50,917 nt of DNA from SAR324 cluster bacterium (GCA_029245725.1 JAQWOT010000148.1:1-50917), one strand, 5' to 3'; positions 1 to 50,917 are shown, counted from the first letter of the stretch. The notes: generated by a model from the letters alone, not told the origin. A program made the numbers and translations.

Positions 1-210
1 GGTGTTGCTACAGATGTCGCTGCTGGCACAGATCATATCTGCTACCTAGAGAGTGGTGCTGTTACTTGTGTAGGCAGTAACTCAGCTGGACAGAGTACTG
101 TACCTACACTGAGCAAGACTCCAACTTCAGTTCACGCTGGCGCTGACTGGAGTTGCGCTGGATTTACTGATGGCACCTATACTTGCTGGGGAAGCAAGGC
201 TGGTTGGTAA
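1..210 (+). CDS. RCC1-repeat protein, C-terminal end (5' truncated by window edge)
   Basis: Reading frame 1 is open from the first base to the TAA at 208-210 and gives 69 residues. They contain two RCC1/BNR-type blade repeats with the pattern VxAGxDHxCxLxxGxVxCxGxNxxGQ, followed by VHAGADWSCAGFTDGTYTCWG. The Cys-rich form of this repeat is common in large secreted bacterial RCC1 proteins, where pairs of Cys lie on adjacent strands of the propeller. The start and any signal peptide lie outside the window. The function is unknown; a beta-propeller surface or secreted protein is the best description. A rho-independent terminator follows directly. Confidence 0.75.
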   Translation, partial: GVATDVAAGTDHICYLESGAVTCVGSNSAGQSTVPTLSKTPTSVHAGADWSCAGFTDGTYTCWGSKAGW

Positions 211-285
211 GAGTACAGACACGGCTTCCATAGTTCTCCTTGCTGCAGAACTGCTGTTATTCTGAAGCAATCTGACAACCTTTGA

Positions 286-321
286 AGCCCTGAATCACTA
301 CTCGTGGTCCAGGGCTTTTTT
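286..321 (+). terminator. Rho-independent terminator of the RCC1-repeat gene
   Basis: AGCCCTG at 286-292 pairs with CAGGGCT at 310-316, and the stem is followed by a run of T at 316-321. CAC/GTG inside the loop can extend the pairing. It lies 75 bp after the stop codon of the RCC1-repeat gene. Confidence 0.8.
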
Positions 322-624
322 GTTTATCCACAAACTCCCTCATCTGCCTTTCAGCCAGCTTCTCCCTATGGGAGTAGGAAAATTGCGTCTGGTCTAAACT
401 CACCGATTTGCAAATAAATTTGGATTCAACGTAGTCTGAAAACTGTCACCTAGCTTGGAGAGTTGAGAACACACAAGCCGTCGATGAGAGTTTTGTAAAG
501 ATAGAAATTGAGAGAAGAATGAAAAGCTTATCAGAATACGATCATTCTGCCTAAGGGCCACCTGATCTCTGAGACAGATGGTAAATGATCCAATGCTTTG
601 AAGACCGATCCAGAAAACGATTAT
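322..624. other. Intergenic stretch, nothing recognised
   Basis: I see no convincing open frame, RNA gene or repeat between the terminator and the thiP remnant. A short minus-strand frame reaching down to 551 is only the tail of the remnant reading on past the homology. Confidence 0.5.
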
Positions 625-1046
625 CTACTGAGCATGCAGACCGTTCGACCAGCAGAAACATGCCCACTGACATCGCCAGCGGAATGACACCACTTGCTGA
701 GGCTGGAAGGAAACGACAGCTCGACACGGCGAAATAGATCTCTAAAGGTAGGGTCCGTATCGTTTCATCAGCGATCATCAGGTTTGAATTGAGTTCTCCC
801 AATAAAAGCGCAAAAGCGAAACTAAAGACCTAGCAACTAGGTTGGTCACTGCCAAGGCCAGAGTACCATTTTCCAGAAACGTAGACGTGGGATATGAGGG
901 ATCTTCGATTCAGTGTGCCATTGAGCGCGAATGGCTCTCCCAGTGGCAGCACCAAGCGGAGCCAGTAGGGGCATCCCAGGATCACTTGCAATGGTGCAAC
1001 AATCCAAAAAAGGAAGCTACCCCACGATTTGCTGATGGATTCCTAC
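625..1046 (-). pseudogene. Decayed duplicate of the thiP 3' end
   Basis: The minus strand matches the last roughly 145 codons of the intact thiP at 2112-3776, in the same order and orientation. At protein level LGELNSNLMIADETIRTLPL here corresponds to LGELNSILMIADETVRTLPL in ThiP. At DNA level, stretches such as 900-923 (ATCTTCGATTCAGTGTGCCA) are identical. An in-frame TAG (minus strand, 832-830) interrupts the copy just before the conserved GELN segment, the reading frame is lost further upstream, and the 5' three quarters of the gene are absent. Divergence is too high for a recent duplication. It suggests an old tandem duplication or rearrangement of the thi locus followed by decay. Confidence 0.8.
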
Positions 1047-1574
1047 AGAGAATTTAAAATTCGAACCTACAGCAGTTAATTTTTACTAGAAGAATGCCTG
1101 ATGAGGAGAGCGCGAAGAAAGGAGAGAAGAAATCGTTGGCAAAGGACAAAAAAAAATGTGCTACAGTTAAATCAGCAGATATTCCGTCAGGATGTCTTGT
1201 TGTGTTGGGCCCCTGTATCCGTTGCCAAACCATCCGGATGCCGGGGCTTTTGCATTTGTATGTACGCAAAGTTGGATCGAGTTTTTACCAGTTTTTTATA
1301 TTTATAGTTCTACCTCTTCTGAGTGTCAATTATTTTTCAGACAACCCTAAAAAGAATAATTATTGAAATTCAATAATATATAAAATATTTTTTCAATCAG
1401 AAAGTCTGATTTAATCAATTTTTGTCATAATTTTTAAACAAAAATCGGACATAAAAGCAGTATTAAAAGAAAATTACAATTTAATCACTCATTTTAAAGC
1501 TGAGTTCCTAAAATTTCTTGTCACGTTTATGCGATAATTTTGGAGAATGAAAAATAAACGAGAAGAAAAAACAC
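1047..1574. other. AT-rich intergenic stretch, no gene supported
   Basis: Only short overlapping frames on both strands with no recognisable motif. A small perfect palindrome CATCCGGATG lies near 1232-1241. From about 1310 the sequence becomes very AT-rich, which could provide promoter-like DNA for the PAS stub that follows, but I cannot pick out a specific -35/-10 pair. Confidence 0.4.
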
Positions 1575-1760
1575 ATGAATCACATCAAGAGAATTCCAGA
1601 TTATACCAATCTCCTGGAAGAGCTAAGCTCCACGGAAACCTGGTATCTTGATCTAACTACCATGAAATTCCTAGAGGTGAGTGAGAAGACCTACGATATT
1701 TATGGAGTCGGTAAGGAAGCTCCGCCCAGCTACGAGGACTTTTTATTCAATTGTGGATAG
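1575..1760 (+). pseudogene. Truncated PAS-domain fragment
   Basis: A 61-residue frame starts at ATG 1575. Residues about 15-57 read LSSTETWYLDLTTMKFLEVS and then EKTYDIYGVGKE...SYEDFL. This is the N-terminal half of a PAS_3-like fold: the W-x-x-D-L-x-T strand, the S-x-x-x-x-x-I-Y-G turn and the start of the F-x-x-x-I-H-P-x-D helix. The frame stops exactly where IHPxD would be expected, and no kinase, GGDEF or other output domain follows. I read it as the leftover 5' end of a sensor gene. A genuine short PAS protein is less likely because the domain itself is incomplete. Confidence 0.5.
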
Positions 1761-1806
1761 AACCTCATCACTTTCAACAACCTGTCACTGAAACTCTCAA
1801 TCATAG

Positions 1807-2082
1807 GATCAGGCCCGCCTGTCAGTCAATTTCCCTGACACAATTCTGTGGGATGCAGTAAACTTAAATTTTGCAAACTTGGATATTTGGAGTCATGGAG
1901 ACCAAAGATCGACGCCACCATCTCGCAAAGGCACACTTCGCCTCCTGCGGTCACGTTGGCTCGGTCGGTTTCAGGTGTTTTACGACAAGGAAACCCAAAG
2001 ATCGACATGGCTACCTCTCAATGTTCTCACACTTTCTTGGGCAACAGTATTTTTCAGTCGGCAGATTGCTCAACTAAAATAG
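1807..2082 (+). pseudogene. Unrecognised coding remnant
   Basis: The frame is open from just after a TAG at 1804 to the TAG at 2080-2082 (about 91 codons). Its composition looks protein-like: SVNFPDTILWDAVNLNFANL, then a basic stretch, then WLGRFQVFYDKETQRSTWLP. It has no ATG; the only start candidate is a TTG at 1879. I do not recognise the family. It may be the C-terminal fragment of a lost gene. It sits where a thiQ might be expected downstream of thiP, but it runs on the opposite strand and shows no ATPase motif. The near-repeat CCAAAGATCGAC occurs twice in it. Confidence 0.25.
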
Positions 2083-2111
2083 TGACTTTTTTTAGTTATT
2101 TTCCAAAAAGA

Positions 2112-3776
2112 TTACTCTCTCAGCAGAGCAGTTCGTTCGACCAGCAAAAACAAGCCTACCGACATCGCCAGCAGAATAACTCCAACCGCAGAGGCCTGAT
2201 GGAAACGATAACCAGACAAAGCCGAATAGATCTCCAAGGGTAGCGTTCGTACTGTTTCATCAGCGATCATCAGGATGGAATTGAGTTCTCCCAAGGAGAG
2301 CGCAAAGGCAAACCCAAAGGCCAGCAGCAAGGTCGGTCGCAGCCAGGGCCAGAGGACAATCCTCCAGAAACGCAGACGTGGGATGCAAAGTATCTTCGAT
2401 TCAGTGTGCCACTGAGCGGGAATTGCCCTCCAAGTTGGTAGCACCAAGCGGAGCCAGTAAGGGCATCCCAGGATCGCATGCAAGGCAGCAGCAATCCAAA
2501 AAAGAGAGACACTCCCCGCAAGCCATGACTGGTTTAGATGAAACCAGGCCACCCCAAAGACCACCGTGGAAAAAGCCATCGGCAAGAGAATCAGCCCTTC
2601 CAATCCCGCTCTCAAGCGTAGCGGTACACGTTCCAACCAAATCAGCAGCCCAGCACCAAGGAGCGAAGCGAGCAGTGCGCTCGTCAACCCAATCCGAAAT
2701 GAATTCCACAAGGCGGAAAAGAAACGATTGTTCTCCCTCTCAGCAAAGAGAACTTGATAAGCATCCCAGGTAAAAGCATCTGCTTGTCTTAGGGAATCAA
2801 ACACGATGGCCAAAAGAGGACCAACCCCAAAAGTCAGTGCAGCTACCAACCAAGCCAAGCCCAGCCAGGCTTCGGGTCGTCTCAGTCGAAGTTGATCAGG
2901 AAGCCAGAGTCGGGGTAGTGACTGCTGTCGTATTGGACGCTGTTTGCGATGCTGCTTGAGCAGGAGCAACAAGGTGAAGATTGCCAGTCCAGACTGCAAG
3001 AGTGACAACACTGCAGCTCCTGAAAAATCCAAATCAATCCGTGCCAGTTGATAAATCAATACCTCGATCGTCGTGTGGCGGACACCTCCTCCCAACACTA
3101 GGATGATGGCAAAGCTGTTCAAGCAGAGTAAGAAGATCAGGGTGAAGGCTCCCAAAATCGAAGGAAGAATCAACGGCAGCGTCACAAGCAAGAAGTTGTA
3201 TAAGGGGGAATGACCAAGCATTCGTGCTGCCAGCGAATACTTTGCAGAGATTCTCTCCCATTGATCCCCAATCAGCCGCATCGCCAGTGGGAAGTTGTAA
3301 AAGACATGGCCCAGCAGGATCCCATTGAGTGAATAGAGGAATTGAACTGGAGGTTCTTTGAGCCCGAAGAGGGACATCAGCGCTTGGTTGACCCAACCCT
3401 GATTCCCAAAAAACAGGACCATCGCCAGCACTACTAAGATGGAGGGCAACAGGAATGGCAGGTAAGCAAAACGTTGCAGGGCCGCTCGTCCCGGGAAGTC
3501 ATAGCGAGTCAGCAGCCAAGCCCCGGGAAGGCCCAGCAGGATGGAAAGAACAGCACTCCAGAACGCCTGCTCCAAAGAGAATCCAAGAACTCGTAGGTTC
3601 CAGGGATCAGCTAAGAACTCCAACAGGTAGTCCAAGCGCAGAACCGAGACCCCGGGTTGGAGAGGGTCCTGACCACCCAGAAACAACAGCAGCGGCAAGT
3701 AAAATCCACCTACCAGCAACAGCATAGCCAGGATCTGCAAGAAGCCAGGAAGCAAACGCTCCAGGAGTTGGCTCAT
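2112..3776 (-). CDS. thiP: Thiamine ABC transporter permease ThiP
   Basis: A 554-residue membrane protein made of two fused binding-protein-dependent permease units, the arrangement of ThiP and FbpB-type permeases (E. coli ThiP is about 536 aa). Each half has about six hydrophobic segments and an EAA-type loop that would contact the ATPase. In the first half this is the LAARMLGHSPLYNF region (about 180-195); in the second it is the ESKILCIPRLRFWRI region (about 455-470). It begins 4 bp after the thiB stop, so it is translated from the same TPP-riboswitch-controlled message. No ATPase gene (thiQ) follows. Downstream lie only debris and a decayed second copy of this gene's 3' end. It would form the inner-membrane channel for thiamine or TPP uptake. 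Confidence 0.92.
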   Translation of the reverse strand: MSQLLERLLPGFLQILAMLLLVGGFYLPLLLFLGGQDPLQPGVSVLRLDYLLEFLADPWNLRVLGFSLEQAFWSAVLSILLGLPGAWLLTRYDFPGRAALQRFAYLPFLLPSILVVLAMVLFFGNQGWVNQALMSLFGLKEPPVQFLYSLNGILLGHVFYNFPLAMRLIGDQWERISAKYSLAARMLGHSPLYNFLLVTLPLILPSILGAFTLIFLLCLNSFAIILVLGGGVRHTTIEVLIYQLARIDLDFSGAAVLSLLQSGLAIFTLLLLLKQHRKQRPIRQQSLPRLWLPDQLRLRRPEAWLGLAWLVAALTFGVGPLLAIVFDSLRQADAFTWDAYQVLFAERENNRFFSALWNSFRIGLTSALLASLLGAGLLIWLERVPLRLRAGLEGLILLPMAFSTVVFGVAWFHLNQSWLAGSVSLFWIAAALHAILGCPYWLRLVLPTWRAIPAQWHTESKILCIPRLRFWRIVLWPWLRPTLLLAFGFAFALSLGELNSILMIADETVRTLPLEIYSALSGYRFHQASAVGVILLAMSVGLFLLVERTALLRE

Positions 3777-3780
3777 TTAC

Positions 3781-4794
3781 TCACTGCGCCATTGTCCGCG
3801 ACCAGCTTCGAAGCCACCGTTCATTGTTTTCCTCAATTTCTTCTGGGGAGAGAGTGAGCGTCTTGGCCGGACGCACCGCAGCTTGATAGGAATCTGGCAA
3901 GGCTTTTTCCGGCGCCACAGGGTACATCCAGTTGGTTAATGGAATCACATCCTGAAAGCCAGAGGTGAGCATGAAGTCAATGAATTCACGAGCTCGCTGT
4001 TGGTTCTTAGCGCCCTTGAGAATCCCTGCGAATTCAACCTGACGGAACATGCCCTCCAGAAAATCCAGTGCCTTGTAGCGCTCCGTCTGCTCATACTCTA
4101 CGTGGTAGGCTGGACTAGTGACGTAGCTTAGTACAATCGGCACCTCCCCCTTGGTGAACATGCCATAAGCTGAAGACCACCCGTCCGTGATCGTTAGCAG
4201 ATTCGGACGCAAACGATCCCAATATTCCAGATAGCCCTCTTCTCCATAAACCGCAACGGTCCAATGGAGCATTGACAAGCCAGGTGAGGAAGTTTTTGGG
4301 CTCTGAATCACGACCTTGCCTGCAAAACGTGGATCACTCAGATCAGCAAGACTCGTTGGTGGTGAGCTCAACCGTTCAGAGTCGTAGATAAAGGCAATGT
4401 ACCCATAGTCAAAGGGAGTGACACGGTATTCAGAATCAAGCCGCAGCTCTTCAGGAACACGATCCAGGTTGGGGGAGCGATACGGCTCCCAGAGATCATG
4501 CTTGAAAGACTTGGCCAGTTCACTGTCATTGACACCCAACAGCACATCCGCTTTGGGATTGGCTTTTTCCAGGATTGTCCGGCTCAGTAAAGAACCAGAG
4601 TCCCCAGGGGCGATCACTTGGACCTTGCAAGAACACTGTTCCTCAAAAGCCTTGAAGACCACAGGTCCTGGACCCCATTCAGTATTGAAGGAGTCATAGG
4701 TGTAGACCACTAGGTCTTGAGCAAATGCAGGCAGTGCAAGGGTCGTTAACAGTAGAATGCCGGCAAGCCAGCGAGATAGTTTTTGTTTGAGCAC
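3781..4794 (-). CDS. thiB: Thiamine-binding periplasmic protein ThiB
   Basis: A periplasmic solute-binding protein of the ThiB family. The mature N-terminus LVVYTYDSFNTEWGPGPVVF matches the family signature (VYTYDSF...WGPGP), followed by the C-x-C region near EEQCSCKV and the ADVLLGVND segment. The frame is open to an ATG at 4851, but I prefer GTG 4794. It gives a normal Sec signal (KQKLSRWLAGILLLTTLALPAFAQ), a GAGG box lies 9 nt upstream, and the ATG at 4851 falls inside a leader hairpin. The product is about 337 aa. It is first in the thiB-thiP operon behind a TPP riboswitch and delivers thiamine/TPP to ThiP. Confidence 0.92.
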   Translation of the reverse strand: MLKQKLSRWLAGILLLTTLALPAFAQDLVVYTYDSFNTEWGPGPVVFKAFEEQCSCKVQVIAPGDSGSLLSRTILEKANPKADVLLGVNDSELAKSFKHDLWEPYRSPNLDRVPEELRLDSEYRVTPFDYGYIAFIYDSERLSSPPTSLADLSDPRFAGKVVIQSPKTSSPGLSMLHWTVAVYGEEGYLEYWDRLRPNLLTITDGWSSAYGMFTKGEVPIVLSYVTSPAYHVEYEQTERYKALDFLEGMFRQVEFAGILKGAKNQQRAREFIDFMLTSGFQDVIPLTNWMYPVAPEKALPDSYQAAVRPAKTLTLSPEEIEENNERWLRSWSRTMAQ

Positions 4795-4835
4795 GAGCGT
4801 GTTCCTCAACAAGGAGTTGACAAAAAGTGAGTCTG

Positions 4836-4853
4836 GGTTGATGAAAATCAACC
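4836..4853 (-). promoter_or_regulatory. Leader hairpin between TPP riboswitch and thiB
   Basis: On the minus strand GGTTGAT-TTTC-ATCAACC is a perfect 7-bp stem with a tetraloop, and a weaker outer GTGA/TCAC pairing brings it up to TTTTTG. This could be the expression-platform terminator of the riboswitch. The U-run is short and offset from the inner stem, so the role is a guess. Confidence 0.35.
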
Positions 4854-4945
4854 ATCCTGAGTCACTGGATCACGCTTCGACGGGGAGAGATGCAAATAAT
4901 CGGAGATGCAGTACGCAGGCACTTGAGAAAGTGCAGCTGGAGGCA

Positions 4946-5023
4946 TCGTTTTCCTGCGCCGGCATTATCCGGATCAGGTTCCAAGGGTTTTCTCTCAGGC
5001 AGCCAAGCCACCACCCCTAACGA
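4946..5023 (-). promoter_or_regulatory. TPP (THI-box) riboswitch
   Basis: The minus strand carries the THI-box consensus elements in order: GTTAGGGGTG, then GCTGCCTGAGA, then ACCCTTGGAACCTGATCCGG and ATAATGCCGGCGCAGGAAAA. Short P1 arms CGTT/AACG close the structure. It lies about 150 nt upstream of the thiB start and would switch off thiBP when TPP is plentiful. This independently confirms that the operon transports thiamine and not iron or another ligand. Confidence 0.93.
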
Positions 5024-5032
5024 AGCCCTAAC

Positions 5033-5061
5033 AGAGTAATTTTGGACTTTTTGCTTGTCAA
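5033..5061 (-). promoter_or_regulatory. Predicted sigma70-type promoter for thiBP
   Basis: On the minus strand a perfect TTGACA (5061-5056) is followed after 17 bp by TACTCT (5038-5033), a weak -10. Transcription would start around 5026, immediately before the 5' end of the TPP riboswitch, which is where it should be. Confidence 0.55.
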
Positions 5062-5204
5062 TCTCCATGTTGAGTCCGACTACAAATTTTCCATTGCGCC
5101 TCCTCCAAGCTTCGTCTGCCTCGACTCTTTGCAGCATCTTCAGTATCACCCACCTCCCAAGAGTCTGTGAGCCCATTCACTCAAGTGTTTCATCGAGAAG
5201 AACC

Positions 5205-6011
5205 ATGACACTACAACAAAGGATCTGGGAGATCGTAGAGATGCACGAAACCCAGGAAGCCTACTGGTTTGATAAGTTCATCATCTCCCTGATTAGTCTG
5301 AACCTGATTGCCTTCGTTTTGGAAACTGATCCTGATCTAGCTGCCGAATTCGGTCATTGGTTCCGTACCTTTGACGCGATTTCCATTGGTATTTTTACGG
5401 TTGAATTGGCTGCTCGACTCTACGCTTGTCCATCCGAACAGCGATTTTCTGGCAAGTTCGGAAGGTTACGCTACCTATTCTCTCTACATGGATTGGTCGA
5501 TCTATTGGCAATTCTGCCCTTCTATCTGCAATTGATCTTCAGCTTCTTTGCCTTTGATGCTCGTTTCTTGAGAATTCTCAGGGTCCTGCGATTTTTGAAA
5601 GGCTTCCACTATTCACGGTCTCTACAACGGTTGACCCAGATTTTTGCTGGCAAATCAGAAGAGTTGCTCTCTTCACTGATCGTGATGCTCTCCCTGCTCT
5701 TTGTCACCTCGACCCTGATGTACTATGCAGAGCACGAAGCGCAACCGAATAAATTTGGTAGTATCATAGAGTCGATGTGGTGGGCCGTAGCGACGCTGAC
5801 CACCGTGGGCTATGGGGATGTCACTCCAATCACCAGCTTGGGGCGCTTCCTGGGCGCTGCTTCCGCAATCATTGGAATTGGCTTGTTTGCGATTCCCACC
5901 GGCATTCTAGCTGCCGGCTTTGCAGAGCCTAACGATCCCATGGAGTCTAAAGAAATCGAAAAGAAGCCTTCCCACAAAGTCTGCCAACACTGTGGACAGA
6001 CACTGGATTGA
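5205..6011 (+). CDS. Voltage-gated-type potassium channel, paralogue 1
   Basis: A 268-aa six-transmembrane ion channel. S1-S3 occupy about residues 22-110. S4 has arginines at every third position (R120, R123, R126, R129), the voltage-sensor pattern. The pore loop TLTTVGYGD (197-205) is the canonical K+ selectivity filter, followed by S6 (about 212-238). The short C-terminal tail ends in a C-x-x-C-like motif (VCQHCG) that could bind a metal. The frame is open further upstream, but ATG 5205 has a purine-rich GAGAAG upstream, starts right at the family's N-terminus, and keeps the gene clear of the divergent thiB promoter. A close paralogue follows 34 bp downstream, so the two are likely co-transcribed and may co-assemble. 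Confidence 0.85.
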   Translation: MTLQQRIWEIVEMHETQEAYWFDKFIISLISLNLIAFVLETDPDLAAEFGHWFRTFDAISIGIFTVELAARLYACPSEQRFSGKFGRLRYLFSLHGLVDLLAILPFYLQLIFSFFAFDARFLRILRVLRFLKGFHYSRSLQRLTQIFAGKSEELLSSLIVMLSLLFVTSTLMYYAEHEAQPNKFGSIIESMWWAVATLTTVGYGDVTPITSLGRFLGAASAIIGIGLFAIPTGILAAGFAEPNDPMESKEIEKKPSHKVCQHCGQTLD

Positions 6012-6045
6012 AATAGATCGCCATCAATCAGTAGAGGAATTGACA

Positions 6046-6867
6046 ATGGATAAAGAAGTCAAAAAGCGGCAGCAGCTGATCTGGAGAATCCTGGAAAACC
6101 ATGAGACACCCGTTGGCATGTGGGTGGATCGGCTGGTGATCGTTCTGATCGGACTGGACCTGCTGATCTACGTGCTGGAAACGGACAGTGAGTTCGAAGC
6201 AGAATACGGGGACACCTTCTTCTGGTTTGATGCCTTTTCCGTCACTATTTTCATCTTAGAATTTTTGCTCCGACTTTACGCCTGCCCAGCTGTCACCAAG
6301 TTCGCAAGTCAGGATGGGCGCATCCGCTACTTACTGACCCCCTATGCCTTGATGGATTTTTTGGCAATCCTACCCTTCTTTCTGCACGGCATTGCCGATA
6401 TACGGTTTTTACGAATACTTCGCTTGCTTCGCATCTATCGGCGATTTCATTACGCAAGAGCCTTCGATGATCTCAAGAGAACACTCCGAGAAAAATTACT
6501 GGAAATCGCAAAGTCATTGTTTGTGATGATTTGTCTGCTCTTTGTTATATCCAGCATGATGTACTATGCGGAACGTCATGAAAATCCAGAGGCGTTTGGA
6601 AGCATCCTCAGAGTCATGTCTTGGGCTGTCAGCACACCATTTACAGTAGGATTTGGCGGAGCTACCCCAACGAGTTTCCTTGGTCAATTGTTAGGCTCTC
6701 TCGTGGCACTTCTTGGTATCGGTGTCTTTGCGGTACCCTCTGGAATCGTTGCATCTGCATACTTCGAAACAAGAAGAAATTCACCTGAGCCTGTTTTAAG
6801 TGCAAAAGAATCGATGGAGGAACCCAATGATAATGAGGGAACCAAACACGCTGCCAACTTTCATTAG
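6046..6867 (+). CDS. Potassium-channel-like protein, paralogue 2, altered filter
   Basis: A 273-aa paralogue of the upstream channel, collinear along its length. S4 retains R120, R123, R126, R129 and then RR132-133. The pore differs at key positions: where paralogue 1 has TTVGYGD (199-205), this protein has FTVGFGG. Thus Thr199 is Phe, Tyr203 is Phe and the Asp205 that follows the filter is Gly; the pore-helix WW pair is SW. GFG filters exist in some K+ channels (for example EAG/HERG), but losing the Asp too is unusual. It may be a modulatory subunit or have changed selectivity. ATG 6046 is chosen because GAGGAA lies 7 nt upstream; the open frame before it overlaps paralogue 1. Confidence 0.8.
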   Translation: MDKEVKKRQQLIWRILENHETPVGMWVDRLVIVLIGLDLLIYVLETDSEFEAEYGDTFFWFDAFSVTIFILEFLLRLYACPAVTKFASQDGRIRYLLTPYALMDFLAILPFFLHGIADIRFLRILRLLRIYRRFHYARAFDDLKRTLREKLLEIAKSLFVMICLLFVISSMMYYAERHENPEAFGSILRVMSWAVSTPFTVGFGGATPTSFLGQLLGSLVALLGIGVFAVPSGIVASAYFETRRNSPEPVLSAKESMEEPNDNEGTKHAANFH

Positions 6868-6970
6868 GATTCATAGATCATTTTGTAAATTCCTCTAACT
6901 TCAGTAACTGGACGCTATTCAGTTCTAATCTACTAAACATCTTTTTTTCATTTTCTCGATTTTTTGATTG

Positions 6971-7014
6971 CCAAAACCAGTTTCGGGTAATCTGCTTTCC
7001 GAAACCGGTTTTGG
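6971..7014. promoter_or_regulatory. Pair of LacI-family operators
   Basis: CCAAAACCAGTTTCGG at 6971-6986 and CCGAAACCGGTTTTGG at 6999-7014 are inverted copies of each other with one mismatch. Each has the AAAC-CG-GTTT type near-palindromic core typical of LacI/PurR-family operators. Centre-to-centre spacing is 28 bp, close to but not exactly an integral number of helical turns. They lie 18-61 bp before the LacI-family start codon, suggesting autoregulation. Confidence 0.65.
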
Positions 7015-7031
7015 CAACTCAATTAGCGATT

Positions 7032-8105
7032 ATGAAAATCACCATTCAAGATCTTGCAGATCATTTAGGGATTTCCAAAGGGACGGTTTCCAGAGCACTA
7101 CGGGGTTACGCTGACGTTTCTGCCTCGACGGTAGCGTGAGTTCAGCAAGCCGCGAAGGAATTAGGCTACCAACCCTCCGCTGTAGCCCAGGGAATCAAAA
7201 CGGGTTTGGCCTGCTCTGTTGGCTTGATCCTGCTGCCCAAATCTCGGGCTGCAAGTCGTCCATTTCTGATGCAATTCATTAATGGGATCTTCACCTCGAT
7301 TGCCAAGCAGGGCTATACATTGACGGTGGCAACTGCACAATCTGATGCAGAGATGGTTGAGCTTCATCGTGATCTGTTTGTTCAACGCAAGGTTGATGGA
7401 TTTATCCTACCTCGAACGATGCATGACGACCCACGCATTCAGATCCTCGATCAATTGAAGGCTCCTCTGGTGCTTTACGGACAAACAGAGAACCTAACCC
7501 AGTACTCCTGGTTCGACATCAACCAGGTTGAGTGCTTCCATAGAGCAACAGCTCGCTTGTTGGCTTTTGGGCACAGACACTTAGCATTTCTGGGAGGAGA
7601 TGCTCAGTTATTTTACAACAGCCTCCGTAAAAAGGGTGTGGAACTCGGAATCGAGGAGTTCGATCAAGAAGAAGTTCAACTGCAGATCTTTGAAAACATC
7701 ACCACGGTTCCAGATGGGTTGGATTGTGCGATGAGATTGCTGAAATCTCCACAACCTCCGACGGGTTTCCTTTGTGCCTTGGATCTTGCTGCACTTGGAG
7801 TCATTCGAGCCACAAAGCAACTGGAGTTGATCCCTGGAGAGCATATCTCAGTAATCGGGTATGAAGGGATTCCCGAGGGGGAATTCAGCGAACCAGGTCT
7901 GACCACCTTTGCAGTGGATCAATATGAGGCTGGCTTCCAATGTGGAGTCAAGTTGATGCAATTAATCCACGAAAAAGGGGCCAAGGTCACTGGAACGCTG
8001 ACCACAGCAGTGTTGCTGGAGCGGGGCTCCGACGGTCCAGCCTGTCTCAATTCTAGTGAATTAGCGACTTTCATCCGTAGTCGCAAACGCTTGCTTTCAT
8101 CCTAA
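7032..8105 (+). pseudogene. LacI-family transcriptional regulator with in-frame stop at codon 36
   Basis: From ATG 7032 the frame gives a textbook LacI helix-turn-helix (ITIQDLADHLGISKGTVSRA, then LRGYADVSASTVA). TGA at 7137-7139 follows, and the same frame continues VQQAAKELGYQPSAVAQGIK, the hinge helix, and a full periplasmic-binding-protein-like effector domain to 8105. Family members have Arg at the stop position (TVxxRV), so a single CGA to TGA change explains it. The remaining 322 codons are undamaged, so the lesion is recent, or it is a sequence error. An internal start at 7206 would give a 299-aa protein lacking the DNA-binding domain. The effector is unknown. Two operators lie just upstream; the AEC carrier downstream is a possible target. 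Confidence 0.8.
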
Positions 8106-8344
8106 AAGACACCCCACATCCTGGTCCGCCAAAATGGGAACTCCTCCTTGGAAGAAGAAACCAACTTCCACATGCGATTTCTACCTGAATACGTTCATCT
8201 CTTCAATGTAGAGGGGAAAGCACTAACCAAAAACACTTGATCTCTTTGTACATTCTCCGATTGTTGTCTACTCTCCCAGCAACCATAGTTTGAAAGTTTG
8301 CCAGAACTAGTCAGCCCTTCCTCCAGACCTACTTTCCTAAGGTT

Positions 8345-9289
8345 GTGCGATTGAATCCTATCTTTGACGTTATCTTCCCAGTTTTTGCCATCATCGGTAT
8401 GGGCTACGGTGCAGCTAAGCTCAACTGGGTCAAGGAATCGACAGTGGATGGTCTGAGTGATTTCACCTACCACTTTGCAGTTCCAGTGATGTTGGTGCAG
8501 ACGATCTCCCGCTCCTCATTGCCTGACCAAGTACCCTGGGCCCTTCTGTTCTCCTACTATGGAGCCTCGTTCAGCGTATTGACGCTAGGATTCCTAAGCT
8601 GTCGTGCTTTGCTAAGACGAGATTTTGGAGACAGCGCGATGCATGGTTTCACCAGCACGTTCCCAAACACGGTTTTACTAGGCATTCCAGTAGTCTTGAT
8701 GACTTTTGGGAAAGAAGCGACAGTGCCCTTGTTCCTGATCATCAGTCTGCATTCAACATTACTCCTGCCTGTGATTACGACTCTGATGGAGATTGCCAAG
8801 GGACGCAATGCCTCACTCTCAAAAGTCACCCAAAATGCCTTGCGAGGTGTTGCTACCAATCCGATTATCCTGAGCCTGGTTTCAGGAATTCTGATGAACC
8901 TGTTCAACCTCCGATTACCGGAACCACTTGATCCTGTTGCAGAATTGATGGGGGATGCAGTCACCCCATGCTCGCTGTTTGCTTTGGGGGCGACACTCAC
9001 CCGGTTTCGGATTGCAGGACGCTGGAAGGACATGGGGATGGTAGTGGTAGCAAAACTACTCCTGCATCCAATGATTGTTGCTTTTCTAGCTCTGGTTGTT
9101 TTTCAGTTGGAGTATGAGCTCTGGGTACATGTAGCGATTCTAATTGCAGCTCAACCCGTTGGTGTGACTCCCTATCTGTTTTCTTCGCGTTATCAGGTCA
9201 ACGTTGCTCTTGCTAGCAATGCAATGTTGATCACCACTTTACTCGCTCCGATCACCCTGTCGACGCTGTTGTGGTTCTTTCACCGGTAG
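8345..9289 (+). CDS. AEC-family (auxin efflux carrier-like) transporter
   Basis: An integral membrane protein of about 312-314 aa with roughly ten hydrophobic segments in two five-helix halves. The N-terminus is FDVIFPVFAIIGMGYGAAKL and the C-terminal half carries IAAQPVGVTPYLFSSRYQVN, typical of the AEC family of small-organic-acid carriers such as malonate or malate permeases. There is no ATG. GTG 8345 or TTG 8351 are possible; AAGG at 8339-8342 is better spaced for the TTG. It lies 239 bp after the LacI-family gene on the same strand. The substrate is unknown. Confidence 0.8.
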   Translation: MRLNPIFDVIFPVFAIIGMGYGAAKLNWVKESTVDGLSDFTYHFAVPVMLVQTISRSSLPDQVPWALLFSYYGASFSVLTLGFLSCRALLRRDFGDSAMHGFTSTFPNTVLLGIPVVLMTFGKEATVPLFLIISLHSTLLLPVITTLMEIAKGRNASLSKVTQNALRGVATNPIILSLVSGILMNLFNLRLPEPLDPVAELMGDAVTPCSLFALGATLTRFRIAGRWKDMGMVVVAKLLLHPMIVAFLALVVFQLEYELWVHVAILIAAQPVGVTPYLFSSRYQVNVALASNAMLITTLLAPITLSTLLWFFHR

Positions 9290-9319
9290 TCCATCCCTCT
9301 CTTTTTGTCTGTATTTGCT

Positions 9320-9338
9320 AAAAGTCTTTTGAACTTTT
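9320..9338 (+). terminator. Weak terminator-like hairpin after the AEC gene
   Basis: AAAAGT at 9320-9325 pairs with ACTTTT at 9333-9338, and a T-rich stretch follows. The stem is short and AT-rich, so the assignment is tentative. Confidence 0.25.
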
Positions 9339-9568
9339 ACTTTTCTTCATCAACAGATTCCTTCCCCAACTGGTGAGCGGTTTCAAAGCCGCATGTATTT
9401 TACTGGCATGGGCTATCAAAATTGCCCCACGCTCTGGAGGCAAACAATATCAATCCAACCGGAAGGCGGCCAGTGATGCAGAAGCACTGTTAGACGTTTT
9501 AAGGAGGAGTGAGGCCACTCCGAAAAAAGAGCGACCAGCATACAAGGAAAGGAACTTGGTGGAGAAAA

Positions 9569-10039
9569 TTACGGCTTGATATAGGTGTAGCCCTGGATCT
9601 GCAGGTTGGAGAGTTCTGCAACACCACTTGGGACAACATCATCCTGGGAGGCATCGTATAGATCTTCCTCCAAGTTGATATTGCGACCCTTCAATGTGTT
9701 TGCGCAGACATGAAAGCGCACTCCCTGATTCTTCAAACCTGTAATTCGGGTTTGCATCTCTTCATTTGCATTCCCACGCTTCATCTTAGTGCCTTCCACT
9801 TCATCCGGATACAGCAACACCGCAAGCCCATTCCCGTGCATTACCACGCGGATATCCATGTTTTCAGCTCCGACTGCGTTGATGTGATTTTGAATATTGC
9901 GCAAGGCGCCTGTGTTCTGTTGTGGATTGTCCCCATTGATGTGATAAACGACTTTTTGCTTGCCGTAGCCCAAGGCGCTTGAACACACCGCTAGGATTAA
10001 GCCAGTTCCCAACAGCATAATTTTCAGAAGATTTTTCAT
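9569..10039 (-). CDS. DsrE-family periplasmic protein
   Basis: 156 aa with a Sec signal (MKNLLKIMLLGTGLILAVCS...ALG). The mature part is a DsrE/DsrF-like alpha/beta domain: KVVYHINGDNPQQNTGALRN at the start, the RVVMHGNG strand, GVRFHVCANTL with the conserved Cys, and VVPSGVAELSNLQIQGYTYI at the C-terminus. This is the layout of periplasmic DsrE-like proteins, which in other lineages are linked to sulfur or redox chemistry. Here it stands alone, so no pathway can be assigned. It is transcribed convergently with the AEC gene. Confidence 0.8.
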   Translation of the reverse strand: MKNLLKIMLLGTGLILAVCSSALGYGKQKVVYHINGDNPQQNTGALRNIQNHINAVGAENMDIRVVMHGNGLAVLLYPDEVEGTKMKRGNANEEMQTRITGLKNQGVRFHVCANTLKGRNINLEEDLYDASQDDVVPSGVAELSNLQIQGYTYIKP

Positions 10040-10183
10040 TCTTCCTCCTCTTTATTACATTTGAGTATTCAAAATAATTTATACAATAAGCGCTTTTTTT
10101 TTAGAAAGATCAGAAGGGAAAGTCAACTAGAATCTGTCAAACAATATCCAGAACCCCTCACTCAGCGACGCACAAAGAGAGAT

Positions 10184-11428
10184 TCACTTTGCCAGAGCGA
10201 CTTCAACTCCAGTTGACGGGACACCTCCTTGATTGGCCCAATGAATTGCCAAGATCGACAGAGCACTCCCGAAGAAATAGCCGATGACCAAAGGAGCAAT
10301 AGATTGGTCATAAAGTTGTCCGATCACAGAACCAAAAGTGACTCCGATCGTGGTGGATAGGAAGCCCACAATCGCAGCTCCAATCCCAGCAATGTGCCCC
10401 AATGTCTGCATTGCCATTGCGTTTAGATTTCCAAAGAGAATGCCCATACAGAAGAACGTGACCTGTAGGTACAAAATTAACAACAGCAGAGAAGGTTGGC
10501 CATTATGCAACCAAGCAATTCCAAGAAAGCCCAAACTCCAGATTGAAATAGCTGGACAGGCAATGCCAATCATCCGGCGCATCCCGTAACGCATCACCAA
10601 GCGAGAGTTTGCAAAGAACGCTGCACCGATTGAAAGAGCCAACAGGGCAAAGTACAGCGGAAAATCTTCTCCAAGGCCATATTGAATTTGCAGGATCTGC
10701 TGAGACATCGAAAGGTAGGCGGCAAAGGGGCCAAAAATTAACCCAGCCGCAATTGTGTGTCCAAAAGCGTGGCGATTCAGGCCAACCTCTTTAACACCAG
10801 CAATCAGTCTCTGAGGTGTGAAGGGAATCCGCCTTTCCAGTTTCAAGGTCTCGGGTTGACGCAGTCCAAACCAGATTGAGACGATGGCCCCTAGCCCAAG
10901 AAAGAGAGCAAAGATCCCCTGCCAATTCCAGATGTGCAGGATGCCCTGACCAACAGCTGGTGCAATCGCGGGTACAAGGATGAACACCGACATCACGAAG
11001 GACATCACTTTTGCCATCGAATCACCAGAGTAGAGATCTCGGATCAGCGCAATGCTGACAATCCTTGGCCCCGCCAAGCCAACCCCCTGCAAAACACGAC
11101 CAAGGAGCATCATTGTGTAGCTCGTTGAGAAAACCGAGACCAGGCAGCCAATGCTGAACAAACCAATTCCCAGCTGAATCGCAGTTTTGCGTCCAATACT
11201 ATCGGACAGAGGTCCGAACAGGAGTTGTCCGAGTGCCAATCCGAGAAACAATAGGCTAATCACAAGTTGCGCATCATTCGGATGATCAATCTGAAGGGTA
11301 ACTCCAAGTTCCTGCAAAGCAGGGATCATCGCATCAATGGTCAAAGCCACCAACGATTGCATCAGAGCCATTAAACCAACAAATTCTGGAAGGGAGGGCG
11401 TCCGCTCAGGACGAGCAAAAAGACTCAT
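10184..11428 (-). CDS. Bcr/CflA-family MFS efflux transporter
   Basis: 414 aa, twelve predicted transmembrane segments. The MFS motif A is GPLSDSIGRK (about residues 72-81). The N-terminal FVGLMALMQSLVALTIDAMI with an Asp inside helix 1 and PALQELG are characteristic of the DHA1 Bcr/CflA subgroup, which exports bicyclomycin, chloramphenicol and similar compounds. The gene lies 59 bp downstream of the dehalogenase-like hydrolase on the same strand, so the two may be co-transcribed. The substrate is unknown; export of a toxic compound is the family expectation. Confidence 0.87.
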   Translation of the reverse strand: MSLFARPERTPSLPEFVGLMALMQSLVALTIDAMIPALQELGVTLQIDHPNDAQLVISLLFLGLALGQLLFGPLSDSIGRKTAIQLGIGLFSIGCLVSVFSTSYTMMLLGRVLQGVGLAGPRIVSIALIRDLYSGDSMAKVMSFVMSVFILVPAIAPAVGQGILHIWNWQGIFALFLGLGAIVSIWFGLRQPETLKLERRIPFTPQRLIAGVKEVGLNRHAFGHTIAAGLIFGPFAAYLSMSQQILQIQYGLGEDFPLYFALLALSIGAAFFANSRLVMRYGMRRMIGIACPAISIWSLGFLGIAWLHNGQPSLLLLILYLQVTFFCMGILFGNLNAMAMQTLGHIAGIGAAIVGFLSTTIGVTFGSVIGQLYDQSIAPLVIGYFFGSALSILAIHWANQGGVPSTGVEVALAK

Positions 11429-11487
11429 ACGCGATTGGGTTCCTGCTTAAGGAAAATAAAAATCGAGATAGAAAAGTGATTTCTGGA

Positions 11488-12378
11488 TCAGAAACGAAGG
11501 AATGGGAGCAGTTCATCGAGAACTTGCTCTGGTGATTCCTCTGGCAGGTAGTGTCCACAGTTCAGGGCGGTACCACTGACATGGTTGGCTCGTTCACGCC
11601 AAACTTCGAGAACCTCATACTTACGATGCACAAGGCCCTTCTCTCCCCATAGTGCCAACAGGGGACATTCAATTTTTAGATGCAGATCTGAGGTGTCATG
11701 CTCTAAGTCAATACTTGCAGCTGCTCGATAGTCTTCACAGGAGGCATGAATGGTTTCTGGATTTCGGAAGCAGCGCAAGTATTCAGCAAAGGCTTCGGGG
11801 GCAAAGATGGAATCAGGAGAACTCCAGCGTCCCATCTTCTCAGTGAGGTAGTATTCGGGATCGGCTCCAATCAGTCGCTCCGGTAGGCCATTGGGCTGAA
11901 TCAGAAAAAACCAGTGGTAGTAGCCCGTCGCAAATTCCTGATCTGTGGTCTTGAACATGTGATGAGTTGGAGCAATGTCCATCACACAGGCTCGTTCCAC
12001 ACGCTCTGGATGATCAAGGATCATCCGGTGTAACACCCGAGCTCCACGGTCGTGTCCGGCTACGGCAAACTGCTGGTAGCCAAGCTCTTTCATCACCTCA
12101 ACCATGTCCTTGGCCATCTCACGCTTGGAGTAGGGCTCATGATCGATCGTAGACTCTGGTTTTGAGCTGTCTCCATAACCACGCAAATCTGGACAGATGA
12201 CGTGAAATTCTTCTGCCAATTGTGGAGCTACGCGGTGCCACATCATATGTGTTTGTGGATAGCCATGAAGCAGCAGCAGAGGCCTCCCTGCCCCTCCATG
12301 AACCAGGTTGATTTCCGCTCCCCGGGTCTGAATCCGAGCTGCTTCAAAGCCTTCAGCAAAGGTTGATTTATTGCTCAT
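11488..12378 (-). CDS. Fluoroacetate dehalogenase-like alpha/beta hydrolase
   Basis: 296 aa from ATG 12378 (the frame also runs to a TTG at 12399). The alpha/beta hydrolase core has LLLHGYPQTHMMWHRVAP, DLRGYGDSSKP and the nucleophile elbow AGHDRGARV. In this numbering the nucleophile is D110, followed by R111 and R114, with D134, then H155-W156 in YYHWFF, Y217 in CEDYRAA and catalytic H276 in NCGHYLPEE. From memory, this matches the fluoroacetate dehalogenase set (D110, R111, R114, D134, H155, W156, Y219, H280), including the carboxylate-binding arginines and the fluoride-pocket His/Trp/Tyr. Ordinary epoxide hydrolases lack that combination. Haloacetate dehalogenation is likely; which halogen cannot be told. 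Confidence 0.85.
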   Translation of the reverse strand: MSNKSTFAEGFEAARIQTRGAEINLVHGGAGRPLLLLHGYPQTHMMWHRVAPQLAEEFHVICPDLRGYGDSSKPESTIDHEPYSKREMAKDMVEVMKELGYQQFAVAGHDRGARVLHRMILDHPERVERACVMDIAPTHHMFKTTDQEFATGYYHWFFLIQPNGLPERLIGADPEYYLTEKMGRWSSPDSIFAPEAFAEYLRCFRNPETIHASCEDYRAAASIDLEHDTSDLHLKIECPLLALWGEKGLVHRKYEVLEVWRERANHVSGTALNCGHYLPEESPEQVLDELLPFLRF

Positions 12379-12577
12379 TGTATTGAATTTTTTCCACAAA
12401 ATATTTCCTAAAAACTTAGGATCAGATTCATTTCTCTCTTGCGTGAGTTGCTAAAAAGCAAGAACCTGCCACTAGACTTGATCACATTTGTTATTTTTAA
12501 GATTGAACCTCTTTTTCATAAGGAACAAGTGTTGTTGAACGACATCGGTTCCATCTCTTTGCTCAGCCAGGAAATTC

Positions 12578-13222
12578 ATGATTCTCTACGCCTTCCCCAT
12601 CAGTAACTTCTGCAGCAAGGTCAAAATTGTCCTGAGACACAAACAGATTCCCCACAAGATCTTACCACCACCGAGTGGGTATGGGTCAGCTGAATACAAG
12701 CAGATCGTCCCAACCGGCAAAATCCCAGGATTAGTGGATGATCAATTGGTACTCTCTGAATCAGAAGCCATCAACGAATATCTAGAAGAAAAGTATCCGA
12801 ATCCTGTAATGCTTCCGGGTGATCCTGCAAAACGGGCTCTGATTCGTCAACTCTCAAGACATCATGATCTTGCAGTGGAACCCATTATCCGCTCCCTGTT
12901 TGGCCAAGTCGCTTACCAGAATCGAAACACAGAGGTCTTGGAGGCCAAGGCTGCTGAACTCCAAAAGCGGCTCAACATGTTGGCTGAGTTGGTAGATCCT
13001 CAACCGTTCTTGCTGACTTCAGAACTGTCTCTAGCTGATGTGGGGTATGCCCCAACACTACTATTGGGAGAGTTGATGTGGGAGTGCTTTGGAATGTCCT
13101 GGAACCTACAGTCACGACTGAAAGAATGGCAGCAGAATATTCAGAAGGTCCCCGCTGTCTCAGAAACTCTTCAGGAAGCCCGCGAAGCCACGGTCACGTG
13201 GATTGCCAGCAAGCAAGGATGA
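12578..13222 (+). CDS. Glutathione S-transferase family protein
   Basis: 214 aa. The N-terminal thioredoxin-like domain (about 1-78) starts MILYAFPISNFCSKVKIVLR. It carries the cis-proline segment VPTGKIPGLV and the SESEAINEYLEEKYP gamma-glutamyl-binding motif. The all-helical C-terminal domain covers about 88-205 and ends with the SLADVGYAPTLLL capping box. The active residue is likely Ser9 or Cys12. It is divergent from the hydrolase (about 200 bp between the starts) and 9 bp upstream of an SMR efflux gene. Together with the dehalogenase-like enzyme and the Bcr/CflA pump, this suggests detoxification of electrophilic or halogenated compounds. Confidence 0.87.
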   Translation: MILYAFPISNFCSKVKIVLRHKQIPHKILPPPSGYGSAEYKQIVPTGKIPGLVDDQLVLSESEAINEYLEEKYPNPVMLPGDPAKRALIRQLSRHHDLAVEPIIRSLFGQVAYQNRNTEVLEAKAAELQKRLNMLAELVDPQPFLLTSELSLADVGYAPTLLLGELMWECFGMSWNLQSRLKEWQQNIQKVPAVSETLQEAREATVTWIASKQG

Positions 13223-13231
13223 TTTCTGCTC

Positions 13232-13561
13232 ATGCACTATTTTTATCTGGCGCTGGCGATCCTGGGTGAAGTGATTGGGACCAGTTTTCTCAAGGCCACA
13301 GAAGACTTCACCAAACTCTGGCCCAGCCTGGTTGTGGTACTTGGCTATGGTGCCGCCTTCTACTTCCTAACCCTCTCCCTGAAGGTGATTCCTGTGGGGA
13401 TCGCTTATGCCACCTGGTCGGGGATTGGGATTGTGCTGATTACTATCATCTCGATATTTATCTACAAACAGGTCCCCGACTGGGCTGCCATTGTTGGGAT
13501 GGCCTTGATCATCGCTGGAGTGGGAGTCATTCAGTTATTTTCCAAGACGGTGCATCCTTAG
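13232..13561 (+). CDS. SMR-family multidrug efflux protein (EmrE-like)
   Basis: 109 aa, four transmembrane helices, the normal size for EmrE/SugE-type pumps. The essential membrane Glu is in ILGEVIGTSFLKA (E13), and the second helix contains the YFLTLSLKVIPVGIAYATWSG block with the Pro-x-Gly-x-Ala-Tyr-Ala-x-Trp signature of drug-exporting SMR proteins. The C-terminal helix ends IIAGVGVIQLFSK. It starts 9 bp after the glutathione S-transferase, so the two genes form one unit. Confidence 0.92.
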   Translation: MHYFYLALAILGEVIGTSFLKATEDFTKLWPSLVVVLGYGAAFYFLTLSLKVIPVGIAYATWSGIGIVLITIISIFIYKQVPDWAAIVGMALIIAGVGVIQLFSKTVHP

Positions 13562-13610
13562 TAAATTAAAAGTGCAACTCTTGAAAATAATTGAAAACTC
13601 TCTGAATTAT

Positions 13611-13625
13611 TTTTGTGCCACAAAA
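13611..13625. promoter_or_regulatory. Predicted GntR/FadR-type operator
   Basis: TTTTGTG-C-CACAAAA is an inverted repeat with perfect 7-bp arms around one central base, resembling the TTGT-n3-ACAA type sites of GntR-family repressors. It lies 39 bp upstream of the regulator's ATG (13664) and just before a TTGACA at 13629-13634, well placed for autorepression. A -10 like TAAAAG at 13651 would give a nearly leaderless message. Confidence 0.5.
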
Positions 13626-13663
13626 TCCTTGACAATCTAGCAGATTCTAATAAAAGAACTGGT

Positions 13664-14416
13664 ATGATAAGTATACCGCTAAAAAAGAATCACATAAAAA
13701 GAAAACGACTTTACGAAGAAGTTGTTGAGCGAATTCAACAACTGATTAATTCGGGGGAGATTCGGCCAGGGGACTCTTTACCATCAGAGAGAGAACTGAT
13801 GGAAATTTATGGAGTAGGAAGGCCAGCAATTCGAGAAGCACTCCTTACTTTACAGAAGGCAGGATTTGTTTCTGTGAGTGGGGGAGGGCGAACTAAAGTT
13901 ATTGAACCAACTGCAGAGCATATTGTTGAATCTTTATCAACGGCAGCACATCACTGGTTGGGGCATCCAGAGGGTGTCAAAAACTTTCAAGCAGCCAGAA
14001 AATTCTTCGAGTGTGGTCTTGCGAGATATGCAGCGCAACATGCAACAGAAGATGACCTCCAGCTGTTAATGAAAGCGTTGCAAGTAAATAAGGATTCAAT
14101 GAATAACTCTAAACTTTTTGCACAAACAGATGTTGATTTTCATTATGTCTTAGCTATGATCCCAAAAAATAGCATATTTAAAGGGATTCATGCTGCTATC
14201 TCTGAATGGTTAATAGATCAAAGACATACAGCTTTAAGTTCACCAGGTGAAAATAAGATTGCATACCAAGCCCATAAAGAAATTGCTGAGGCAATTTTCA
14301 AGAAAAATGCGGATTTAGCTGAAAGTCTAATGGAAAACCATCTAGATCAGGTTGCTGAAGCTTATTGGGAAATTACAAAAAGCCAGGAGATGGCATTGAA
14401 AGACCAAAACAGCTAA
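13664..14416 (+). CDS. GntR/FadR-family transcriptional regulator (FCD domain)
   Basis: About 250 aa. The winged helix-turn-helix covers about 12-80: RLYEEVVERIQQLINSGEIR, then PGDSLPSERELMEIYGVGRP and AIREALLTLQKAGFV, the GntR signature. The C-terminal helical FCD effector domain contains conserved Asp, Asn and His positions (DVDFHYVLA and the late MENHL segment) that bind a metal and a carboxylate or sugar-acid ligand in relatives. ATG 13664 is preferred to TTG 13613, which lies within the predicted operator. It begins an AT-rich block of catabolic and uptake genes on the same strand and is their probable local repressor. Confidence 0.87.
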   Translation: MISIPLKKNHIKRKRLYEEVVERIQQLINSGEIRPGDSLPSERELMEIYGVGRPAIREALLTLQKAGFVSVSGGGRTKVIEPTAEHIVESLSTAAHHWLGHPEGVKNFQAARKFFECGLARYAAQHATEDDLQLLMKALQVNKDSMNNSKLFAQTDVDFHYVLAMIPKNSIFKGIHAAISEWLIDQRHTALSSPGENKIAYQAHKEIAEAIFKKNADLAESLMENHLDQVAEAYWEITKSQEMALKDQNS

Positions 14417-14466
14417 TTAATCATGTTTTTACACAATTCAATTGATCATAGAAATAAAGTCAAAAT

Positions 14467-15258
14467 ATGAGTTTAAATTATACATTTTTGAGAAATTTAG
14501 AATCAAAGGAACTGATTACGGGGATAATGATTTTTGAGTTTTTTAATCTTGGTCTGCCAAAGATTCTCAAAGAGTGTGGTGCAGATTTTGTGATATACGA
14601 TGCCGAACACAGTGGTGTGGGCATAGAAACAATCAAGATGATGGTAGCAGCAGGAAGGGAGTTAGACCTTTACCCAATTGTCAGAGTGCCTAGTTTAGAC
14701 CAAAACTCAATATCACAATACCTAGATGCAGGGATCAAAGGCATTATGGTGCCAAATGTTAAATCCGCTAAAGAAGCAAAACAGATAGTGAAACTAGCCA
14801 AATATAGGCCAATTGGTGAGAGAGGTATTGCTTTCAATGTTGCGCATGATCATTACAGTCCAGATGATCCAGAAAAAAAGATTCGAGAAGCAAACAGTAG
14901 CAATACTGTCATTGCAATGATTGAGAGTAAAGAAGGAGTTGAGAACTGCGAAGAAATTTTGTCAGTTGAAGGAATTGATATGGGATGGCTAGGTCATTTT
15001 GACTTAACAGACTCACTGGGAGTGTTAGGTAATTTCCAACATGAATTATTTACTGAAAGTGTAGAGAAAGTTTCTAAGGCAGGTAAATTAACTAATAAAC
15101 CACTTGGGTTTCTGGATATTAATCAGTCTATGCTACTACAGTTTAGAAAATTGGGTTTTTCGGTACTTGGTTATGGACATGAAGTGTTGGTCTTTCAAAA
15201 GGCATTCAAGGATGGGATAAAAATGATGAAACATTTAAAAACAGGAGGAAATATGTAA
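14467..15258 (+). CDS. HpcH/HpaI-family aldolase
   Basis: 263 aa, the usual size for class II pyruvate aldolases of the HpaI/GarL/RhmA family. Visible catalytic features are DAEH (45-48, general-base His48), VRVP with Arg73 that holds the pyruvate enolate, the metal ligand Glu in AMIESKEGVEN, and the metal Asp in WLGHFDLTDSLG, where relatives usually have GPxDLS. It should split a 2-keto-3-deoxy sugar acid into pyruvate and an aldehyde. Together with the importer, dehydrogenase and lactonase downstream it would complete an oxidative, non-phosphorylated sugar pathway. The preceding regulator ends 50 bp upstream. Confidence 0.87.
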   Translation: MSLNYTFLRNLESKELITGIMIFEFFNLGLPKILKECGADFVIYDAEHSGVGIETIKMMVAAGRELDLYPIVRVPSLDQNSISQYLDAGIKGIMVPNVKSAKEAKQIVKLAKYRPIGERGIAFNVAHDHYSPDDPEKKIREANSSNTVIAMIESKEGVENCEEILSVEGIDMGWLGHFDLTDSLGVLGNFQHELFTESVEKVSKAGKLTNKPLGFLDINQSMLLQFRKLGFSVLGYGHEVLVFQKAFKDGIKMMKHLKTGGNM

Positions 15259-15310
15259 AAACAATTTTTCATCAGTGATTAAAATAATTTCTTACAATAT
15301 GAGGTGTAAA

Positions 15311-16315
15311 ATGAGGAATTTCATACTAGCAATTGCAGGTATTGTGATCGGGACAGTAGCCCATGCTGAGATATTGATTGGGTTTGGTGCACCAGCTCTC
15401 GATGGTGGACAAAGAGCCATCATGAATGGATTTGTCTCAAAAGCAGAGGAGAAAGGTTGGGAGGTGATCGTATCGAATGCTAATTCAGATGCACAACAGC
15501 AAGCAAACCAATTGGACAATTTCATTGCACAGGGGGTCGATGCAATTGTCACGGTACCGGTAGATAGCAAAGCTGTTTGTTCCTCAGTTGAAAGAGCTCA
15601 AGATGCTGGGATTCTTTTCTATACTATAGATCGTTCAACCATTGGTTGTAAGGTTAATATGACAGTTCAGGCTGATAATTATTTGGCGGGACAGCAGGCA
15701 GCTGAGGAATTGGTCAGGCTTCTCACTGTCAAGCATTCAAAAGCCAAGGGAACAGTCTTAGAACTACAGGGGAATATGGGGCAAAACGTAGCCCAGTTGA
15801 GAGGTGGAGGCTTTAACGATGTAATGAAAAAGCACCCTGACATCAAAGTCATTAGCAAGCCAACTCAATGGCAAGCAGAGAATTTTGGTCAGGCTACACT
15901 AGATGTCGTGGGATCAAATGCAATTGATGGCATCTATTATCACTCTGATTGTGTGGGAACACGACCAATCTCAGCGGCACTGGATCAACTGAATAAGAAC
16001 TATAAAAGAGGTCACAAAGACCACATCTTCAGAGTGGCTGTGGACGGCTGCAGTGACGGATTGCAGGCAATCAAGGATGGCTGGAGTGACCAGGCCTCAA
16101 GCCAACCACTGCCAGACTTCGGAATCATAGTCAATTGGATCGAGAAAGAACTGAATAATGAGCAGATTCAACTAGGAAGTGTAATCCAGCAAGGAGCACC
16201 TTGGTCGCCTGCAAAGATATTCGAAAGTGACTCAGGCTTGATGCTAAATCTAGCAACATCTAATGTCACTTCAGCAAATGTATATAACCCTGCTTTATGG
16301 GGTAATATCAAGTAA
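15311..16315 (+). CDS. Ribose-type ABC transporter substrate-binding protein
   Basis: About 334 aa. A Sec signal (MRNFILAIAGIVIGTVAHA) is followed by the Peripla_BP_4/RbsB fold: ILIGFGAPALDGGQRAIMNG, NANSDAQQQANQLDNFIAQG, VDAIVTVPVDS, TIDRS, and the later VAVDGCSDGLQAIKDGWSDQ segment. ATG 15311 is chosen over 15275 because GAGGTG lies 5 nt upstream and the signal peptide then starts correctly. The ligand is likely a sugar, sugar acid or polyol. A strong hairpin follows the gene, which could protect its 3' end and raise its expression over that of the permeases. Confidence 0.88.
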   Translation: MRNFILAIAGIVIGTVAHAEILIGFGAPALDGGQRAIMNGFVSKAEEKGWEVIVSNANSDAQQQANQLDNFIAQGVDAIVTVPVDSKAVCSSVERAQDAGILFYTIDRSTIGCKVNMTVQADNYLAGQQAAEELVRLLTVKHSKAKGTVLELQGNMGQNVAQLRGGGFNDVMKKHPDIKVISKPTQWQAENFGQATLDVVGSNAIDGIYYHSDCVGTRPISAALDQLNKNYKRGHKDHIFRVAVDGCSDGLQAIKDGWSDQASSQPLPDFGIIVNWIEKELNNEQIQLGSVIQQGAPWSPAKIFESDSGLMLNLATSNVTSANVYNPALWGNIK

Positions 16316-16326
16316 GTGTTTAAACA

Positions 16327-16360
16327 AATACTGGGACAACAATAATCAGGTCCCAGTATT
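16327..16360 (+). other. Strong intercistronic hairpin after the binding-protein gene
   Basis: AATACTGGGAC at 16327-16337 and GTCCCAGTATT at 16350-16360 form a perfect 11-bp stem with a 12-nt loop. No T-run follows, so it is more likely a 3'-end-stabilising or attenuating structure than a full terminator. Such elements often follow binding-protein genes in ABC operons. Confidence 0.6.
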
Positions 16361-16398
16361 CAAATAAAAGGGAGAAAGAAAAAGAACTTATAAGCCCA

Positions 16399-17463
16399 AT
16401 GAGATTCCTCAATTTAATTTTAAACAACCTGATCTGGTTTCTCGTCTTTTCAGCATTTATCTTCTTTTCGGTTGCCTCCGATAGATTCCTTAATCCTGTT
16501 ACAATCAGTAATATCTTAATCAGTATTTCTGCGTTGGGATTTCTTGTCTTAAGCCAGTCTTACACATTTATTACTGGAAACTTTGATCTATCAGTCGAAT
16601 CAACCTTAGCTTTTACTGCGATGGTTGCAGCTTTACTGATTATCTCCTCAGAAAATGGTGGACTTGATATTGGATTGCATTACATCTGGGCAATCCTAAT
16701 TATGCTTATCATCGGAATAAAGATTGGCTTGTTCAATGGTTACCTAATCACAAAGATAAAGGTAAACAATCTAATTGTTACAATTGCAATGTTATTTCTT
16801 CTGAGAGGGTTAACATATGGAATTTCTCCAGGTACGACAATCAGCTTTTTTCCAGATGGTTTTAGATGGCTTGGCAATGATTCCATCATCAAATTTAGTA
16901 TTGATGGCTATCGTGGCAAATTAGTAATACCAGTTTCAGGTCTACTAGTTACATTAGCATTTATAATTGCGTTCTTTCACACAAAATATACACAGTTTGG
17001 AAGAAATATGTATGCAATTGGTGCTGACAAAGAAATTGCAAGAAATAATGGTATAAATGTCGATCGCACAATTATAATAGTGTACATGATCGCAGGATTA
17101 TGTGCAGCTATTGCAGGAATCATAATCGCAGGACGATTAAACAGTGCTACACCAACAATGGGGCATGGAATCATCTTTACTGTACATGCTGCAGCAATTA
17201 TTGGTGGTATGAGTATTTATGGAGGAAGAGGAAATGTTGTCGGTGCTTTCGGAGGAGTTTTGCTCTGGGCAATTCTGGACACAGGACTCAATATTATGCG
17301 TGTTTCACCTTTCTGGATTGAAGTAAGTAGGGGACTTCTACTTCTACTTGCTGTACTCATTGAAGCAATAAGAAATAAATACCAGCAAAGAATTCTAACA
17401 ATCAATAAATTCTCTCGATCAAAAGTGGGCCAAGAAGATCAATTCTACTGGAAACATAGTTAG
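16399..17463 (+). CDS. Ribose-type ABC transporter permease, subunit 1
   Basis: 354 aa, about ten hydrophobic segments, BPD_transp_2/RbsC family. Family landmarks are SQSYTFITGNFDLSVESTLA, KIKVNNLIVTIAMLFLLRGL, the YAIGADKEIARNNGINVDRT cytoplasmic segment, and the IIGGMSIYGGRGNVVGAFGG loop before the last helices. It lies 3 bp before the ATPase gene. A second, clearly different permease follows that ATPase, so the transmembrane part is probably a heterodimer. Confidence 0.88.
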   Translation: MRFLNLILNNLIWFLVFSAFIFFSVASDRFLNPVTISNILISISALGFLVLSQSYTFITGNFDLSVESTLAFTAMVAALLIISSENGGLDIGLHYIWAILIMLIIGIKIGLFNGYLITKIKVNNLIVTIAMLFLLRGLTYGISPGTTISFFPDGFRWLGNDSIIKFSIDGYRGKLVIPVSGLLVTLAFIIAFFHTKYTQFGRNMYAIGADKEIARNNGINVDRTIIIVYMIAGLCAAIAGIIIAGRLNSATPTMGHGIIFTVHAAAIIGGMSIYGGRGNVVGAFGGVLLWAILDTGLNIMRVSPFWIEVSRGLLLLLAVLIEAIRNKYQQRILTINKFSRSKVGQEDQFYWKHS

Positions 17464-17466
17464 GAA

Positions 17467-18957
17467 ATGAAAGAAATTTTACAATTAGTTGATATCAGCA
17501 AAAGATTTCCAGGTAATCAAGCATTATCCTCCGTATCGGTAACATTCCATGAGAATGAAATTCATGGGATAGTGGGTAAAAATGGTGCAGGTAAGTCAAC
17601 ACTAATGAACATTGTCATGGGGATCATAGATGCTGATGAAGGAGAAATTTTCTTCAATGATACTAAAATTCAGAATGCTCAACCCAGGACTATGATTGAA
17701 CTGGGAATTACTTTCGTACCACAAAAGCTTCGAATGCTTAACACACTTTCAGTTGCAGAAAATTTATTCTGTGGAAATCTTCCTAAGAATCAGTATGGAC
17801 TCATCAATTGGAATAAAGTTTATAGGAAAGCGAACGAAGCCTTAAGTAGTATGGGCCTTAATCTAGATTGTAAAATTTCTGTACAAGAGTTAAGTGTTGA
17901 ACAAAGAACAATGCTAATTATATCTAAAGCAGTTCTTTATGATTCAAAAATAATAATTTTAGATGAACCAACTGCTGTTTTAAATAAAAGAGAAAGAAGA
18001 TTATTATTTAAATTCATAAATCAGCAAAAGGAGAAAGGAATAAGTTTCATTTTCATTTCTCATCATTTAGAAGAAATTTTCGAAATTTGTGACAATGTAA
18101 CAGTACTTGTTGATGGGACAAGTAAAGGCACACATTGCGTAAATGAATTAGACATAGAAAAATTAATCAATTTAATGGTCGGAAAAAGCGTAGGTTCGTA
18201 CAAGAGAACGAATTACATCAGTAATAAGAAAAAAGTTTTTGAGGTAAAAAACTTAACACGGCGGGGTTATTTTGAGAAAATCAACTTTGCTATTCATGAA
18301 GGTGAAATTTTGGGAATTTGCGGCCTTGGATCTTCAGGGTTGAATGAATTGATGCAAAGTCTCTATGGAATGGACAGAAGAGGAATTGGTGAGATCAAAC
18401 TTGAAGGAAAAGATTTTAAAAGTAAAACACCCTCAGAATCAATGAAACAGGGGGTAGCATACTTAACACATGACAGGCATGAGAATGGGTTGATAAATTT
18501 CCGCTCTCTTGCAGAAAATATTACTGTGTCTGTTTTAAATAAAATTTCAAATTGGACTTTTATTCGTAATTCAAAAGAAAGACATATAGCTATTGATCAA
18601 ATTGAAAAGTTAAAAATCCACCCACCTGACCTAGAAAAGGCAATTGACTTATTTAGTGGCGGCAATCAACAAAAAATTATCTTTGGTAGATTATCTGTAA
18701 TTAATCCTAAATTAATGCTTTTACAGGAGCCAACTCAGGGCGTAGATGTGAATGCCAAAAATGATATTTACAGAATTATAGAAGATCTATCTTTGGATCA
18801 AATTAGTATTCTAATCGCATCCTCAGAGATTAGAGAAATGATTAATATTTGTGATCGCATAATTGTAATGAATGAAAATAGATTGGTTGAAGAATTTGCG
18901 CATGAAAGTTTTTCATTTGAGAAAATTATGTTATCGATGGAACAGGCCCAATCTTAA
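17467..18957 (+). CDS. Ribose-type ABC transporter ATPase (two fused NBDs)
   Basis: 496 aa, the RbsA/MglA layout. NBD1 has Walker A GKNGAGKST (37-45), an unusual signature LSVEQ, Walker B IIILDEPTAVL and the switch His in FISHHLEEI. NBD2 has the degenerate P-loop normal for this family (GLGSSGLNEL), signature FSGGNQQKI and a Walker B reading LMLLQEPTQGVDVNAK. Family members have Asp where Gln420 is found here (LLDEPTRGVD), so NBD2's magnesium-coordinating Asp is missing, although the catalytic Glu421 stays. Translation is tightly coupled to permease 1 (3-bp gap). It powers import of the ligand bound by the upstream binding protein. Confidence 0.9.
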   Translation: MKEILQLVDISKRFPGNQALSSVSVTFHENEIHGIVGKNGAGKSTLMNIVMGIIDADEGEIFFNDTKIQNAQPRTMIELGITFVPQKLRMLNTLSVAENLFCGNLPKNQYGLINWNKVYRKANEALSSMGLNLDCKISVQELSVEQRTMLIISKAVLYDSKIIILDEPTAVLNKRERRLLFKFINQQKEKGISFIFISHHLEEIFEICDNVTVLVDGTSKGTHCVNELDIEKLINLMVGKSVGSYKRTNYISNKKKVFEVKNLTRRGYFEKINFAIHEGEILGICGLGSSGLNELMQSLYGMDRRGIGEIKLEGKDFKSKTPSESMKQGVAYLTHDRHENGLINFRSLAENITVSVLNKISNWTFIRNSKERHIAIDQIEKLKIHPPDLEKAIDLFSGGNQQKIIFGRLSVINPKLMLLQEPTQGVDVNAKNDIYRIIEDLSLDQISILIASSEIREMINICDRIIVMNENRLVEEFAHESFSFEKIMLSMEQAQS

Positions 18958-18981
18958 GTATGCTGTCCTAATTACAAAAAT

Positions 18982-19956
18982 ATGCAACATTTGTTTAAAT
19001 ACTTTATCTGGTATGTCTTGATCTCTACTTTTTTGTGCTTTTCGTTTTTAATTCCGAATTTCTCCTCACCAACAAACATTCAGAATATCTTGATAGGTGG
19101 AAGTGTATTAGGAATTATGGTGATCGGACAAGCTCTCTGTCTTTTTGCCAAAAGTTTGGATCTTTCTGCAGAAGGCAATGTTTCTATTGTAACTGTTATT
19201 GCCGCATGGCTGATGCTACCAGCAGCAGAATCAACTTTTGCACAAGCGGGTGGTCTAGGTGTTGAATTAGCACCTGTTTTAGTTGTTCCAATTATGCTTA
19301 CTTTAGGGACATTATTTGGTTTCATTAATGGTCTCTTGATTGCGTATGTTGGTATGAATTTCTTTATCGTCACCCTGGCAATGCAACTTGTTCTGAGAGG
19401 ATTTGGTTACGTTATCAGTGAGGGAGCGGTGATGCCTGGAACACCAGATTCATTTAATTTTCTTGGTGGTGGGCAGGTTTATGGAATTCCAATGCCGATT
19501 ATCACAATGATTATCGTGTTCTTGATTTTTCATTTTTTTGTAAAGCAAACAACTATTGGCAGACAGATTCTTTTTGTTGGTAGTAACATCAAAACTGCTC
19601 AAACAGTTGGTATAGACCAAAAGAAAATTGTCCTTTTCGTATATGCGGTAAGTGGTTTCCTTGCTGCCTTTGCTGGATGGATGCTTCTTGGGAAGTTAGA
19701 GACCTCTGTTCCAAACCTTGGTGTTGAACTCACTCTGAACGTTGTTGCTGCTGCAGTAATCGGCGGAGTTAGCCTCAAGGGTGGTGAAGGTTCGCTAATT
19801 GGAGCACTTGCTGGGGTTCTTTTGTTGGCAATTATTAATAATGCATTAAATTTGATGAGTGTGGATCCCTATTGGGTGAATGCAGTTCGTGGTTTTATCA
19901 TCCTGCTAGCGCTGATTATTGACGCCCAAAAGCAAAGATTTCTCAGCCGAATATGA
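18982..19956 (+). CDS. Ribose-type ABC transporter permease, subunit 2
   Basis: 324 aa, RbsC family, but clearly distinct in sequence from the permease at 16399. Landmarks are GQALCLFAKSLDLSAEGNVS, NFFIVTLAMQLVLRGFGYVI, GSNIKTAQTVGIDQKKI and VIGGVSLKGGEGSLIGALAG. It begins 24 bp after the ATPase stop. The order binding protein, permease, ATPase, permease indicates a heterodimeric channel rather than the homodimer of the classical ribose system. Confidence 0.88.
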   Translation: MQHLFKYFIWYVLISTFLCFSFLIPNFSSPTNIQNILIGGSVLGIMVIGQALCLFAKSLDLSAEGNVSIVTVIAAWLMLPAAESTFAQAGGLGVELAPVLVVPIMLTLGTLFGFINGLLIAYVGMNFFIVTLAMQLVLRGFGYVISEGAVMPGTPDSFNFLGGGQVYGIPMPIITMIIVFLIFHFFVKQTTIGRQILFVGSNIKTAQTVGIDQKKIVLFVYAVSGFLAAFAGWMLLGKLETSVPNLGVELTLNVVAAAVIGGVSLKGGEGSLIGALAGVLLLAIINNALNLMSVDPYWVNAVRGFIILLALIIDAQKQRFLSRI

Positions 19957-19978
19957 TTGTTCTCATTATTTTTTCTTT

Positions 19979-21031
19979 ATGAAGTTAGCACTTATTGGTT
20001 GCGGTAGAATAGCTGCTGTACATGCTGAGTCTGTTATTCAATATGCTGCAGATTCAAAGCACCCTATTGAAATTGTCGCTTTAATTGATACCAATTTTGT
20101 TAATGCTGAAGAATTCAAAAGTACATACAACTTATCCTGCAAAATATTCACTCAACTTGAAGATGCTGTCCAAGAAACAGCTTTGGATTCTGTCATTATC
20201 TCTGTACCCCATTATCTTCATGAAGATCTTGCTCTAAGAGCTTTTAGCCAAAATTTGAATGTTCTTCTTGAAAAACCGATGGCCCATACACTTGATTCTG
20301 CATATAGAATTTTAGAGCAATCAAGAAGATCCAATCAAATTTTCATGATTGCTGAAAATAGCCAGTATTGGCCTGAGATCTTGAAAGTCAACGATTTGCT
20401 TTCTGATGGGATTATTGGAGAGGTTGTCACAGCAAAGGCTTCATTTAGACAAGCCTCCGATAAAGATATATTTGACAGTTACTGCGTTTTGCCGGGTGGC
20501 ACTGAATCCAAAGCATGGAGATATTCTGTAGCAGCTGCTGGTGGCGGAATTACAATTGATGGTGGTGCTCATTGGATTCGCCCATTAAGGTTTTGGTTTG
20601 GTGAAATCCAAGAGACTTTCTGCAAGTTTTCTTATCCCCACCCTTTGATGGAAGGTGAAAGTTTATCTCAGGCAATATTTACTTTTGAAAAACCTCTAAC
20701 AGCAATTTTTGAAGGTATTCTCACTGAAAAAACTGTGTTTTCGAAAGATTACACATTTAGAATCACAGGCACCCAGGGAGAGATCATGGTTGGGCCTGAG
20801 GGCGGGGTATATGTTTTTGACCAAGCACACCCGGATGGTTTTCAGTTGTTTGATAGACATGGGTACATTTCATCTTTTTACCATCAGTTTCATGATTTTT
20901 ACTCTTGTGTTGTGTCAGGAAAAACGCCCGATGCCAGTGCTGAATATTCTTTGGGAGAAATGAGAGTTGCCTTTGCAATGGCCAAATCAAACATTGAAAA
21001 GATGTGGGTGTCCCCTCAAGAAATATTTTGA
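19979..21031 (+). CDS. Gfo/Idh/MocA-family oxidoreductase
   Basis: 350 aa from ATG 19979; the frame is open earlier but would overlap the permease gene. The N-terminal Rossmann domain begins KLALIGCGRIAAVHAESV (GxGxxA dinucleotide motif). The conserved EKP motif is LLEKPMAHT (about residues 98-106). The C-terminal alpha/beta substrate domain contains GGGITIDGGAHWIRPLRFWF, where the Asp and His of DGGAHW are the likely catalytic pair. Relatives oxidise sugars, inositols or sugar derivatives with NAD(P). Its place after the importer suggests it acts on the imported sugar. Confidence 0.88.
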   Translation: MKLALIGCGRIAAVHAESVIQYAADSKHPIEIVALIDTNFVNAEEFKSTYNLSCKIFTQLEDAVQETALDSVIISVPHYLHEDLALRAFSQNLNVLLEKPMAHTLDSAYRILEQSRRSNQIFMIAENSQYWPEILKVNDLLSDGIIGEVVTAKASFRQASDKDIFDSYCVLPGGTESKAWRYSVAAAGGGITIDGGAHWIRPLRFWFGEIQETFCKFSYPHPLMEGESLSQAIFTFEKPLTAIFEGILTEKTVFSKDYTFRITGTQGEIMVGPEGGVYVFDQAHPDGFQLFDRHGYISSFYHQFHDFYSCVVSGKTPDASAEYSLGEMRVAFAMAKSNIEKMWVSPQEIF

Positions 21032-21131
21032 ATACCTCAATTTCTGATGAAATCAGAATATATAAAACGCTTTAAAAATTTTATTTAGTCCTTTACTTAA
21101 TCCTTTTGATTCATTTTTTTTGGAGCTGCAA

Positions 21132-21998
21132 ATGAAATCAATGGAAGTTTGCAATGTGCCGGTTTGCGAGTTAGGTGAGGGTATCTTTTGGCATCCTGAG
21201 CGTCATAGCTTTTGCTGGTTTGATATTCTTAATTCTAAGTTTTACGAACAAACTGATGATCAATCGACTAAGGTAATTGATTGTCCTGGTATGGCCAGTG
21301 CGGCTGCAAGGATTGACAGTAATCGACTTCTTGTTGCAGTTGATGATGGTCTTCATATTTTGGATCTTGAGAGCAAAAGGTGGGAGAGTTATTTAGAGAT
21401 TGAGTCAGAGAATTCTCTGACGCGTAGTAACGATTGTAGAGTTCATCCAAGTGGTTCTTTTTGGTTCGGGACAATGGGTCACAATGCTGAACCAGGTGCA
21501 GGGTCTATCTATCATATCAGATCAGGTAAAATTCAATTGCTGTATTCCAGCGTCACTATACCCAATTCAACTTGTTTTACACCTGATGGTACTACCGGCT
21601 ACTTTGCAGACAGTGCGCTAAATTTAGTCTGGCGTGTAGAATTGAATCCTCAGACAGGACTACCTTTATCTGAACGTCAGGTTTTTATCTCTTTTGAATC
21701 CAATATTATACCTGATGGTGCTATCGTTGATTCACAAGGAAACGTTTGGATAGCCCTTTGGGGAGCCTCCAAAGTAGCAGTATATCGCCCCGACGGATCT
21801 TTGCTTACCGAACTTCATGTCTCAGCCAGTCAGGTGAGTTGTCCAGCTTTTGGTGGTGCGAATTGTTCTGAATTGCGCGTGACTACAGCGTGGGCCAATT
21901 TAGATGACACTTCTAAATCAAGCCAACCTGATGCAGGGTGTGTCTTCAAATTTGCTTCAGCACATGTAGGCCAAATTGAGGCAATGTATAAACTCTGA
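21132..21998 (+). CDS. SMP-30/gluconolactonase-family protein
   Basis: 288 aa from ATG 21132, with GGAG 6 nt upstream. A six-bladed propeller of the SMP-30/regucalcin family. The metal ligands are visible as Glu in CELGEGIFWHPE (about residue 15), Asn-Asp in SNDCRVHPSGSFWFG, Asn in IPNSTCFTPDG and Asp in IPDGAIVDSQGNVWIALW. Such enzymes hydrolyse sugar lactones, the product expected from the dehydrogenase gene 100 bp upstream. This fits a pathway of sugar, lactone, acid and then keto-acid cleavage. Confidence 0.88.
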   Translation: MKSMEVCNVPVCELGEGIFWHPERHSFCWFDILNSKFYEQTDDQSTKVIDCPGMASAAARIDSNRLLVAVDDGLHILDLESKRWESYLEIESENSLTRSNDCRVHPSGSFWFGTMGHNAEPGAGSIYHIRSGKIQLLYSSVTIPNSTCFTPDGTTGYFADSALNLVWRVELNPQTGLPLSERQVFISFESNIIPDGAIVDSQGNVWIALWGASKVAVYRPDGSLLTELHVSASQVSCPAFGGANCSELRVTTAWANLDDTSKSSQPDAGCVFKFASAHVGQIEAMYKL

Positions 21999-22159
21999 TG
22001 ATACTTGCCAATTCAGTATTTTGGGTCACACAATTATAAAGAATTCTGGCAAATAATTTTGTCAAGTTTGCTATCAGTGATTTTGGTGTCTCATTACCCC
22101 TTTTCGAAAGATGTTAAAAGAGTGAAGCAATAATCCACAATTTATAGGGAGAATCCGAC

Positions 22160-23230
22160 GTGCCCGAATTGAATGTAGATCAATTTCGTATCGCCTTGAG
22201 CGCCGATTTTCTGCGAGTGGACGGTAGTCCTTCCTATCCCATGTTTGATCTCTCTACGCTCCAAAGAGATGAGCGCATCCAGTTGGAATATGTTCCTCCG
22301 GTGAATGGAGAGATGGTGGCCGATGCGCTCAAAGAGTTCGATGCGCTGATACTCTTATCCTCCAAGTTCTCCCGTCAAAGTATTGATCCGGAAGGCAGGT
22401 TATCTCTAGTGGCTCGCTTCGGAGTTGGCTACGACTCAGTGGATGCTGATGCCTGTACGGAGTTTGGTATTGGATTGGCGATCACCCCGAATGGAGTCCG
22501 GCGTCCTGTGGCGGTATCTATAATCACCCTGATGCTGGCATTAACTGGCAAGTTGATGGTGAAAGACCAACTGACGCGGCAAGGCCCAGCAGGGTTTGCA
22601 AAGCGCTCTGAGCACATGGGAGTAGGATTGGTTGGTAAAACTCTGGGTTCGCTTGGAGTAGGAAACATTGGAGCAGAGCTTTTTCGATTAGCGACTCCCT
22701 TCGATCTGAGGTTTATTGCCCATGATCCATTCCTCACTGAGACAAAAGCTCAGGAATTAAATGTGGAACTGGTATCACTTGAAGAGTTGTTCCTGCAGTC
22801 AGACATACTTGCGATCAACTGTCCACTAACTGAAAGTACTCGACACATCGTCAACGCAGAGCGGCTATCATTGATGAAACCAACCGCCTACTTGATCAAC
22901 ACCGCCAGGGGTCCTGTTGTCGATCAAACTGCTCTGACAAAAGCTCTCCAGGAGCAAAGAATTGCAGGGGCTGGACTTGATGTTCTTGAGGTGGAGCCTC
23001 CTCCGTTGGAAGATCCTATTCTGCAGTTAGATAACGTTATCCTCACACCTCATGCTCTGTGCTGGACTGATCAATGTTTTGCTGGAATTGGTGCAGCAGA
23101 TGTACAAGCCGTTCTAGCTGTGATGCAGGGCCAGATCCCAGTTGGATTGGTCAATCAAGAGGTGCTTGAACATCCTAGTTGGCAAAAGAAGCTTGCTAAC
23201 TATTGTCTAAGATTTGGAGTAGACAGGTGA
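22160..23230 (+). CDS. D-2-hydroxyacid dehydrogenase family protein
   Basis: 356 aa from GTG 22160, supported by GGGAG 8 nt upstream. The NAD-binding core has LGSLGVGNIGAELFRL (GxGxxG) about residues 172-187 and an acidic residue after the second strand (AHDPF). Catalytic residues follow the family pattern: Arg in INTARGPVVDQ, Glu in LDVLEVEPPP, and His in LTPHALCWTD. It is more GC-rich than the preceding island and 161 bp from it, so membership in the same pathway is possible but not certain. Reduction of a keto-acid, or oxidation of a hydroxyacid or phosphoglycerate analogue, is expected. Confidence 0.85.
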   Translation: MPELNVDQFRIALSADFLRVDGSPSYPMFDLSTLQRDERIQLEYVPPVNGEMVADALKEFDALILLSSKFSRQSIDPEGRLSLVARFGVGYDSVDADACTEFGIGLAITPNGVRRPVAVSIITLMLALTGKLMVKDQLTRQGPAGFAKRSEHMGVGLVGKTLGSLGVGNIGAELFRLATPFDLRFIAHDPFLTETKAQELNVELVSLEELFLQSDILAINCPLTESTRHIVNAERLSLMKPTAYLINTARGPVVDQTALTKALQEQRIAGAGLDVLEVEPPPLEDPILQLDNVILTPHALCWTDQCFAGIGAADVQAVLAVMQGQIPVGLVNQEVLEHPSWQKKLANYCLRFGVDR

Positions 23231-23271
23231 TTGGAATTTACCAATCTAGCTAAAGTTGAATTCAGAAAGCT

Positions 23272-23814
23272 TTATAAACTTTTCAGTAGTTGCTGCCTGG
23301 TCAGGCGGGTTGCAGAGAAAATCTGCTTCAGCCTCCAAGATTCATCCTGGGCGTGCTGAAGTAAGAACAAGGCATCAGAATGTGAAAGGCTGGTTGAGAT
23401 TCCACCTTCTGTCGCAGGTAAGTTCAATCCCAATTCTTGGGCCAGTGACCCCAGTTTTCCACGATCCAGGTGGTAGCCAGTAAACTCAGGATCAAACGAA
23501 TTGGCATATTCTGAAACGGTAAAAGCTGGAAGATCTACTGCTATGTTCACCAAGCCCACTTGAATGGGGACTGGGAACCCCCCGTTCGACTTGATCGCAT
23601 GAAGCCGCTCCATTGCGATTGGACAAATCTCTCCACAGCCAGGAAATCCAAAAAAAAGCAAAGCCTGATCAGGTTCACTCGGTAGGAACTCCAGCTGGAC
23701 TGTCTTGCCTGAGCTAGCCATCGGGAACCACGGCAGCGCAATCAATAGCCCTAGCATTGCCCCAATCAGTACTGTACCTCCCAACCAAAGACATCTGTGA
23801 TTACTTTCAAACAT
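23272..23814 (-). CDS. SCO1/SenC-like membrane-anchored thioredoxin-fold protein
   Basis: 180 aa. One N-terminal membrane anchor (about 9-30) is followed by a thioredoxin-like domain. The Cu-binding/redox CxxxC is in FFGFPGCGEICPIAMERLHA, and the late conserved His of Sco proteins is probably the one in SLSHSDALFLL. Sco proteins deliver copper to the CuA site of cytochrome oxidase or act as thiol reductases. No oxidase genes are next to it, so the target is unknown. It is convergent with the hydroxyacid dehydrogenase and divergent from the chemoreceptor gene. Confidence 0.75.
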   Translation of the reverse strand: MFESNHRCLWLGGTVLIGAMLGLLIALPWFPMASSGKTVQLEFLPSEPDQALLFFGFPGCGEICPIAMERLHAIKSNGGFPVPIQVGLVNIAVDLPAFTVSEYANSFDPEFTGYHLDRGKLGSLAQELGLNLPATEGGISTSLSHSDALFLLQHAQDESWRLKQIFSATRLTRQQLLKSL

Positions 23815-23980
23815 GTTCGATAAATTTTGCAGTTATTTTATGACTCACATTAGTATTCACGGTTCAATTTACTAGACATGTTCAACATCACTGACACAAA
23901 TTGTAAAGGAACCACATAGGAACCCTACAAATATCAGAATTTCGATCAACTAACCTAGTCCCAAAAATTGAGGAATCCCT

Positions 23981-25576
23981 GTGAGAATATTTTTTCATGC
24001 GTTTTCATCTCACATTTCTGAATCCGTAAAGCAGGCCCTGCAAGAAGATTTCATCAAAGCAGATCGGCTGTTCCTGATATTGACTGTTGTTCAGTGGTTA
24101 CTGGTTAGTACCGCAACTGCTCTGCCAACTGGAACCTATTTGTTTGGCTTCATCACTGGTGGAATCGTCACTTTATTGGTCGGCCTAGCCTATCTTTTCT
24201 ACAGGGGCACCGTAGTGTGTCGGATGGTTGTTGGGGCCAGTCTCATGTTGTTTTCAGCAATCATGATTCAGCAGGGATTGGGCCGCATCGAGATGCACTT
24301 TCATGTCTTTGTCTCGATGTCTTTTCTGCCTCGCTATCGAGATCCAATACCAGTACTGACCGCTGCCATCGTAATAGCCCTGCATCATCTGATTGGGAAT
24401 TACTGCCAACAAGCCGGCTGGATGATTGCCGGTATGCCCGTCTCTGTTTTTGATTATGGGACCGGATTTGACATCTTTCTGCTGCATGCTGTTTTTGTCG
24501 TGGTTCAAGCAGGAGTCTTGACCTCCATCATTGTGGATAACACTAAGAATTTTTGCGAAAGCAACGCAATTGTTCAATCAATGCTTGAAGTCAGTCAAAC
24601 ACACTCATTCAAAGGTCGCATTGAACTGATCGATCCTAATCCAGACTCGCCAATTCGGCACTACAATACTCTGATGGACACCATCTCTGAGTTGTTTGGG
24701 CAAGTGCAGGAGATGGTCTTCGCTCTACAAAAAGGAGATCTGAGTAAACGAATCGAAACCACAGATCAAGGAGATATTCGGGAAGTTCAGGACTCTCTCA
24801 ATAGCTCTATGCAATACATGCAAGAGTTGGTGAGCGATATCAACAGCACGATGCAGGACCTAAAACAGGGGAAGTTTTCTGGCAAAGTGAAAGCCTTATC
24901 AGCAGGAGAGTTCTCAACAATGAGCCATGGAGTTAATCAAACTGTCGAAACTTTGAGGCATCTGGTTGGGCAGATGATCGAAACCACACAAAATCAGGCA
25001 AAAACGGTAGAGGAGGTCTCAGTGGCCGTGACTCAAGTCAGCCAACGGGTCGAAGATAACGCCAAGTACGCCGAAGAGGCTGTAACTATGATGAATCAAG
25101 CTCTGAATAGCACCCAAATGAATGTTCAGCGGATTCAGAAGCTACACACAGCAATGAGTTCAATTCATGACAATGTTGCGCAAGTTCAGGAAATTGCGAA
25201 GCAGACGACGTTGTTGGCCTTCAATGCCTCTGTTGAATCTGCAAGAGCAGGTGTGCATGGTAAGGGTTTTGGAGTAGTTGCACAGGAAGTCAACAATCTA
25301 GCGACACAGAGTAAGCTCACTGCGCAGGACATCCAACAAATCGCTAAAAAATGCTTGGCAACTGCCGAGGAAGCAACAGCTGAATTACAGAACTATGTGC
25401 CTGAAATCACCAAGACCACGGCAATGGTACGGGAAATTCAGCTGTTTTCTAATGAGCAAAACAGTGCCCTCAAGAGCATCCGTTTGGAAATGGATCAATT
25501 GAGCGAACTTGCCCAACGAGGAATTCAAAATCTACCCAGCCTTAATACCTTTGTCCCCCCATTGAGTAGTAAGTGA
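23981..25576 (+). CDS. Methyl-accepting chemotaxis-type signalling protein
   Basis: 531 aa from GTG 23981, with GAGG 8 nt upstream. The N-terminal 190 residues hold about six hydrophobic segments in place of the usual two-helix periplasmic sensor. Two HAMP-like linkers are recognisable (about 235-290, with MVFALQKGDLSKRIET, and 285-330, with MQDLKQGKFSGKV). The C-terminal signalling coiled coil contains the conserved hairpin IAKQTTLLAFNASVESARAG followed by GKGFGVVAQEVNNLA. It should couple a membrane-sensed signal to CheA/CheW. No other che gene is in the window. Confidence 0.85.
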   Translation: MRIFFHAFSSHISESVKQALQEDFIKADRLFLILTVVQWLLVSTATALPTGTYLFGFITGGIVTLLVGLAYLFYRGTVVCRMVVGASLMLFSAIMIQQGLGRIEMHFHVFVSMSFLPRYRDPIPVLTAAIVIALHHLIGNYCQQAGWMIAGMPVSVFDYGTGFDIFLLHAVFVVVQAGVLTSIIVDNTKNFCESNAIVQSMLEVSQTHSFKGRIELIDPNPDSPIRHYNTLMDTISELFGQVQEMVFALQKGDLSKRIETTDQGDIREVQDSLNSSMQYMQELVSDINSTMQDLKQGKFSGKVKALSAGEFSTMSHGVNQTVETLRHLVGQMIETTQNQAKTVEEVSVAVTQVSQRVEDNAKYAEEAVTMMNQALNSTQMNVQRIQKLHTAMSSIHDNVAQVQEIAKQTTLLAFNASVESARAGVHGKGFGVVAQEVNNLATQSKLTAQDIQQIAKKCLATAEEATAELQNYVPEITKTTAMVREIQLFSNEQNSALKSIRLEMDQLSELAQRGIQNLPSLNTFVPPLSSK

Positions 25577-25775
25577 AAATGTTTTCGACAGAGGACTACA
25601 ATCAATTCTTCAACTCATTTTTTAGAACTCCATCGAAAATGCTGGAGAAACTCACTTGAGACTTTGAGGTTATAATTTTCATTTCCTAATCCCCATCTTG
25701 TTCGACAGAATTGTATCCTATAAATTAAAGTATCATCCAATTAAAAGGTAAAAATTTTTCAAAGATGGTGTATGG

Positions 25776-25806
25776 TATCAATGACTTCACAAAGGAGTCA
25801 TTGATA
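25776..25806 (+). other. Perfect hairpin upstream of the 159-aa secreted protein gene
   Basis: TATCAATGACT at 25776-25786 pairs with AGTCATTGATA at 25796-25806, an 11-bp perfect stem with a 9-nt loop, followed by T-rich sequence. It lies 29 bp before the next ATG. It may be the 5' end structure of that message or a terminator for read-through from the chemoreceptor gene. Confidence 0.45.
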
Positions 25807-25835
25807 TTCATTTTCTTACTTCAAGGAGAGTTCAA

Positions 25836-26315
25836 ATGAGTGTAATGAAAACTGTAGCAAGGCTATCTGTAGCATTGTTAATTACAATCCCAGTAAATTC
25901 AGCATTCGCAGGTGGACACATGAAAGGTTGGGAAGCTACTGGTACCCAAATACCCATTTCTAGTGAAACAGTTACCGGAAAGACAGGTGCTATCACACAC
26001 ATGAAATCAACTGACATTTGGGATTATTCAAAAGCACCAGAAGGAATACCAAGAGTGGTCAAAGCTACTTGCCATAATACGGTAGTAACAAACTCTGGCG
26101 GAGCAATGTTGGGTGGAATTGGCGTATGTGAATCAGTAGATCCTAATGGCGATGTAAGCTTATTCTACGGTACTTTTGGCAAAGACGGTGTTTACAACGC
26201 AACAATGGCACAAGGAACTGGAATTTACGAGAAATACGTTGGGATGGAAATTACTGGTGGCTTTATTGGACAATTGCCTGATGGTTCAGGTATTTACCAT
26301 ATGACACCAAAATAA
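25836..26315 (+). CDS. Secreted protein of unknown function
   Basis: 159 aa, with AAGGAG well placed upstream of the ATG. The Sec signal MSVMKTVARLSVALLITIPV...SAFA is followed by a mature domain of about 135 residues rich in Gly and Thr with alternating hydrophobic positions (VSLFYGTFGKDGVYNATMAQ, EKYVGMEITGGFIGQLPDG), as in a small beta-barrel. Two Cys (in VKATCHNT and GIGVCESV) could form a disulfide. I do not recognise the family. The gene lies 116 bp before an RND exporter operon and may supply a periplasmic component, but a hairpin separates them. Confidence 0.7.
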   Translation: MSVMKTVARLSVALLITIPVNSAFAGGHMKGWEATGTQIPISSETVTGKTGAITHMKSTDIWDYSKAPEGIPRVVKATCHNTVVTNSGGAMLGGIGVCESVDPNGDVSLFYGTFGKDGVYNATMAQGTGIYEKYVGMEITGGFIGQLPDGSGIYHMTPK

Positions 26316-26339
26316 ACTAATAAACCACATTTTTCTTCA

Positions 26340-26378
26340 GGTTTGCCCTTGATCACATATTTGCTTAAAGGGCAGACC
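26340..26378 (+). terminator. Intergenic hairpin, possible terminator or processing site
   Basis: GGTTTGCCCTT at 26340-26350 pairs with AAGGGCAGACC at 26368-26378 (11 bp with one G-U). There is no clear T-run after it, so termination would be partial. It separates the secreted-protein gene from the exporter operon. Confidence 0.4.
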
Positions 26379-26431
26379 AAAGTTCGAAGGAAAAATAAGA
26401 GATAAAATTCTTCAAATTAAGTAAAATATAA

Positions 26432-28798
26432 ATGAAAAATTATTTTCAGCAAATTGACTTATATTCAGTTAAATTTACTGAGATGCTATTGCGAAATAAA
26501 TTACTAACAATAATCTTATCAATAGTCTTCGCACTCATTTGTGGATACGGCGCACAGAATTTGAAATTTTCTACAAATTATAGAGTTTTCTTTTCTGATA
26601 GTAACCCTGAACTAAAAGCTTTTGAATCATTTCAAAGTACATATACCAAAAATGACAATGTACTTTTTGTTGTTAAAAAGAAAGATTCAGGAAATATTTT
26701 TAATAATAGTGATTTATCAGCGATAAAAGAACTGACTGAGCAGGCTTGGCAAATTCCATTTGTAATAAGGGTTGATTCAGTAACAAATTTTCAACACACC
26801 AGCGCTATTGAAGATGACCTAGTCGTTGAAGATCTTATTAATGAGACAGATGCAGAAGAAACGTATTATCAAAGCAGGCTCAAAATTGCTTTGGAAGAGC
26901 CTTTATTACTGAATCAGTCCATCTCTAAAGATGGAAAAGTATCTGCAGTAAATGCGGTTTTACAATTTGCGGAAAAAGATTTGATGGAAGTTCCACAAGC
27001 TGTCAATTTTGCACTGGATATTGAAAGGAAAATTGAAGCTGATTATCCCAATCTTGAAGTATATGTTTCTGGTGTCGCAGCTCTTAATAACGCTTTTGCA
27101 GAAGCTGGAATGAAAGATGCCGGAACCATTACTCCTATTATGTTCTTAGTGATATTCGCCCTAGTTTGGCTAATCATCCGAGCTTGGAGTCCAACGGTTG
27201 CAGTGTTGATTTTGATTATCTTATCAACAATGGTTGGGATGGGGATTGGTGGATACGCAGGTATTGAATTAACCCCAATTTCAATGGCCGCACCAACTGT
27301 AATTTTAACACTCGCAGTTGCTGACGCAATACACATATACATCACCTTAAAAAGGTTAATGCAAGAAGGAATGGTCAAACAAAAAGCAATTGTAGAGTCT
27401 TTGAAAATAAATTTTCTTCCTGTGACAATAACATCTGCAACTACAATTGTTGGATTCCTTGCTCTTAATTTTTCTGACTCCCCACCTTATTGGCATCTTG
27501 GCAATATCACAGCAGTGGGCATTGGTGCCGCTTGGTTATTCTCCATTACACTTTTGCCAGTGATTATAAGCTTACTACCTTATAGTACCAAGGTAGTCTC
27601 AGAAAAAGAAAAGACTCAAAGTATTATGTTGAAGTTGGCAAATTTTGTTATTGATAATCACAAGAAAGTATTTATCGGAACTAGTGTAATAACACTAATT
27701 ATTATATGCTTCATTCCGACAATTAAATTTGATGATCAATGGGTTGAGTATTTTGATGAATCTGTAAAATTCAGAAGTGACTCTGATGTTGTTTTAGATA
27801 ATTTTGGAGTTTATCCAATTGAATATTCGATCCCTGCAAAATCAGAAGGGGGTATCAGTGAACCAGAATATCTGCAGAATATAGAGAAATTTATAATATA
27901 TTTACGTGGGGTCAAAAATGTAGAGCATGTGTATTCAATCTCAGACATTATGAAGAGGTTAAACAAAAATATGCATGGTGATGATCAAAATTATTACAAA
28001 ATTCCTGAAGAAAGAGAATTATCTGCCCAATATCTTCTTTTGTATGAGCTTTCTTTACCATACGGACTAGACTTAAATGATAGAATCAACATTGATAAGA
28101 GTGCTTCAAGGGTGACGGTTACCTTTGGTCGATTAACCACTGCTGAACTAAAGAATTTTCTTGTTCAGACTGAAAATTGGATGCAGGAAAATTTCCCTAA
28201 TTACATGCAAACGAAACCAACTGGTGCCAGCGTAATGTTCACCTACATTACAGAAAGAAACATCAGTAGTATGATTACTGGGACGATGATAGCAATTTTT
28301 GCAATTGCTTTGATGATGATTGTCGCTTTGAGAAGCTTAAAATTGGGCTTGTTAAGTCTAATTCCAAACGGACTACCCATTCTTACCACCTTTGGTGCCT
28401 GGGCAATCCTAGTGGGTGATGTTGGGTTTTCAGTTGCTACAGTAGCTTCGATATCGCTCGGAATCGTAGTCGATGATACTGTTCACTTCCTATCGAAATA
28501 TGTTCGAGCACGAGAAGATCGTCAATTAAGTGTTGAAGATTCGATTCGATATGCCTTCGATAATGTAGGAATGGCCATTGTCATCAATACCTTCATATTG
28601 GCTGTGGGTTTTGGAGTACTAACTAGCTCTACATTCAAATTAAATGTAGACATGGGACTGATGACAATTTTAGCAATTGTTTTTGCACTCATTTTAGATT
28701 TCCTACTTTTGCCTGCCATTCTTCTCTTCAAAAATGATTCTGCTGTTTCCAACAGTAGAAATGTCAATACTGTCCATCCTGCAACTTCTGGAGTATGA
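26432..28798 (+). CDS. MMPL/RND-superfamily exporter
   Basis: 788 aa with the RND duplication: one helix, a large periplasmic loop and five helices, twice. The membrane motifs are VILTLAVADAIHIYITLKRL in the first half and SLGIVVDDTVHFLSKYVRAR in the second. The Asp residues of these motifs (ADAIH and DDTVH) are the likely proton-relay sites of this hydrophobe/lipid-exporting branch. Lipids, hopanoids or hydrophobic metabolites are the known cargo classes. The following two genes, a LolA-fold protein 10 bp later and an outer-membrane protein, fit a trans-envelope export system. Confidence 0.85.
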   Translation: MKNYFQQIDLYSVKFTEMLLRNKLLTIILSIVFALICGYGAQNLKFSTNYRVFFSDSNPELKAFESFQSTYTKNDNVLFVVKKKDSGNIFNNSDLSAIKELTEQAWQIPFVIRVDSVTNFQHTSAIEDDLVVEDLINETDAEETYYQSRLKIALEEPLLLNQSISKDGKVSAVNAVLQFAEKDLMEVPQAVNFALDIERKIEADYPNLEVYVSGVAALNNAFAEAGMKDAGTITPIMFLVIFALVWLIIRAWSPTVAVLILIILSTMVGMGIGGYAGIELTPISMAAPTVILTLAVADAIHIYITLKRLMQEGMVKQKAIVESLKINFLPVTITSATTIVGFLALNFSDSPPYWHLGNITAVGIGAAWLFSITLLPVIISLLPYSTKVVSEKEKTQSIMLKLANFVIDNHKKVFIGTSVITLIIICFIPTIKFDDQWVEYFDESVKFRSDSDVVLDNFGVYPIEYSIPAKSEGGISEPEYLQNIEKFIIYLRGVKNVEHVYSISDIMKRLNKNMHGDDQNYYKIPEERELSAQYLLLYELSLPYGLDLNDRINIDKSASRVTVTFGRLTTAELKNFLVQTENWMQENFPNYMQTKPTGASVMFTYITERNISSMITGTMIAIFAIALMMIVALRSLKLGLLSLIPNGLPILTTFGAWAILVGDVGFSVATVASISLGIVVDDTVHFLSKYVRAREDRQLSVEDSIRYAFDNVGMAIVINTFILAVGFGVLTSSTFKLNVDMGLMTILAIVFALILDFLLLPAILLFKNDSAVSNSRNVNTVHPATSGV

Positions 28799-28808
28799 GG
28801 AGCGCACT

Positions 28809-29627
28809 ATGTCAATCAATGCAACAGCAAATCATTCAAAAACTTTTTTGATCATTTCATTAATCTTTTTGCTTTCTCTTTCTGTAACAGCCTTTGGCGA
28901 ATCACCCGAGGAAAAAGGTTTTGAAATAGCTGCTAGATCAGATCGATCTGACAACGGTTATGGAGACAGCAAAGTAGAAATGACAATGATTTTGAGAAAT
29001 GCTGCAGGAGATGAAACGACAAGATCAATCAATTTTACTACTCTGGAAAGAGAAAATGAGGAGGTTGGAGACAAAAGTCTTGTGCTCTTCAACACACCTC
29101 GGGACATCAAAGGAACCGCTCTTCTTTCCCATGCACAGATTCTAAAACCTGACAATCAGTGGCTTTATCTGCCAGCCTTAAAAAGGGTCAAGAGAATTTC
29201 TTCAAGCAATAAGTCTGGTCCCTTTGTGGGATCAGAATTCGCTTTTGAAGATTTTACAGCTACTGAACTCAAAAAATTCTCATATAAATTTTTGAGAGAG
29301 GAGCCATGTGGAGAGTTGACTTGTGATGTTTTGGAAAGAGTACCTTTGTACAAAAAGTCAGGATATTCCAAACAAATAAGTTGGATTGACCAATCAATTT
29401 TTCAACTAAGAAAGTTAGAGTTTTATGACCGTAGAGGCCAACTGCTGAAAGTACTTGAAGCATCTGATTACAGAGAGTATTTGGATGGTATCTGGCGCTC
29501 TCACAGGTTTGCCATGAAAAATGTACAAACCAAGAAGCAAACAGACTTAATTTGGGCAGATTATCAATTCAAGACCGGATTGGCTGATAATGCTTTTGAG
29601 AAAGGAAAGCTGAGCCGGGTTCGGTAA
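28809..29627 (+). CDS. Outer-membrane lipoprotein-sorting (LolA-fold) protein
   Basis: About 272 aa from ATG 28809, with GAGG 8 nt upstream; a longer frame exists but overlaps the exporter. A Sec signal (about 10-32) precedes a LolA/TP0789-type domain. Recognisable segments are VEMTMILRNAAGDETTRSIN, LVLFNTPRDIKGTALLSHAQ, DNQWLYLPALKRVKRISSSN, the FEDFTATEL block, and C-terminal WRSHRFAMKNVQTKKQTDLI. Such proteins pair with MMPL/RND exporters, probably carrying a lipid across the periplasm. Two Cys (PCGELTCDVLERV) are close enough for a disulfide. Confidence 0.85.
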   Translation: MSINATANHSKTFLIISLIFLLSLSVTAFGESPEEKGFEIAARSDRSDNGYGDSKVEMTMILRNAAGDETTRSINFTTLERENEEVGDKSLVLFNTPRDIKGTALLSHAQILKPDNQWLYLPALKRVKRISSSNKSGPFVGSEFAFEDFTATELKKFSYKFLREEPCGELTCDVLERVPLYKKSGYSKQISWIDQSIFQLRKLEFYDRRGQLLKVLEASDYREYLDGIWRSHRFAMKNVQTKKQTDLIWADYQFKTGLADNAFEKGKLSRVR

Positions 29628-29630
29628 CTC

Positions 29631-30830
29631 ATGTTTTCATTTTCTAATCTTTTCTTCGCAAACGTCCTTTTTCTCTGCTTCATCACCAGCAGTCTTTTTG
29701 GTAATGAAAATATTGATACCCGGTTATCTTTGGGGATTGAAACTAGATTTTTTAAGAACCCCCCAAAGTGGGTTGGACAATCTACGGATGATTTTCAAAC
29801 CTCTGTCGAAGGGTTTTTTGAGGTATTCTATCCTTTAGATAGTAATCACTCCGTCACCATCAACCCTTTCTTCAGAAAAGATGGGATTGATGAGAACAGA
29901 GATCTCCTTGATATTAGGGAAGGATACTGGCTCTTTGAATCTGATCCAATAGAAGTTTTGGTTGGTGTCAACACTGTTTTTTGGGGTGTCGCCGAATCGA
30001 TTAACTTAGTTGATGTTATCAACCAGACTGATGCTGGAGACTTCTCTGGGGACCAGAAATTAGGTCAACCAATGATAAATCTTCAGTTTCTTCCAGAGTA
30101 CGGGACATTTTCTCTCTATCTCCTACCTTACTTTAGAGAGAGAAGTTTTTCCGGACATGAAGGACGCTTTAGAGGCGCTACTGAAATTGAAAATAATGAT
30201 TCAGAATTTGAGTCCACAGATGCGCTACACAACTTAGATGTTGCTCTTCGATATAGTCACTACTTTGCTGATGTAGATTTTGGTCTGAGCTATTTCAAGG
30301 GAACCAGCAGAGAGCCCCTCATTTTACCAAACTCAGCAGCTGAATTACTTCCATATTATGGACAAATTAGTCAGATAGGTTTGGACTTCCAATACACATA
30401 TGTTGACTTGCTTTTCAAAACCGAAGTCATTGTGAGAGACGGATTTTCAGAGACATATACTGCGGCTGTATCTGGTTTTGAATACTCCTTTTACCAGATA
30501 TTTGATTCTGATTCTGATTTTTCAATTTTATTTGAATATCAGCATGATGACAGGTCTAAGTACGAACCCCAAACTCTTTCTGATCAAGATATTTTTGCGG
30601 GATACCGAATTACTCTTAACGACTTGTCCGACAGCTCTTTTCTGGGTGGAACTATCTATGACACGAGTAGGTATAACTCAACCACTTTTCTAGAATATGA
30701 AACAAGAATATACGAAAACTTTAGTCTTCAAGTTTCAGTAACTGAATTTTCTGGAGCTCAAACCTCAGATCCATCCTACATATTTGATTCAGATGACTTT
30801 GTCCAAATCAAGTTGACCTCCTATCTGTGA
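29631..30830 (+). CDS. Probable outer-membrane beta-barrel protein
   Basis: 399 aa with a signal peptide ending near LFGNENI. The rest alternates polar and hydrophobic residues with many aromatics, for example SVEGFFEVFYPLDSNHSVTI and VALRYSHYFADVDFGLSYFK, ending in DFVQIKLTSYL, typical of a beta-barrel. The layout resembles DUF1302-like outer-membrane proteins that accompany RND exporters, but family membership is not certain. It starts 3 bp after the LolA-like stop, so translation is coupled. It is the likely outer-membrane exit or acceptor of the exporter. Confidence 0.7.
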   Translation: MFSFSNLFFANVLFLCFITSSLFGNENIDTRLSLGIETRFFKNPPKWVGQSTDDFQTSVEGFFEVFYPLDSNHSVTINPFFRKDGIDENRDLLDIREGYWLFESDPIEVLVGVNTVFWGVAESINLVDVINQTDAGDFSGDQKLGQPMINLQFLPEYGTFSLYLLPYFRERSFSGHEGRFRGATEIENNDSEFESTDALHNLDVALRYSHYFADVDFGLSYFKGTSREPLILPNSAAELLPYYGQISQIGLDFQYTYVDLLFKTEVIVRDGFSETYTAAVSGFEYSFYQIFDSDSDFSILFEYQHDDRSKYEPQTLSDQDIFAGYRITLNDLSDSSFLGGTIYDTSRYNSTTFLEYETRIYENFSLQVSVTEFSGAQTSDPSYIFDSDDFVQIKLTSYL

Positions 30831-31155
30831 GGCTGAAACTTTAGATTTTTTCCCCAAGCCACGTACCTACACCGACAAATTATCAGCCATCAAATTAGTT
30901 AATAATTGCAAATAATCATGAGACTACGTTACTCACTGAATTTCTGCTAAACTGATTTCTTCGTTGATCCTCTTGCTTTACAATTGCCGATATTTTGCAA
31001 ATTTTTACCTGAAATCAGCACAGTAATTGGTTTTGCAAATCGTTTAAAATCAGAATCGACTTGTCTTGCAGAACATCCCCCAGTAACTAGCTAACTCCCC
31101 ATTGTTTTCAATCACATTTCTTGTGGTTCTTCAATCATTCAGTAAAGGTGAGTTC
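30831..31155. other. Intergenic region before the TRAP operon
   Basis: 325 bp without a supported gene. AT-rich, with no clear terminator for the outer-membrane protein gene and no promoter that I can place with confidence. It presumably carries the promoter of the TRAP operon. Confidence 0.4.
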
Positions 31156-32184
31156 ATGAAAAGCTTTCTTCCATTCATCAAGCGTTCGATCACAGCAGTA
31201 CTTGCAGGAACACTGCTTTTTTCCACCCCAGTTTTCTCGCAGGAGTTCAGCTGGAAATTCAATAATGGCCTCCCTGAAAATCGTAATGAATCCAAGGAAC
31301 TTGAACGCTTTGCCAACGATGTTGGTGCAGCTACAGACAACAAGCTACAAATCAAGATCTATCATGGTGGCTCTCTTGGTCTGAAAAACGAGGATGTCCT
31401 GCGTTGGCTTCCCACCGGAGCAGCAGAGATGGGCCTGGTCTGGGCCAATTACCTGGGACGGGATGCACCCGCAATGAACGCTGTTTACATTCAGGGTTCT
31501 GTGGGCTCCACAGAGGAACACCTGAAGGCGATCCCAGTGCTCAAGGATATCTATGCAGAAGAGTTGAAGGAGTGGGGAATCGTGCCTGCAGGATTCTTGG
31601 CTTTGCCGATTCTTTACGCTTCTATCTTTTGTCGTGATGAAGCAGTGAACACGCTGGAAGCACTACGAACAAAGAAACTCCGTGTCTGGAGCAAGGACAT
31701 GGTCGAAACATTTGACAAGCTCGGTGTATCCGCACAGATCATTGGTCAAACTGAGATGTATGTTGCCTTGAAGACCGGGGTTGTGGATTGTGCGGTCTAT
31801 CCAGCTCTGTACGCCAAGACCGTTTCCCTACAGGAAGTCACAGGCTTCGCTTCTTACCTCTATCCAATTGCTGGCCTTCCCTACGTTCTAGGAGCTTCTG
31901 AGCAACAGTGGAATTCGCTACCAGCTTCCATGCAGTCTGAAGTTAAGAAAGCAGCAGATAATCTCTTTGCACGGTCCACCGACTATTCTGATGACAACGA
32001 AAAAGAACAGAAGGCCCGTCAAGATTTGGAGCAAGCCGGGATCAAGTGGATAGCTGATTTTCCAGCTCAGGATCAGCGGGCTTTCCTCGATGCGGCAGCC
32101 AGTACCTGGCAAACCATGGCAGAAGAAGCCGGCGGTAATGCTCCAGCCAACAGAGCTAAGATCCTTAAAGCGGTCGGTCGCTGA
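31156..32184 (+). CDS. TRAP transporter substrate-binding protein (DctP family)
   Basis: About 342 aa from ATG 31156, with AAAGGTGAG upstream. The Sec signal MKSFLPFIKRSITAVLAGTLLFSTPVFS precedes a DctP-type domain. Landmarks are LQIKIYHGGSLGLKNEDVLR, the GILALP-like region around PAGFLALPILYASIFC, LRTKKLRVWSKDMVETFDKL, and TGVVDCAVYPALYA. Most DctP proteins bind a carboxylate through an Arg in the LRxxKLRVW segment, present here. The permease genes follow on the same strand after 80 bp. An organic-acid ligand is likely; its identity is unknown. Confidence 0.88.
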   Translation: MKSFLPFIKRSITAVLAGTLLFSTPVFSQEFSWKFNNGLPENRNESKELERFANDVGAATDNKLQIKIYHGGSLGLKNEDVLRWLPTGAAEMGLVWANYLGRDAPAMNAVYIQGSVGSTEEHLKAIPVLKDIYAEELKEWGIVPAGFLALPILYASIFCRDEAVNTLEALRTKKLRVWSKDMVETFDKLGVSAQIIGQTEMYVALKTGVVDCAVYPALYAKTVSLQEVTGFASYLYPIAGLPYVLGASEQQWNSLPASMQSEVKKAADNLFARSTDYSDDNEKEQKARQDLEQAGIKWIADFPAQDQRAFLDAAASTWQTMAEEAGGNAPANRAKILKAVGR

Positions 32185-32264
32185 ATGATGAACAATTTCA
32201 AGAGAAGTCAACCAAATAAGTACTTTGTACCTGGCACTCCTCTCACTGTTCACTGAGAACCCAT

Positions 32265-32744
32265 GTGCAGTTGATTTCAAGATGGATGGTCGCGCTGGCT
32301 GCCTTGGCAGGCTTAGGAATGGTTGTAATGGTTAGCGTGGGAGTAGTGATGCGCTATTTTCTCAACTCCCCGCTGAACTTTACCGAAGAGGTGGTCGGCT
32401 TGCTCCTGTCTGCCTCTCTTTTCCTGATGTTGCCCTACCTTACACTGCACGATAAGCACGTGCAGATCACACTGCTTAGACAGCATCCTTCTGAAAAGGT
32501 TCGCTGGGCACTGAGGATTCTCAAGCAGTTGGTCACCTTGGCCTTCTTTGCATGGATGCTCTATGAGACTCTTCCATGGTTAAAGTTTGCCATAAAGCTG
32601 AACCTCAAATCGGAGATCTCCCGACTTCCTCTACTTCCCTGGATGGCCATTCTCCCCATCTCGTTCTTCTTGACAGGCATCGCCAGTCTGCTCTGCCTTT
32701 GGAAGATTCATCGTTCTTCCCACGACTCCGCTTCATCAGGTTGA
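32265..32744 (+). CDS. TRAP transporter small permease subunit (DctQ family)
   Basis: 159 aa with four predicted transmembrane segments. Family landmarks are GVVMRYFLNSPLNFTEEVVG, where the Arg-Tyr and Glu-Glu pairs are typical of DctQ, and the LPYLTLHDKHVQITLL segment. There is no in-frame ATG; GTG 32265 or TTG 32271 start it. It precedes the large subunit by 7 bp. Confidence 0.87.
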   Translation: MQLISRWMVALAALAGLGMVVMVSVGVVMRYFLNSPLNFTEEVVGLLLSASLFLMLPYLTLHDKHVQITLLRQHPSEKVRWALRILKQLVTLAFFAWMLYETLPWLKFAIKLNLKSEISRLPLLPWMAILPISFFLTGIASLLCLWKIHRSSHDSASSG

Positions 32745-32751
32745 AGTCCAA

Positions 32752-34044
32752 ATGTTTTGGACAACTCTTCTCAGCACACTGATCGCAACAGCTGCCAGTA
32801 GTGCTCCCCTCGGCGCAGCGCTCGGTTTGACCGGACTGATCATCCTTCAGTTCTTTGTAAATGGTGCGACTTCCCTAGCTTTGAACGCTGTCTGGAACGT
32901 CCTCAATGAGTTTACTCTGAGTGCGATTCCTTTGTTCATCATCATGGGAGAAGTGATGCTGGCTTCTGGAGTCAGTCAACGCATTTACGCAGCCCTGTCA
33001 ACTGTCTTCAATCGAGTTCCTGGAAACCTGCTACACACTAATATCGCAGTCTGCACAGTCTTTGGGGCAATCAGTGGTTCCAGCCTATCCACTGCAGCTG
33101 CTGTCGGAGCAGTAGCCTATCCAGAGATGAGTCAGCGAGGTTATGATCGACGAATGGTGGTTGGAAGTCTGGCTGGCGGTGGAACCCTCGGTCTGCTGAT
33201 TCCTCCATCCTTATCTTTGTTGATTTATGGTTCACTGACAGAAACTTCGATTGGTCAACTCTTTTTGGGAGGAATCATTCCAGGACTGTTGATGGCGCTC
33301 TGCTTCATGGCCTACATCCTTGTGCGCTGTCTGAGGGATCGAACTCTATATCCCACAGAGCTAGAGCTGCAGCTTCCCTTTCTCCAAAAGCTTAAGAGTT
33401 TATTGAGCATCTGGCCCGTTGCCGGGCTGGTCTTTGCGGTGATGGGCACAATTGTGCTGGGGATTGCTACCCCAACAGAAGCTGCCGGAGTTGGGGTTGT
33501 CAGCGCAATTGCCTTGGGCTTTCTCTGGGGAGACCTAACTTTTCGTAAGCTAGTGGACTGCTTTCGCCAGGCAGCCATCACCTATGGATCGATTGGCTTT
33601 GTAGTGGTGGGGGCTGTGATACTCGCTCAATCCATCAGTATTCTGGGAGTACCTCAAGCCTTGATTGAGGCTATCGAAGAGTTGGGTTGGGATCGCTACT
33701 GGGTGCTGTTGTTGGTAATTCTCTGCTACGTTCTACTGGGATGTCTGTTTGATGGCTTGTCCCTGATGGTGATGACACTACCGATTGTCTTTCCTCTGCT
33801 CACAGGATTGGGTTTTGATCCAATTTGGCTGGGGGTCATTGTCACGATCCTGATTGAGATCGGCCAGGTGACCCCGCCTGTTGGTTTGAATCTCTCAGTG
33901 ATTGTTGCTGTCACCAACCATGAAATCGGCTTGGGCAAAACCGCTTTGGCAACCGTTCCCTATTGGCTGCTGCTCTTGCTGGGAATTCTCGTGTTGACCC
34001 TCTTCCCCAATCTTGTTCTTTACCTGCCACAAAATCATTTCTGA
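32752..34044 (+). CDS. TRAP transporter large permease subunit (DctM family)
   Basis: 430 aa, about 12 hydrophobic segments, the usual DctM size. Landmarks are SAIPLFIIMGEVMLASGVSQ, GSSLSTAAAVGAVAYPEMSQ, GGTLGLLIPPSLSLLIYGSL, GIATPTEAAGVGVV and IEIGQVTPPVGLNLSVIVAV. It completes a three-gene, Na+-driven TRAP uptake system. It is convergent with the amidase gene that follows. Confidence 0.92.
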   Translation: MFWTTLLSTLIATAASSAPLGAALGLTGLIILQFFVNGATSLALNAVWNVLNEFTLSAIPLFIIMGEVMLASGVSQRIYAALSTVFNRVPGNLLHTNIAVCTVFGAISGSSLSTAAAVGAVAYPEMSQRGYDRRMVVGSLAGGGTLGLLIPPSLSLLIYGSLTETSIGQLFLGGIIPGLLMALCFMAYILVRCLRDRTLYPTELELQLPFLQKLKSLLSIWPVAGLVFAVMGTIVLGIATPTEAAGVGVVSAIALGFLWGDLTFRKLVDCFRQAAITYGSIGFVVVGAVILAQSISILGVPQALIEAIEELGWDRYWVLLLVILCYVLLGCLFDGLSLMVMTLPIVFPLLTGLGFDPIWLGVIVTILIEIGQVTPPVGLNLSVIVAVTNHEIGLGKTALATVPYWLLLLLGILVLTLFPNLVLYLPQNHF

Positions 34045-34104
34045 ATCACTCCTTAACCCTGCACGGCGATGACAGATCATCGTCTCAACTTTAGGTTAGA
34101 GTTG

Positions 34105-35574
34105 CTAGCTTGCGGGGCCGAAGCCAGTAGGCCAGCGGATCTCTGCATGGGATTCAAGGTGCTGTTCAGCCACCTTCAATAACCAGAAATCAGAAAAAGC
34201 TCGGCTGTGTACCTGGACGCTGAGTGGTAATCCTTCGCTAAAACCAATCGGCACTGTCAAACCAGGGGTTCCCATCAGTGCAGTAGTACAGTGATAAGTT
34301 CCGTTGTAAGTTCCATAGCTAACTCGTTGCCCATTCACTTTGAAATTCCAGTTCATCCGAGTTCTCTCAAAAGCAGGCCCAGGCATGTTTGGAAGCATCC
34401 AGAGATCATACTTGTCATAGAACTTTGTCACCTGTTCCCGAATTTCTTCGAGTCGCTCCAAGGCTTTTTGAAAATCCTGCTCTGACGAATGAAATCCTCT
34501 TCGAAGATTCTGAGCGATCCAGCCGCCACCCATTCGCATCTGTAACACATAGAACAACAAGATGGAGTTGAGGGGTTCCGTTCGCATCAACTTGGGGAGT
34601 GAGATACTGGCGAGATGACCAGTGATCAGCGCCCACAATTCAAAACACTCCGCCATGTCGACCTCAGGTGCACAATCTCTTGTCACCTTGTGACCATCTT
34701 TACTCAGTTTGTTCAGAAAAGATTCGATCACTGCTTGAGTCACTTCGTTGGCGGTGATGTCCAGAATTGTGTCGGTTTGGGCAATACGGAGTTTTTCAGG
34801 GACCGGAGGTGTATCCTGTCTCTGCTCAGGGGCTAAAACAGAGAGCATCAAGTGGAGATCGGTAATGCTGCGACCCATCGGCCCACAGACGGTCAGAAAA
34901 GAAGGAGCATCAGGAAAATCTTCAGGCCCCACGTCATTCATGGGCAGGAGGCCGTCAGTGGTACGCAGTCCAAGGATTCCGCAGCAGTGGGAAGGGAGTC
35001 GAATAGATCCAGCCAGATCAGAGCCCATGTCCAAAGGAGTCATTCCGGTTGCAATTGCCGCAGCTGCACCTCCAGAAGATCCACCAGGAGTCCGAGAAAA
35101 ATTCCATGGATTAACTGTTTCTGGATAGATTGGGTTCCGACAGTTCCAGTCATAGCATCCAAACGGAACGTTGGTACGTCCAAGGATGATGGCTCCTGCT
35201 CTTCGTAGCCGTGCTACCAACTCACAGTCCTTGGAAGGCTTGTAATTCCAGTACTGTGGTAGTCCCAGGGTCGTTCTCATTCCTTTGACGATCGCATGAT
35301 CTTTCAGAGTAATCGGCACACCGTGCAAGGGACCAATTTCGTTGTTACCGGCTGACAACTCTTGATCGGCTTGCCTTGCCCTCACAAGTGCCTCCTCTTC
35401 GTCTAGAGCACTGACCGCCTTGATTTGAGGATTGTGGTGCTTGATCTGAGTGAGATGTGCCTGCACAACAGTTTCTGCAGTGACCTCTCTTTCGCGAATC
35501 AACTGAGCCAGTTCCCAAGCAGGACGGTGAGTCCATGTCAATAAGGACGGGTAGTCCTTAGACGTTGTATTCAT
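34105..35574 (-). CDS. Amidase-signature-family hydrolase
   Basis: 489 aa. The Ser-cisSer-Lys triad of the amidase signature is visible: Lys in PITLKDHAIVKG (about residue 92), the Gly/Ser-rich loop RTPGGSSGGAAAAIATGMTP with the cis-Ser, and the nucleophile Ser in GSDLAGSIRLPSH. The C-terminal MGTPGLTVPIG block is also typical. Substrates in this family range from fatty amides to aryl amides and Glu-tRNA; the sequence does not resolve which. It is convergent with the TRAP operon; a functional link is possible but unproven. Confidence 0.9.
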   Translation of the reverse strand: MNTTSKDYPSLLTWTHRPAWELAQLIREREVTAETVVQAHLTQIKHHNPQIKAVSALDEEEALVRARQADQELSAGNNEIGPLHGVPITLKDHAIVKGMRTTLGLPQYWNYKPSKDCELVARLRRAGAIILGRTNVPFGCYDWNCRNPIYPETVNPWNFSRTPGGSSGGAAAAIATGMTPLDMGSDLAGSIRLPSHCCGILGLRTTDGLLPMNDVGPEDFPDAPSFLTVCGPMGRSITDLHLMLSVLAPEQRQDTPPVPEKLRIAQTDTILDITANEVTQAVIESFLNKLSKDGHKVTRDCAPEVDMAECFELWALITGHLASISLPKLMRTEPLNSILLFYVLQMRMGGGWIAQNLRRGFHSSEQDFQKALERLEEIREQVTKFYDKYDLWMLPNMPGPAFERTRMNWNFKVNGQRVSYGTYNGTYHCTTALMGTPGLTVPIGFSEGLPLSVQVHSRAFSDFWLLKVAEQHLESHAEIRWPTGFGPAS

Positions 35575-35634
35575 TGAAATCTACTTGGTTGGAGCAAGGC
35601 CATGCTCTCTTTTGGGGACAACACTTTCTGCATT

Positions 35635-36768
35635 TTAAGGCTTTCCAGACGTCTTGCGGAAGGAACTGTCAGGACTCCCTTTGAAGCATTTCATAATCCA
35701 AGGATAAGCATTTGTCACAAAATATCCGTAATGACCATTGATCATCATTCCGTTGCATTCATCCAGATCTCCACTACCTTGTTTGTATTCATAATCATCG
35801 ATATAAGTACCACTATAAGTTCCTCCTGGGAACGCACTTTCTCCTGACTTGCTTTGCCGCATACCGCCATCGTCTACAAGGACATAGCTTGAAGTGACTC
35901 TGCGTATGCTTACATTGTCATCGATGAAAGGTCCGTAAATCGGAAAGCCATCGGCTGCAAATCCAATCACTCCCGAAGCCGTTTGCCCTGAAGTGTCGTA
36001 CATAGCTAGAGGATCACCATGATAATGGTAGGCTCCATCCGGTTGTGTATGAGCGTTGTGAGAATCCGTTCCAAACTGATTCTGGGGAGACATGGGGTCA
36101 TAGCGCCATGGAATATTCGTCTCAAAGCAGCCAATCTTTTCCTGACCCAACGGCTCGTTACCAACTCCATAACAAGCTGCAGCAAGCAGATCGAGCTTGG
36201 CTCCATTTAAAAAAATCGCATTATCGTATTGCAGAGTAAGTTGGGTGGTACTGTTTGCTGTAGATGGTGAAACAGGAATACTAAAAGTTTCGTTGACCAT
36301 GCCAATCGCTGTTGCAAATGCCCCAGTATCATTAACATCATGGTTAGGAATCGAGTTGCTGCTGATCGTGCAGGTGCTGCCATTCGCAGTAATGGAAAGT
36401 GATCCTGACAAAGTACGGTTATTGCCACGGTCTTTGATCGTGGAAGTGAAATCACCAACGTAGGCACTGCATGAAGGATTTGTCTTCGTGAAGATATAGT
36501 TTGTGATGTCCGTTGGTGTAGTATTGTTGTCCTGGGAATCAGTGTTCACATTTTGATCTCCATCTTGATCTACAGGTGTACCGACATCATCAGACACGGA
36601 ATCATTATTTGAAGTTCCAGCATTTTCTGTTGTCTGAGGCTCAGATTCTTGTGCAGTATCCCTAGTTGATGTGCTGTTGTCACTTCCGCTGGAAGAACCA
36701 CCACTGGAACAAGAAACCAAGGCGGCCGTCAATAATGAAAACAGACTGAATTTTATGAATCGTTGCAT
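35635..36768 (-). CDS. YHYH-domain lipoprotein
   Basis: 377 aa from ATG 36768 (the frame also runs to TTG 36783). A signal peptide with lipobox LTAALVSC (Cys about 20) is followed by a low-complexity Ser/Thr/Asp/Asn linker of about 80 residues, then the YHYH domain. Landmarks are the signature DGAYHYHGDPLAMYD, SGVIGFAADGFPIYGPF, and YEYKQGSGDLDECNGMMING. The domain's biochemical role is unknown to me; the His pairs suggest metal binding. It should sit on the outer membrane with the domain projecting on the linker. Confidence 0.85.
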   Translation of the reverse strand: MQRFIKFSLFSLLTAALVSCSSGGSSSGSDNSTSTRDTAQESEPQTTENAGTSNNDSVSDDVGTPVDQDGDQNVNTDSQDNNTTPTDITNYIFTKTNPSCSAYVGDFTSTIKDRGNNRTLSGSLSITANGSTCTISSNSIPNHDVNDTGAFATAIGMVNETFSIPVSPSTANSTTQLTLQYDNAIFLNGAKLDLLAAACYGVGNEPLGQEKIGCFETNIPWRYDPMSPQNQFGTDSHNAHTQPDGAYHYHGDPLAMYDTSGQTASGVIGFAADGFPIYGPFIDDNVSIRRVTSSYVLVDDGGMRQSKSGESAFPGGTYSGTYIDDYEYKQGSGDLDECNGMMINGHYGYFVTNAYPWIMKCFKGSPDSSFRKTSGKP

Positions 36769-36870
36769 GAGAAGGCTCAACAAGCTTAGTGAGGTTAATG
36801 AAGTGAAAAACTGAATAAAACTGACTGAAAGTAGGTAGTACCTGTTAAAAAGAATCGACGCAGGAAAAAA

Positions 36871-38952
36871 TTAAAAAGAGAATCCGAACAAGGTAAGGTC
36901 ATCTCTTCTTTTGTTATCAGCCTGGTAGTTATTCAGATCTTTCATGATCCATTCAATAGCCTCAGCCACCGAGTTGGAAGACTTGATTTGACGCAGGAGA
37001 CGCTTCTTGCCATACATTAGATTCTTTGCTCCACCGACTTGATCGGTGATTCCATCCGAGAACAGATAGAAGCTCGAATGTTCATCGAGCTTAGTTTCAG
37101 TTACTTTAAATGGGATTGGGTGTTCTTTGGAGTCATAGCCTAAACTGACCTTGTCTCCTTTCATCTCTTTTACCTCTGCCCCCGTTTTCTGATACAGATT
37201 TGATTTGGCTCCTGCAAAGCGTAAGATTCTCTCTTTCTTCGAAAAACAACAAACTCCACAATCCAGCCCAAAATTTGTGCTATCTCCAGCACTTAACTTA
37301 AAGGTTTGGCTCAATAAATCGTCAAGTTGATCTAAAATTCGATCTGGCTGACTGAGATCATGTAGTGAAGCGATACGATCCAAGATTGTACTGGAGATGA
37401 GTGTCATAAAAGCTCCAGGGATTCCGTGTCCTGTACAGTCTGCAACAACCAGTGCTGTCCAGTCTTCCTGCTGTTGGGCCCAATAGAAATCCCCACCTAC
37501 GATGTCCCTGGGCTCCCAGATGTAGATCAGTTCATTGAATCCATAGTGGCTTGGTTCAATTCTGGGTAGAATTGATGATTGGATCACGCTGGCCGATTGA
37601 ATACTGTCTGTAATTAGGTTGTTGGCCTTTTGAAGATCAAGAGTCCTTTCTCTAACTTTATTATCAAGTTCTGTATTCAAGGACTGTAGATTATTCATTG
37701 CATTATCTTTAAACGCTTTTATTCTCTCTTCTAACGCTAAATTAATTGCAATTGGGCATAGTATCAAAAGTATGCCACCTAATGGCAATGCAACAAGATT
37801 AATAATTTCAAGTCCAAAGTAGCCTTTATTTGCCAGATTAATAATTATTGCCATAATCCCAAAGGAAACAACAGGAATCGTAAGCGCAAAAACGATGTAA
37901 CCTGAGGCTTTATCTCCTGATTGCCAAGATTTGAATGAAAGAAATGCGAAATAAAGTAATAAAATAATAGTAGGTACAAACTGTAAAACCATTCGAAAAT
38001 ATCCAATGCCTAATGGTTGAATTGGATACTTTTCAAGGTTAGTAAAATATTCACCATCAGGAAATTCGAATGATCTAATAAAGTAGTAAAAAATAATCAA
38101 TAAATGTAAAATAATTAAGCTATTGATTAATTTACTTATAATTTTGGAATCAAGATTTAAGAAATTTCTGAAAAATTGAATGATTGAAATCAATACACAG
38201 CTAAATATTAGTTGTCCTATGTGGGGATTACCGCGAAAACCAATGGTATAGCCAGATAAATAGATTGCAGAAAATACCAGAGTAAATAGTAAAATTGTCA
38301 ACCATAAATAGTTCGAATCTCTTGTCACAATAAATGATGATATGCTATTTAGAAAAAGATAAATAAGTATTGCATAAAAGAAGATATTTCGCATGATTTG
38401 AAAGAAGGCCTGAGATTGTAGATTTTCCCAGCTATCGATACCAAATGTCACATGCCTGGTTGATAGTGTTCTATGGAGAGGTTTAAACCTATAAAAACTA
38501 TAGATTGTAGTTATTTCATTGATTGGCATCACAATCCGATATCGAAATTGGATTCTATCAATACCAATAAAATTATAGGAATCATCATTAAATTTAATAT
38601 AATCATATTCTTGAATTCCTTTCGAATTAACTGCATATAATTTCTTTTCAAATGTAGTCCAATGACGAACACCAAGATCAGATTCATCAGTTTGATTAAG
38701 AACTGCTAATTTTACCCAGAAACCATTATAATACGAATGTATATTCTCAATTTCACCTTTCCAATTTGCTTTCTTAAGGTCAGATAGACTAGTTGTTTCA
38801 TCCATGCCTTCAAGATACTGAAATTGCTCGATTGGAATCTTTGAATCACCAGTGTAAACGTATGGACTCCCAAGGGCACAAGTACCCGCAATGTACAGGG
38901 AGAATATTGTGATGCTGGTGATTAGGTAAGTAAGAACTGACAGACGAACCAT
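36871..38952 (-). CDS. 7TM-DISM receptor with PP2C/SpoIIE phosphatase output (second copy)
   Basis: 693 aa. A signal peptide is followed by an extracytoplasmic 7TMR-DISMED2-like domain (about 30-175), seven transmembrane segments (about 185-405), a short coiled coil (NNLQSLNTELDNKVRERTLD) and a SpoIIE/PP2C phosphatase (about 465-693). The metal-binding signatures are intact: RDIVGGDFYWAQ, VADCTGHGIPGAFMTLIS, FSDGITDQVGG and terminal RRDDLTLFGF. GGAG lies just upstream of the ATG. It is last in a six-gene minus-strand operon, 36 bp after the metallo-beta-lactamase lipoprotein, and is a paralogue of the first gene. It probably dephosphorylates the SiaC-like protein or a related regulator. Confidence 0.87.
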   Translation of the reverse strand: MVRLSVLTYLITSITIFSLYIAGTCALGSPYVYTGDSKIPIEQFQYLEGMDETTSLSDLKKANWKGEIENIHSYYNGFWVKLAVLNQTDESDLGVRHWTTFEKKLYAVNSKGIQEYDYIKFNDDSYNFIGIDRIQFRYRIVMPINEITTIYSFYRFKPLHRTLSTRHVTFGIDSWENLQSQAFFQIMRNIFFYAILIYLFLNSISSFIVTRDSNYLWLTILLFTLVFSAIYLSGYTIGFRGNPHIGQLIFSCVLISIIQFFRNFLNLDSKIISKLINSLIILHLLIIFYYFIRSFEFPDGEYFTNLEKYPIQPLGIGYFRMVLQFVPTIILLLYFAFLSFKSWQSGDKASGYIVFALTIPVVSFGIMAIIINLANKGYFGLEIINLVALPLGGILLILCPIAINLALEERIKAFKDNAMNNLQSLNTELDNKVRERTLDLQKANNLITDSIQSASVIQSSILPRIEPSHYGFNELIYIWEPRDIVGGDFYWAQQQEDWTALVVADCTGHGIPGAFMTLISSTILDRIASLHDLSQPDRILDQLDDLLSQTFKLSAGDSTNFGLDCGVCCFSKKERILRFAGAKSNLYQKTGAEVKEMKGDKVSLGYDSKEHPIPFKVTETKLDEHSSFYLFSDGITDQVGGAKNLMYGKKRLLRQIKSSNSVAEAIEWIMKDLNNYQADNKRRDDLTLFGFSF

Positions 38953-38988
38953 ATGATCTCCAGTTATCCTATTTTCTAAAATAGAGGA

Positions 38989-40137
38989 TTATTTTTTGAT
39001 CCCTCTGATCAGATTAGACCACCAATCAATAGTCACTGTTTGGTCTTCCAGTGAAATTAATTGACCCAGTTTGGGAGTCATTAATTTCACACCATGTATT
39101 TTAGAAAACTTGACGCTCTCTTGAATCGGGTCATACCAATTGTGGATTGCAAGATTAAACATACCCCAATGAACAGCGACCAAATAGCGTCCCTTGAGAT
39201 CAATCGAAGCCTGCACTGCTTCCTCAGGTAGATTATGCACTTCCCGCCACCGCACGTTGTATTGCCCACTATCAATAAATACCAAATCAATGGGTCCGAA
39301 CTTGTCTCCAATTTGTTTGTAGTGGACGTCGTACCCTGAATCCCCACTGAAGTAAAAGCTGACATCTGCTGACTGAACAACCCAAGAAGACCAAAGTGTT
39401 TGAGATATATTAAAGAGAGCCTGTCTGCCGGAGAAGTGTTGGGCTGGTGTTGCAGTGAAGGTAACCTGATCGAATGATGTGGACTGCCACCAGTCTAATT
39501 CAACCATCTTCTCTTCACTCACCCCCCAGCTTTTCAAATGAGATGTAACCCCTAGTGGTACAATGAATTTTGAAACTTTGTTACTCAAGTACTGAACAGT
39601 ATTCATATCAAGATGGTCATAATGGTCATGGGAGATCAAAACGACATCGATTTTTGGTAACTCATTGAGCTCAAGAACAGGTGGTTGAAATCTAGGTACG
39701 ATGAAATTGACAGGCGAGGCTGAAGGTGAGAAGACGGGATCTACTAAGATGATAGTGTTCTGAATATTTATCAGGAGGGTTGAGTGACCAAACCAAACAA
39801 ATTTTATGCTTCCAGTCGGCTTTAAAAACTCCTTGAGATCAGGAGGCCGTATTTCGGGCAGTACTATCTCAGGAACAGTTTGATTGGGATTAAAAAGCAT
39901 ATTATTGGAAAATCGCTTCATGGGATTCTTCCAGAAGCTATCTCTCTTCCGCATTTCTGCAAAAATATTTTCTCTACGATTTTGGAACCTTTTGTTCTCA
40001 GTGGAATAGTTCGGGGACTTCATGAGTTCGTCCAAGTGGGTTCCACTTGGATTTTCGCCCAATTGAGAGCATCCCGAAAATGAGTGGATCAAGCCAATAA
40101 CCAGAGCACAAACACTGATTTTTCTAATAATTTTCAT
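38989..40137 (-). CDS. Metallo-beta-lactamase-fold lipoprotein (NAPE-PLD/UlaG-like)
   Basis: 382 aa. The signal peptide has lipobox HSFSGC (Cys about 23), so it is probably lipid-anchored in the envelope. The MBL-fold hydrolase of the Beta-lactamase_2/NAPE-PLD type follows. Landmarks are IKFVWFGHSTLLI, the zinc motif ISHDHYDHLD (HxHxDH), AQHFSGR, FYFSGDSGYDVHY and a late AVHWGMFNLA His. Relatives cleave phosphodiester bonds in N-acyl-phosphatidylethanolamine or lactone phosphates. It lies within the cyclase/phosphatase operon (47 bp after the cyclase, 36 bp before the second phosphatase). A signal-modifying or envelope-lipid role is possible but unproven. Confidence 0.82.
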   Translation of the reverse strand: MKIIRKISVCALVIGLIHSFSGCSQLGENPSGTHLDELMKSPNYSTENKRFQNRRENIFAEMRKRDSFWKNPMKRFSNNMLFNPNQTVPEIVLPEIRPPDLKEFLKPTGSIKFVWFGHSTLLINIQNTIILVDPVFSPSASPVNFIVPRFQPPVLELNELPKIDVVLISHDHYDHLDMNTVQYLSNKVSKFIVPLGVTSHLKSWGVSEEKMVELDWWQSTSFDQVTFTATPAQHFSGRQALFNISQTLWSSWVVQSADVSFYFSGDSGYDVHYKQIGDKFGPIDLVFIDSGQYNVRWREVHNLPEEAVQASIDLKGRYLVAVHWGMFNLAIHNWYDPIQESVKFSKIHGVKLMTPKLGQLISLEDQTVTIDWWSNLIRGIKK

Positions 40138-40184
40138 GGGGTGGCTAAGGAGAGTGGGGCGGTAGGAAAGCGATTGGGAAAAAA

Positions 40185-41171
40185 CTATTCAAGAAGAGTT
40201 AGTACTTCTTTGATTTTCTTCCTGACGAGAGCCCGATTTTCAATTTTGCTTTGGTCTAGAATTAACGAAAGTCCTGGAATCTGATGTTCAGTCAAACCAA
40301 ACTGATCAGCTTGTTCCATCATGAGTCCCTCGACTTTATAAGTCTGCACAGGGTACGAGACACCTTTGACCTTGATCGTGTTATTCTTTGAGCAGTTGAT
40401 CTCACTTCGCACATGAAGATAGGTGTCTTCGGAAATAAGGATCGAGTTTGGCTTTGCATTGCTTTCCAGCCTAGAAGCCAAGTTTACCCCGTTACCAATC
40501 ACAGTATAATCTAACCTATCTTCGGAACCAAAATTCCCAACGGTACAGATCCCAGTGTGGATCCCCATTCTCGCATTGAGTGGGAGAGCAAGGCCTTTAT
40601 CTTTCCAGATCGCACGAACTTCAGCCAATTGGTCGACCATCTCCATTGCCATCCTGACACAATTGACGGCATCAGCTTTTTCCCCCTTACTGGCTGGGTC
40701 ACCAAAGAAAATCATGATTGCGTCGCCAATATACTTGTCGATTGTTCCTCCCCACCGTAACGCAATTTTAGACATTTCAGTGAGATAGTGGGTAAGCAAC
40801 TCTGTGAGTACTTCGGGTTCCAATCTTTCTGTCAGTTCCGTAAAGCCTTCGAGATCAGAAAAGAAAATTGTCAGGAGTTTTCTTTGAGTCTGAACTTTCA
40901 CATCAAGTTCACCGGTAAACAGAGAGTTGTAAACCTCCGGGGAGAAGTATTTTGAAAGTTTCGTAGAAAAATTGGCTAATTTAGCATTGGCAACACTGAG
41001 TTTTTTTTGACTTTTATCACTCAATCGAATGAGCCGATTTTGCTCCTTATTGAGCTTGATGTACGCCTTGAGTAGTTCTGCATAGTGACGCGCCTCAATT
41101 TCTTCTTCTGAATCAACTCGTTGTTTACCCTGCTCAATAATCGATTCTTCATGAGAAAGTAAATCAGTCAT
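40185..41171 (-). CDS. Class III adenylate/guanylate cyclase, output of a SiaABC-like module
   Basis: 328 aa, soluble. Residues about 25-75 form a coiled coil with the YAELLKAYIKLNKEQNRLIR segment. The cyclase homology domain (about 97-265) is complete: metal ligands D106 (FFSDLEGFT) and D150 (YIGDAIMIFFGDP), base-selecting K146 and T223 (the Lys/Thr pair of class IIIb adenylate cyclases), and transition-state N230 and R234 (GNGVNLASR). ATP is therefore the expected substrate. Its start overlaps the SiaC-like gene by 8 nt, showing tight coupling. In Pseudomonas the gene in this position is the diguanylate cyclase siaD. The natural reading is that unphosphorylated SiaC-like protein binds the coiled coil and activates cAMP synthesis. 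Confidence 0.9.
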   Translation of the reverse strand: MTDLLSHEESIIEQGKQRVDSEEEIEARHYAELLKAYIKLNKEQNRLIRLSDKSQKKLSVANAKLANFSTKLSKYFSPEVYNSLFTGELDVKVQTQRKLLTIFFSDLEGFTELTERLEPEVLTELLTHYLTEMSKIALRWGGTIDKYIGDAIMIFFGDPASKGEKADAVNCVRMAMEMVDQLAEVRAIWKDKGLALPLNARMGIHTGICTVGNFGSEDRLDYTVIGNGVNLASRLESNAKPNSILISEDTYLHVRSEINCSKNNTIKVKGVSYPVQTYKVEGLMMEQADQFGLTEHQIPGLSLILDQSKIENRALVRKKIKEVLTLLE

Positions 41172-41550
41172 CAGAGTAACTCATTAACTTAAAGTTAGCA
41201 TTCTCAATGTCATCTGAAAAATCTTCCCCAAATTCTTCCATAGTGTCATCTTCCTCGTGGTAGTGCCATTCAATATTGATCTCTCTGTTCTCTCCCATTT
41301 CATCGATAAGCTCGAAAAGCTTCATCAGCACTCGAGCACTTGAACTATTGAAATAAGTTAGTTTGAAAACGAATGTTGCAGGTTCTTTAGAATCATTTTG
41401 TGAATATTGTTGGATTGATTCTAAAATTGGCCGATAAAACTCATCTGAGTGCTCTGGGTAGGATTCTCCACCGAATAAGAATGAATGATTACTAAAATCA
41501 AACTTGATTTCGGGTGTTGTCTCAGTAGCTTCAATTTCTAATGTTTCCAT
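41164..41550 (-). CDS. SiaC-like regulatory phosphoprotein (DUF1987)
   Basis: 128 aa, SiaC/DUF1987 family. The N-terminal ATETTPEIKFDFSNHSFLFG and GESYPEHSDEFYRPILESIQ blocks are family signatures. The central strand FKLTYFNSSSARVLMKLFEL contains the phosphorylation site. P. aeruginosa SiaC is, to my knowledge, phosphorylated on a Thr in the NTSS motif; here the equivalent residue is Ser69. The C-terminal NIEWHYHEEDDTMEEFGEDF block is also typical. It sits 9 bp after the SiaB-like kinase and overlaps the cyclase by 8 nt. By analogy it is phosphorylated by the kinase, dephosphorylated by the PP2C receptor, and binds the cyclase when unphosphorylated. Confidence 0.88.
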   Translation of the reverse strand: METLEIEATETTPEIKFDFSNHSFLFGGESYPEHSDEFYRPILESIQQYSQNDSKEPATFVFKLTYFNSSSARVLMKLFELIDEMGENREINIEWHYHEEDDTMEEFGEDFSDDIENANFKLMSYSDD

Positions 41551-41559
41551 TTTCTCTAC

Positions 41560-42111
41560 TCAAATGATAGCGTTGATGCAGAAGAAGGTATAATCAGCAC
41601 TTACTTCTTCAAATGAAAACTCTAATGGATATCCTGCTCTTCTAGCCATTTCTAAAAACCCTAAACTAGCACCTTTACTTCCCTCTTCAGGACCTGCCAT
41701 CATCTGTTTTTTGTATAATTTCTTTAGTTCATCCTTATCTTTACCTTCAATCACTTGTACTCTTTCCCTCATCCTCTCTACATCTTTATTGAAAATTAGA
41801 TTACCGCATTGGACTGTTATTCCATTGTGATGATGCCCGATTGTGATTATACCGTACCGAACCTCATTTTCTAACTCATTAGAATCACCAATTGAATCTG
41901 CAGAATATCTGATTACATTTTGAACTCCTTCAACAAAGATGGAAAACACTTTTTTAGTTTTTCCAAGTTCTGTTTCTTCAGCTTCTAACTTCTTTTTAAT
42001 TGTTTCACCAATAGCTACTAAAATTTTCTGAGTTACATATCCACTGTAACAGAACATGATATCATTTTCTTTTAATGTTTTTTGGAGTTCATAGAACTTA
42101 ATTGAGTCCAT
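41560..42111 (-). CDS. SiaB-like protein kinase
   Basis: 183 aa from ATG 42111, chosen because AGAGGT lies immediately upstream; the longer TTG start would overlap the preceding gene. The protein matches the SiaB/DUF6272 family, a GHKL-like fold distantly related to anti-sigma-factor kinases. Landmarks are IMFCYSGYVTQKILVAIGET, VFSIFVEGVQNVIRYSAD with the conserved Glu-x-x-x-Asn, YGIITIGHHHNGITVQCGN, and GASLGFLEMARRAG. In Pseudomonas SiaB phosphorylates SiaC. It lies 7 bp after the SiaA-like gene and 9 bp before siaC, in the order siaA-siaB-siaC. Confidence 0.85.
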   Translation of the reverse strand: MDSIKFYELQKTLKENDIMFCYSGYVTQKILVAIGETIKKKLEAEETELGKTKKVFSIFVEGVQNVIRYSADSIGDSNELENEVRYGIITIGHHHNGITVQCGNLIFNKDVERMRERVQVIEGKDKDELKKLYKKQMMAGPEEGSKGASLGFLEMARRAGYPLEFSFEEVSADYTFFCINAII

Positions 42112-42118
42112 TTTACCT

Positions 42119-44215
42119 CTATTCAACTGATACAGTTTTCATATTATTATTTATCTGAAATCCAAAAAGTGAAATATCATCCCTCCTTTTATTCGTACCC
42201 TGGTATTGCTCAAAATCCTGAGAGATATTTTGAATAGTCAAATTCAAACTATCAGCCTCATTGATCTTCCGAATAATCCTCTTTTTGCCATACATGATTT
42301 TCTTTGGACCACCAATTTGGTCAGTCAATCCATCTGAAAACATATAAAATGTTGGCTCATCAGTTAAACTTACTTCATGCACATCAAAACTTTGGGGATG
42401 TGGTTTAGTAACATAACCTAAGCTCTTCTTATTGCCTTTTAGCTCAAGTACATTGTTAGCTACTTTGTAGTACAGATTCATCTTAGCTCCAGCAAAGCGG
42501 AGTAAATTCTCCTGATCCGAAAAACAGCAAACTCCCCCATCCAACCCAAATTCAGTTCCTCTGTTCTCATCAAATTTGAGAGTCTCTTCCAATAGAAAAT
42601 CCAATGAATTCAAGATCTGATCTGGTTGGCTGAGATCCACAATCTCTTTAACTCGATTCAGCAGAGTTGTGGATATCAGTGTCATGAATGCCCCGGGTAT
42701 GCCATGACCAGTACAATCTGCCACTACCAAACACGTCCAGTTTTCTTTCTTACCCACCCAATAAAAATCCCCACCCACCACATCTCTAGGCATCCAAATG
42801 TACTTCAACTCATCAAAACCATGCTCTGGATGATCAAACTTTGGTAGAATTGCGTTTTGAATCATACTAGCTGAATCAATACTTTTCGTAATTAATTGAT
42901 TTGCCTCAGTCAGGGCTTTTGTTCTGGACAGTACTTTCTCCTCCAAAAGATCAATCGCACTTTGCTTCATATCATTCAATTTCTGAGCGAGGGCCATTCC
43001 AAGCATGATGAGTATCAGTAAGAATGCGAATACTTGTACTACATCTTTTATGACTTTCAATGTGTAACCTGTCTCAAACAAAAACCACATATCAATAAAT
43101 GCTGTTGGAAATATAACTACAGGCACCAAAAAAGTAAAAAACAGAAACTTTGCGACCTTATCACCCCTCCTCCACAATAAATAGGAAATACAAACAGCTG
43201 ATACTAATATTAAACCTATTGGAATAAGTGCTAAGTTCATTGGAATTGTACCGACACCCCAAGGATGATGTGGGTATTTAATTATATTTTTGTAAAGTTC
43301 AGTGTTTGGGTATTGGAGAGAGTCATAAAAATAGACCAATGCACATAAAATATAAAATTTTGTGATAATATCATAAACATTATAAGTTTTAGGAAATATC
43401 TGTTTAAATGAAAGCAAATTTTGAAAAAATTTTATTAAAACAATTGACATAACACTTAAGCCAATTGCCCCATAAATATAGTTAAGTCTTACACCAAATG
43501 TAGAGCTAAGTATCCAAGTAATGAATGGGTATAGCCCAACCAAAAGTGTTATTGAAATCCAGAGATACGATCTTTCTTTAGAAACCAGAAAATAAAATAA
43601 AAAATATAAGCTAAAACAAATTAGCATTGAGATCATTACGACATATCCCAATAACCTCATGACTTCGTTAAATTCAATATCTTGCCACAATCCAATTGCC
43701 ATCCAGTCCAGACCACCTTCAAAAATTTGATTTCGATCTAACGGCTGACTTCTAAAATAACTGTAGATTTCGACTGGTTCATCTTTTGGCATTATTATTT
43801 TATAATTATACCAAAGGCGATCTTCTGATCTATGTGTATAATTATTATATATTGAACGCACCAAAGGAAAACTATAAATTTTTTCAAAATTTTTATAAAT
43901 GATTCTTTTTTCAAAATTCCACCTGTGAACTAACCCTAAGTTTACCTCATCTAACTTATTTTTGATTTTTAATCGAACCCAGTAACCATCGTAGAATGAT
44001 TGAGGATTATTCATTTTTGATGTCCAGTTAGCTTCTGCTAATTCCTTGTAATTTAATTGGTGACTGACACCTTCTAAAAAAGAATAATATTCCCTAGGTA
44101 CGTTTTTTTGTTCTTCTGATGTGATTAAATAGATTTTTTCTCCATTTTCAAAAGCAACAAGTTGATTCTGGTCAAGAAGCACTATGATAATTGTGAAAAA
44201 AATTATTTTTTTCAT
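42119..44215 (-). CDS. 7TM-DISM receptor with PP2C/SpoIIE phosphatase output (SiaA-like)
   Basis: 698 aa. A signal peptide (about 1-22) is followed by an extracytoplasmic DISMED2-like sensor domain (about 30-180, with SFYDGYWVRLKIKNKLDEVN), seven transmembrane segments (about 190-410), a coiled-coil linker (LLEEKVLSRTKALTEANQLI) and a SpoIIE/PP2C phosphatase. Its metal motifs are RDVVGGDFYW, VADCTGHGIPGAFMTLIS, MFSDGLTDQIGG and RRDDISLFGF. Classical SiaA uses a different membrane sensor with HAMP; here a 7TM-DISM receptor takes its place. It is first in the operon, 7 bp before the SiaB-like kinase, and should reverse that kinase on the SiaC-like protein. Confidence 0.88.
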   Translation of the reverse strand: MKKIIFFTIIIVLLDQNQLVAFENGEKIYLITSEEQKNVPREYYSFLEGVSHQLNYKELAEANWTSKMNNPQSFYDGYWVRLKIKNKLDEVNLGLVHRWNFEKRIIYKNFEKIYSFPLVRSIYNNYTHRSEDRLWYNYKIIMPKDEPVEIYSYFRSQPLDRNQIFEGGLDWMAIGLWQDIEFNEVMRLLGYVVMISMLICFSLYFLFYFLVSKERSYLWISITLLVGLYPFITWILSSTFGVRLNYIYGAIGLSVMSIVLIKFFQNLLSFKQIFPKTYNVYDIITKFYILCALVYFYDSLQYPNTELYKNIIKYPHHPWGVGTIPMNLALIPIGLILVSAVCISYLLWRRGDKVAKFLFFTFLVPVVIFPTAFIDMWFLFETGYTLKVIKDVVQVFAFLLILIMLGMALAQKLNDMKQSAIDLLEEKVLSRTKALTEANQLITKSIDSASMIQNAILPKFDHPEHGFDELKYIWMPRDVVGGDFYWVGKKENWTCLVVADCTGHGIPGAFMTLISTTLLNRVKEIVDLSQPDQILNSLDFLLEETLKFDENRGTEFGLDGGVCCFSDQENLLRFAGAKMNLYYKVANNVLELKGNKKSLGYVTKPHPQSFDVHEVSLTDEPTFYMFSDGLTDQIGGPKKIMYGKKRIIRKINEADSLNLTIQNISQDFEQYQGTNKRRDDISLFGFQINNNMKTVSVE

Positions 44216-44382
44216 AAAATTTTTAATACTAAAAATCTATTAAATTTATTATGATTCGCTTACGAGCGATGATTTCTTAGAATATTTCTTAGAAATTCTA
44301 TAGATTTCTGGAAAAAATCCAGATTAGATTTTGGTGATATGGATCTAGTATAAATACTAATTTTTGCATAACCACGAATTAA

Positions 44383-44411
44383 ATTGGGTTCCTATTCAAT
44401 AGGAACCCAAT
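44383..44411 (-). terminator. Perfect 29-bp palindrome, probable terminator of the GYD-protein gene
   Basis: ATTGGGTTCCTATT and AATAGGAACCCAAT flank a single central base, so both arms are perfectly complementary over 14 positions. In RNA it would form an 11-bp stem with a small loop, followed on the minus strand by TTTAATT. It lies 22 bp after the GYD gene's stop and about 170 bp before the SiaA-like gene, insulating the two. Confidence 0.55.
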
Positions 44412-44433
44412 AAACGAAGCACTTTGATTGGAA

Positions 44434-44763
44434 TTATTGCCCAGGCCCTTTATAATTGGCACTACCGGCTTTAGACATCACTTCAGTAACCGTTTCTTGA
44501 GCGATACAGGGAATCGTTTCAACATCCTGTATCATTCCTGCCATCCAGGCACTAGCAATGACAGACATAAAAGCAGCCTCAGAGGGCGCCTCACCCGCTA
44601 CGATAGCATCCCACTTGCCATGGGTAAAACCAAAGAAATGGAGTTTACCTCCAACACTGGCCATGGCTGTGGCAATGGCAGCTGCCCGATCTGAATCCGG
44701 GTTTTTCATCAGTGCTTCCCAATAGGCTGGGGTCACCTTTACATTTGCAACGGCTTTGTACAT
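44434..44763 (-). CDS. GYD-domain protein
   Basis: 109 aa, a ferredoxin-like alpha/beta sandwich of the GYD family. Landmarks are RAAAIATAMASVGGKLHFFG, THGKWDAIVAGEAPSEAAFM and MAGMIQDVETIPCIAQETVTEVMSKAG; the family's namesake Gly-Glu-Tyr-Asp is GKWD here. No signal peptide, so cytoplasmic. The molecular function of GYD proteins is not established. The RNA probably ends at the palindrome just downstream. Confidence 0.78.
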   Translation of the reverse strand: MYKAVANVKVTPAYWEALMKNPDSDRAAAIATAMASVGGKLHFFGFTHGKWDAIVAGEAPSEAAFMSVIASAWMAGMIQDVETIPCIAQETVTEVMSKAGSANYKGPGQ

Positions 44764-45069
44764 TGAACTCCTTTCTTTTGCTCTTGATCAAAATGGTTGG
44801 TGCTAAAAATCTCTCTACTCTTTACGATTACTCTCTGTCAGTAGAAGAGACTGGCAGAATCTAGACTATTCAGAGAAATTTGTCTACCAATCAGTAGTCG
44901 TTTTATATGTCTATCCGGAAATAATTATTAATATTTCAAATACAATTTCCCTTTTGAAATAACTTCCTTTCACAAACTTCTCTACTTTTTGGAATGCTTT
45001 TTACTACTAATGTACTAATCTAATTATTATTCTTTAACCCAAGATCAATTAGAAAGATTTCTAAGTTCA
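44764..45069. other. Divergent intergenic region
   Basis: 306 bp between divergent genes, AT-rich, presumably with both promoters. It contains an inverted repeat TATTTCAAA (44932-44940) / TTTGAAATA (44953-44961), 9-bp arms with a 12-nt gap, which may be a regulator site or hairpin. I cannot place specific promoters. Confidence 0.4.
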
Positions 45070-46359
45070 ATGAAAGTCACATTGAAAACATCCATAGAAA
45101 GTGATGATGTACTAAGCCGCCGAACTATGCTTCGGCACTTGTTTTATCAAGCTGTTCTGATCGGAGTTGGTACAGTTCTTCATCCTCATGCTGCAAGTGC
45201 GATGAAGACGACTCTGAACAATGAAGATTTGCTGAATTGTCATAACGCATCACCAAATGCAGCAATACCTAAATCTCTTGCAACCAATCTCAAAGAGCTT
45301 GGTCCTTTGCAAGCACCTGATCAGAACGGAGTTCGACTTCCTAAAGGTTTCAGGAGCCGTATTGTTGCTGAGTCAGGTAAAGCTCCGATGGGATCCTCCT
45401 ATATTTGGCATGGAGCTCCTGATGGGGGTGCTGTCTTTGCCAAAAATGATGGGGGTTGGATTTACGTTAGTAACAGTGAGTTGGATGATGGGAATGGGGG
45501 CGTTGGGGCGTTGGAGTTTGCCTCAGATGGTAGGGTAGTCAACTCTTACAGCATACTGAACAACACATCTCGCAATTGTGCTGGAGGAGTTACTCCCTGG
45601 AATACTTGGCTTTCCTGCGAAGAGTTTGAGGGTGGAAGTGTCTGGGAGTGTGACCCTTATGGCATCAAATCTCCGACCGTTTATCCTGCGCTTGGCTGTT
45701 TCAACCATGAAGCTGTTGCAGTCGATCCATATGGAAAGCAGCTCTACCTCACAGAAGACAAACCAGATGGTTGTTTATATCGTTTCACACCAGCGAGTTA
45801 TCCTGACCTCACATCCGGAAAGTTGGAGGTTATGAGATTAATTGATGAAGAATCTGGTTCCACCGAATGGCTTAGAATTCCTGATCCTTCTGCAGTCACC
45901 TTAGCCACACGCAAGCAAGTGCCTTCAAGCACCCCATTCAATGGTGGTGAGGGCATCTGGTTCCACAGTGGGATCATCTACTTCTCAACAAAAGGTGACA
46001 ACAGAATCTGGGCATACGAGACACTCAGTGGGACACTCAATATCATCTACGATCGAAATTTTTCGTGTACACCAATTCTCAGTGGAGTCGACAATTTAAC
46101 GGTATCACCAAAGGGCGACATTCTGGTGGCTGAAGATGGTGGTGATCTTGAAATTGTAGTGATCGGAGCTGACGGTGTAATAACTCCTGCTGTTCAGTTA
46201 GTTGGTCATGACAATTCTGAAATTACAGGGCCTGCTTTCTCACCTAGCTTTGATCGCTTGTATTTCAGTTCCCAGCGGGGCACAAAAGGGCTTTTGAACT
46301 TCTGGGGTAATGACACAGGAATCACATTCGAAATTCAAGGTCCTTTCTTCAACATTTGA
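45070..46359 (+). CDS. PhoX/DUF839-family Tat-exported phosphatase
   Basis: 429 aa. The N-terminus carries a twin-arginine motif (SRRTMLRHLF) and a hydrophobic stretch (about 27-45), so folded export by Tat is expected. The PhoX/DUF839 beta-propeller signatures are GGAVFAKNDGGWIYVSNSEL, NCAGGVTPWNTWLSCEE, FNHEAVAVDPYGKQLYLTED, GGEGIWFHSGIIYFST and DNLTVSPKGDILVAEDGGDL. Conserved Glu and Asp residues in these segments bind Ca and Fe in characterised PhoX enzymes. It is shorter than classical PhoX (often above 600 aa), so the substrate may differ from general phosphomonoesters. Confidence 0.85.
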   Translation: MKVTLKTSIESDDVLSRRTMLRHLFYQAVLIGVGTVLHPHAASAMKTTLNNEDLLNCHNASPNAAIPKSLATNLKELGPLQAPDQNGVRLPKGFRSRIVAESGKAPMGSSYIWHGAPDGGAVFAKNDGGWIYVSNSELDDGNGGVGALEFASDGRVVNSYSILNNTSRNCAGGVTPWNTWLSCEEFEGGSVWECDPYGIKSPTVYPALGCFNHEAVAVDPYGKQLYLTEDKPDGCLYRFTPASYPDLTSGKLEVMRLIDEESGSTEWLRIPDPSAVTLATRKQVPSSTPFNGGEGIWFHSGIIYFSTKGDNRIWAYETLSGTLNIIYDRNFSCTPILSGVDNLTVSPKGDILVAEDGGDLEIVVIGADGVITPAVQLVGHDNSEITGPAFSPSFDRLYFSSQRGTKGLLNFWGNDTGITFEIQGPFFNI

Positions 46360-46541
46360 AAAATTGATATCGATAAGCACCAATGAGTTGTATAAATTAA
46401 AATTCAAAACCAATTCTGTAACAACAACCTGCATTAGAAAGAGCTGAAATAAGTATTCTACCTCAAATGCAAATTAGGCATCACTAGCCCAAAAACTAAA
46501 TAGTAAAATCAATGATTCTTATTTTCCAAAATTAGGCAAAA

Positions 46542-47069
46542 ATGAAACATGATGATCTGGAAAGACTTTCTTCGACCAGAAATTGTCCAAATGGTGACCT
46601 GAGTGGTGGCGATCTGAGTGGTGCTTATTTAAGGGGTGTTAAGCTACAAGGAGCAAATTTGAAAGATGCGGACTTCTCAAGCTGCGATATGGAGAGCGCC
46701 AACCTCCAAGGGGCTGATCTCTATGGAGCTAATCTCGAGAGTACTAAATTACGTTTCGCCAATTTGGAAGGGGTTAACCTAGAAAATGCCCGACTCGATC
46801 AAGCAGATCTGCATGGGGTAAATCTGAAGGGTGCTCGAATGGTGGCAGCGAACCTCGTTGATGTAGATCTGCGTTTTGCCGATCTAGAAGGATGTGATCT
46901 GCGTAGAGCTCATCTCGAAGGAGCTAATTTCAAAGAGGGAAACCTGAAAAATACCAACCTGGGAGCCGCTAGTCTGAAAGGAGCCGATCTCTCATTTGCA
47001 GAAATGGAAGGAGCCCAACTCTGCAATACCACTATGCCCGATGGGGAGATTATTTACAAAGACTGCTGA
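46542..47069 (+). CDS. Pentapeptide-repeat protein
   Basis: 175 aa made almost entirely of A(D/N)LxG-type pentapeptides from about residue 20 to 160 (for example LQGANLKDADFSSCDMESAN, LEGANFKEGNLKNTNLGAAS). This folds as a right-handed quadrilateral beta-helix. No signal peptide or membrane segment, so it is cytoplasmic. Such proteins may mimic DNA or serve as scaffolds, but the repeat alone does not show a partner. The cap ends with LCNTTMPDGEIIYKDC, the TMPDG tail found in many pentapeptide proteins. Confidence 0.92.
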   Translation: MKHDDLERLSSTRNCPNGDLSGGDLSGAYLRGVKLQGANLKDADFSSCDMESANLQGADLYGANLESTKLRFANLEGVNLENARLDQADLHGVNLKGARMVAANLVDVDLRFADLEGCDLRRAHLEGANFKEGNLKNTNLGAASLKGADLSFAEMEGAQLCNTTMPDGEIIYKDC

Positions 47070-47238
47070 ATGCCCACCTTGAGATCCGCTATCTTCTCAG
47101 CACAATCCTTGCTTCTTAAAAAGTAACAATTTGCCGTTGTTCAAGATCAGCAATTTTCCCAAATCGGTCTCCAAACCAGCACTAGTCTCTTTGAAATGAC
47201 TTTGATCCAGACAGGAGTTGGTTATTGTCAATGGTCCC

Positions 47239-48237
47239 TCAAGATGGTGTGGATGGATTCCACCAGACCCAATGGGGACGCCAGAGGATCAGCAAGCGTC
47301 TACATCTCAATAGCATAGAGAAGCCCAGTCCAAGGCTAAACAGCATCAGCAATGGAATTGGATTCCAGGAAAGCCAGTGAAACCCCACCAGTCCTGCCAG
47401 CAGTCCAAAAACAACCAGATCCACTGTGACACTCTCTTGACTCGTGAGGTGCTGCTGCATGTTCCTGAGGATGAATTCTGAGGAAAAGATGGTGATGGCG
47501 CAAAAGAGCCAACTGGTGGAGAGTTCCAAGTAGATTCCTAACAGCACAAGCAGGCTGCCCCCAATGCCGAAAACCAGAAATTCTCTGGGCAATGCGCCCA
47601 TTCGTTGCAGACAGGTGATGACAGTCCCGAAACAGCCCAGGGCGAAGCTAGCCAGGAGAAATTGATAGATTGGCCAGCCAAGTGCAAAGTGCCAAAGGGC
47701 TCTTCCACTCTCAGGAACGCAGAAGGCAAGCATGACAATCATCAGTACAACACCTTCCAGGGAGCCAATTTTTCCGAAGTATAGTTCCCGGCGTACTCGC
47801 TGCTCAACATAGGTTGCTGCAAAAGCGAGAAAGTTTAACCAAGTCAACACGAGAAAGAGTCCATCCAACGGCAGATGCAGACACTTGAATCCCAGGTAAA
47901 CAACAATCGCTCCGTTGAAGACATCACTGAAGTGATCCAGCCACTCTCCCAAAGGAGAGCTTGTTTGGGTCAACTTGGCCTGCAGACCATCAAAATGATC
48001 AAAGACCACGTAAGCTGTAATCACCATGACAGCAGCACCAATCTCTGCAGGAGAGGGTAATTCCAAGGTCGTGAAGTAGAGGAAGATGCTCCACATCACT
48101 ACGATAGAGATCAAGGTGAGATAATTAGCAGGGACTCCATAAGGAATCCAACGATGCAAAGGAATGAAAACATGCTTCTTGAGGACGGGCAGCAGCACTG
48201 ACTCATCTACACAATTATAACGATATTGCTCACTCAT
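47239..48237 (-). CDS. CDP-alcohol phosphotransferase (choline/ethanolamine phosphotransferase-like)
   Basis: 332 aa, about eight to ten transmembrane segments. The CDP-alcohol phosphotransferase motif is D80-x2-D83-G-x2-A87-K88-x8-G97-x3-D101-x3-D105. All four metal-binding Asp are present; the usual Arg after Ala is Lys88. The motif DGLQAKLTQTSSPLGEWLDH resembles that of eukaryotic choline/ethanolamine phosphotransferases (DGKQAR-x-T-x-SSPLGELFDH) more than bacterial PgsA or PssA. It would move a phospho-headgroup from a CDP-alcohol to a lipid. It is divergent from, and adjacent to, the LTA-synthase-like gene, and near a nucleotidyltransferase that could make the CDP donor. Confidence 0.85.
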   Translation of the reverse strand: MSEQYRYNCVDESVLLPVLKKHVFIPLHRWIPYGVPANYLTLISIVVMWSIFLYFTTLELPSPAEIGAAVMVITAYVVFDHFDGLQAKLTQTSSPLGEWLDHFSDVFNGAIVVYLGFKCLHLPLDGLFLVLTWLNFLAFAATYVEQRVRRELYFGKIGSLEGVVLMIVMLAFCVPESGRALWHFALGWPIYQFLLASFALGCFGTVITCLQRMGALPREFLVFGIGGSLLVLLGIYLELSTSWLFCAITIFSSEFILRNMQQHLTSQESVTVDLVVFGLLAGLVGFHWLSWNPIPLLMLFSLGLGFSMLLRCRRLLILWRPHWVWWNPSTPS

Positions 48238-48246
48238 TGGTTCACG

Positions 48247-50142
48247 ATGTTTCTACAAGATCTGAAAAAAGCAAAACCAGTCCTACAGGAGGTGTTGGGG
48301 CATTACCTGATCTTTCTAGCGCTCTTTTTCTGCTTCCGCCTCGCAGTGTTGCTTCAATACGGAGAGCTATTTACTGAACTGAGTTGGGGACAGCTTGCGC
48401 TCAGCCTTTTGGAAGGAACCCGCTTCGATTTGGCATCCACCACAATCTTGCTGCTAGTCCCGATGCTGGTGCTGACCTTTCCACTGCGCTTCACAGGATC
48501 ATCCATCTACCGCAAGCTGATCCAGGCTATTGTCTACTTGCAAATGTTGGGTCTGATCATCTTCTTGAGTGCGGACTTCATTTACTTCAGTCACGTCAAA
48601 CGCCACATCACCAATGAGCTACTCTTCTTAGCCAATGATACAGAATATCTGCTACTGGAAGCGAAAGCACAATGGCCCACGATCTTGGGAGTGTTGATTG
48701 CCGCCGTTCTCTGCTTCCCTTTATTTCTCAAGTGGCATCGTCGACACAACTTGGCAGGCGTTCGCTCCTGGAGTGGCTACCTGATGAGTTTCCTGATCAT
48801 GGCTGTGCTGGCTCGTGGTGGAGTACAAATGAAACCGATTGCTGTAATTGATGCCTACCGTCATGGCAACGGCAGCATGGGCAATCTAATCCTTAACGGC
48901 ATGTTTTCGGCCTCTCACTATAGCATCTCTGGACACTTCATTGAGCGGAAAATCACGAATGAAAAGGAATACCTAAGTACCCTTGGCATTGCAGAACCAC
49001 AAGATCCAACCTATCCACTCGAACAAAAACCTGTCCGAAGCAGCAGTACCAATCCAGAGTTGAACCTAGTGGTCGTCATGGTCGAAAGCCTCTCCGCTAA
49101 GTATATTGATGGACTGTCCGGCGGAGGCTACGGAATCACTCCGGAACTGGACAAACTCATCACAGAGAGTCGAGTTTTCACCAACTTCTTTGCCAATGGT
49201 CAACGTAGTGTGGATGGGGTGCAGTCCATCCTCACCGGAGTGCCACCACTACCTGGCATTCCAGACATGACAGCGTTGACAGCCAACTACCCTCGGCTTG
49301 GCAACATGGCAAGAGCCAACGATATTCGAACCGTCTTCGTTAGCTCCACGAATAGGGAGTCCTTTTCACTAGATCTGATAGCCAAATCTGCTGGCTTCAA
49401 CGAGTACTTTGGGCGAGAGGACTACCCTCTGCTGCTCCCCTATCCAGCAGAAGAAGTCCAGCGACCCTTGGGCTGGGACTATGAAGCGATGATGTATCTA
49501 CTGCAGCAGCTGCAGGAATCAGATGGCCGCTTCTTCGGTTACATCAATGCCAGTTCGGACCACACCCCCTTTGCCAAGCTGCAGGAACCCTTCACAGGTT
49601 TCGAACACGGAACGGATACCGAGGGTGGTTACCTGAACATGCTGCATTACACCGACTGGGCGATTGGCAAGTTCATCGAGGAATTCAAGCAGCATCCACA
49701 ATTTGATGACACGGTCTTCATCATCACGGCGGATCACGCGATGGCTCACTTTCAATCGAACGAACCCTACGAGCGCTTTCGGATTCCACTGTTGATCTAT
49801 TCCCCCAAGCACGTGAAACCTGGGATTTCTGAAAACTATAGCTCACAGATCGATCTGCTGACCACAATTGTCGATTTGCTTGAACTGGAGGGGACCTACA
49901 GCAGCATTGGCAGCAACCTGCTGGAAGAGAAACCACAGTTTGCAGTAGTCAAGGAGGGGGCACTGATCAACATCTTCAGCCCACTTGGTTTTCTGCAACA
50001 CTCGCTGGGCCGAATGGTTCATTATCAGTCAGCAGCAAACCAACCGTCCGAGCAGGATCGCCAGCAACTGGAGGATCAGGTTCTGGCATTTGATCACCTG
50101 ACCTATCTATTGCTCACGGCGAACCGCTGGCAGCGTCTATGA
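48247..50142 (+). CDS. LTA-synthase-family sulfatase-fold transferase
   Basis: 631 aa from ATG 48247; an upstream TTG at 48226 would overlap the divergent gene. Five N-terminal transmembrane segments (about 1-200) precede an extracytoplasmic sulfatase-fold domain (about 265-570). Likely metal and catalytic residues are Glu in LVVVMVESLSAKYIDGLSGG, the Ser/Thr nucleophile region NGQRSVDGVQSILTGVPPLP, SSDHTPF, and ITADHAMAHF. Relatives move phosphoglycerol or phosphoethanolamine from a lipid to a surface polymer. In a Gram-negative cell, decoration of LPS or a periplasmic glycan is more likely than true LTA synthesis. Its stop overlaps the convergent nucleotidyltransferase by 6 nt. Confidence 0.87.
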   Translation: MFLQDLKKAKPVLQEVLGHYLIFLALFFCFRLAVLLQYGELFTELSWGQLALSLLEGTRFDLASTTILLLVPMLVLTFPLRFTGSSIYRKLIQAIVYLQMLGLIIFLSADFIYFSHVKRHITNELLFLANDTEYLLLEAKAQWPTILGVLIAAVLCFPLFLKWHRRHNLAGVRSWSGYLMSFLIMAVLARGGVQMKPIAVIDAYRHGNGSMGNLILNGMFSASHYSISGHFIERKITNEKEYLSTLGIAEPQDPTYPLEQKPVRSSSTNPELNLVVVMVESLSAKYIDGLSGGGYGITPELDKLITESRVFTNFFANGQRSVDGVQSILTGVPPLPGIPDMTALTANYPRLGNMARANDIRTVFVSSTNRESFSLDLIAKSAGFNEYFGREDYPLLLPYPAEEVQRPLGWDYEAMMYLLQQLQESDGRFFGYINASSDHTPFAKLQEPFTGFEHGTDTEGGYLNMLHYTDWAIGKFIEEFKQHPQFDDTVFIITADHAMAHFQSNEPYERFRIPLLIYSPKHVKPGISENYSSQIDLLTTIVDLLELEGTYSSIGSNLLEEKPQFAVVKEGALINIFSPLGFLQHSLGRMVHYQSAANQPSEQDRQQLEDQVLAFDHLTYLLLTANRWQRL

Positions 50143-50917
50143 GTAAGCTAGCTCTGCGCTGATTTCTGTATTCTCTCTGGCTTGGATTCTAGGGTAAACC
50201 TCATTGATCACTCTCTGATAATGCGACTCCATATCAATTTCCGCCCAGACCAAGTCCAGAATCTTCAGATAGGAGATCTCACGTTCTGCACTAAGGTCAG
50301 AGATGTTCTCTTCGTAATGGTACTGCAATGTACGAGGTTTGTTCGCTGCGTGAGAATCACACATGGCCGCAAACAGATCAGCAGACAGCCAGCTGATTCC
50401 TACCAATTCTCCACGCAGAGTAAACTGTGAGGACGGTTGCTTATTGATGTATCGAATTCTTCCAAGCTCTAGCAACTCTCCCTTGCCATTCCTGGGCTCT
50501 CCATAGATCCAAACCTCATCCTTCGAATTTGTCTGGCCTGAGGTCAGCACCGTATCCGGCTGACCTGATTCCAACAACAACTCCAGAGCTCGGCGCTCGT
50601 AGATCAAATCGGATTCCAACAACAGAAAATCCTCTTGGACTTGACCCTTCATCATAGCCAGGGACTCCATACTGCCCGTCGAAGCATACTGTAGGTTATG
50701 CACGAAATCGAGGTGGGCTCCTCTCAACTGTTCTCGTAGTCGACTTTCCAACATCTGATGCTGAAAACCAGTGACTACGAAGAACTTGGTAATTCCAGAG
50801 GAACTCAGCAACTGAATGGATCGCTCCAGTAACCCAGATCCTTGAATTTCCAGGAGTCCTTTGGGAACTTCGCCGATCACGCTACGCAGGCGCAGACCAA
50901 GTCCAGCTGCCAGGATG
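50137..50917 (-). CDS. Nucleotidyltransferase, 5' end beyond the window (phosphocholine/aminoalkyl-phosphonate cytidylyltransferase-like)
   Basis: The frame is open to the right edge of the window, so the start is not seen. GTG 50880 is not the start, because the codons before it encode the NTP-transferase signature ILAAGLGLRLRSVIGEVPKG (AAGxGxRL...PK). Later features are the VVTGFQHQMLE strand, NLQYASTGSMESLAMM and the metal-binding LLLESDLIYE (E-S-D in place of the usual GD). About 260 codons are visible. The pattern fits LicC/PntC-type cytidylyltransferases that activate phosphocholine, phosphoethanolamine or aminoethylphosphonate. The nearby CDP-alcohol phosphotransferase could use its product. 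Confidence 0.82.
   Translation of the reverse strand, partial: ILAAGLGLRLRSVIGEVPKGLLEIQGSGLLERSIQLLSSSGITKFFVVTGFQHQMLESRLREQLRGAHLDFVHNLQYASTGSMESLAMMKGQVQEDFLLLESDLIYERRALELLLESGQPDTVLTSGQTNSKDEVWIYGEPRNGKGELLELGRIRYINKQPSSQFTLRGELVGISWLSADLFAAMCDSHAANKPRTLQYHYEENISDLSAEREISYLKILDLVWAEIDMESHYQRVINEVYPRIQARENTEISAELAYS

Follow-up and report, generated by a model that had tools for sequence, protein, structure and literature searches.

In the SiaABCD system of Pseudomonas aeruginosa, for which the SiaC-SiaD complex has been solved (7e6g; PMC8457831, PMC7647112), SiaC in its unphosphorylated form binds SiaD and stabilises its parallel stalk dimer, phosphorylation by SiaB blocks this binding and SiaA reverses the effect (PMC8457831). 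The window analysed here, a stretch of 50,917 nucleotides from a SAR324 cluster bacterium, contains at positions 40185-44215 of the minus strand the gene set SiaA-SiaB-SiaC-class III cyclase. This locus raises the question of whether such a switch acts on a class III nucleotide cyclase and, if so, by means of which contact and with which consequence.

Genes of the locus

All four ORFs lie on the minus strand and were assigned as follows:

42119-44215, minus strand: SiaA-like membrane receptor with a C-terminal SpoIIE/PP2C phosphatase domain (698 aa; Pfam SpoIIE 4e-17; PDB 6k4e 5e-36)
41560-42126, minus strand: SiaB-family protein kinase (188 aa from a TTG; Pfam DUF6272 3e-41; PDB SiaB 6kko_A 4e-19)
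41164-41550, minus strand: SiaC-type (DUF1987) switch phosphoprotein (128 aa; Pfam SiaC 3e-40; PDB SiaC 6kko 8e-16)
40185-41171, minus strand: class III nucleotide cyclase with an N-terminal stalk, the output enzyme (328 aa; Pfam Guanylate_cyc 2e-29; CyaB 3r5g 2e-66)

A preliminary description of this DNA had proposed four tightly packed genes, and the ORF check recovered its coordinates, strand, gaps of 7 and 9 bp and overlap of 8 nt. The 7-bp gap results from an ATG at 42111, preceded by GAGG, which is likely the true start of the SiaB-like gene; the 9-bp gap separates the SiaB and SiaC genes, and the SiaC and cyclase ORFs share the 8-nt overlap ATGACTGA. The conserved motifs GGDFYW, DCTGHG, SDGLTDQ and RRDD can be read in the SiaA-like protein, whose best PDB match was the phosphatase domain of P. 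aeruginosa SiaA (6k4e, 5e-36). The SiaB-like protein reached 189 bits with the NCBIfam SiaB-family kinase model (cut-off 85), and the top fold matches of the predicted SiaC structure were SiaC structures. The SiaA-like and SiaC-like proteins remained below the cut-offs of the NCBIfam SiaA and SiaC equivalogs (180 bits for a cut-off of 700, and 84 bits for a cut-off of 150, respectively) and are therefore regarded as homologues, not as equivalogs, of the Pseudomonas proteins. A SpoIIE/PP2C phosphatase, a SiaB-family kinase and a SiaC/DUF1987 protein are thus encoded together as a SiaABC module. In the output enzyme Pfam detected Guanylate_cyc only and no GGDEF domain, so that this is not the c-di-GMP pathway of SiaABCD. 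The gene set is not a product of chance, because unrelated bacteria have it too. Promoter and terminator scans at the operon gave results no better than chance, and membership of an operon is not proof of co-expression.

Two further genes are found downstream of the cyclase:

38989-40137, minus strand: metallo-beta-lactamase-fold hydrolase, directly downstream of the cyclase (Pfam Lactamase_B_2 7e-44; gap of 47 bp)
36871-38952, minus strand: second SiaA-like receptor phosphatase (Pfam SpoIIE 2e-22; NCBIfam SiaA model 189 bits, below the 700-bit cut-off)

The hydrolase is a possible fifth gene of the operon, and an ORF of the same length follows the cyclase in a relative of the same genus (L197, 2647-3792). 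The second phosphatase could be an alternative input to the same SiaC; the minus-strand genes at 36871-40137 and the SiaABC-cyclase genes possibly form one extended operon in which a single SiaC has two inputs.

The switch protein and the proposed docking segment of the cyclase stalk

Two short features of these proteins are relevant to the contact between them:

41344-41346, minus strand: Ser69 of SiaC, corresponding to phosphosite T68 in P. aeruginosa (alignment to SiaC; N-terminal end of helix 2 in the model)
40992-41072, minus strand: proposed SiaC dock on the cyclase, residues 34-60, LKAYIKLNKEQNRLIRLSDKSQKKLSV (matrix score, profile search, predicted helix)

The switch residue is intact: a phosphorylatable Ser is present in an N-[ST]-S context (NSSS at 68-71) at the start of SiaC helix 2. 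SiaC proteins linked to cyclases retain the acidic and polar residues that contact SiaD. The phosphosite is Ser in all 20 of them and Thr in 17 of the 25 linked to GGDEF proteins, and position 71 is Ala in 20/20 of the former and Ile in 15/25 of the latter. This pattern suggests a tuned specificity, but alternatively it may come from kinship among the cyclase-linked SiaC proteins.

Regarding the cyclase, residues 24-73 were modelled as a single helix, inside which the dock (34-60) falls. In the SiaC-SiaD crystal the contacts of SiaD are R74, K77, V78, R80, I81, S82, D83, R84, Y85, Q86, M88, R90 and D91, and T68 of SiaC hydrogen-bonds S82 and Q86 (PMC8457831). The SiaD sequence at this stretch is SERYHKQLRRLEKVARISDRYQQMMRD, and alignment of the cyclase stalk with the segment gripped by SiaC places S51, D52, K53 and Q55 at S82, D83, R84 and Q86 of SiaD, respectively.

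An HMM iterated on GGDEF stalks scored weakly, the motif being so short, and an ungapped matrix of 27 residues, trained on SiaC-linked GGDEF stalks only and combined with shuffling, was used in its place. With this matrix the window cyclase scored 13.3 (shuffle p 0.005, which is the limit of the test). The motif was found in 19 of 20 SiaC-linked class III cyclases, with scores of 11-35, and in none of the 77 unlinked ones, whose maximum score was 1.2 (Mann-Whitney p 1.7e-11, a value that ignores relatedness). Four cyclases scanned over their full ORFs did not contain a dock either. Among the linked enzymes only that of L172 failed; this cyclase, encoded next to SiaC, is longer and has a Cache-type domain, and the docked protein of its locus is a histidine kinase instead. 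In addition, none of 3,392 background ORFs exceeded the threshold of 15, and the whole-genome dock profile search retrieved the window cyclase with an E value of 5e-15, its own sequence being among the rows of the profile.

A broader profile of 39 residues was constructed from 26 diverse docks, with Pseudomonas SiaD excluded. In a comparison with the whole PDB, it matched only SiaD significantly, over residues 64-99 of the stalk that binds SiaC (E 1.9e-6; next match 1.1), and no PDB coiled coil was significantly matched. A profile made from nine cyclase docks alone failed to retrieve SiaD from the PDB. A short helical motif with many charged residues could in principle be a generic coiled-coil resemblance devoid of function. 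However, shuffled stalks fall short (p 0.005, the test limit), 0/77 other cyclases and 0/3,392 background ORFs attain the threshold and PDB coiled coils are unmatched, so that this explanation is scarcely credible; it was rejected on the shuffling, the unlinked cyclases and the background ORFs. The output enzyme therefore has the SiaC-binding motif on its stalk, and the proposal that its helical N-terminus is a dock for SiaC is supported, as this helix has the motif seen crystallographically in SiaD, a motif that tracks linkage to SiaC instead of cyclase ancestry.

Distribution of the dock among cyclases and other proteins

The preliminary description had suspected that similar combinations may already exist and had suggested a survey of DUF1987 neighbourhoods. 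The suspicion was right: among 76 SiaC loci, 66 have a docked gene within ~4 kb, which encodes a class III cyclase at 20 loci, a GGDEF protein at 32 (some with a further docked gene) and only other proteins at 14. The 20 loci with a docked class III cyclase belong to the class of the window organism, Gammaproteobacteria and Alphaproteobacteria. Class III cyclases linked to SiaC occur in the window organism's own genus and family, with L198 as an example from another part of its class; others come from the order that includes a Porticoccaceae genome (L030, L165-L168), the K189A clade (L039) and the Methyloceanibacter class (L036, L194, L195). A second, diverged SiaC-SiaB-cyclase-SpoIIE operon, whose cyclase is also docked, lies on the same contig just outside the window (C148, ~54112-57701; L003, 3213-6802). 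The distribution of SiaC itself is patchy: it was present in 22 of 295 genomes of the order of the Porticoccaceae genome, in 13 of 337 genomes of the Methyloceanibacter class, 12 of them over the family cut-off, and in only 3 of ~330 genomes of a wide sample outside the class of the window. In Methyloceanibacter superfactus (L036, 6879-9986) the genes of the phosphatase and of SiaC are broken up into several overlapping reading frames, as a consequence of either assembly frameshifts or decay.

Whether the dock follows SiaC or the ancestry of the cyclase was addressed at the level of genomes and of trees. Across 98 genomes the broad profile found docks in 17/17 with SiaC and in 1/81 without it (Fisher p 4e-18), a co-occurrence that is partly circular because many rows of the profile came from those genomes; the near absence of the dock in genomes without SiaC is free of that circularity. 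A whole-genome search of the window assembly yielded two docks only, both on the class III cyclases beside its two SiaC genes. The other seven of its nine class III cyclases are without a dock, and the idea that every cyclase of this genome carries one was rejected. Likewise, no SiaC was found in the genomes of 16 near, unlinked cyclases.

In the tree of catalytic domains, the docked cyclases need at least six state changes, three of which are forced by well supported branches, and a single clade of docked cyclases was rejected (AU p 0.00015). The window cyclase groups (99/91) with an enzyme of a Bacteriovoracales bacterium (L027), 68% identical to it, and with two Neomarinimicrobiota enzymes; none of these three has a dock and their genomes are without SiaC. 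Therefore, the dock either became attached to different cyclase domains on more than one occasion or was lost repeatedly, and in either case these sequence comparisons indicate that it follows SiaC. In the SiaC tree a single clade of cyclase-linked SiaC proteins was not rejected (p 0.36); for this reason several origins are claimed for the joining of dock and cyclase only, repeated loss being also possible.

The dock is not confined to cyclases. The other docked proteins tested by Pfam were histidine kinases (one of them hybrid), HD_5 proteins, one SpoIIE phosphatase and one small coiled-coil protein. Because a dock is found in front of the histidine kinase, HD_5 and PP2C domains of proteins encoded next to SiaC (L171, L173, L174, L170, L177, L178, L120, L191, L192, L186, L188), SiaC probably has many kinds of target. 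Docked proteins were also observed away from SiaC, namely a class III cyclase (L238, 481-1761, minus strand), a histidine kinase (L236) and large hybrid histidine kinases (L229-L231); a Pfam search found no SiaC in the genome of L231.

It is fairly probable that SiaC is a general adaptor and not a dedicated activator of diguanylate cyclases, its short docking helix being a portable address tag, carried by five or more types of signalling protein (diguanylate cyclases, class III cyclases, histidine kinases, HD-domain proteins and PP2C phosphatases), that was gained or lost several times within class III cyclases. Single genomes also carry docked enzymes far from SiaC. According to the adaptor reading, a tag of ~30 residues would allow SiaABC to be rewired to a c-di-GMP, cAMP, phosphorelay or further phosphatase output. 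The existence of docked enzymes away from SiaC (L229, L230, L236, L238) could also mean that the window cyclase is a mere neighbour acting alone, while SiaC targets a diguanylate cyclase encoded elsewhere. This is very improbable, as the only two docks of the assembly sit on class III cyclases beside its two SiaC genes and the linkage of SiaC and cyclase recurs in distant bacteria.

Proposed mechanism and comparison with known systems

The remaining part of the output enzyme is its catalytic domain:

40317-40898, minus strand: catalytic domain of the cyclase, residues 92-285, with D106, K146, D150, T223, N230 and R234 (Pfam, CyaB 3r5g, alignment, model)

The two metal Asp, the substrate Lys/Thr and the Asn-Arg pair of class III enzymes are all present, and these six residues are invariant in an alignment of 27 relatives, in which the K146/T223 pair pointed out initially proved to be exactly positioned. 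The closest solved relative is the adenylyl cyclase CyaB (3r5g, 2e-66), with a catalytic domain 56% identical, and the model of the window cyclase, a monomer, matches CyaB with a TM of 0.93 over the target. From the Lys/Thr pair and this identity the product is predicted to be cAMP. Guanylate cyclases exist among class III enzymes and sequence gives no certain specificity; that the dock binds SiaC and the product is cGMP or another cyclic nucleotide is nevertheless improbable, given a K146/T223 pair as in CyaB within a 56% identical catalytic domain.

Taking these data together, we consider it quite likely that the locus encodes a SiaABC partner switch with a class III adenylate cyclase as output, which SiaC would bind on the stalk at a SiaD-type motif and activate. 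SiaB would put a phosphate on Ser69 of SiaC, and SiaA, as a membrane sensor phosphatase, would take it off. Unphosphorylated SiaC would then grip the cyclase by its N-terminal stalk helix, at the motif used on SiaD, and stabilise a parallel two-stranded stalk, so that the two catalytic domains could meet as an active homodimer. Phospho-SiaC would release the stalk, and synthesis of the cyclic nucleotide, predicted to be cAMP, would drop. There is one dock per cyclase chain, and a 2:2 complex is therefore predicted. What the sequences show directly are the genes, the preserved catalytic and switch residues, and a dock motif linked specifically to SiaC; physical binding and activation as its direction are, as the identity of the product, what we infer within this proposal.

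The dock indicates the place of SiaC binding and not its sign, and the distance from the start of the dock to the catalytic domain is longer in cyclases (61-75 residues) than in GGDEF proteins (mostly 37). SiaC could accordingly dock on the stalk and inhibit the cyclase, fixing the stalk in a register in which the catalytic halves stay separated until phosphorylation by SiaB frees the enzyme. This seems unlikely, however, since class III cyclases, like diguanylate cyclases, require dimerisation. In the sole measured case, moreover, SiaC activates (PMC8457831). Activation is thus the preferred direction.

As regards possible receivers of cAMP in the genome, a cNMP-binding protein (L211) and a protein with two cNMP-binding domains (L212, L213) were noticed as leads only. 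The C-terminal half of the former (1360-2796, plus strand) reads as a GGDEF domain, and this protein might possibly link cAMP to c-di-GMP.

The component parts of the system are already known. PP2C/STAS control of c-di-GMP enzymes was proposed in 2022 for Campylobacterota (PMC9239204), and the authors of the SiaC-SiaD structure suggested a role of DUF1987 proteins in modulating adjacent proteins (PMC8457831). Among open-licence papers, none was found that describes SiaC together with a class III cyclase or a shared dock. The present proposal joins partner switching to cyclic-nucleotide signalling via a defined short interface and turns the remark on proteins adjacent to DUF1987 (PMC8457831) into a precise rule that can be searched by sequence, names the residues to be mutated and gives predicted targets at most surveyed SiaC loci. 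The portable dock would also be a natural example of output swapping.

In comparison with SiaABCD of P. aeruginosa, the window locus shares the SiaA, SiaB and SiaC families, the gene order, the dock motif on the output stalk and the place of the phosphosite. It differs in its output, a class III cyclase instead of the GGDEF diguanylate cyclase SiaD; in having one dock per chain, whereas SiaD has two and its crystal contains two SiaD and four SiaC; in the Ser at the phosphosite, which is Thr in P. aeruginosa; and in SiaA and SiaC scores below the NCBI equivalog cut-offs. HsbA-HsbD and BgrV-BgrR, in the account given of them in PMC8457831, likewise rely on a phospho-switch protein with a STAS-like fold to control a second-messenger enzyme, but their switch proteins belong to the STAS family and not to DUF1987 and their output is a diguanylate cyclase. 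Finally, CyaB of P. aeruginosa (3r5g) provides the closest solved catalytic domain, with the same Lys/Thr pair. Unlike the window cyclase, CyaB has neither a dock nor a SiaC operon in the sequences examined, the solved construct being the catalytic domain only, and it is a membrane-bound enzyme.
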